A stretch of DNA of 26,998 nucleotides. Source: a virus. Below, piece after piece: positions 1 through 26,998 of the stretch. A model generated the notes under the pieces. That model made no database searches, was not told where the DNA came from, and saw nothing but the letters and a program-made list of their open reading frames with translations. Within the stretch, counting starts at the first letter, position 1. Each line of letters opens with the position of its first letter. The stretch lies in the IMG/VR virus record IMGVR_UViG_3300032174_000019, positions 1-26,998 of that record. One strand, 5' to 3'. A program made the translations under genes and the position numbers.

Positions 1-1629
1 ATATATTCATCAAATGGAACCACTTGGACAGCTACAGGCGTTCTGAATTCGAATGCACCTGCAAGCATGGTATATGGAACGAATTTTGTCATGGTAGGTG
101 CTAGTGGCGCTGTGAATAATTCTACAGATGGAATTCATTGGACTACACGATGCCCAAATGCTACAGCTCTTGTGTATGGTACTAAAATCGTCTCAGGTCA
201 AAGCTTAGATCTTTGCACATCGACTGATGGTGTGACTTATTCTGCAAGCGTATCACCTGCCACAAACAACATACTTGCCTTGACTTATGGCTCTGTATAT
301 GTATATGGAGGGAACGCAGGAATACTAGGAACCTCTACTGATGGTATAACCTGGACAGCACGGACAAGTGGCACTGCCTCGAACATAAACGCTCTTACAT
401 TTGGTAATTCACTCTATGTGTATGCCGGTGCAGGTGGTGTGGCTGCTAGCTCAACCGATGGTATAACCTGGACAGCACGGACAAGTAATACATCATCAGC
501 ACTCAACGGACTGATTTATGGAACATCATATGTTGCAGGAGGTGCTGGCGGTGTTATCACAAGCTCGACCGATGCTATCACATGGACAGTACGTACAAGT
601 GGCACTTCGTCAATAATTAACGCATTGACGTATGGAACTGTGCATGTATATGGCGGCGCAGGAGGTGTTCTAGCAACATCTACGGACGGCACCACATGGA
701 CAGCGAGAACTAGCCATACGACATCTGCCATTCAGTCTCTTACATTTGGTAATTCTACCTATGTGTATGGAGGCGTAGGTGGAGTAATCGCGAGCTCTAC
801 TGATGCCATTACCTGGACAGTGCGCACAAGCAATACAACTACGACTGTTTCATCGTTAACATATAATGGTTCTGTATTTGTTGCTGGAGGCTTTGGCTTA
901 TCGATAACATCTACCGATGGTACGACTTGGGCCCCATATGCAGGTTCATTTACAACCAGCAACTTAAATACCGTAACTTATGGTAATGGCTTGTATGTAG
1001 CGGCGGGGATTGGTGGCGCTTTGGGAAGCTCTACAGATGGTCTTACTTGGACCTCAAGAACATCAAATACCTCTTCGAACATTGATGGTCTAGCCTATGG
1101 TGCAGGAGTTTATAGCTATTGTGGTGCAGGTGGTGTGGTTGCCAGTTCAACCGATGCCATTACATGGACCGTGAGAACTTCTGCGACTACAACCGCACTC
1201 ACTAACTTGGTTTATGGCACACAATTTGTTGCTTATGGCACAAATGTCATCGCGACATCTACTGATGGCACAACTTGGACTTCGACTGCTGCAAGCTTAG
1301 GAACGCTGAGCCAATTTCAACAACTTACGTATGGAAATGGTATATATGTGGCAGTGAATAACGCCAACGGCATATTTACCTCTACCAACGGTACCTCCTT
1401 TGTATCACAAAATAATGGAGGAAACGCATCAAACGGTGCTATTACCTCAGGTAACGGATTATTTGTGATAACTGGTAGCGGTGTAACCACCGCAAGTAAC
1501 ACATATGGATACAATCCTGCAACGCAATTCCAAGTTCCTCATGACAATAATTTGGCTATTGTGACAGAATTGACAGGACCTACGCAAGGCAACTTCCCTA
1601 GGTCGTTATTCATAAAGGCTTTGAATTGA
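1..1629 (+). CDS. Repeat-rich beta-propeller-like tail fibre / receptor-binding protein (5' end missing)
   Basis: The frame is open from base 1 and already encodes the repeat motif there, so the gene begins outside the window; the first internal ATG (67) is not the true start. The visible protein is about 13 tandem units of 34-39 residues with consensus S-[ST]-T-D-[GA]-I-T-W-T-[AV]-R-T-S, a variable Thr/Ser/Asn linker, [LIV]-x-Y-G, then a Gly/Val-rich strand. This is the look of BNR/Ycf48-like beta-propeller blades. After the last unit comes a non-repetitive C-terminal segment of about 45 residues. By length and repeats it is inferred to be a virion fibre or adhesin that contacts the host surface. 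The neighbouring glycosyltransferase-like gene fits a surface-recognition cassette. A phage-borne surface protein of another kind is possible. Confidence 0.6.
   Translation: MYSSNGTTWTATGVLNSNAPASMVYGTNFVMVGASGAVNNSTDGIHWTTRCPNATALVYGTKIVSGQSLDLCTSTDGVTYSASVSPATNNILALTYGSVYVYGGNAGILGTSTDGITWTARTSGTASNINALTFGNSLYVYAGAGGVAASSTDGITWTARTSNTSSALNGLIYGTSYVAGGAGGVITSSTDAITWTVRTSGTSSIINALTYGTVHVYGGAGGVLATSTDGTTWTARTSHTTSAIQSLTFGNSTYVYGGVGGVIASSTDAITWTVRTSNTTTTVSSLTYNGSVFVAGGFGLSITSTDGTTWAPYAGSFTTSNLNTVTYGNGLYVAAGIGGALGSSTDGLTWTSRTSNTSSNIDGLAYGAGVYSYCGAGGVVASSTDAITWTVRTSATTTALTNLVYGTQFVAYGTNVIATSTDGTTWTSTAASLGTLSQFQQLTYGNGIYVAVNNANGIFTSTNGTSFVSQNNGGNASNGAITSGNGLFVITGSGVTTASNTYGYNPATQFQVPHDNNLAIVTELTGPTQGNFPRSLFIKALN
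340..486 (+). repeat. Direct DNA repeat within the fibre gene, two exact 30-bp copies
   Basis: Bases 340-369 and 457-486 are identical over 30 bp. The offset is 117 bp, exactly 39 codons, or one propeller-like unit. Most other units resemble each other only at the protein level, so this pair looks like a recent unit duplication or gene-conversion tract and a likely site of repeat-number change. Confidence 0.8.
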
Positions 1630-2306
1630 TGAAATTGATGATCGCCACCCCTGCCTTTTCAGGGAAGGTCAATGTGTCCTATGCTTTGTCATTATCTGAT
1701 ACCGTGCTGCTTCTAGCGCAGCACAATATTCAGGTGGAAATATGTATTCATAGCTCAGGATCCCTTCTTGTAGCCGAAAGAAATAGGCTTAACAAGGCTT
1801 TCCTGAAATCTGATTGCACTCATATGCTATGCATTGATTCTGACATAGCTTGGCCGCCAAGGGCTGTTTTAGCTATGCTAAATTATGACCTTGATTTTGT
1901 CGGAGGTTGCTATCCTGCCCGAGGTGAAAAGATTTTTCTCTTCAGGCCAGTCTACAATCCTGATCGTTCTGTAGTAGTTAGCGAAAAAAAACTGGTTAAG
2001 ATGAATTATATCCCAGCTGGGTTTTTGCTCATGAAGCGCTGTGTGCTCGAGAAGATGCATGAGCATTTCAAAGAAGACTATTTTAAGCCAAAAGATCCTA
2101 AATATGAAAAGGATGATGGCTTTTGTCTTTTCAATACAGAAGTGCGAGATGGTGAGTTTTGGGGTGAGGACTTTGTCTTCTGCCGTAAAGTTCGCGAAGC
2201 AGGCTTCGATATTTGGGTTGATCCTTTAATAGAATTTGATCATGATGGGTTACGAGGCATGCTCATGAATTGCCTCACTAATGAGCCGGAGAAAAAAATG
2301 GAGTAG
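1629..2306 (+). CDS. Glycosyltransferase-like protein (GT-A / GT2-type fold)
   Basis: The 225-residue product has GT-A features: an N-terminal strand (KLMIATPAF), a DSD motif at about 70-72 that fits the DxD metal/nucleotide-sugar site, IPAGFLLM near 128-135, WGEDFVFC near 178-185 as the acceptor-side acidic motif, and EFDHDG near 202-207 supplying a metal-ligand histidine. It probably transfers a sugar from a nucleotide-sugar donor. The target is unknown; glycan on the host surface or on the virion are both plausible. The ATG at 1629 overlaps the fibre stop as TGATG, with AAAGG about 10 bases upstream; a TTG three bases earlier is less likely. Length is short for GT2 enzymes but usual for phage versions. 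Confidence 0.65.
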   Translation: MKLMIATPAFSGKVNVSYALSLSDTVLLLAQHNIQVEICIHSSGSLLVAERNRLNKAFLKSDCTHMLCIDSDIAWPPRAVLAMLNYDLDFVGGCYPARGEKIFLFRPVYNPDRSVVVSEKKLVKMNYIPAGFLLMKRCVLEKMHEHFKEDYFKPKDPKYEKDDGFCLFNTEVRDGEFWGEDFVFCRKVREAGFDIWVDPLIEFDHDGLRGMLMNCLTNEPEKKME

Positions 2307-2308
2307 TT

Positions 2309-2596
2309 ATGACAAGCAAACTCACTTTGAAGGATTACCTGCTTGTCTCTTCAGAAGAAGAGACCTCAGATGATGATATTGAAGAAGTTTTCATCAAAAC
2401 GAAACAAAAGCTCGAAGAGCAAAACCCACCAACAAAAGTAGTTTTAGTAGAGGAATTCGTAAGGAGCGATCCCATCCCAATTCCTCTGAAGAGACACAAA
2501 AACTTCACAAACTTGCCAATCAAGAATCTGGAGATAGCTCAAAACATCAAAGTGCTCTCTGATAAAAAGATCGTGAAAGAGGAGCTAAAGAAATGA
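2309..2596 (+). CDS. Hypothetical protein, 95 aa
   Basis: I do not recognise this family. The N-terminal third is acidic (SSEEETSDDDIEEVF) and the C-terminal part is lysine-rich, with no membrane segment or cysteine motif. It starts two bases after the glycosyltransferase-like gene and its TGA overlaps the next ATG (ATGA), so it sits inside a translationally coupled plus-strand series with the fibre and lipoprotein-like genes. Function cannot be assigned; soluble accessory protein is the most that can be said. Confidence 0.6.
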   Translation: MTSKLTLKDYLLVSSEEETSDDDIEEVFIKTKQKLEEQNPPTKVVLVEEFVRSDPIPIPLKRHKNFTNLPIKNLEIAQNIKVLSDKKIVKEELKK

Positions 2597-2823
2597 ACCA
2601 AAGAAAGTTTTTTGCGATCATTTTGGCACTCATTATGATCTTCGTCTTGTCTTTTTTTTTTACTTCCTGTACAATCAATATCAGTCTAACCGATACACAC
2701 GGCAGTGCGACGGATGTAGGTGACACAAAGCCAACTACCGAAGTGCAAACTGATCCCGAAGCAATAGCATCTGCGGTATCTCCTGTATCTAGTGTAGTAT
2801 CAAAACTTGTGGGGTCGAAATGA
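2593..2823 (+). CDS. Small lipoprotein-like membrane protein, 76 aa
   Basis: A basic N-terminus (MNQRKFF) is followed by a hydrophobic stretch (about residues 6-23) ending in FFTSC, a degenerate lipobox with Cys26 as the possible lipidation site. The rest is a short Ser/Thr/Val-rich tail with predicted export to the periplasm. It overlaps both neighbours as ATGA. Known roles for small phage lipoproteins include outer-membrane spanin subunits and receptor-masking exclusion proteins, but no sequence motif chooses between them. Confidence 0.55.
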   Translation: MNQRKFFAIILALIMIFVLSFFFTSCTINISLTDTHGSATDVGDTKPTTEVQTDPEAIASAVSPVSSVVSKLVGSK

Positions 2824-3005
2824 AGTGTCTATTCTTTTTATCATTCTTATTGGTTGCGCAATCATGTTCATTAAATCTCAGGAAGACAGCAACCGGCGCT
2901 GAGGTAGTTGATATTCGCCTCCCAAATGAATCAATTAGCTTCGAGATACCTGAAGAAACCGCCCAAACGAAGAGTAGCCAGATGAAGACGAATATAGCAA
3001 AATAA
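2820..3005 (+). CDS. Small lipoprotein-like protein, 61 aa
   Basis: The first 16 residues form a short signal sequence (MKCLFFLSFLLV) ending in AQSC, a plausible lipobox with Cys16 as the lipidated residue. The mature part is about 45 residues and polar. The gene overlaps the preceding lipoprotein-like gene by four bases (ATGA), and the two are probably made together. It is the last plus-strand gene before the leftward early block, only 9 bases from the convergent gene's stop. An o-spanin or a superinfection-exclusion lipoprotein are options, neither shown. Confidence 0.55.
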   Translation: MKCLFFLSFLLVAQSCSLNLRKTATGAEVVDIRLPNESISFEIPEETAQTKSSQMKTNIAK

Positions 3006-3014
3006 TATCTCTCT

Positions 3015-3266
3015 CTATTCATTTGAGCTTTTTTTGGTCATAGCTTGTTTCCAAAGCGCTATCATCTTTTCCATATCAACTCTAACCTCACCGTTGTAAT
3101 GAATCTCAAGTTTATCGATATGTCGAGCATTCCATTTTGCAGGCCCAGATCCCACTCCTATCTTATCAAAGCCCTTACCAAATGCCCATTCGCAAAAACA
3201 ATCACTTTGATCATAATCCCCTTCAAATAAGATTACGACATAAGACCTCATGTTATTTACAGTCAT
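3015..3266 (-). CDS. Hypothetical early protein, 83 aa
   Basis: Not recognised. The start is set at the ATG ending at 3266 because AAAGGAGG lies four bases upstream; a longer reading to 3305 would bypass this strong site and overlap the upstream gene. The product is compact and mixed alpha/beta in appearance, with a Cys-x-Cys (DCFCEW) and a Gly-rich centre (FGKGFDKIGVGSGP). It is the most distal gene of the leftward early block. Confidence 0.6.
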   Translation of the reverse strand: MTVNNMRSYVVILFEGDYDQSDCFCEWAFGKGFDKIGVGSGPAKWNARHIDKLEIHYNGEVRVDMEKMIALWKQAMTKKSSNE

Positions 3267-3279
3267 TTGACCTCCTTTG

Positions 3280-3546
3280 TTAAGGAGCTTTTTTCTGCTC
3301 CTCATATATTTTATAGGAGCTATAAATGTAGTCTACTTTTTCGCAGGCTTTCCCGCAATGTACACAATGGTCGGTCTCTACATTCTCAGTATCGCATCGA
3401 GCACAGAACCAACTTGGGTAATTTATGATCTCTTCAGAGCTCCTCACATGATATGAAGAGCGCTCATCGAATCCGTCAGTCAAGTATAAAAAGACCCAGG
3501 GAGCGATCCCTCCAAGAGTCAGTAAAGATAAAATCAAACAACGCAT
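3280..3546 (-). CDS. Membrane-anchored zinc-ribbon protein, 88 aa
   Basis: Residues 3-22 form one hydrophobic segment, either a signal anchor or an uncleaved signal. Two CxxC pairs follow (C48/C51 and C61/C64), spaced as in a treble-clef or rubredoxin-like zinc ribbon. The start at 3546 has GGAGGT five bases upstream. The combination suggests a small inner-membrane protein carrying a metal-bound knuckle. Which side of the membrane the ribbon faces and its partner are not visible. Confidence 0.6.
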   Translation of the reverse strand: MRCLILSLLTLGGIAPWVFLYLTDGFDERSSYHVRSSEEIINYPSWFCARCDTENVETDHCVHCGKACEKVDYIYSSYKIYEEQKKAP

Positions 3547-3565
3547 AATGCACCTCCATGTATAT

Positions 3566-3639
3566 CGTCGGATCTAGGATTCGAACCTAGGACATCAAAA
3601 TTAACAGTTTTGCGCTCTAACCAACTGAGCTAATCCGAC
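3566..3639 (-). tRNA. tRNA-Asn (anticodon GTT)
   Basis: The reverse complement folds into a full cloverleaf of 74 nt. The acceptor stem GTCGGAT pairs with ATCCGAC, the D stem is GCTC/GAGC, the anticodon stem CAAAA/TTTTG encloses the loop CTGTTAA with anticodon GTT, and the T arm is CTAGG-TTCGAAT-CCTAG. The discriminator base is G, as usual for tRNA-Asn. The CCA end is not encoded. It lies in the leftward early block between two small genes. Confidence 0.95.
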
Positions 3640-3645
3640 CGATCT

Positions 3646-3843
3646 TTAATTAAAAACAGGACCAGGCCACCAATAAATATCCTCATTGGGCTCTAATTTG
3701 TCTGATGATTTACCAAAGCATATATGAAATTCATCGTCACTAACTTTGTATAAAAAACAACATCCCAAAATTTTGTGAAAGGCCAGATAAACTTTTTCAT
3801 CTGGCGGTAACTGGTCTTTAATGTGTATCAGCTTCATTTCCAT
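3646..3843 (-). CDS. DUF551-like small phage protein, 65 aa
   Basis: The product starts MEMKLIHIKDQLPPDEKVY and ends near IYWWPGPVF. This resembles the DUF551 pattern of early phage proteins, in which a 'W-I-x-V-x-x-x-L-P' start and a 'HWMPLPEPP'-like end frame a short beta-rich domain. The function of that family is unknown. The start is taken at the ATG ending at 3843, preceded by GGTGAG; an in-frame ATG at 3864 would overlap the upstream gene by 17 bases. Confidence 0.5.
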   Translation of the reverse strand: MEMKLIHIKDQLPPDEKVYLAFHKILGCCFLYKVSDDEFHICFGKSSDKLEPNEDIYWWPGPVFN

Positions 3844-3847
3844 ATAC

Positions 3848-4153
3848 TCACCCACTTGATGCACAAGGATAAGTGTATTCTGAGCCGCACATAAGCCTAT
3901 GCCGAATGTATTGCTCCATGCTGATTATATCTCGTATCTCGGATATAATTTCATTGTCTTTTTCGAACCTAAATTCAAGCTCATCGAGCATCCTCTCGAG
4001 CTTAATCAGGTCATCATTGAGCCGCATTACTTTGCGCTTGATCTTTTTCTCATTCTGCTTCCAGATAGGTTTTTTGTGCAGCTCCTTTTTGTCAATATTG
4101 GCACCCACTATCATCGGTATGGTCAATGCGATTGCGATAATTAATTTTCTCAT
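3848..4153 (-). CDS. Secreted coiled-coil protein, 101 aa
   Basis: The N-terminus is a convincing Sec signal peptide (MRKLIIAIALTIPMIVGA, likely cleaved near residue 18). A lysine-rich segment and a heptad-like helix (about 40-85, rich in Leu/Glu/Asp/Arg) follow, then a short tail with two cysteines (MCG and YPC) that could form a disulfide in the periplasm. AAAGGAAA precedes the ATG, which overlaps the stop of the small regulator upstream (ATGA). A spanin-like or envelope-stress role would suit the shape, but no family match is evident. Confidence 0.55.
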   Translation of the reverse strand: MRKLIIAIALTIPMIVGANIDKKELHKKPIWKQNEKKIKRKVMRLNDDLIKLERMLDELEFRFEKDNEIISEIRDIISMEQYIRHRLMCGSEYTYPCASSG

Positions 4154-4329
4154 TTTTCAGTTTCCTTTTCTCTGAGTTTTTCTTTTGCTTTCTGCATATA
4201 ATCATGCAATGCAGAGCGTATAAACTGCGCCTTACTCACTCTAGATTGTGCTGCCAAAACTCCAAGCTCATAGCTGAATTCAGGCTCGACATACACCACC
4301 ATTCTCTTTTTACCAGCTGCCCATGTCAT
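4150..4329 (-). CDS. Ribbon-helix-helix (CopG/Arc-type) DNA-binding protein, 59 aa
   Basis: This short frame encodes a basic N-terminal arm (AAGKKR), a beta strand (MVVYVEPEF), helix A (SYELGVLAAQSR), a turn (VSKAQ) and helix B (FIRSALHDYMQKA), the standard ribbon-helix-helix layout. Such proteins bind DNA as dimers through the paired strands. AAAGGAA lies seven bases before the chosen ATG, which overlaps the end of the upstream gene by 20 bases; the stop overlaps the next start as ATGA. It may regulate early genes or belong to an antitoxin lineage, but no toxin partner is recognisable beside it. Confidence 0.7.
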   Translation of the reverse strand: MTWAAGKKRMVVYVEPEFSYELGVLAAQSRVSKAQFIRSALHDYMQKAKEKLREKETEK

Positions 4330-4579
4330 GAATAGGTTCCTTTGTGTTAATCAGTTCCTCGGGGAACATTTGATATGGCATCTCTTGCCCATATGACTTG
4401 ACAAGGAGTCGTCTCTTGTTAAAAATTGATATGTCAAATTTTACGAAAAGAGCCTCCCCTTTCTTGTGCCTCATGCTCTTCAATATGAGGTCATCCATTC
4501 CATCGACGGCTTCGATGAATTTGACCACTAGCTCGTTTCGAAGCTCATCGAATCTCGTCCACTCATCTTCCTCAGCCAT
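4310..4579 (-). CDS. Hypothetical early protein, 89 aa
   Basis: Not recognised. The start at 4579 is chosen because GGAGGT sits six bases upstream; an earlier in-frame ATG at 4633 has no comparable site. The product is acidic and probably helical in its first half (MAEEDEWTRFDELRNELV) with a beta-rich second half. No transmembrane segment or cysteine motif is seen. It overlaps the ribbon-helix-helix gene by 20 bases, so the two are probably co-translated. Confidence 0.55.
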   Translation of the reverse strand: MAEEDEWTRFDELRNELVVKFIEAVDGMDDLILKSMRHKKGEALFVKFDISIFNKRRLLVKSYGQEMPYQMFPEELINTKEPIHDMGSW

Positions 4580-4605
4580 TTCATGACCTCCATGTAGTGC
4601 TAGTG

Positions 4606-4635
4606 AGTATAGTGCTATTGATGCATTTCGCACAA
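4606..4635 (-). promoter_or_regulatory. Possible internal promoter for distal early genes
   Basis: On the minus strand TTGTGC (4630-4635) is followed after 18 bases by TATACT (4606-4611, 5 of 6 matches to the -10 consensus). It lies in the roughly 70-base gap after the Lar-like gene, the only sizeable gap in this part of the block. A direct repeat of TAGCACTA overlaps it. The -35 match is weak. Confidence 0.3.
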
Positions 4636-4649
4636 GAGAAAAATGCAGA

Positions 4650-4850
4650 TTATTTTTCCTCCTTTGGGTAACGCCTATTCCATTTCTTTTGGCTCACCAC
4701 TTGAGGATCCTCATCATACTCCTCGTCCTCATCCACACCAGGTCCTGAAGCGCCACAAAAGCACATAACAGCATATCCATAGGGCTCGCTTTGCATATAC
4801 ACTTCCTTATTGCCGCAAAATGGACATGGCTTAAGTCGAAGGCTCCTCAT
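4650..4850 (-). CDS. Lar-like restriction-alleviation zinc ribbon, 66 aa
   Basis: The product has the Lar family layout: LKPCPFCGN at the start (C9, C12), CFCGASGPG in the middle (C30, C32) and a WNRR end (57-60). Lar proteins of lambda-like phages protect phage DNA by modulating host type I restriction-modification. Many phage zinc ribbons with this layout are untested, so the role is inferred from family. GAGGAG lies seven bases before the ATG, and the gene overlaps the end of the upstream gene by about 20 bases. Confidence 0.7.
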   Translation of the reverse strand: MRSLRLKPCPFCGNKEVYMQSEPYGYAVMCFCGASGPGVDEDEEYDEDPQVVSQKKWNRRYPKEEK

Positions 4851-5133
4851 TGTTTTTCTCCTCTGTCTTTTCTTTGATAGCTTTCTCCATTTCCGTTTTC
4901 ACGAATTCAAGGAAATAATCAACATTGTCCTTGACTATTTTGAGGTCAGGACAAGAGTGTGCCAAAACTGTCAAAGTTGTGCAGAGAAAAAGTCTCATAT
5001 GAACCTCATCGGGATCGCTATAACGAGCGGCCTCTTTTTCTAAAACATTTAGAATTCTCAAAACAGAATCCTGCACGTTACTTTCATTGCATTCTAGCTT
5101 TTTTAAGGCAGGTGCATATTTATTTGGTTTCAC
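4831..5133 (-). CDS. Hypothetical early protein, about 100 aa (GTG start)
   Basis: Not recognised. A GTG at 5133 with AGAGG about six bases upstream is preferred over a TTG at 5151, which lies deep in the upstream gene. The product is helical and charged: a central segment with several leucines (RILNVLEKEAARY; RLFLCTTLTVLAH) and a C-terminal Lys/Glu-rich tail. It overlaps both neighbours by 14-20 bases, the usual packing of this early block. Confidence 0.5.
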   Translation of the reverse strand: MKPNKYAPALKKLECNESNVQDSVLRILNVLEKEAARYSDPDEVHMRLFLCTTLTVLAHSCPDLKIVKDNVDYFLEFVKTEMEKAIKEKTEEKNNEEPST

Positions 5134-5479
5134 TTTTAACCTCTTTTTCAATAAGAATTGGAAATTTAACGGGATTTTTTTTGCATAGAATGCGATTCAT
5201 AATAAAGTCGGGAGCGGTCTTGAGAAGTATATCAAAGAATTGTCTTTTCTCATCTTCATCAATAAAATTCACTAATGGATATCGCGTGTGCTTGTTTTTG
5301 ATGTTATCATATCCAGGTTTATTGGGCAATTTGATGTGCCACATGTCGTTCTTGTATGTGACACAAACTCCCAGAATCTCGATGCGATACTCTGGGAGTT
5401 TCACTCTCATGGTGCCATGCATAAAATCCCTCTGCTTATCCCAAACAGTGGGGTAAAACTCTATAATTTCTAGCTTCAT
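5120..5479 (-). CDS. SpoVG-like early protein, 119 aa
   Basis: The order of elements (MKLEIIEFYPT start, a strand pair MRVKLPEYRIEILGVCV, then WHIKLPNKPGYD, RYPLVNFIDEDEKRQFF and a final helix) resembles SpoVG-type proteins found in several phages as small nucleic-acid-binding early proteins. Cellular SpoVG binds DNA or RNA and affects septation and gene expression. The similarity is by pattern only. AAGGA precedes the ATG. Its position just downstream of the replication gene and a small neighbour fits a replication or regulatory accessory role. Confidence 0.4.
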   Translation of the reverse strand: MKLEIIEFYPTVWDKQRDFMHGTMRVKLPEYRIEILGVCVTYKNDMWHIKLPNKPGYDNIKNKHTRYPLVNFIDEDEKRQFFDILLKTAPDFIMNRILCKKNPVKFPILIEKEVKSETK

Positions 5480-5500
5480 TCACAATCCTTGATTACGTAA

Positions 5501-5860
5501 TTAATTCGGTTTAAAATAAATAAATGGCCTATTAGTTTCTTCTTTGCTTGTAACTTCGGCTTCTTTTTTTGACGATTCGTAATTATTTTTCAATATATCA
5601 GCTATTTTATATTCTTTGTGTGCTTCTTTATCGGCAATTTTTCGTGCGTTATATAAAACCTCTAAAACTGCATTTAATTGAGATTTTGCTTGCACAAGTC
5701 TATGCATGAGATGTCTTGCATAGGTTTCCCAATCTTCTTGAGTTTTTACCCATTTAGGAGGCACCGAATTTAGATTACGAAACATATCGTCCTCTCTCTC
5801 GTCTAGTAAATTTTGTTCTTCTTCGGATAATTCCATAAAATAATCATTCATAAATTCCAT
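5501..5860 (-). CDS. Hypothetical acidic helical protein, about 119 aa
   Basis: Not recognised. The protein is highly charged, with an acidic N-terminus (ELSEEEQNLLDERED) and a long helical region (about 50-95). The ATG ending at 5860 has AGAGGA eight bases upstream and is preferred here; an ATG at 5884 overlaps the replication gene stop as ATGA and would add eight residues. Its place directly behind the replication initiator suggests a replication partner such as a helicase loader, but no motif for that is seen. Confidence 0.5.
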   Translation of the reverse strand: MEFMNDYFMELSEEEQNLLDEREDDMFRNLNSVPPKWVKTQEDWETYARHLMHRLVQAKSQLNAVLEVLYNARKIADKEAHKEYKIADILKNNYESSKKEAEVTSKEETNRPFIYFKPN

Positions 5861-5880
5861 TTCCAAATTCCTCTTTTTGT

Positions 5881-6891
5881 TCATTTGTTAAAACTTTTTT
5901 TCCATTGATTTAAAACTGCACTAAATTGCTCGCAAGGCATATCATAGACTAGGCACTCAGTTTTGCTTCCTCTGAAAAAGTAGACTTTGTCGCTTTCGGC
6001 GGCAATGCTTTTTTGGCCTCGGTCCTTAGGCGACATTGCGAATACTTCATTTTCTAATTGTTTTGCCTCCAGTTGATTTTTCATCATTTCCGGTATGGAT
6101 ACACCACCTTTACTTTTTTGGCCAATCCCAGGTCCATTAGGATTCGAAATTTTGGCCTTCTTGGAATCCGACATTCGATTGTAATAAGTTTCCATGGCTT
6201 TGGGATAATTGGCATAGCCTTGGGTGCGACTGGTCATGCAATAGGCATTTACGTCATCTATGAGCCGTTTGACCATGGGCTTGCCCCATTTTGTGATCAT
6301 TTCGGCATGTTCTGGATCCTTGAGCTTGACATACTCGCCATAAGGTTTTGTTTGTTCTGAAGGATTAATTGAAGGAAGCGCCTCGCGCGTCTCTCTCTCT
6401 ATATTCTTAATGGGTTCTTCTTTATGCTCGTTTGGCGAGGTACCCTCCCTCGCCACGCGAGGTACCCCTCCCCCGTTTGGCGAGGTACCCCTATTCGTTC
6501 TGTAATGATCTCCATTAATTCTCCAAATATCGACTATTTTTATTAAATTTGAATCTTTACTACCATCGGGTTTATTTCTATGAATAATTTCTATCAAACA
6601 TCCTTTAATAAATAAATCCTTTGTACTAAGTTCCTGTAAGCATTGCCTCAATGTTGTAATTCCAATACCAATCCTATGAGCTAAATGTTTCATGGTCATC
6701 CAACATCGACCAGCTTCTCCTGTGATTCGCTTGATATGAAAATAAACAGCAAGCTGAATCGGATTTAAAATTTCTCCAATAATATTTGGAATCTCGGTGC
6801 GGAAGTGATGATCTGGATGTTCTTGTACGAACTCTGCGTTTTCTTCAGACATAAAATGCCTTGGCAACATGGTGTAGAAACCATGCATCAT
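5881..6891 (-). CDS. Replication initiator / replisome organiser-like protein, about 336 aa
   Basis: Residues about 40-95 form a winged-helix-like domain (ILNPIQLAVYFHIKR ... MTMKHLAHRIGIGITTLRQ) typical of phage replication initiators. A low-complexity linker follows. Near 190-250 is the pattern YGEYVKLKDPEHAEM ... YANYPKAMETYYNR, shared with many phage replisome-organiser C-termini. The expected role is to bind origin repeats and bring in host helicase. Iteron-like repeats lie inside the linker-coding DNA, as in lambda O. The start is ATG 6891 or 6888, with only a weak AGAAAG site and an 18-bp hairpin covering the start codon, which suggests translational control. Confidence 0.7.
   Translation of the reverse strand: MMHGFYTMLPRHFMSEENAEFVQEHPDHHFRTEIPNIIGEILNPIQLAVYFHIKRITGEAGRCWMTMKHLAHRIGIGITTLRQCLQELSTKDLFIKGCLIEIIHRNKPDGSKDSNLIKIVDIWRINGDHYRTNRGTSPNGGGVPRVAREGTSPNEHKEEPIKNIERETREALPSINPSEQTKPYGEYVKLKDPEHAEMITKWGKPMVKRLIDDVNAYCMTSRTQGYANYPKAMETYYNRMSDSKKAKISNPNGPGIGQKSKGGVSIPEMMKNQLEAKQLENEVFAMSPKDRGQKSIAAESDKVYFFRGSKTECLVYDMPCEQFSAVLNQWKKSFNK
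6429..6490. repeat. Iteron-like repeats, candidate replication origin inside the initiator gene
   Basis: The core GCGAGGTACCC occurs three times, at 6435-6445, 6457-6467 and 6480-6490 (spacings 22 and 23 bp, about two helical turns). Two copies extend to CGTTTGGCGAGGTACCC (6429-6445 and 6474-6490). Outer copies encode GTSPN, but the middle one is read in another frame (GVPRVA), so the DNA rather than the protein is conserved. An AT-rich tract (about 6491-6630) adjoins and could be the unwinding element. Confidence 0.65.
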
Positions 6892-6958
6892 CAAGACATT
6901 CTTTCTGCTTGCAGCAATTGAGTTTTATGCTACAATGGTGAACGTCTTGATGACGCAT
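6883..6958 (-). promoter_or_regulatory. 18-bp leader hairpin covering the replication gene start
   Basis: In the leftward transcript ATGCGTCATCAAGACGTT (6958-6941) can pair with AATGTCTTGATGATGCAT (6900-6883) over all 18 positions, 16 Watson-Crick and two G-U, around a 40-nt loop. The second arm contains the start codons of the replication gene, and the weak AGAAAG ribosome site lies at the loop edge. On the plus strand the same two positions would be A-C mismatches, so the fold favours the minus-strand RNA. Confidence 0.65.
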
Positions 6959-6961
6959 ATT

Positions 6962-6997
6962 CGAGCTACCCCTTCCACAAAACAAAAGGGTAGCTCG
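6962..6997 (-). promoter_or_regulatory. 10-bp hairpin in the replication gene leader
   Basis: CGAGCTACCC (6962-6971) and GGGTAGCTCG (6988-6997) are perfect inverted repeats around a 16-nt loop. The structure lies just downstream of the exonuclease gene and three bases before the 18-bp hairpin. No T-run follows on either strand, so it is not a standard intrinsic terminator. An RNA stability, processing or attenuator element is more likely. Confidence 0.6.
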
Positions 6998-7030
6998 TTC
7001 ACTTTTCGACTGTAAACTTGACTTTATTTT

Positions 7031-7924
7031 TCAGCCACTACTTTCTTTTTCGATCTCAATTTTCCAGCTCACACTAGACTCTCGACGGTATTTTTCTAAG
7101 TCAACACCTATCAATTCAGGCACTTTTGAGTAGTCAACTAGCCCCTTTCTTTTTGACATTTTGACTCTCACGCCATCCCACCTGACATTCCTGCTACCAG
7201 CTAACTCAATCATCACATTCTGAGTACGCTCAAGAGCTTCCATTCGAGTCTTGAGCATAGCCTGAGCCTCTTTCACAGCCGCCCATTCGCGCTTGTAAAT
7301 TCCATTGAGATCAGCAAGCTTTGGCTCCTCTGCAAACTCGTCCTCAGATAGTTCTGGAGGCTGCATAATAAGCAGTCGCTCGTAAAATTCGAGCTCCTTC
7401 TTAACCATATCTGCAATGTACTCATCGTTCCTGACGCACCTGATGCTGTATATCTCATCGAAAAGCTTGTCATAAACGTCATACATCACATACTCCACCT
7501 CGGCACACTTGATCTGGTGCTGAAGCTGTGGATAGTAATGCTTAGGGATAATGCCCCGCCTAGCTAAATCTAGATCGGTACTTCCTGGCGTCTTGATCTC
7601 GTGTATCTCCCCACCTTCGGTCATCCCATCTAGACTAGCGATCATCCACGGATACTGATTGCTTTCAATTACACATGGTGCTAGCATAACACCGTACTTT
7701 AGCCTCATGCATTCTCTAGCTAGGCTTTCGGACTCTTTCCCATTTCGCATAGCTGGCGTCACTGGATTGATTCGTAAGCCTACTTTTTCCTCATATACAC
7801 TCTTTGCAGTGCCCCACGGGGATACTCCCATGATCTTAGGGGCATCGCTCGCACCAATACGCATGGCGCGATATTCATGCCATTCAGGCGTGTCCTGCTC
7901 TAAGTTGATTTTTTTGTAGGACAA
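7031..7924 (-). CDS. YqaJ-family phage exonuclease / recombinase (PD-(D/E)XK)
   Basis: The 297-residue product carries the YqaJ pattern: WHEYR near 15-19, RIGASDAPKIMG (22-33), NGKESE with Glu64, ASLDG with Asp99, EIKTPG with Glu109 and Lys111, and QLQHQ (133-137) that completes the nuclease core. It is a 5'-3' double-strand DNA exonuclease of the lambda Exo type, acting with the annealing protein encoded just upstream in the same block. The start is a TTG at 7924 with GGAGG five bases upstream; the first ATG would remove residues 1-20, including the conserved start of the domain. Confidence 0.85.
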   Translation of the reverse strand: MSYKKINLEQDTPEWHEYRAMRIGASDAPKIMGVSPWGTAKSVYEEKVGLRINPVTPAMRNGKESESLARECMRLKYGVMLAPCVIESNQYPWMIASLDGMTEGGEIHEIKTPGSTDLDLARRGIIPKHYYPQLQHQIKCAEVEYVMYDVYDKLFDEIYSIRCVRNDEYIADMVKKELEFYERLLIMQPPELSEDEFAEEPKLADLNGIYKREWAAVKEAQAMLKTRMEALERTQNVMIELAGSRNVRWDGVRVKMSKRKGLVDYSKVPELIGVDLEKYRRESSVSWKIEIEKESSG

Positions 7925-8085
7925 TTGAGCCTCCGTAAATATTCGTTATCAAACTTCTCTTTAATAATTATATTGGCGAGAATGTGGGCTAATTCACGCA
8001 ACTTCTCTTCATTAGTGCGGAACATCTCAAGATGCTCGCGCCACTTCTCCTCCACTAACTGGAGTATGTAACTTGAATTTGTCAT
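7900..8085 (-). CDS. Small hypothetical protein between recombination genes, 61 aa
   Basis: Not recognised. A short, probably all-helical, charged protein (MTNSSYILQLVEEKWREHLE ...). GAGGGAG lies eight bases before the ATG, which overlaps the stop of the annealing-protein gene as ATGA; its 3' end overlaps the exonuclease gene by 25 bases. This tight wedge between the two recombination genes suggests a co-made helper or inhibitor protein, with no direct evidence. Confidence 0.55.
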   Translation of the reverse strand: MTNSSYILQLVEEKWREHLEMFRTNEEKLRELAHILANIIIKEKFDNEYLRRLNCPTKKST

Positions 8086-8762
8086 ACTAAAAACTCCCTC
8101 TGAATCTCTTCTTGCTCTTTGATACCAGCAATTTTATCACCTCTCAAAATTGCTTCTCGACGTATAATTTCTCTATAAAGATTATCGTCTAAATCGTCTA
8201 CAGTTTTGTCTTTTCCAAGTGAATTGATTGCGTTCTGTACTAGCTTGGGAAATTCTTTTTGTATTTCCAGCACCTTTGCTTTTTGTGTAGCAGTGAGAAC
8301 GGTCTTAAAATAACCTTGAGGTTTTGATGTCGCTTGTTGCGATACCTGATTCTTGACCACTTGAGCCTCTCCTTCATTAGCGTCATCATCCTCATCGCCG
8401 GCAATGCATCCGGTAATTGCTGAATATGCGTAACGTCTAAAGTAAGTCAAAGCGCTACCGAACCCTTGAGGAGTCTGCTTCTCGGCAAATATAGGCAACT
8501 CCCCCTTGATCCATTGCCCACTAGAATGCGTCAATGTGGTAATGAGGATTAATGTGCCAACCTCATTTATGTAGGTAGTTTGGCATACTGCTAGGCCATG
8601 TTTAGACAAGATCTCTCTCGATGCGCTGACTAAGCCGCCCATATCGGTATATTCTGACTTGAAGAAAGGATTCTTTCTATTAGCAGGGACGAGTCTCATC
8701 TCCCCCTGAGCTTTTGATAAAGCCGTAAAAAGCTCGCTTACACTATCTGACATGATATTCAT
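8082..8762 (-). CDS. ERF-family single-strand annealing protein
   Basis: The product (226 aa from the chosen start) shows the ERF superfamily core: LSKAQGEM, NPFFKSEYTDMGGL, then STLTHSSGQW-like and the hallmark QGFGSALTYFRRYA (near 98-112) followed by an acidic GDEDDD segment. ERF proteins, such as the one of phage P22, bind single-stranded DNA and anneal complementary strands in phage recombination and genome circularisation. The ATG at 8762 has GGAGGT about five bases upstream. Paired with a YqaJ exonuclease it forms an Exo/Bet-like recombination module. The Gln/Lys-rich C-terminal half is variable in the family. Confidence 0.9.
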   Translation of the reverse strand: MNIMSDSVSELFTALSKAQGEMRLVPANRKNPFFKSEYTDMGGLVSASREILSKHGLAVCQTTYINEVGTLILITTLTHSSGQWIKGELPIFAEKQTPQGFGSALTYFRRYAYSAITGCIAGDEDDDANEGEAQVVKNQVSQQATSKPQGYFKTVLTATQKAKVLEIQKEFPKLVQNAINSLGKDKTVDDLDDNLYREIIRREAILRGDKIAGIKEQEEIQREFLV

Positions 8763-9055
8763 TTCACACCTCCTAAACACATTTTCTCGACTGATTCTTC
8801 GACATCGATGATTTTGAGCAAAACCTTTTGCCGTGCTTCATATCTCGATGCAATATCATCGGAATGCACTACTATTTCTTTGAGAGCTGTGACATATAGG
8901 TCATCTAATCGCATTCTTAGCTCACCTTTGATCATTTTCAGCTCGTCACGAAAATGGTGCGATGTCTTTACCAGCTCTTTTTCTAAATGCTTGGCGTAGG
9001 TGCAATCTTCGATATGCTCCATTCCGCAGGTTTCATCGTAGTGGACTTTACACAT
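8759..9055 (-). CDS. Hypothetical first gene of the leftward early block, 98 aa
   Basis: Not recognised. The N-terminus has a Cys/His cluster (MCKVHYDETCGMEH ... DC) that could bind metal, followed by a long charged helical region (about 20-90) likely to form a coiled coil. AGGAGG lies six bases before the ATG, and its stop overlaps the ERF start (ATGA). As the promoter-proximal gene it is likely the earliest expressed of this block. Confidence 0.6.
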   Translation of the reverse strand: MCKVHYDETCGMEHIEDCTYAKHLEKELVKTSHHFRDELKMIKGELRMRLDDLYVTALKEIVVHSDDIASRYEARQKVLLKIIDVEESVEKMCLGGVK

Positions 9056-9228
9056 TTTTTGCCTCCTGGCTATATCTTAAGAGCTTTATTGCTCTATTTC
9101 CTTTTATCTTACGATACCGCGCTATTTTTACGCAACAGAAAATATGCGCGATAGCGAAAAAAATACATCGACTAAAAAAAGAGCGTCATGTAAAATATGG
9201 CCCGAGAGTGCATTTAAAGGATAAATTT
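9056..9228. promoter_or_regulatory. Divergent control region between early block and Cro/CI-like regulator
   Basis: A 173-bp gap separates the leftward early genes from the rightward regulator. It holds an imperfect inverted repeat, CGATACCGCGC (9112-9122) against GCGCGATAGCG (9146-9156), 9 of 11 matched, a candidate operator. Leftward, TTGCGT then TAAGAT at 18 bases is a weak promoter overlapping this repeat. A small hairpin AGAGC/GCTCT lies in the leftward leader near 9082-9095. Confidence 0.5.
9168..9196 (+). promoter_or_regulatory. Sigma70-like promoter for the Cro/CI-like regulator
   Basis: TCGACT (9168-9173) and TAAAAT (9191-9196) are separated by 17 bases, matching 4 of 6 and 5 of 6 consensus positions. 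The predicted start lies about 25-30 bases before the regulator's ATG. It sits just right of the candidate operator arms. Confidence 0.5.
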
Positions 9229-9444
9229 ATGGATCTTAGAGAGTTTTTGTTCCGTACCCGAATGACCCAGCGTAAATTTGCTAAAGTACTGAGAATCACC
9301 GACACCTATCTTCGAGATATCATGAAAGGAAGGCATCGAGCAAGCCTTAGGTTAGCCGAAGACATTCAAAGGCATACGGAAGGTCAGGTCACGGTAGATG
9401 AAATAAGAAAACCTATTGCAGGAAAAAAAGAAGGAGTGATATAA
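9229..9444 (+). CDS. Cro/CI-like helix-turn-helix regulator, 71 aa
   Basis: Residues about 10-48 form an HTH of the Cro/CI class (RMTQRKFAKVLRITDTYLRD then IMKGRHRASLRLAEDI), and the short tail is basic. With 71 residues it has no cleavage or dimerisation domain, so it resembles Cro or a YdaS-type regulator more than a full-length CI. The start at 9229 has AAAGGA seven bases upstream; the frame is open further left, but that stretch lies in the control region and opposite another gene. It is divergent to the early block and most likely binds the operator-like repeats between them. Confidence 0.75.
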   Translation: MDLREFLFRTRMTQRKFAKVLRITDTYLRDIMKGRHRASLRLAEDIQRHTEGQVTVDEIRKPIAGKKEGVI

Positions 9445-9539
9445 GCACTAACGAACGTTTCATAAGCGGTTAGTGGAATGTGATACTACCAGGATAACTC
9501 CGGGTTATTCTGATATGAGCGTCCTACAGTTCATTTAGA

Positions 9540-9743
9540 TTATGCGAACCTCGATTTTCTCGGTGTAAGTCGAGGTTTGATTTTCTTTCTTTCCTGGTCT
9601 TCACGGCAATTTTCACAGATATGGTAATCGTAAAAGAAGCTACCCTTTTCCATCATAAAATGGTACTGTCCGCATATGGTGCACATGTTTTTGAGGGCAT
9701 TTGTATTAAGTGATTGAGGGGCTTCCAATGTTTCTGTTTTCAT
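9540..9743 (-). CDS. Small zinc-ribbon protein, 67 aa
   Basis: Two CxxC pairs (C21/C24 within MCTICGQYH and C43/C46 within ICENCRED) form a probable zinc ribbon, with a lysine/arginine-rich C-terminus (RKKIKPRLTPRKSR) that could bind nucleic acid. There is no strong ribosome site before the ATG. It is transcribed convergently to the regulator and divergently to the RusA-like gene, so it stands alone between two transcription units. Function unknown. Confidence 0.5.
   Translation of the reverse strand: MKTETLEAPQSLNTNALKNMCTICGQYHFMMEKGSFFYDYHICENCREDQERKKIKPRLTPRKSRFA
9545..9592 (+). terminator. Possible intrinsic terminator after the regulator
   Basis: CGAACCTCGA (9545-9554) pairs with TCGAGGTTTG (9570-9579), ten pairs including one G-U in the plus-strand RNA, followed by a T-rich run interrupted by C (ATTTTCTTTCTTTCC). 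It overlaps the 3' end of the convergent small gene. Upstream another inverted repeat, CACTAAC/GTTAGTG (9446-9475), directly follows the regulator stop. Confidence 0.45.
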
Positions 9744-9792
9744 TTATGCACCATAAAAAATACTTGGTAGTACCAGCGTTCAAAGGAATGAT

Positions 9793-10227
9793 ATGACTCC
9801 TATAAAAACAAAACAAGCTGAAATAAATACTGAAATATACGTTTCTTGTATTGCTGGACAAATTGAAATAATGCTTCCGATTAGGACGGTGAGTGAGTCG
9901 AATACTACCGAGCATTGGTTTAAGAAGGCGACAAGGCATACTAAGCAAAAGGGCATTGTCAGGTGCTTCCTGGAAAAGATCAAGGACAATGTTCATTTCC
10001 CTTGTGAGCTCGTTATAACGAGATATGCTCCTAGGAGGCTTGATAAGCATGATAATCTGCCTATGAGCCTTAAATGGATCGTAGATGCATGCTGTGAAAG
10101 CATTACAGGGGAAAAGGTTGCTGGTAGAGCGGATGACAGTGAGTATATAAAGATTAGCTATCAGCAGGTTGTGAATAAGCTTTATGGAGTGAAAATACTG
10201 GTTAAATGGAATGCGGTTGACACATAA
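9793..10227 (+). CDS. RusA-like Holliday-junction resolvase candidate, 144 aa
   Basis: The central motif APRRLDKHDNLPMSLK with Asp84 and Asp87, then IVDA with Asp98 and GRADD (114-115), follows the RusA plan of clustered aspartates on a small alpha/beta fold. The first pair is spaced D-x-x-D rather than D-x-D, so this is a divergent member or a related phage family. Such enzymes cut branched DNA during replication and packaging. AAGGA lies five bases before the ATG. The stop codon region contains the -35 element of the terminase promoter. Confidence 0.55.
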   Translation: MTPIKTKQAEINTEIYVSCIAGQIEIMLPIRTVSESNTTEHWFKKATRHTKQKGIVRCFLEKIKDNVHFPCELVITRYAPRRLDKHDNLPMSLKWIVDACCESITGEKVAGRADDSEYIKISYQQVVNKLYGVKILVKWNAVDT

Positions 10228-10257
10228 AGCATTGTCTTATATAACCAAGTTATATGA
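10217..10257 (+). promoter_or_regulatory. Strong sigma70-like promoter for packaging genes, with overlapping palindrome
   Basis: TTGACA (10217-10222, perfect) and TATAAC (10240-10245, 5 of 6) are 17 bases apart. The -35 sits in the last codons of the RusA-like gene, and the predicted start is near 10252. ATATAAC-CAA-GTTATAT (10239-10255) is a perfect palindrome covering the -10 and start site, extendable by two more pairs (one G-T), and is a candidate operator. Confidence 0.7.
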
Positions 10258-10278
10258 AACTTAATTTTGAGAGAAGTA

Positions 10279-10737
10279 ATGCCAGGACAAAATAAAGCTC
10301 AAATTATGAAACGTCGGCTCCCCGCTCCTCCATATAAATACGACCGTAAAGAGGTAGTAGAGAAGATGTTTAAGTGGGCGGAGAAAGAGACATCGACCAT
10401 ATTTGTTGATTTTTGCTTCCAAGAGAAAATACCTAGAAATGCTATCAATACAATGGTCTATGAATCCGAAGAGTTTGCGGATGCTTATGAGCTTGTAAAG
10501 ATGAAACTGGCTGAAAGACGGGAGCGACACCTGAATCGAGAGCAGATGCACGTGCATGCCTACAATCGTTATCAAGCATGTTATGACCCATTCTTGCATG
10601 AACATGAAACCAAAGAAAAAGATCTCGAAGCTCAGCGGAAGAAAGAGCAGGAAGCAGCAGCAGCCACAAACTTAGTGGAACTTGCTAAGATGGCAGCTGA
10701 AGGGCAAATCTGTCAAAAAGATGAAGGATGTCAATAA
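10279..10737 (+). CDS. Terminase small subunit candidate
   Basis: A 152-residue helical protein directly upstream of the large terminase with a 10-base overlap, the canonical position for the small subunit. It has a central helical DNA-recognition-like part (VVEKMFKWAEKETSTIFVDF, then a helix ending SEEFADAYELV) and a charged C-terminal helix (ERRERHLNREQ ... EAQRKKEQEAAAA). Small terminase binds the pac or cos site and loads DNA to the motor. The family is too divergent to confirm by eye. The ATG at 10279 follows a GAGAGAAG stretch; a TTG at 10267 is the alternative. Confidence 0.6.
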   Translation: MPGQNKAQIMKRRLPAPPYKYDRKEVVEKMFKWAEKETSTIFVDFCFQEKIPRNAINTMVYESEEFADAYELVKMKLAERRERHLNREQMHVHAYNRYQACYDPFLHEHETKEKDLEAQRKKEQEAAAATNLVELAKMAAEGQICQKDEGCQ

Positions 10738-12224
10738 ACTCCAAAAAGTGGCGTCTCAATAATCTTTACAGGATAGTTGACCGTAACAGTAATTCGATTC
10801 CATTTAGGCTAAATCATGTCCAAGAGCATGTCTTGGACAATATGCATAATCGAAATCTGATTCTTAAAGCCCGACAGCTCGGTATGAGCACATTTGCGGT
10901 ACTTTATCTATTAGATGAGACACTCTTTAACGAAAATCTGGCTTCCGGAATCGTCTCATATAGCCTTGAACATGCTCAGCATATCTTTAAGCGTATCATT
11001 GGTCACGCTCTAGATACCCTCCCACATGAGATCAAAGCCCTTGCAGGTATAGTACAGAGGTCAGCCCGTGAGATCAATTTTAATAACGGCAGCAGCCTTC
11101 GCGTGGATACTACGCTACGAGGTGGTTCATATCCTCTTGTCTTGGTATCGGAGTTTGGTAAAACATGCTCACGCAATCCTCAAAAGGCTGAGGAAGTAAT
11201 CACAGGTACTTTACAAGCAGTGCCAAAAGATGGCAAAGTAATCATAGAGAGCACCGGGGAAGGCAATGAAGGCTTCTTTGCAGAAATGATCATGGAGGCT
11301 GCGCGACGAGGCAACGAAGGAATCACAAACCTCGACTACAAGCTTTTCTTCTATAATTGGTTGCAAGAGCCTTCATATACTATTGAAGAGCCAGTTAAAT
11401 ATGATGTGAGCCTGACAGACTATTTCAATAACCTTGAGAAAGAGCTCAGCATAAAGATCACTCAACCTCAACGCAATTGGTATGCAAAGCAGACAATCTC
11501 ATTAAAAGATAAGATCAAGCAAGAGTTCCCAAGCACTATTGCAGAAGCGTTCTTAAGCACCTCAGATGCATTTTACTTCGCTGAAGGAGTCACCAATGCC
11601 TATGCTGAAAATCGTTGCCTCTATACTCCTTTATACGATGCTCTTCTTCCTGTCTATGTTGCTATGGATATTGGTGTTAATGACCTTACTGTTCTGGTGT
11701 TTTTCCAGTTAGCACATGGTGAGGTGCGAGTCATCGATTATTATGAGGATAAGAACAAGGGAGTGGATTTCTACGCAAAGTTTCTGCTCCAAGAAAAGAA
11801 ATTTCTCTATCACACTATATTCCTACCTCACGACTCGACAAAACGAGATGCGCTCGATACCTCAAATACATATGAGAGAGACTTTCGGCGTCTTTTTTCC
11901 GGGACCAATACTGTCTTTCACGTCCTCAAGCGAATGGATAAACAATTATCTATATCCCATGCAAAAACGATTCTCGATCGCTGTGTCTTCAACGTAAATC
12001 GTGTTAAGCCATTCCTGGACAAAGTCTCGAAGTACCGAAAAAAGTGGAATGAAGCACTCGGTAGATATATGGAGGAGCCTTTGCATAACGATGCATCAAA
12101 CTACGCGGATGCCTTTCAGTATACTTGTCAGGCAGTTGGTCATCTCGAAACAGTATCAAGCATGCGTGGCGCTTTGGATAAGCACAAGAAAGTCGTTTCT
12201 GAGCGCAACAAGTTTATCTGGTAA
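10728..12224 (+). CDS. terL: Terminase large subunit
   Basis: The 498-residue protein has both motor and nuclease parts. The ATPase Walker A-like loop is KARQLGMST (47-55), Walker B is LVLVSEFG with catalytic Glu142 (137-144), and the coupling motif is ESTGEGNEG (174-182). The RNase H-like nuclease is built from Asp314 (VAMDIGVND), Asp369 (LPHDST) and Asp461 (NYADAFQY). It pumps DNA into the prohead and cuts it. The length is usual for P22-type headful terminases. The ATG overlaps the small-subunit gene and has only a poor ribosome site, suggesting coupled translation. Confidence 0.95.
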   Translation: MSINSKKWRLNNLYRIVDRNSNSIPFRLNHVQEHVLDNMHNRNLILKARQLGMSTFAVLYLLDETLFNENLASGIVSYSLEHAQHIFKRIIGHALDTLPHEIKALAGIVQRSAREINFNNGSSLRVDTTLRGGSYPLVLVSEFGKTCSRNPQKAEEVITGTLQAVPKDGKVIIESTGEGNEGFFAEMIMEAARRGNEGITNLDYKLFFYNWLQEPSYTIEEPVKYDVSLTDYFNNLEKELSIKITQPQRNWYAKQTISLKDKIKQEFPSTIAEAFLSTSDAFYFAEGVTNAYAENRCLYTPLYDALLPVYVAMDIGVNDLTVLVFFQLAHGEVRVIDYYEDKNKGVDFYAKFLLQEKKFLYHTIFLPHDSTKRDALDTSNTYERDFRRLFSGTNTVFHVLKRMDKQLSISHAKTILDRCVFNVNRVKPFLDKVSKYRKKWNEALGRYMEEPLHNDASNYADAFQYTCQAVGHLETVSSMRGALDKHKKVVSERNKFIW

Positions 12225-12253
12225 TTGCCTTAGAGCGAAAATACTTATATAAT
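12225..12253 (+). promoter_or_regulatory. Sigma70-like promoter for portal and head genes
   Basis: TTGCCT (12225-12230) and a perfect TATAAT (12248-12253) are 17 bases apart, beginning at the first base after the large terminase stop codon. The portal ATG is about 70 bases downstream, across an AT-rich leader with no clear ribosome site. Confidence 0.6.
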
Positions 12254-12325
12254 AAAATGCATGTTAGACTTAAAATTTACGATAAAATCTTGTCACAAAA
12301 TTTTCATATCCCGTAATCTCCAACC

Positions 12326-14497
12326 ATGGATACCTATAATGACATCAGATCTCAGTTTCTCGAAAACTACAGGTTTGCTCACGATTATTGGGTACCCTTC
12401 GTCAAGGATGCTCAGATATATTCACTGGCAGCCTCAGGTTATACGTGGAGTGATCACGAGCGTAAGAATTTAATCAAAGAAGGGCGAGAGCCGTTAGAAT
12501 TAAATATAATTCGGCGACCACTCCAATTTTTCTCAGGTTATCTTCGAGACAATATCAACGAAATAGTCTATAGCCCTGTTGAAGGCTCGGACCAACGCAC
12601 AGCCGACCAGTTCACCAAGCTTAGCTATTATATCTGGGAAAAAGGATTAGGCTTCCCGACATTCCTCGATGCCGCTGATGAAGCCTTTAAGGCTGGAATA
12701 GCGCTTTGCGGAATCCAGATGGACTATTCCAAGGACTTTATCAATGGTGATATCAGTTTCTTTAAGCGCACGTATAATTCATTTTATCTGGACCCGACAT
12801 TCACCGAAATTAACCTCCGCGACTGTTCCTTTGCAATCACACGAGATCTCATCGATAAACAGTACGCTAAGCAACTTTTGCCCTTCATCGACCCACAAAC
12901 GATCGACCAACTGTCAATGGGTTATAGAGATGATAAGTTTCTCCAGTATCACCCCGAATTTACCACATTTTCCCGTAATCGTAATTTAATCGCCTACGAC
13001 CAATATTATCGTCGCATCACTAAAAAGCGAAAGTTCCTCGTCGATATGCGTTCTAACTTCTACCGTGACATCACGGACATGGAGAATGATGAGCTACGCA
13101 CGTTAAATCGTGGTCTTCGAAGGTTCAATGAGCTTCATGATAGAGCTGGTGAGCTAGAAATTGACCGTGAAGAGATTCCTGACCTAGAAATTCATGAAGT
13201 AGATCGAAGCTTTATTGAACTTAACATCATGCTTAACGGGCAACCTCTTTATCAAGGCGATGATAAAACAGGCGTGACCCATACATATCCCTTCGTTCCC
13301 ATAATTTGCTATTTCGAACCATCAATCTGGATGCCTTCACAACGTATCCAGGGCATAGCTGCATGCAACTGGAGCGCACAAAGACAGTTCAACAAACGCC
13401 ACATGAAGATTGTGGACATGATGGACAGCGATATATCGACTGGATTTAAGTATATGATAGGTTCTGTAGCTGATCCAGCGGACCTTCAGCAATCAGGCCA
13501 GAACAAAATCATCGGTATTGATCCAGAAAACGCCCCTGCTGGCATGGATTCGGTTCAACAGCTAGTTGGAGGGGGTGCAAACCCTGCTCTAATTCAATAC
13601 CAACAGATCCTTGACCAGCTCACGTTAACCCTGTCAAACGTTACCGAAAGTGCTCTTGGCATAGATCAGGGTGGTAATACTCAGATCTCAGGAAGACTCG
13701 CTCAAGTGCGCATCGCACAAGGTCTTCGAGGCAACAGAAAGATCTTTGATAACGTCGAAACGGCTCAAGAAGTGCTTGGAGAGATCATTTTAAAATGCAT
13801 TCAGCACAATTATTCTCCTGGAAAGGTAAAACGCATCATCGCTCAAGAGCCCACAGAGCAATTTTATGACAAAGAGTATGAGCAATATGATGCAGTGGTT
13901 AAGGAAGGCGTGCGATCTAAGACTCAGAAAGATGCCTACTACTACGAGCTTGTCAATCTCAAGAAAGACGGTATTGTTGACGTACCTCAAAGCGAGATTG
14001 TGCGTTCTCTATCAATGGCTGGATTGAGCGACCTCGAAGAAGCGATTGCAAAACAAGACCAAATGATGTCCGAAGCTGCTGCTCAAGCCCAAGAGATGCA
14101 GAAAGTCCAAATGGATGTCCTCCTTGCAACAAAAGAAGAGAAGCTTGGTCTTGCTCAAGAAAGACGCTCACGTGTCATCTCGAATCTATCATTGAAAGAT
14201 GAGAGAGAATCTGAAGCTCAGCAAAATATTGCTCAAGCAGCACTTGACAGGGCAAAAGCAATCACTGAAATTGCAACAATGAATGAAGCTCGCATTCTGA
14301 AAGTGCTAGAATTTGTAAATCAGCTTGAAAGACAAGAATCTGCTGGAAGAGAAGCTCAAAAACTACAAGTAGGTGCACAAGCTGATGCCATAAATGCTGA
14401 AACCGAAGGTACCGATCAAGCTCTCGAACAGCAGACGTTGCAGCAAATGCGGCAATCGGAACAGCAAATTATGCAATCACAACCTATGGAGGTTTAA
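12326..14497 (+). CDS. P22-type portal protein
   Basis: At 723 residues it is nearly the size of the P22 portal (725). The N-terminal part (LNIIRRPLQFFSGYLRDNIN ... SYYIWEKGLGF ... EAFKAGIALCGIQMDY) and the wing/stem region (FEPSIWMPSQRIQGIAACNW, VTESALGIDQGGNTQISGR) match the P22-like family. The last 150 residues are a Gln/Glu/Ala-rich coiled coil, like the P22 barrel. Twelve copies form the DNA channel at one capsid vertex. An in-frame stop lies a few codons upstream, so ATG 12326 is the first possible start, yet no Shine-Dalgarno sequence is visible before it. Confidence 0.85.
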   Translation: MDTYNDIRSQFLENYRFAHDYWVPFVKDAQIYSLAASGYTWSDHERKNLIKEGREPLELNIIRRPLQFFSGYLRDNINEIVYSPVEGSDQRTADQFTKLSYYIWEKGLGFPTFLDAADEAFKAGIALCGIQMDYSKDFINGDISFFKRTYNSFYLDPTFTEINLRDCSFAITRDLIDKQYAKQLLPFIDPQTIDQLSMGYRDDKFLQYHPEFTTFSRNRNLIAYDQYYRRITKKRKFLVDMRSNFYRDITDMENDELRTLNRGLRRFNELHDRAGELEIDREEIPDLEIHEVDRSFIELNIMLNGQPLYQGDDKTGVTHTYPFVPIICYFEPSIWMPSQRIQGIAACNWSAQRQFNKRHMKIVDMMDSDISTGFKYMIGSVADPADLQQSGQNKIIGIDPENAPAGMDSVQQLVGGGANPALIQYQQILDQLTLTLSNVTESALGIDQGGNTQISGRLAQVRIAQGLRGNRKIFDNVETAQEVLGEIILKCIQHNYSPGKVKRIIAQEPTEQFYDKEYEQYDAVVKEGVRSKTQKDAYYYELVNLKKDGIVDVPQSEIVRSLSMAGLSDLEEAIAKQDQMMSEAAAQAQEMQKVQMDVLLATKEEKLGLAQERRSRVISNLSLKDERESEAQQNIAQAALDRAKAITEIATMNEARILKVLEFVNQLERQESAGREAQKLQVGAQADAINAETEGTDQALEQQTLQQMRQSEQQIMQSQPMEV

Positions 14498-14881
14498 ATG
14501 GCAAGAAGGGAAAGCAAAGAACGGAGAGAATCTGAGTTCACTACCACAGGTATTGAACGAAAAGATAATCTTCGAGAAGCTCGACGAGAAGAGCGTATGG
14601 AAAGACGTGAAGAGCGTCGTGATATGACTCCTCGTCATGATTTAAGAGAAGGAGAAAGGAAGGAAGCTATGAAAAAATCAAGCGGAAAAGGTTTTGGTGG
14701 CGAGCCCTTTATGAATAACGGCAAAGGCATGTGTTCATATAACGGCAACCCAATGCCTCCAGCATTAAGAACTAGCCGTCAGTGCGGTCCTGGGCTTAAT
14801 GAAGATCAAAGAAAAGCAAACATGCTGTTGCAGAAAGCTCACGAGAAGTGGGATAGCCAGCGTGGTAAGAGCGGCATGTAA
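14498..14881 (+). CDS. Highly charged Arg/Glu-rich protein, 127 aa
   Basis: Not recognised. The first half is dominated by Arg and Glu in alternating clusters (RREERMERREERRD), the second half is Gly/Asn/Pro-rich with two cysteines (GMCSYNG, RQCGPG). It begins directly after the portal stop with GGAGG five bases upstream. Position between portal and scaffold suggests a minor head or assembly factor. The low-complexity half could be disordered and bind DNA or portal. Confidence 0.55.
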   Translation: MARRESKERRESEFTTTGIERKDNLREARREERMERREERRDMTPRHDLREGERKEAMKKSSGKGFGGEPFMNNGKGMCSYNGNPMPPALRTSRQCGPGLNEDQRKANMLLQKAHEKWDSQRGKSGM

Positions 14882-14883
14882 TT

Positions 14884-15279
14884 ATGGCAATAATGATGCA
14901 AGATGAGATCTGTGACCCTGTTTCAGGCCTGATTCTCCCACGCAAATTCGTGGATGAGAAAGTAGCCCTAAAAAAGGTCATTGATGATGTCATCGATCGT
15001 GCAGTATTTGAAAACCAGCACATTCGAGAGACATATTATCTTACCATCAATGCCAAGTTTGACAAGCACGACTCAAGTCAATTCAACGTGAGCCAACCCG
15101 TTATCACATTTCGCTTACCTCCTTTTGCAGCCAACCAGCTGGTTTTTTGGGTAAGTAATGAAAAAGGGATCTGTGAGCTACTGTGGATGGTCACACGTGG
15201 AAAAGATAGGAAGCTTAAAGTAGAGTTTAATAAAACAGGTGTCGCCTACCTGCAAGCAAAGGGTGGAATGCCTTCGTAA
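14884..15279 (+). CDS. Hypothetical head-region protein, 131 aa
   Basis: Not recognised. A mixed alpha/beta protein with a helix near 25-45 (DEKVALKKVIDDVIDRAV) and a beta-rich core (YYLTINAKFD, PVITFRLPPFAANQLVFWV). No signal peptide, cysteines or catalytic motif. It lies two bases after the charged gene and before the scaffold-like gene; assembly chaperone or minor head protein is an inference from place alone. Several Met codons near the start leave a 3-4 residue uncertainty. Confidence 0.55.
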   Translation: MAIMMQDEICDPVSGLILPRKFVDEKVALKKVIDDVIDRAVFENQHIRETYYLTINAKFDKHDSSQFNVSQPVITFRLPPFAANQLVFWVSNEKGICELLWMVTRGKDRKLKVEFNKTGVAYLQAKGGMPS

Positions 15280-15306
15280 GTGGCTTACTTACGCTATAAA
15301 TGACGG

Positions 15307-15972
15307 ATGGATATGAACGAGGAAGCCGTAGAGCCTCAAGCAGAGCCAATTGAGCAGATCGTAGAAGAGGCAATGCCTCAAGAAGATGCTCAAGAGGGTA
15401 ACGAGACTGAGCAACCACAAGGGAAAATGATCCCTCTCAGCGTAGCGCAAAAGCTTCGCGAGAAGAAAAGGGAACTTGAACTTGAGTTGCAGTTCGAACG
15501 ACAAGAGCGCCAGAGGTTGCTTGCAGAGCGCAATGCACCTCAAAAGCCTGTCGAAGAGGACAATTCTCGTTATGAAACTGCTACGAAAGCTGATGTAAGA
15601 GAAGAAGTAAAAATGTCTCAGGAAGAGGCGTTCAGGGCATTCGAAGAAAAGCTCTGGATTAAGCAGAATCCTGAAAAATATGAACAGGTAAATGAAAATT
15701 TACCGAAATTTTTAAAACAACGTCCTAATTTGGCTTCTGCGATAAATCAGGCGTCAAACAGGTACGAGGAGGCATTCAATCTCATGGAAGCATTATCGCC
15801 ACGTGAACGAAAAGAGATGCGAGCAGCACCAACCACTATTAAGAAAAAAGATGCACCAAATGCACCTGGTGGTGTCCCTAAAGCTGGCGCATTAAACGAG
15901 GCAGTTGATGTTATGCAGATGAATGATTCCGAGTTTCGTACTTGGATGAACTCGAAACGGAAGCAGCGTTAG
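15307..15972 (+). CDS. Scaffold-like head assembly protein, 221 aa
   Basis: The layout is that of a phage scaffold: an acidic, disordered N-terminus (residues 1-40), a coiled coil of charged residues (about 45-80, KLREKKRELELELQFERQER), helices, and a basic C-terminal end MNDSEFRTWMNSKRKQR that would dock on the coat protein. It lies immediately before the major capsid gene. Scaffold directs coat subunits into a closed shell and then leaves. A second Met at codon 3 is an equal start candidate. Confidence 0.65.
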   Translation: MDMNEEAVEPQAEPIEQIVEEAMPQEDAQEGNETEQPQGKMIPLSVAQKLREKKRELELELQFERQERQRLLAERNAPQKPVEEDNSRYETATKADVREEVKMSQEEAFRAFEEKLWIKQNPEKYEQVNENLPKFLKQRPNLASAINQASNRYEEAFNLMEALSPRERKEMRAAPTTIKKKDAPNAPGGVPKAGALNEAVDVMQMNDSEFRTWMNSKRKQR

Positions 15973-15992
15973 GCGTTCAAAAGGAATAAACT

Positions 15993-16934
15993 ATGTCAAT
16001 AACCACCACAAGTGGCTATGGCTCAATGGCGGACCGCTGGGCTCATCGTGCTCTGCTCCAACGTTCGAAGCCTCGTCATGTCCACAACCTATTTGGTCGT
16101 GCATTCACATTGCCTCAGAAGAATACAGACACAATGGCCTTCAGACGTCAGGAGAACCTGAATTCTGATCCAGTTGTGCTTTCTCAAGAAGCAGATCCAG
16201 CACCAGAACAAGTGCAAAAGTTCGACATCAACGTCACCATTCAGGAATTCGGTAAAGTAGTTTTACTTGGCCGTAAAGTTCTGCTCGTTGTCGAAGATGA
16301 TACCGCAGCAGAAACTGCCGATAACCTTTCTCAGTGCATGCATACGATGCTTGACAAGGTCACCAGAGATGTATGGAACGCATCGGTTCCTCAAATTTCT
16401 TGTTTAAATGGCATAAATGGTAACTCCATAACGGAATTAACTCAAATAGATATAAATAGAGCTATTCAATATCTAGATGATAATGATACCGAAAAAATGA
16501 CTCCAAATATCGAAGGAACTTTCCGCTTTGGAACAGGTCCTGTCGAAGCTGGATTCTGGGTAACCGCACACGTTAACTTGAAGCCTGATCTTCGTGCTAT
16601 CGATTCGTTTATTCCGACTTCACAATACGGCTCACAAGAACCTGTACTTCAGGCCGAGTTTGGCTCTACGAATGAAGCTCGCTGGGTAACTAGCACGCTC
16701 GTTCAAGTATCAACTGGCAACCCTCAAGTGTACAATAACACTTTTGTAGGTGCTAATGCTTATGGATATGTTGGCCTTGACCAAGTATCTACTGAAATGA
16801 TCCTGAAGCCCCTTGGTTTCAACGATTATTTGAACCGCTTTCAATCGATGGGCTTCACTGCTTGGTTTAACGCAGCGATCCTCGATGATAGCCACATTGT
16901 GACTCTTTTATCAACCAAAGGGAACCAAGGCTAA
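15993..16934 (+). CDS. Major capsid protein, N4-gp56-like HK97 fold
   Basis: The 313-residue protein has the N4-gp56-type pattern: an early segment with TMAFRRQENL, a VTIQEFGKVVLLGRKVLLV strand pair (near 80-100), LDKVTRDVW, the INRAIQYLDDND helix, and NEARWVTSTLVQVS in the E-loop/P-domain part. AAGGA lies eight bases before the ATG. The preceding scaffold-like gene and following virion genes support the role. It is shorter than the usual members, which are often 320-400 residues. Confidence 0.75.
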   Translation: MSITTTSGYGSMADRWAHRALLQRSKPRHVHNLFGRAFTLPQKNTDTMAFRRQENLNSDPVVLSQEADPAPEQVQKFDINVTIQEFGKVVLLGRKVLLVVEDDTAAETADNLSQCMHTMLDKVTRDVWNASVPQISCLNGINGNSITELTQIDINRAIQYLDDNDTEKMTPNIEGTFRFGTGPVEAGFWVTAHVNLKPDLRAIDSFIPTSQYGSQEPVLQAEFGSTNEARWVTSTLVQVSTGNPQVYNNTFVGANAYGYVGLDQVSTEMILKPLGFNDYLNRFQSMGFTAWFNAAILDDSHIVTLLSTKGNQG

Positions 16935-16937
16935 AAT

Positions 16938-17702
16938 ATGTCAGATCTTCACCTAGGCGAAACAATGACTGAGGCGTTTCAATTCGTCTCAGCAGGTAGC
17001 GCCCATACATTCACGTTCGATTTTCCACCAGATAAGGTAGTATTCAACAACCTTACTGCTTGGACTGGAACTGCAGGTAAATTGCCTGTATCCGTATGGT
17101 TTCGAGGACAAACTGTGACTGCTCATGCTTCACAGATGCAAGTAACCGATACTGCGGCAGCGCAATCGTTTAACTTCCTGGATACCTCCACTAACGGCTT
17201 TACCGTTGCTAATACAGCTGGCGGTCCATTAAGTGATCTCGCAACTATCACTGGCATTACTGCCGCTGATCCTTGCGTCATCACACACTCAACCTATACT
17301 TTCCAAAATAATCAGATTGTACGGTTGACTGATCTAGGACAATGCGGTGCTGTGAATCACGGCATGCAACAATTAAACAATAATCGTTACTCGATTACTG
17401 TTCTGAGCCCAACTACATTTTCGCTGCAAGATCCTATCACTGGCGAGCCAATTGATAGCACGCTCTTCTCGGCTTATGTAAGTGGTGGACGCATCTGTCT
17501 TGAGTCCAATGTGATTACATTGAACAATCCACAGGTTGCTCCATACTCAGCTACAAGCCCTTATAATCCAAATCCATATCAATACGATCCGATTACCTAT
17601 AAATTGACAGCAGGAACCTCTGTCATGGGTACGAACGGAGACGTATATTTGGTTGAAGTATATAAGTGGGGTCAAATTACCAATCTTGGTCAATTGACTT
17701 AA
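16938..17702 (+). CDS. Beta-rich virion protein with FCCH-like domain, 254 aa
   Basis: The first 90 residues are a beta sandwich-like region (FTFDFPPDKVVFNNLTAW, PVSVWFRGQTV). Residues about 103-187 match the FCCH-like pattern seen in phage virion proteins: ITGITAADPCVIT, then IVRLTDLG, LSPTTFSLQDPIT and YVSGG. The C-terminus is Pro/Tyr/Asn-rich. It follows the capsid gene by three bases, which suggests a head decoration or minor capsid protein. A paralogous FCCH-like domain is the whole of the gene at 18058. Confidence 0.5.
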   Translation: MSDLHLGETMTEAFQFVSAGSAHTFTFDFPPDKVVFNNLTAWTGTAGKLPVSVWFRGQTVTAHASQMQVTDTAAAQSFNFLDTSTNGFTVANTAGGPLSDLATITGITAADPCVITHSTYTFQNNQIVRLTDLGQCGAVNHGMQQLNNNRYSITVLSPTTFSLQDPITGEPIDSTLFSAYVSGGRICLESNVITLNNPQVAPYSATSPYNPNPYQYDPITYKLTAGTSVMGTNGDVYLVEVYKWGQITNLGQLT

Positions 17703-17761
17703 CAAGAGTGATTATTGTTAAACTTTCCGTTCCGCTAGACTCCAAAAAAAGGAGTCTAGCG
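17699..17761 (+). promoter_or_regulatory. Two hairpins before the cysteine-cluster gene, one hiding its ribosome site
   Basis: TTAACAA/TTGTTAA (17699-17721) is a 7-bp stem. CGCTAGACTCC (17733-17743) and GGAGTCTAGCG (17751-17761) form a perfect 11-bp stem around a loop of seven A. The ribosome site AAAGGAG spans the loop and 3' arm, and the ATG is at 17763. No T-run follows, so a terminator is unlikely. Confidence 0.7.
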
Positions 17762-17762
17762 A

Positions 17763-18077
17763 ATGGAGTGTATGAAGTTTCAGTGCTCTTCTTGCGGCGC
17801 ATGCTGTAGGCGTGCAGGCCAATTAGGTTTAATGCCGCAGAGAGAGGATGGCGCATGTTTGTATCTCGATGAGAACAACCGTTGCAAAATCTATGAAACT
17901 CGCCCTGATATATGCCGAGTTGATGTCATGGCTGAGAGGAACAGAAAATCCTTAAACTTGACAAAAAAAGCTTATTTCAAATTGGCGAATCAGGTATGTA
18001 ATAGTTGGATCAAAGAAGATGGTATGGATGAATCCTACCTAATAAACGTAGAGGCATATGGGCCAGATACCGTTTAG
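17763..18077 (+). CDS. YkgJ-like cysteine-cluster protein, 104 aa
   Basis: The cysteine pattern is that of YkgJ/UPF0153 proteins: CxxCxxCC at C8, C11, C14, C15, then C32 (GACLYL), C41 (RCKIYETRP) and C51 (DICRV), with a later C79. These proteins are thought to bind zinc or an iron-sulfur centre, and their biochemical role is unsettled. Its start has AAAGGAG eight bases upstream, inside a strong hairpin, so its translation may be restrained. It sits between two FCCH-like virion genes and looks like an independently acquired gene (a moron) or a regulator. Confidence 0.8.
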   Translation: MECMKFQCSSCGACCRRAGQLGLMPQREDGACLYLDENNRCKIYETRPDICRVDVMAERNRKSLNLTKKAYFKLANQVCNSWIKEDGMDESYLINVEAYGPDTV

Positions 18078-18390
18078 GTCAAATATTCTTGGGATCACCA
18101 ATGCACTGCCTTGTGTAGTGACCATTGATGTCAATCCAGGATATGTTACAGGCAACTTTGTGCGCCTGACCGACCTCAATGGAGCCATGCCAATCCCTCG
18201 AGGAGAAGATCCTCTCAATAATTATCGTTGGAAAATTGTCCTGACATCTCCGACTACTTTTTCTCTGAGAGATCCGATAACAAATCAGGACGTAGATTCC
18301 ACAAATTTCCCTCCATACGTAACTGGAGGGTCATGCAACCTTGTGAATTTTGATTTTGAATACATAGATAATGGAGATAACATTGGCTAA
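18058..18390 (+). CDS. FCCH-like domain virion protein, 110 aa
   Basis: Nearly the whole protein (about 10-103) is one FCCH-like domain: LGITNALPCVVT, FVRLTDLNGAMPI, LTSPTTFSLRDPIT and YVTGGS. It is a clear paralogue of the middle of the 254-residue protein two genes upstream, sharing RLTDL and SPTTFSL-DPIT. It overlaps the cysteine-cluster gene by 20 bases. Probably a small virion decoration or fibre-base protein; the duplication seems to have split around the cysteine-cluster gene. Confidence 0.55.
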   Translation: MGQIPFRSNILGITNALPCVVTIDVNPGYVTGNFVRLTDLNGAMPIPRGEDPLNNYRWKIVLTSPTTFSLRDPITNQDVDSTNFPPYVTGGSCNLVNFDFEYIDNGDNIG

Positions 18391-18853
18391 ACATCCACAC
18401 GTAGCAAATCGCACTGAAGGCGATGTAATGGAAGGTTCTCTGCAAAATGCAGAAGCTGAAAAAGTGGCTATCGAAGATATGCCCTTAAACAGTATCAGAG
18501 ACTATCGTCTCTATAATGAAGAGGCGCGCAAGCTTAATAAGAAGCTTCGCGTATGCCGTTATCCTATCAAACAATGTCCTGTCGAACTGCACCCAAAACA
18601 GCGTGTGAAGTTCGGTAACAATGACAAGAGCATGAACCCGATTCCTGTTTTCTTGAGCAATCATCTCATCCATTTCGATGAAAAACTGACTCCAGGACAG
18701 GTCTATGACCTTCCATACTGTGTTGTCGAGTACTTATCGGAAAAAGGCTATCCAATTTGGAATTGGGTGACGCTTAAAGATGGATCGCGTGAAACACAGA
18801 TGACAGGGAAGACCCCACGGTTCTCCCTAACTACTGTTTACCAGGAAACATGA
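18383..18853 (+). CDS. Hypothetical virion-region protein, about 156 aa (TTG start)
   Basis: Not recognised. A TTG at 18383, which would give MAKHPHV..., has GGAG six bases upstream and is preferred over ATG 18371, which has none. The protein has a helical first third and a beta-rich remainder (PVELHPKQRVKF, YDLPYCVVEYLSEKGYPIWNWV). Similar proteins lie near head-completion genes in many phages; a head-tail connector or internal protein is possible from context only. Confidence 0.5.
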   Translation: MAKHPHVANRTEGDVMEGSLQNAEAEKVAIEDMPLNSIRDYRLYNEEARKLNKKLRVCRYPIKQCPVELHPKQRVKFGNNDKSMNPIPVFLSNHLIHFDEKLTPGQVYDLPYCVVEYLSEKGYPIWNWVTLKDGSRETQMTGKTPRFSLTTVYQET

Positions 18854-18854
18854 T

Positions 18855-19583
18855 ATGAGCAGTCCAGAGCCTCTCGGTGAAAGATTCGTGTCAGATGCAC
18901 TGGCAATCATGGCTACTGCATTGGGAAGAAATAATGCCAATGATCCCAATGCAAGCCCTAGCACTTTTCTTACATATCTGAATGATTTTTACTCACTTTC
19001 GATGCCGAATGACACAAAATTGTTCGAGAGCTTTGGAACGATGACATTTGTCATTGATCAAACACATGCCGATGGTGTGTATACTATGAATGAAGTGGGT
19101 GCTCAATTTCAGTTTGAGAACTTATCTGCAACGGCTTTTATATCGCTCTATAATCCAGTAAATAGTAGCGTCTCATGGAACTGGCTGCCGATATATCAAG
19201 ACCCTGCTGAATTCTTCATGATATGGGGCGTCAATAACATTGATATTCTTATCCCAGGATATCCTACAGGCGTTCTTTATTATGGCAATGAATTCACTTT
19301 CCGCACCATTCCCGACCAGCAATATCAGGTAACTTTTTACGGATACACGAAAAACGCTGATTTTCCAGAAGATGTCTTGACTCCTGGCGGTGATGTTCAG
19401 CTTCCCTATGACTACTGGCTTCGCTATATAGCTTACGGAGCGGCAGTAAACTATGCTAGAGACTATAGATTCAGTCCTGAATCGCGATCGTTGATTGAGG
19501 CGACGTTTAAGAGCGAAAGAAAGCTACAGCTGACCCATGCGCACAATCAGGCAAAAATGTCCCGGAGTATGCCTCGATTTTAA
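18855..19583 (+). CDS. Head-tail adaptor / tail accessory protein candidate, 242 aa
   Basis: The N-terminus is a helical segment (ERFVSDALAIMATALGR, then STFLTYLNDFYSLS), the middle is beta-rich, and the end has PYDYWLRYIAYGAAVNYARDYR followed by a long helix and a basic tail. This order resembles adaptor proteins placed between portal and tail in podoviruses (the role of P22 gp4 or T7 gp11). The match is by layout rather than sequence motifs. It starts one base after the previous stop. Confidence 0.45.
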   Translation: MSSPEPLGERFVSDALAIMATALGRNNANDPNASPSTFLTYLNDFYSLSMPNDTKLFESFGTMTFVIDQTHADGVYTMNEVGAQFQFENLSATAFISLYNPVNSSVSWNWLPIYQDPAEFFMIWGVNNIDILIPGYPTGVLYYGNEFTFRTIPDQQYQVTFYGYTKNADFPEDVLTPGGDVQLPYDYWLRYIAYGAAVNYARDYRFSPESRSLIEATFKSERKLQLTHAHNQAKMSRSMPRF

Positions 19584-19608
19584 TTTGGTCGTGTGTTAGA
19601 GTACGGTT

Positions 19609-20268
19609 ATGAAAAATAACCAAGTGAAAAAGAGCTGTGAGTATTGCCAGAAGGAATTCATGGCAAGAAATTGGAAAAACAGTCCGGGTAAATTTTGTAG
19701 CCCAGATTGTCAAAGAAAAGGAAGGAATTTTAAGAAGACAACATATGTATATGGAAAATGCAAAAACTGTGACAAAGAATTTAGTCAACCAAAATGGTGG
19801 AAAGGCGATGTCAAGTTTTGCTCTATACAGTGCATGTCTAAAATTCGTGGCCAAAATATGCGAGGTCAGAATCACCCAAGATGGAAAGGTGGAAGCAAGC
19901 GGACAGGATTGCCAGCAATATGCAAACAAATTAAGAAAGAAATTCGAAAATGTCAAAAATGTTCCAATGAGCGTAATTTGCATGTGCATCACAAAATTGC
20001 TGTTAGTGAAAGACCAGACTTGGCGAAAGATCCAGCGAATATCGAAGTTCTATGTGCAGAATGCCATGCAAAAGAGCATCCAGAATTTAAAGGGATGCTT
20101 CTCAGGAAGAAAAGTGGGATTTACAAATTATGTGATGTTTGCGAAAAAGAATTTTATATACCGAAATATAGAGAAAAACTTGCAAAATATTGTAGCAGCA
20201 TATGTTCTTTACAAAAAACTAGCATTAAACTTTATAGAAAAAACAAGGAGCTTTCAGTATGCCCTTAG
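19609..20268 (+). CDS. Free-standing HNH endonuclease with multiple zinc ribbons
   Basis: The HNH core is at 115-153: CQKC, HVHH (125-128), N144 and CAECHAKEH, a beta-beta-alpha-metal nuclease. Three flanking zinc ribbons repeat the form C-x2-C ... [FY]-C-S-x3-C (residues 10-34, 51-75, 175-199), and RGQNHPRWKGG is a NUMOD3-like DNA-binding motif. Such genes are mobile homing endonucleases that cut a related phage genome at the insertion site. Codon use is visibly more A-rich than the flanking virion genes. The start at 19609 has only a weak ribosome site. Confidence 0.85.
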   Translation: MKNNQVKKSCEYCQKEFMARNWKNSPGKFCSPDCQRKGRNFKKTTYVYGKCKNCDKEFSQPKWWKGDVKFCSIQCMSKIRGQNMRGQNHPRWKGGSKRTGLPAICKQIKKEIRKCQKCSNERNLHVHHKIAVSERPDLAKDPANIEVLCAECHAKEHPEFKGMLLRKKSGIYKLCDVCEKEFYIPKYREKLAKYCSSICSLQKTSIKLYRKNKELSVCP

Positions 20269-20423
20269 TATCAGGTAAGGCAGCAAAGACCAAAGCAGGT
20301 TTTTCAGAGAATATTCGCCGAGAAATGGAAGCGGGCAAAAAACAATCCCAAGCAGTTGCCATCGCATATTCTCAGGCAGGTGAGAAGAAAAAAAAGAAAA
20401 AGAAGAAGGCAAGTTATGGATAA
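20259..20423 (+). CDS. Tiny basic protein (KAGFSENIRREM family), 54 aa
   Basis: The motif KTKAGFSENIRREMEAGK followed by QAVAIAYSQAG recurs in many tailed-phage small proteins of unknown function, and a run of eight lysines then precedes the C-terminus. AAGGAG sits eight bases before the ATG. The gene overlaps the HNH gene by 10 bases and the next tiny gene by eight. Location among virion genes suggests a virion-packed or DNA-binding role. Confidence 0.75.
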   Translation: MPLVSGKAAKTKAGFSENIRREMEAGKKQSQAVAIAYSQAGEKKKKKKKKASYG

Positions 20424-20559
20424 GAAAATTATCGCTGCTGGGAAGCAGATTCATAAGATCATGGAAGGTCTCTTGAAGGCCGATAAAATCCGTGATCGAG
20501 CATGCGAAAAAGGCATGGCGAAAAAGAAATCAAAGAAAAAAGGTGAAAAATATGTTTAA
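20416..20559 (+). CDS. Tiny basic protein, 47 aa
   Basis: Not recognised. A basic helical peptide (MDKKIIAAGKQIHKIMEG) with a Lys-rich end (MAKKKSKKKGEKYV). AAGG lies seven bases before the ATG. It overlaps both neighbours by eight bases and is coupled to them in one small-gene strip. Confidence 0.5.
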   Translation: MDKKIIAAGKQIHKIMEGLLKADKIRDRACEKGMAKKKSKKKGEKYV

Positions 20560-20734
20560 TGCTGTTTGGAACGCACTCAAAGATGGTTATGGTCTTCCTT
20601 ATATGGCTAGTCTTTTAACCGATCTCGGTACTTTGGTTGCACATTTTGAGGCAGACTATTTCAAGGACAAAGATGCAAAGAACGCCGCTATTGACGCGAT
20701 ATGCGAAGTGCTGCAACAACATAAGGATGCATAA
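20552..20734 (+). CDS. Small protein of the basic-gene strip, 60 aa
   Basis: Not recognised. Unlike its neighbours it is near neutral: an amphipathic first segment (MFNAVWNALKDGYGLPYMAS) followed by acidic helices ending in QQHKDA. AAGGTG lies six bases before the ATG at 20552; an upstream in-frame ATG (20492) lies deep inside the previous gene. No membrane helix long enough for a holin. Confidence 0.5.
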   Translation: MFNAVWNALKDGYGLPYMASLLTDLGTLVAHFEADYFKDKDAKNAAIDAICEVLQQHKDA

Positions 20735-20735
20735 T

Positions 20736-20969
20736 ATGGCAAAAAAAATGAAAGCTCGCGGCAAAGCCGTTCGAGGAGAAGATTATGCCGCTGACTTAGA
20801 CGAATATGAAAAGAAAAAGAAGAAAAAGCTCGCTGACTCATCTAAAACAGCTGGAATGGCCGAAGCATTAAGAAAATCAGAGAAACAAACTGGTTACTCA
20901 AAAAAGCCTCGAGTAAAACCTCAGAAAAAAATGAATAAACTCAAGCTAAATCTGGGTGAGGTCTATTAA
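20736..20969 (+). CDS. Small lysine-rich protein, 77 aa
   Basis: Not recognised. Helical, with a run of six lysines near residues 26-31 and more lysines towards the end (RVKPQKKMNKLKLNLGEVY). AAGGAT lies seven bases before the ATG. Its stop overlaps the next start as TAATG. Confidence 0.55.
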   Translation: MAKKMKARGKAVRGEDYAADLDEYEKKKKKKLADSSKTAGMAEALRKSEKQTGYSKKPRVKPQKKMNKLKLNLGEVY

Positions 20970-21106
20970 TGGACAGCAAGGAAAAGAAAGTTCTCCTTTC
21001 ACACATGCGCAAAGATGATCGTGAGTTCCGAGATCAACTAAAAGATGACGCAAAATTAAAATCAGAACTTTTAAGCAAGAAAAAGAAGAAAAAAGTCAAA
21101 AAGTGA
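20969..21106 (+). CDS. Tiny lysine-rich protein, 45 aa
   Basis: A 45-residue helical frame (MDSKEKKVLLSHMRKDDREF ...) ends in a dense lysine stretch (SKKKKKKVKK). It begins at the TAATG overlap with the preceding gene, so re-initiation is the likely way it is translated. Function unknown; like its neighbours it is a candidate DNA- or RNA-binding peptide. Confidence 0.5.
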   Translation: MDSKEKKVLLSHMRKDDREFRDQLKDDAKLKSELLSKKKKKKVKK

Positions 21107-21109
21107 TTT

Positions 21110-21298
21110 ATGGAAAAAGAGTATTGGATAGCAGATGCTATCAAGCCGACTCATAAAGGCAAGCTCCGAAAAAAGCTTGGGGTCAAGAAAGGCGAGAAGA
21201 TTCCTGAGAAAAAGCTCAAGAAAGCAGAGCACTCCAAGAATCCTAAGCTTAGAAAACAGGCTGTTTTGGCCGAGACATTGCGAAAAATGAGAAAGTAG
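21110..21298 (+). CDS. Small basic phage protein (LGVKKGEKIP motif), 62 aa
   Basis: The core IKPTHKGKLRKKLGVKKGEK followed by IPEKKL, and the ending LAETLRKMRK, recur in many tailed-phage and phage-like genomes as a small conserved protein of unknown function, often near head and tail genes. It is strongly basic. Starts three bases after the previous stop with a weak ribosome site. Confidence 0.7.
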   Translation: MEKEYWIADAIKPTHKGKLRKKLGVKKGEKIPEKKLKKAEHSKNPKLRKQAVLAETLRKMRK

Positions 21299-21305
21299 GT
21301 ATTTT

Positions 21306-22010
21306 ATGACATGGAATCCAGTATGGCCTAATGGAGCTGTTTCAGTTAAGGCAAATACACCTACAGGTCAACAGAATTCTGCCTACATTGGTTATTATAT
21401 TGGAAATCAACCGGTAGGAACAAACACAACAGATCCGGCTACAACTTTAGTAGGCGATCATTTTTGGAATTTAGGGCCTGCTCTAAGTGGTCACCATAGA
21501 TTTATCCAGTCAAGAGGATTTACTGTTGGTGGAAACCCAACAGATGCAGCTTTGCAAAGCAATATGGAGACGGTTCTATATGCAAAGATAATTTATAACG
21601 AACCTCAATGGTTTCATAGAAATATAAATACAAATGATACTATATATCAATTAACCCCTTCTTATTGGACGGGTACTACCACTACAGTTACATCAAGCTT
21701 TTCCGCCATAAATATGCCAGATTTGCCCGGCCAATGCGTCGGCGAAATTATAATGTACCGTCCATTACCATTTGCCGGAACGTCCGCTGATTCTTTTGCC
21801 GTACAAACTGGATATTTTATGTTCGATGGTACAACGGTAAATGCTTGGGCAATTCCTTTTTCAAGAAATGGATCAAACATAACGCCTCGCTTCGCTTTAT
21901 CATTTGGAAATGGAACCGCTGCAACAGGCAAGAAAATCCAAGTTGCTCTAGCTGACGGTGGTACGGGAAGCACGTGGAAACATCTCATAACATTTAGGAC
22001 ATTCCCATAA
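21306..22010 (+). CDS. Beta-rich virion protein, 234 aa
   Basis: Not recognised. Rich in Gly, Thr, Asn and aromatics with no charged helix, as in fibre, decoration or tail-knob proteins. A Thr/Ser-rich segment (TGTTTTVTSSFS) splits two beta-rich halves, and ADGGTGSTWKHLITFRTFP closes the protein. AGGT lies eight bases before the ATG. The stop overlaps the next start as TAATG. It precedes the large tail protein, so a tail-associated binding protein is plausible. Confidence 0.55.
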   Translation: MTWNPVWPNGAVSVKANTPTGQQNSAYIGYYIGNQPVGTNTTDPATTLVGDHFWNLGPALSGHHRFIQSRGFTVGGNPTDAALQSNMETVLYAKIIYNEPQWFHRNINTNDTIYQLTPSYWTGTTTTVTSSFSAINMPDLPGQCVGEIIMYRPLPFAGTSADSFAVQTGYFMFDGTTVNAWAIPFSRNGSNITPRFALSFGNGTAATGKKIQVALADGGTGSTWKHLITFRTFP

Positions 22011-23947
22011 TGGATATTTTCGAAATCACTGGCTATGAAACAGGTCTCTCTCTTGCAGGAGTGAACTATTTACAGCCAGCTGATTCTTTCCAAAATATCG
22101 AGAATGGCTTTATCTATCGTCAAGTGCTCCAATCTCGTAAAGGCGTTGGTTTCTTTGCTCCTCGTTTGCCAGGAGGTGCATTTCCGCCTTCTAGAGTAAT
22201 GGGTATATTCGAATTTACTAAGCCCAATGGAGATAAAGAACTCTTAGTTGCTGATACAAATTATTTATACAAATACGACACAACTTCCGGTTTATTTGTT
22301 AAAATAAACTTTGCAGGTTCATTGGCTGCATATCCAGGCTTCAGGATTACAGGAAAAGATCAATATATCTCGGGCGTTTCATATCCGACAGCAACTGATA
22401 CGCCTCGATTTGTTTTCACTAGTTCTGGAATAAATATCTCTGGAGCTACATCAGGAATATTTTTCTACGATGGCTCTAATGTTTATTGCTACACAAATGT
22501 TGCAGATAATCCAAACTATGCTCCACCTCAACAAGGCGCACTCATCTCAGCAACATATGTATTATGGTTTAATGGTAGAATAAATTTCATATGCCCGACC
22601 ATTGCTGGATTAACTACTATTACCTATAACCACAGTGTATTGTATTCAGGTATAAAAAACTCTTTAGGAAACGGTGACAAATTCAATGTTTCAGGCTCTG
22701 GTCTTTTCTCAGCAGGAACATTTTACTATATCACAGGTGCGACTATTCTTGGTGAAATCATGGTCCTCAACTTCAACAGAATGGCCTTCACTCTAGAAAA
22801 GACCCGTGATGTATTCAATCCATATTATGGCAGACAAGTCCCAGGAGTTCTAGGTACCGATGCTAAATTCTCAGCTGTCTCTTATGGCGAAACCGTGAAA
22901 TCAGTTGGAAGAACGGGAATATTAGCAGCTGATGGTAGAAGCAATTTGAGAATAGACAATAAGATTCCGAATTTTACTGCTGATAATATTGGACAAATTC
23001 CATTTAATCTTATTTATGGTGGTTTCGATCGAGTTAATAATCAATTCCTTTGGACTTATCCATCTGAAGAGGAATCATTGACCCAAGATTCAGTTTTAGT
23101 TTCAAACTATGAAGAGGATACTTGGTCTGTATACGATCAAAGATTCAGTGTATTAGGGCAAACTGATATAGGGTTAAATTTGACGTGGGATGATATTGAT
23201 GGCGTGGCGTCAGGTAACCCGTCATGGGCCCGTATGGATACAACAGAAGAGATCTGGGATTTAATTGGTCTTGGTGAATCAGTACAAAAAACACTCGCAG
23301 GTGACGATCTAGGATTCGTTTATGACATTAATCAAACCTATAATGATTATGTAACATCCATAAGCGGTGCCGACTCAAATGCTACTGTAACACTCACTGT
23401 TGCAGCAAATGCAATGCAACCAGGCGATATGGTAACAGTATCGAATGTTGTTGGTATGGTCGATGCAAATGGTGATAGCATCAATAACTTTGACACCACG
23501 ACAAATACCCTTATAAGCTTGCCATATCTTGTCTTATCTTCAACGCCAACAACGATCACGCTCAATGTCGATTCCACTATTTACTCGGCTTATATTTCAG
23601 GCGGTACTGTCTCAAAAGTTATTGAGTTTTCGGCAGAGACGATCCCATTTAATCCTTATCGCGAGCAAGGGAGAAAATGCTATGTCTCTCACGTTGATTT
23701 TCTGATAGAAAATAATGGCGGCTCTCTTATGGTCGATGTGTATGCTGATCAATCGGAAACGCCCTTCTTGCAAAATGTCTTGATTCAGCCGTCCATTATT
23801 CCTACAAACAGCTCCTATATCTCAATGACGGTGAATCAGGAGTCAACATTTCTAACATTTGTTTTGAAACAAACCTCTTCTGCTGTACAGTTACGTCTAA
23901 CGGCAATGCGGCTCTATTGTAGCCCAGGAGCAATGATCAATGGCTGA
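22010..23947 (+). CDS. Large tail nozzle / hub protein candidate, 645 aa
   Basis: The first 430 residues are a beta-propeller-like region (SFQNIENGFIYRQVLQSR then G.GFFAPR; PNGDKELLVADTNYLYKYD; TGILAADGRSNLR), the pattern of podovirus tail nozzle or stabilisation proteins (role of T7 gp12 or P22 gp10). Residues about 449-537 are an inserted FCCH-like domain (VTSISGADSNATVTLTV ... YSAYISGGTV). The last 100 residues are a beta sandwich. It overlaps the preceding gene by one base and the next by eight, so it sits in the tail module. Confidence 0.5.
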   Translation: MDIFEITGYETGLSLAGVNYLQPADSFQNIENGFIYRQVLQSRKGVGFFAPRLPGGAFPPSRVMGIFEFTKPNGDKELLVADTNYLYKYDTTSGLFVKINFAGSLAAYPGFRITGKDQYISGVSYPTATDTPRFVFTSSGINISGATSGIFFYDGSNVYCYTNVADNPNYAPPQQGALISATYVLWFNGRINFICPTIAGLTTITYNHSVLYSGIKNSLGNGDKFNVSGSGLFSAGTFYYITGATILGEIMVLNFNRMAFTLEKTRDVFNPYYGRQVPGVLGTDAKFSAVSYGETVKSVGRTGILAADGRSNLRIDNKIPNFTADNIGQIPFNLIYGGFDRVNNQFLWTYPSEEESLTQDSVLVSNYEEDTWSVYDQRFSVLGQTDIGLNLTWDDIDGVASGNPSWARMDTTEEIWDLIGLGESVQKTLAGDDLGFVYDINQTYNDYVTSISGADSNATVTLTVAANAMQPGDMVTVSNVVGMVDANGDSINNFDTTTNTLISLPYLVLSSTPTTITLNVDSTIYSAYISGGTVSKVIEFSAETIPFNPYREQGRKCYVSHVDFLIENNGGSLMVDVYADQSETPFLQNVLIQPSIIPTNSSYISMTVNQESTFLTFVLKQTSSAVQLRLTAMRLYCSPGAMING

Positions 23948-24206
23948 GATTCCAAATACATTTAACTTTGGCGAAACCAAAGACTTAACGATGGAAGAGC
24001 TGATTGTCAAATTACAGCGTATGTATACTGACTTAGCCGAAGCTTGCAATTCAAAGCCGAATCTATATCAGAGAGAAACAGATGGACAGCCAACAGATAC
24101 ATTTTTGGCGAATGGATCGATAAATATAAACTTGAGCACAAATAAAGTTCAAATGCTGACCAATCACCCGACGCAGTCGACGGTTCAATGGACAACTTTG
24201 AGCTGA
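23940..24206 (+). CDS. Small tail-region protein, 88 aa
   Basis: Not recognised. A helical N-terminal half (MEELIVKLQRMYTDLAEACN) is followed by a beta-rich end (ININLSTNKVQMLT ... VQWTTL). It overlaps the large tail protein by eight bases and lies just before the internal-virion candidates. Small trimeric fibre-base or connector proteins have this helix-then-strand shape. Confidence 0.55.
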   Translation: MAEIPNTFNFGETKDLTMEELIVKLQRMYTDLAEACNSKPNLYQRETDGQPTDTFLANGSININLSTNKVQMLTNHPTQSTVQWTTLS

Positions 24207-24215
24207 GGAGAAAAT

Positions 24216-25010
24216 ATGGTTGAGCCTATTTCACTAACGACAGCAGCCTTAATTTCAGGCGGATTACAAGCTCTTGGCTCGACTGCTGGCGGATATATGC
24301 AAGGTCGTTCTGCAGAAAAAGTAGCAAAACGTCAGCATCAAATGCAGCGAGAAGCTCTTAAAGAAACTAAGCTTCAGCGTACTCGTAGACATCTTGTAGA
24401 TGAAGTTCTACGCTCACTTAGCGGTGAAGGTAAATATTCCGAACTTTTTAAGCCAAACTATGACAATGCAGACCTGTTCGATCCTAGCTCAGAAGCATTC
24501 CAGAAGTCATTTGTGCAACCTGCATTATCGAAATTTAAGAATCAAATAGCGCCCGCCATACAACAACAATATGTCGGAACAGGTCAAGAAGGCAGCTCCA
24601 GTCTTAATGATACACTTCTTAGAGCTGGTGTCGACCTAGATTCTATGTTGAATCAATATATGTATAGTTTTCAGGAAAACGCAAAGAATCGTCGCCAGAA
24701 TGCTTATGAAGGCGCTTTAAACAGGCAAGGAAGCGCGATCAGCAATATCTTTGGCTTGCCAGCCGGAGCGCCACACACGCCATCATATCAAGGCGCAACA
24801 GGAGGAGATATCTTCTCATCAGCAGTAGGTGGAACAATTTCTAGTCCTGAGTTTGCTAAAAACATCTCGAATGTCCTTGATGCCTATACAAAGCAACAAG
24901 GCAACACTTCAACCGCTCCTCCTACGATGCCAAACTATTATCCTCCGCGAACAGGCTTTAAACCTGAACCTGTGAAACCGTTTAATATCAATAGCAGGAC
25001 GGGAGGTTAA
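24216..25010 (+). CDS. Internal virion / ejection protein candidate, 264 aa
   Basis: The N-terminus is a hydrophobic, Gly/Ala-rich helix (TTAALISGGLQALGSTAGG), then charged helices, an Ala/Gln helical region and a disordered Pro-rich tail. This order is common in small ejection proteins of podoviruses, which insert into the host envelope on infection (role of P22 gp7 or T7 gp14). GAGGAG sits six bases before the ATG. Assignment rests on place and composition. Confidence 0.45.
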   Translation: MVEPISLTTAALISGGLQALGSTAGGYMQGRSAEKVAKRQHQMQREALKETKLQRTRRHLVDEVLRSLSGEGKYSELFKPNYDNADLFDPSSEAFQKSFVQPALSKFKNQIAPAIQQQYVGTGQEGSSSLNDTLLRAGVDLDSMLNQYMYSFQENAKNRRQNAYEGALNRQGSAISNIFGLPAGAPHTPSYQGATGGDIFSSAVGGTISSPEFAKNISNVLDAYTKQQGNTSTAPPTMPNYYPPRTGFKPEPVKPFNINSRTGG

Positions 25011-25011
25011 G

Positions 25012-26259
25012 ATGGGTGTACCGGTAGCATTTCAAACAGCTCAGCAGATTCAGGGAAACTTAGGTCAAGCCTTTGCTCAAAAAAGAGAGCAAAACACCAT
25101 TGAGGATATTTTATCTGAATCATTGTCATCAGATGATCCTAAGGTGCTTCAGAACAATATAGGCAAGATTCTTTCCCAGGTATCTCCTGAAAGGCAAGGA
25201 ATGGCTGTGCAATACCTGCAACACCTACATGCAGGCATCAAAGAAAAGCAACAAGAAGCGAGAACATTGGCGGCTGAACAGGCTGCTGGGGTCACTCCTG
25301 GCTTGGCGCCTGCCCTGCAGGTCCAGCAAATGAAGAATAAGGCTCGACAAGAAGGCCTTGCACAATATGGTGTAGGTGTTCCACAGCCTAATACAGGCGT
25401 GGGTACAGCAAAACCAGGACAGCCCGGCATGCCACCTAAAAATGCACCAGTATCATTAAGTGAAATCTCAGATGAAGAGCTTGTGAATCGCACTGGAGCA
25501 CCATATAAAGAAGTCTCAGAGCCAGCGAAAGCAGAATTGAACAGAAGACAAAAAGCCACAGAAGTCTCTCAGAAAAAAGAAGAAGGAAAGATAAAGCGGC
25601 ACACAGATCTTTCTCAGAAGGTTTTGGAAAGTTCTAATGAAATCGCTGAAACGCTTCCACAACTCGAATCTGCTCTAGGGCTTATGGAAAACGCGATTGC
25701 TAACAAAGATCTTTCGTTTTGGTCTAAAGACAACCTTGCTGAATTAACTGGAATAGAAGGCCTTAGATCGCCTGAGGGGGCAATTTTCAAGACAGCTGCT
25801 AAAGAGTTTTTCTTAGGTAGTATCGCACGTGCTGGCGCTCGTCCCAATCAATGGATTGAGCAGCAAATCTCAGATATGATGACTAAAATTGGTCGATCGC
25901 CAGAAGCTAATTTATCGGTTTCTAGAGCACTCAGGAACGAATTAGACCTAAAGAAAGAAAGAGTCAGACTGACAGAAGAAATTTCAAACGACCTAGAAAA
26001 TTCATTGGGATATATACCAAGAGATCTTGGAAATCGTGTGAATAAAGAGCTTGCGTTTTATGCCGACAAGAAGCAAACCGAACTTTTCAATGACTTGAGA
26101 GCGATCAAGTCAATTGCTGAAAAAAAGCCTCAAAAATTCATGAAAGTACAAGAGGGAACGCCAATCTCAAAATTGGTCGCTCAGTCTTTGCTTAGACAGC
26201 ATGATAATGATCCTAAAAAGGCTCGTGAAGAAGCAGTAAAATTGGGGTATACATTTTGA
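25012..26259 (+). CDS. Internal virion / ejection protein candidate, 415 aa
   Basis: A mostly helical protein: helices in 1-110, a Pro/Gly-rich linker (near 115-150, PQPNTGVGTAKPGQPGMPP), then two long coiled-coil-like regions to about 360, ending in an LGYTF tail. GGGAGG lies six bases before the ATG. The composition and place between a smaller ejection-like gene and a larger one follow the usual three-protein ejection set. No catalytic motif such as a transglycosylase was seen. Confidence 0.45.
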   Translation: MGVPVAFQTAQQIQGNLGQAFAQKREQNTIEDILSESLSSDDPKVLQNNIGKILSQVSPERQGMAVQYLQHLHAGIKEKQQEARTLAAEQAAGVTPGLAPALQVQQMKNKARQEGLAQYGVGVPQPNTGVGTAKPGQPGMPPKNAPVSLSEISDEELVNRTGAPYKEVSEPAKAELNRRQKATEVSQKKEEGKIKRHTDLSQKVLESSNEIAETLPQLESALGLMENAIANKDLSFWSKDNLAELTGIEGLRSPEGAIFKTAAKEFFLGSIARAGARPNQWIEQQISDMMTKIGRSPEANLSVSRALRNELDLKKERVRLTEEISNDLENSLGYIPRDLGNRVNKELAFYADKKQTELFNDLRAIKSIAEKKPQKFMKVQEGTPISKLVAQSLLRQHDNDPKKAREEAVKLGYTF

Positions 26260-26998
26260 GCACTACTCTAGATATCTTCGATAAATTAGCTTCAGATAAT
26301 GATTATTCAGATTTTTCCGAGGTTGTTGTACCCAAAAGCAATGGGAAAAAATCGGTTCAGATAACATCTGAGACCGAATTTAGCCCTGCATTTGAAAAAG
26401 CAGCGGAACAGACTGGTGATATTTTTGACCAAATATCGACGCGTCAAAAAGAAAAATCCCAGAATAATTTCGGCTTCTTGGAAACAGCAAAAGATGTCGC
26501 AGAACAGATTGGATCTAAAGGCATTTCAGGGGCATTAGGTTCTTATGGAAATATTATAAGTGCCATAGGATTACAGACTAAAAAAGAGCTCCCTGGCAAT
26601 GTTAAGAGGTATGAAGAAGAGCAAAAGACTTTAGAAAAATTGCAAAAAGGCGAAGTGCCGTCGATTGGTGAATTAACCCAACTTTCAGAACAGGGAGAAT
26701 TGCCTGCATTCCATAACATACCGACTTCAGAAGATATCCAGAAAGGTATTGAATCTACTACAGGTATTGGTCAAGGCAGAACCCCTGCTGGAAGAATAGC
26801 GGGTCGTGGTGCCGAATACTTGGGTGAAGGTGTGGCTACGGGTGGCGGCGCAAAATCTCTATTGTCGATGGCAGGCGCTGGAATTGCCGGACAAGGCGTT
26901 AGAGAAGCAGGTGGTCCCGAAGCATTAGCATCTGGCACAGAAATAGTGGGCACAATTGTGCCTTCACTGATTAGCGGTAAACTTAACCCAAGAAGTAA
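26256..26998 (+). CDS. Large internal virion protein candidate (TTG start, 3' end missing)
   Basis: The frame is open from a TTG at 26256, which overlaps the previous stop as TTGA, to the right edge of the window; no ATG occurs until near the end. At least 247 residues are encoded. The first 90 are acidic and helical (STTLDIFDKLASDNDYSDFS). The last 60 are Gly/Ala-rich and hydrophobic (GEGVATGGGAKSLLSMAGAG), as in membrane-active ejection proteins. A GGGG stretch lies eight bases before the TTG, so the ribosome site is weak. Truncated by the window, so total length is unknown. Confidence 0.6.
   Translation, partial: MSTTLDIFDKLASDNDYSDFSEVVVPKSNGKKSVQITSETEFSPAFEKAAEQTGDIFDQISTRQKEKSQNNFGFLETAKDVAEQIGSKGISGALGSYGNIISAIGLQTKKELPGNVKRYEEEQKTLEKLQKGEVPSIGELTQLSEQGELPAFHNIPTSEDIQKGIESTTGIGQGRTPAGRIAGRGAEYLGEGVATGGGAKSLLSMAGAGIAGQGVREAGGPEALASGTEIVGTIVPSLISGKLNPRS

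Follow-up and report, generated by a model that had tools for sequence, protein, structure and literature searches.

Iterons of a probable lambda-like replication origin within the initiator gene of an uncultured tailed phage, and similar arrangements in other phage initiators

The replication initiator gene of an uncultured tailed phage contains, within its coding sequence, three direct repeats about two helical turns apart, and it is very likely that these are the iterons of a lambda-like replication origin placed inside that gene. The window, by which we mean the whole stretch of DNA that was analysed, is 26,998 nt long and corresponds to one strand of IMG/VR record IMGVR_UViG_3300032174_000019, positions 1 to 26,998 (features in Table 1). 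A sequence-only reading had proposed three iteron copies, 22 and 23 bp apart, in the linker-coding part of the gene, and exact copies of GCGAGGTACCC (plus strand) do occur there at these spacings, beginning at 6435, 6457 and 6480, with none elsewhere in the window. In the direction of the gene, which lies on the minus strand, the copies have offsets of 0, +23 and +45. The outer two belong to a 17-nt identity, CGTTTGGCGAGGTACCC, at 6429-6445 and 6474-6490, and both encode GTSPN, whereas the middle copy is read one frame apart as GVPR (codons in gene direction AGG GGT ACC TCG CCA AAC, then GGG GTA CCT CGC, then GGT ACC TCG CCA AAC). The 17-base identity, the peptide GTSPN and the change of frame had been noticed in that reading as well. 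The iteron core includes the palindrome GGTACC. The dyad symmetry of the iterons is weak and, unlike in several other initiators, there is no clear dyad with a central A-tract.

Table 1. Positions of the initiator gene, its domains and the candidate origin elements in the window.
Feature	Position	Strand	Details
Replication initiator gene	5881..6894	-	337 aa ORF; HTH_36 and PHROG matches
Winged-helix DNA-binding domain, coding part	6517..6795	-	Residues about 34-126; AlphaFold2, VIA-align
Disordered linker with iterons, coding part	6346..6495	-	Residues about 134-183; low pLDDT
Iteron 1 (gene direction), GGGTACCTCGC	6480..6490	-	Within 17-nt match 6474-6490
Iteron 2	6457..6467	-	23 bp after iteron 1; other frame (GVPR)
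Iteron 3	6435..6445	-	22 bp after iteron 2; within 17-nt match 6429-6445
AT-rich stretch, candidate DNA unwinding element	6491..6640		5' side of iterons in gene direction; GC, GC3, codon shuffle
Inverted repeat upstream of initiator	6961..6998		Arms CGAGCTACCC, 9/11 match to iteron
Second inverted repeat upstream of initiator	6883..6958		19-nt arms, 89%, 38 nt apart

The proposal that the DNA, rather than the protein, is the object of selection was supported. Across the entire 27-kb window, GCGAGGTACCC is the sole word of at least 9 nt with three copies inside 120 bp. When the linker was recoded synonymously 100,000 times with the codon usage of the phage, no recoding (0/100,000) gave a three-copy word longer than 8 nt, compared with the 11 nt of the native word. 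Moreover, relatives keep the position in the linker and the non-codon spacing with unrelated sequence and changing peptides. The recoding test, the spacings and the initiators that share a core with one another (see below) all indicate that reading frame is irrelevant to the maintenance of the repeats.

The tailed-phage assignment is based on two products encoded in the window, a portal of the P22 type (PF16510, E 1e-47) and a major head protein. The initiator gene has as neighbours the genes for an exonuclease resembling RecE and for a single-strand annealing protein of the Erf type, which lie side by side directly upstream of it (7031-8780, minus strand). Elsewhere, the window encodes a tRNA-Asn with anticodon gtt (3566-3639, minus strand), its sole Rfam match, and a 520-aa protein composed of repeated TSTDGITWTARTS-like units (67-1629, plus strand). 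No helicase loader was recognised, and two short genes downstream of the initiator match no family tested (Pfam, PHROG). Translation of the initiator probably starts at the ATG at 6852 (MSEENAEF...), which was picked by comparison with a homologue, L075. The protein matches the PHROG families phrog_270, 'replication initiation protein' (E 3.4e-6), and phrog_19658 (E 3.6e-5). In Pfam, HTH_36 (PF13730) was its only match at E <= 0.01, and a weak one, scoring 22.6 bits (E 9e-5) where the curated cut-off is 25. Neither Phage_rep_O (PF04492) nor RepA_N (PF06970) was matched in Pfam; the likeness to RepA_N is one of fold only, and BLASTP against lambda O gave nothing significant.

The AlphaFold2 model of the initiator predicts with confidence a winged helix at about residues 40-125 (pLDDT 73-91 across most of residues 41-120), followed by a linker in which pLDDT falls below 50 at residues 134-160 and 163-183; on this predicted structure, an N-terminal winged helix precedes a linker encoded by the candidate origin. 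The best VIA-align matches cover residues 34-126 and are to winged helices, including the N-terminal domains of RepA-type plasmid initiators (4pql, 4pt7; Z about 8), a value that points to a common fold and says nothing on function, while Foldseek alone, comparing the model with the PDB, gave no match at E <= 0.001. Beyond the winged helix the full-length model is poor (mean pLDDT 58.7), and the fold of the C-terminal part was therefore left uninterpreted.

An AT-rich stretch adjoins the iterons, in agreement with the sequence-only reading, and its GC content at 6490-6640 is 23-27%, compared with 41.9% for the window. Its GC3 is 0.15, against 0.39 for the whole gene, and its GC content is lower than its amino acids and the codons of the gene would give (codon-shuffle p = 0.001). 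In gene direction it precedes the iterons, on their winged-helix (5') side, which is the reverse of lambda, where, as in many other initiators, the lowest GC is 3' of the iterons; it is thus possible, judging from sequence, that the polarity of the origin in the window is inverted relative to lambda. Because of the 3' GC dip in these other initiators, the idea that an AT-rich flank generally lies on the 5' side was rejected. A GC-skew analysis, which had been proposed as a check, was uninformative: the skew tracks gene orientation in this incomplete genome and gives no origin signal. Two inverted repeats (together 6883-6998) lie between the RecE-like gene and the initiator, and the one with iteron-like arms is possibly, though speculatively, an autoregulatory operator. 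Such an operator does not appear to be a general feature, since an iteron-like inverted repeat with up to two mismatches is absent upstream of most other iteron-bearing initiators.

Binding of the initiator to the three copies is very probable. The N-terminal winged-helix domain would bind each iteron, and the spacing of 22-23 bp, roughly two turns of the helix, would line up the bound domains along one face of the DNA, where they could form a single complex that melts the adjoining AT-rich stretch. The C-terminal domain would then recruit the host helicase or a loader, and replication would start. Such an origin would be placed where the protein is a disordered linker able to tolerate almost any peptide, so that DNA spacing could be kept despite breaking the reading frame.

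Direct searches for relatives of the initiator in IMG/VR, in GTDB genomes and among cultured phages found none, and a search of IMG/VR for the two-copy iteron pattern had no match. No homologue with the exact iteron core of the window was found. Relatives were consequently reached via the terminase, which has 60 relatives in IMG/VR, and via profile searches. A tblastn search with the window initiator against the loci of the terminase relatives found nothing, and the initiators in these loci belong to several unrelated sequence families, so that the replication module is exchanged as a unit within the terminase clade. Closely related terminases are accompanied by initiators of different families (Phage_rep_O, phrog_11233, phrog_9773 and HTH_36-like) when L060, L051, L043 and L030 are compared with the window. 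All 290 ORFs of 180-450 aa in the terminase loci were scanned for 12-nt words repeated 18-26 bp apart, with a score of at least 3, and helically phased repeats were present in 10, nine of which are initiators or initiator-like. Seven are assigned to replication initiation (the window, L060, L051, L043, L049, L030 and L009). A further two, L057 and L052, belong to no PHROG family; a profile search with the window protein had retrieved L057 as an initiator-like homologue, and L052, which starts in a linker-like repeat, is counted as initiator-like only. The tenth, L042, is a non-initiator ORF of an endonuclease family (shuffle p 0.125). The sequence-only reading had described the initiator gene as unlike lambda O, and this holds for the window protein itself, but L060 and L030, members of the same terminase clade, match PF04492, and L060 (= L066) combines a genuine Phage_rep_O protein with a 23/22 layout like that of the window, built on an unrelated word, GAACCAAAGTCACATCG.

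The same arrangement, with other iteron sequences, is present in many other phage initiators. The set surveyed was made up of the L064 initiator's relatives and of cultured phages that two of these initiators had retrieved, each scored against 500 codon shuffles. Phased repeats were significant in many of them, not in all, including those of Skulduggery (spacings 20/22/23), Cruim01 (20/22/23), HU1 (22/23), GJ44 (23/23), pA2SJ1 (23/22), LspM-01 (22/22/21/22) and Vibrio K20; by the same measure, there were none in others, such as Vibrio 199E37-1, KS9 and LE1. In 29 initiator genes, unrelated iteron sequences occupy one and the same position, directly following the winged helix, and 61 spacings of 20-24 bp were counted (mean 22.3). 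Not multiples of three were 47 of the 61, an upper estimate because the set was partly chosen by shuffle p-value, which disfavours codon-phased repeats, and 24 of the 29 genes have at least one frame-breaking spacing. The core TTCGGAAAA is common to four related initiators, those of L114, Skulduggery, Cruim01 and HU1, and is read in two frames (Skulduggery, Cruim01, HU1) or in three (L114), so that the encoded peptides differ (FGK, IRKT, YSEN, PSEN, SSEN). In these related initiators the core is kept and the peptides change, which is the reverse of the outcome, peptide kept and core lost, that had been named beforehand as refuting. Iteron similarity averaged 8.0/10 at winged-helix identity of at least 50% and 6.2/10 below 25%, with near-identical pairs contributing; a rise of this kind would be predicted if it is the winged helix that recognises the iteron.

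Several other features of these initiators were observed. The iterons of L091, L114, L079, L115, L124 and L126 are inverted repeats round an A-rich centre, for example TTCCGGAAAACCGGAA, as in lambda and RepA_N. Leptospira phage LE1 Orf5 (L123), without phased repeats by the measure used, is the same kind of winged-helix protein and is encoded beside a ParA-like gene. Records named as an Enterococcus phage (H81, PQ283533) and an Acinetobacter phage (H82, PQ554527) gave identical match values (28.2% over 96%), and one of the host labels may be wrong. In Listeria phage vB_LmoS_P9 (H25, MZ361825), a match to the C-terminal part of an initiator at 10666-10929 lies under a feature for a tail tape-measure protein, a possible misannotation.

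Other explanations of the three copies have to be weighed against an origin. The repeats could be sites for another protein, or the initiator's own autoregulatory operator, with replication starting elsewhere. Initiator operators in some iteron plasmids are inverted repeats with iteron-like arms, and the inverted repeat just upstream of the gene has arms of this kind. Nevertheless, phased repeats were nearly confined to initiator genes in the ORF scan, they occupy the same place as the annotated origin iterons of lambda, and iteron similarity tracks winged-helix similarity, all of which make this explanation unlikely. It is less likely again, and indeed very improbable, that GTSPN is repeated for the function of the protein and that the DNA similarity is a by-product. 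Both outer copies do encode GTSPN, and a few initiators have repeats in codon phase, such as L057 (21/21, GGHSMTT) and Cormatin (24/24), but the middle copy is out of frame, the 11-nt identity arose in no synonymous recoding, most spacings in the survey break the frame, and the peptides found at this position in relatives are unrelated, in a linker predicted to be disordered.

A hairpin formed by the mRNA of the initiator, acting in attenuation or translation control, would account for the fact that minus-strand RNA from 6420-6500 folds well (-35.7 kcal/mol, z -4.1). However, any two iteron copies can pair as RNA because the core holds the palindrome GGTACC, no Rfam family was matched at the iterons, and the other initiators keep the spacing and not the sequence, which, in a comparison of DNA sequences, is easier to reconcile with phasing of the DNA than with a single RNA fold; we regard such an element as still more improbable than a protein-level repeat. 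Hardly any credence is given to the idea that the repeats are the functionless product of a neutral tandem duplication that happened recently. Short duplications of this kind occur often, and copies 1 and 3 do share 17 identical nt, but copy 2 is identical over 11 nt with a different flank, unlike the trace of one recent duplication. Furthermore, the arrangement recurs in 29 initiators, and among the 290 ORFs scanned a single non-initiator, itself not significant on shuffling, scored as high.

Iterons of an origin within the initiator gene, the preferred reading, have several published counterparts, among them the O genes of lambda and the Stx phages (PMC7466680), oriL inside gene 38 of SPP1 (PMC6316719) and the origins inside the initiator genes of TP901-1 and Tuc2009 (PMC8965321). 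With lambda and Stx O, the window shares direct-repeat iterons within the initiator gene just past the winged helix, an adjoining AT-rich tract and spacings that are likewise not in codon phase; the annotated lambda iterons begin at codon 117 of O and follow one another at 20/24/23 bp. The lambda O/ori arrangement put forward in the sequence-only reading therefore stands as regards in-gene iterons with an AT-rich flank, but not as regards the side of that flank, which is upstream of the iterons here and downstream in lambda. The window differs further in having three iterons instead of four, no clear dyad with an A-tract, and a protein related to lambda O by neither the Pfam nor the BLASTP comparison given above. 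In SPP1 oriL, the origin-binding protein also recognises direct repeats in its own gene beside an AT-rich unwinding element (PMC6316719), but SPP1 has a second origin, oriR, and its own loader and helicase, neither of which was recognised in the window. The replisome organizers TP901-1 ORF13 and Tuc2009 Rep2009 bind direct repeats in their own genes (PMC8965321) and have an HTH_36-type N-terminus; in TP901-1, however, the repeats found here are 15 bp apart and in codon phase, and the protein has a DnaB_2 domain, for which the window protein gave no match.

In RepA_N plasmids, the winged-helix N-terminal domain binds the iterons (pSK41 rep, PMC5703833; PLE RepA, PMC7145576), and the window domain matches the structures 4pql and 4pt7. 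In pSK41 rep, the iterons are central in the gene and the part coding for the origin specifies a dispensable protein linker (PMC5703833). RepA_N iterons are described as directly repeated and as containing inverted sub-repeats that meet at a poly-A tract (PMC7145576), a form seen in L091, L114, L079 and Cormatin, but not clearly in the window, which is, moreover, phage and not plasmid DNA and whose protein lacks the RepA_N family match.

An origin within the gene of its own initiator has been known since phage lambda, and the present comparison finds it to be common among unrelated phages. The textbook arrangement extends to an uncultured clade of phages with a P22-type portal, and also to cultured phages whose annotations name no iterons in the regions read. 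Frame-breaking helical phasing provides a simple rule, requiring nothing but sequence, for locating in-gene origins and for choosing fragments to test for binding or for plasmid replication. We give about even chances to the broader proposal that in-gene iterons are a general trait of the winged-helix initiators of phages, in several families of unrelated sequence, and that the iteron word changes rapidly while the position in the linker and the 20-24 bp phasing are kept, and with the window representing an origin of inverted polarity whose unwinding element lies opposite to that of lambda. If this is true, the origin and the DNA specificity of many uncultured phages would be readable directly from their sequence.

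Follow-up and report, generated by a model that had tools for sequence, protein, structure and literature searches.

The locus described here raises the question of why a phage replication initiator gene is preceded by two strong hairpins, and whether these control synthesis of the initiator. The sequence that was analysed (the window) is a linear virus record of 26,998 bases, probably a fragment of a P22-portal-type phage, and the profile search matched portal PF16510 in it at E 1e-47. Its leftward early genes encode, in order, an Erf annealing protein, a YqaJ/RecE exonuclease (exo) and the replication initiator (rep), with the double hairpin located between the exo stop codon (7031-7033) and the initiator gene. 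A tRNA-Asn gene (anticodon gtt, 3566-3639, minus strand) is also present among the leftward genes.

The initiator gene and its start

The following features define the replication region:

5881-6852, minus strand: replication initiator gene (rep), lambda-O-like, with an HTH_36 region (phrog_270 E 3.6e-6; HTH_36 E 9e-5, below the cut-off)
7031-7924, minus strand: YqaJ/RecE-type exonuclease gene (exo), from the profile search, on the same strand as rep and upstream of it
6859-6862, minus strand: ribosome-binding site AAGG of rep, with a 6-nt spacer to ATG 6850-6852
6853-6863, minus strand: ribosome-site zone CAAGGCATTTT, which can pair over 11 bp with 6892-6902
6429-6490, no strand assigned: three 17-nt iterons, candidate origin, inside rep

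The HTH_36 domain scored above the cut-off in four of the six rep relatives scanned and below it in the window protein. Searches with the region gave few leads. Window DNA 5881-7931 had no match among named phages, and neither had the window rep at E 1e-5 or the rep of relative L087. As a single-protein query the window rep matched nothing in viral contigs, the rep queries matched nothing in genome contigs, and a protein search at E 0.1 found no match in plasmids, hence no related plasmid initiator. With the threshold relaxed to E 1, the window rep had only weak matches (best E 0.1), mostly annotated as O-like. The iterons consist of CGTTTGGCGAGGTACCC and a variant, spaced 22-23 nt, and their position within rep is similar to that of the lambda origin inside O.

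The rep open frame begins at TTG 6894, which is within the 3' arm of the second hairpin. In the alignment, rep relatives start 12-34 residues ahead of a conserved T[EI]IPNII block, each with a ribosome-site match upstream, and ATG 6850-6852 of the window is located 18 residues ahead of this block. Because of the AAGG 6 nt upstream and the start positions in the aligned relatives, ATG 6850-6852 is the probable start of rep, and a start upstream of it may also be in use. This modifies the preliminary description, in which the start codons were buried by the hairpin and a strong ribosome site was lacking. The codons TTG/ATG/ATG at 6886-6894 do form part of the 3' arm, whereas ATG 6850-6852 is outside, and its AAGG lies about 20 nt beyond the hairpin. 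Since ATG 6850-6852 has this AAGG and agrees with the starts in relatives, the weak ribosome site is a property of the upstream codons only.

Structure of the rep leader

The leader contains two hairpins separated by three bases:

6962-6997, minus strand: hairpin 1, 10 Watson-Crick pairs, 14 pairs with two G-U, loop of 8
6940-6959 and 6882-6901, minus strand: arms of hairpin 2, 20 contiguous pairs of which three are G-U, including the outermost, loop of 38
6940-6958, minus strand: 5' arm of hairpin 2, candidate pre-emptor
6883-6901, minus strand: 3' arm of hairpin 2, predicted to pair either with the 5' arm, which gives the open state, or with the ribosome site, which gives the closed state
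6909-6935, minus strand: inner stem of 8 bp within the hairpin 2 loop

A 10-bp stem followed three bases later by a longer stem that includes start codons had been noticed from the sequence, and both are present as placed. The minus-strand RNA of 6870-7005 folds at -63.9 kcal/mol, against -30.3 +/- 3.7 kcal/mol for shuffled sequences (z -9.0), and none of 200 shuffles was as stable; the plus strand of the leader folds at z -5.5. A scan of the window for stems of at least 14 pairs with loops of at most 70, on both strands, gave three matches, two of which were at the rep leader.

The observation that the non-Watson-Crick positions are G-U in the minus-strand RNA holds for the window stems. Over the set of related leaders, with L091 and L092 left out of this count, 29 G-U mismatches stand against 37 A-C and there is no strand bias, so that the bias in the window may be local. 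Strand bias was therefore dropped as evidence for an RNA acting on the sense strand only. We also dropped a loop of about 40 nt that recurred in stems of the 60 terminase relatives, as these stems occur in varied gene contexts. A scan of viral contigs for the arm pattern returned 19 stretches, none of which resembled the rep leader region on inspection.

Predicted switch at the ribosome site

The 3' arm AGAATGTCTTG can also pair over 11 bp with CAAGGCATTTT, the zone that contains the ribosome site, and this pairing competes with hairpin 2. The duplex has a predicted energy of -12.0 to -13.3 kcal/mol, and complementarity of this extent was rare in the window when the arm was shuffled (p 0.014). 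By inspection, it accounts for one G-U pair of hairpin 2, whose U has an A as its other partner in the ribosome-site zone. In the free window leader, taken from the exo stop, the predicted openness of the ribosome site was 0.61, and it fell to 0.001 when either 6944-6958 alone or 6940-6999 was blocked. Values for the full leader, the leader without the 5' arm and the leader without both arms were 0.55, 0.00 and 0.50, respectively. Of the 249 control genes taken from these phages, only 1.6% switched as strongly as the window. Hairpin 2 thus appears, in these folding models, to hold the ribosome site open, and loss of the hairpin to close it. We have good confidence in a ribosome-site switch in the window.

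A candidate antisense RNA

On the opposite strand of the leader, three features are predicted:

6909-6936, plus strand: candidate antisense promoter TTGCAG-16-TACAAT, its -10 element preceded by TG (shuffle p 0.005-0.04)
6962-6997, plus strand: antisense terminator, identical to hairpin 1, with a weak tail TTCACTTTT
6943-7006, plus strand: predicted antisense RNA of about 63 nt, both ends approximate, deduced from promoter, terminator and folding

TTGCAG-16-TACAAT is the best promoter-like site of the leader, with shuffle p 0.04 for the whole region and 0.005-0.007 for the loop interval, as scored with an E. coli sigma-70 model, which may not suit the host of this phage. The same scans recovered pO and tO of lambda, which served as yardstick for promoters and terminators. 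The loop of about 40 nt, earlier viewed as a possible sensor or antisense target, appears instead to be where the antisense RNA has its promoter. With a promoter-like site in this loop and hairpin 1 as terminator, the RNA of about 63 nt would copy just the 5' arm; as predicted, it copies 16 of the 19 positions of this arm and then runs into hairpin 1. A full antisense partner is calculated to bind the 5' arm at -32.2 kcal/mol, compared to -28.6 kcal/mol for the 3' arm. The predicted start is about 91 nt from the rep ATG and the predicted end is near 7006, before the exo stop at 7031-7033. We place moderate to high confidence in a predicted antisense RNA gene in the leader.

Leaders of related phages

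Relatives of the initiator were obtained from alignment-based scans of viral contigs and from the records of 44 of the 60 terminase relatives. The set comprises 14 distinct leaders, including that of the window, all from uncultivated phages; L089 was dropped because its leader repeats that of L091, and lambda (L127) was included in the scans for comparison but in none of the counts. Leaders of 249 control genes from these phages and 40 intergenic regions served as controls. The tests were devised after the leaders had been seen. The start of L063 was corrected by 6 nt for the comparison with control leaders and for the promoter value at -95 to -60, and is 6 nt too early in the results on terminators, intergenic controls, the interval scan and arm complementarity. 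By inspection, the leader sequences are dissimilar among relatives and do not align, the exception being CTAGCTCTTTGTT, which is common to L083 and L087.

The preliminary description had staked the structure on its presence in relatives, and 11 of the 14 leaders, the window's included, are unusually structured (z <= -3.15), against 13 of the 249 control leaders and 5 of the 40 intergenic controls. The three others are L063 (z -2.77), L090 (-1.82) and L092 (-1.91). In 11 of the 14, the distance from the end of the long inverted repeat to the ATG is 22 to 51 nt, with L088, L090 and L094 as exceptions. Confidence in a structured leader with a recurring architecture is high.

Removal of the upstream part closed the ribosome site (openness <= 0.05) in six of the 14 leaders (window, L083, L062, L085, L093 and L107), compared to 12 of the 249 control leaders and 4 of the 40 intergenic regions. 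L089/L091 also switch in the truncation test, and no switch was found in L086, L088, L090, L092 and L094. Complementarity between the 3' arm and the ribosome site exceeded that of arm-shuffles over the 14 leaders (combined p 4e-4), and individually in four of them (p <= 0.02 for the window, L083, L085 and L107). With a strict off-on switch score, the leader class was no different from the controls (p 0.32), because the closed state already wins at equilibrium in several leaders. As a property of the class, the ribosome-site switch is uneven among relatives and merits moderate confidence.

Antisense promoters starting at -95 to -60 from the ATG were enriched over dinucleotide shuffles of the 14 leaders (combined p 9.6e-5). 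This interval was picked after a first promoter scan, so that fairer tests are the value obtained without the window, p 8e-4, and a scan of ten intervals per strand, in which the only promoter peak was at the antisense -95 to -60 region. The corresponding values were 0.82 for the sense strand and 0.55 for the 40 intergenic controls. Antisense terminators were found in 11 of the 14 leaders, including the window with its weak tail, against 13 of 40 intergenic controls; sense-strand terminators were also commoner than in controls (6 of 14 vs 3 of 40).

Some records have peculiarities of their own. The initiator of L094 is apparently encoded in two pieces, an HTH part of 130 aa and a second frame of 285 aa (4935-5327 and 5427-6284), and L091 has a stop inside the range 2964-3340. 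Positions 77-146 of L076 with their flanks form an apparent very long inverted repeat, at about -195 kcal/mol per 190 nt, which is perhaps an assembly artefact.

Proposed mechanism and alternative explanations

We consider it probable, with some reserve, that the region is a switch through which an antisense RNA controls translation of the phage initiator. What computation on the sequences shows are the structures, the two alternative pairings of the 3' arm and the layout that recurs in relatives. In the rep mRNA (minus strand), the 5' arm would keep the 3' arm off the ribosome site, allowing translation of rep. A short plus-strand RNA would start in the loop of hairpin 2, copy the complement of the 5' arm and end at hairpin 1. 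Once made, this antisense RNA would bind the 5' arm and free the 3' arm, which would close the ribosome site and repress the initiator. More template would give more antisense RNA and less initiator, and such a circuit would limit copy number or shut replication down. Control of the initiator at the RNA level with an antisense partner, as first suggested from the window, is supported by the relatives, whereas burial of the start codon is not retained as the means.

The contiguous 20-bp stem with its inner hairpin, positioned between two cistrons, would also suit a site for RNase III or other processing, where cutting separates exo from rep or alters decay and no antisense RNA takes part; cutting the stem would free the 3' arm too. 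However, such a site does not predict the antisense promoter peak, the antisense terminators in 11 of 14 leaders or the pairing of the 3' arm with the ribosome site, and rep does not follow exo in L083, L085 and L107, which makes this reading unlikely. It is rather improbable that the leader fold is a by-product and that an antisense RNA similar to lambda OOP acts on the mRNA of the upstream gene or on replication itself. In lambda (NC_001416), OOP is a self-terminating antisense RNA between an upstream gene and the O initiator gene, which has iterons inside it. The order tO-oop-pO just ahead of O matches the layout here, and the rep ribosome site of L087, CTAACAACAGGAGTTATTATG, resembles CTATCAACAGGAGTCATTATG of lambda. 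According to the available part of PMC3349717, OOP acts on cII and is also required for a replication inhibition phenotype. On the other hand, OOP starts at the O start codon (predicted 10 nt from the ATG, vs about 91 nt in the window) and overlaps cII, while the RNA predicted for the window stops short of the exo stop codon without overlapping exo. The lambda O leader, tried as a positive control for structure, was negative (z +0.97, not unusually structured), and its ribosome site is nearly unchanging, without a switch like that of the window.

A two-state leader must have a trigger, and the loop could bind one. The leader might then be a sensor on the sense strand, such as a riboswitch, an attenuator or a protein-binding leader, with its arms flipped by a ligand or by the initiator itself. 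We regard this as very unlikely, since no Rfam family was found in the leader at the gathering score, other matches being at chance level, the loop sequence is not visibly common to relatives, and the terminator scan gave no sense-strand match in the window leader. The placement of a promoter between inverted arms might point to a DNA-level element, with the repeats acting as operator or origin structure or with an invertible promoter between 19-bp arms. A spacer of 38 bp is very short for inversion, though, the leader RNA of the window has G-U at the non-Watson-Crick stem positions, the iterons are elsewhere and neither an integrase nor a resolvase was found in the window, so that we give this explanation hardly any weight.

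Comparison with known systems

The proposed antisense-controlled switch has counterparts in plasmids. In the available part of PMC5703833, the staphylococcal plasmid pSK41 makes RNAI, an antisense RNA of about 83 nt that is transcribed against the rep leader some 100 nt ahead of the start. When RNAI binds, a stem-loop forms and the ribosome site of rep is hidden; the pSK41 origin is inside rep. The window shares with pSK41 the antisense RNA over the rep leader and the hidden ribosome site (both predicted), and the origin inside rep (candidate iterons). It differs in being a phage, whereas pSK41 is a plasmid with a Rep of the RepA_N family and an RNAI with two stem-loops. The same source, as far as available, describes the pSK41-related plasmid pPR9, whose initiator has at its N-terminus a pfam13730 (HTH_36) region akin to a replication protein of a phage. 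For pT181 it describes a pre-emptor that keeps the proximal arm of the stem-loop at the ribosome site engaged until the antisense RNA binds; the stem-loop thus freed mainly terminates transcription (PMC5703833). The predicted role of the 5' arm of the window follows this pre-emptor logic, but the window leader has no detected sense terminator.

As in both plasmids, the antisense promoter is predicted to lie in the rep leader and to point against the direction of rep. In 11 of the 14 leaders the antisense RNA would end at a terminator that is still part of the leader, with a weak tail in the window, and mutually exclusive structures, one of which hides the ribosome site, are predicted in the window (openness from 0.61 to 0.001) and unevenly in relatives. 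By analogy, the window may work like pT181/pSK41 control, a likeness of layout with which no membership is claimed. Extrachromosomal prophages of mycobacteria are maintained in plasmid form, with ParABS and with copy numbers that have been measured, and in the available part of PMC7157519 their origins are RepA-type or RNA-based, with no antisense-controlled O-like initiator seen. A phage switch of the kind proposed here was not found in the open-access literature searched.

Possible lifestyle of these phages

Replication as a phage-plasmid, if true, would account for a switch that sets copy number. In plasmids, control of initiator translation by antisense RNA is textbook knowledge, and lambda-like phages are thought to control replication mostly via transcription. 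Antisense limiting of DNA copies, best known from plasmids, would be unusual for such a phage if confirmed. Among the records searched, which may be fragments, an integrase (PF00589) was found in 3 of 30, a ParA-type ATPase (PF13614) in 4 of 30 and a resolvase (PF00239) in 2 of 15, namely those of L085 and L086. None of the three was found in the window, itself a fragment. The only rep relative with an integrase is L092, which is also among those with unstructured leaders. The ParA/MinD-type ATPase genes are located as follows:

7204-7857 of L002, minus strand: ParA/MinD-type ATPase
3743-4402 of L004, minus strand: ParA/MinD-type ATPase
7620-8333 of L050, minus strand: ParA/MinD-type ATPase
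5465-6163 of L107, plus strand: ParA/MinD-type ATPase

L002, L004 and L050 are close terminase relatives of the window and L107 is a rep relative; bearing ParA and without an integrase match, these four are candidate phage-plasmids. A phage-plasmid lifestyle is plausible. More tentatively, and with considerable doubt, a group of uncultivated P22-portal-type phages might be phage-plasmids in which an antisense RNA that diverges fast, together with a pre-emptor switch, keeps an O-like initiator at the copy number of a plasmid. Complete divergence of the leaders with retention of their architecture would be expected if antisense specificity sets incompatibility (immunity) groups. A two-state design that outlasts the leader sequence would connect phage replication control with plasmid incompatibility, and the two-state leader would serve as a signature for spotting phage-plasmids in metagenomes. 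In L004, a near-palindromic sequence TTGTACATAAAGTGTAT...GTACATTTTGTGTACAG is present at 3727-3767, at the 3' end of the ParA-type gene, and is a possible partition site.
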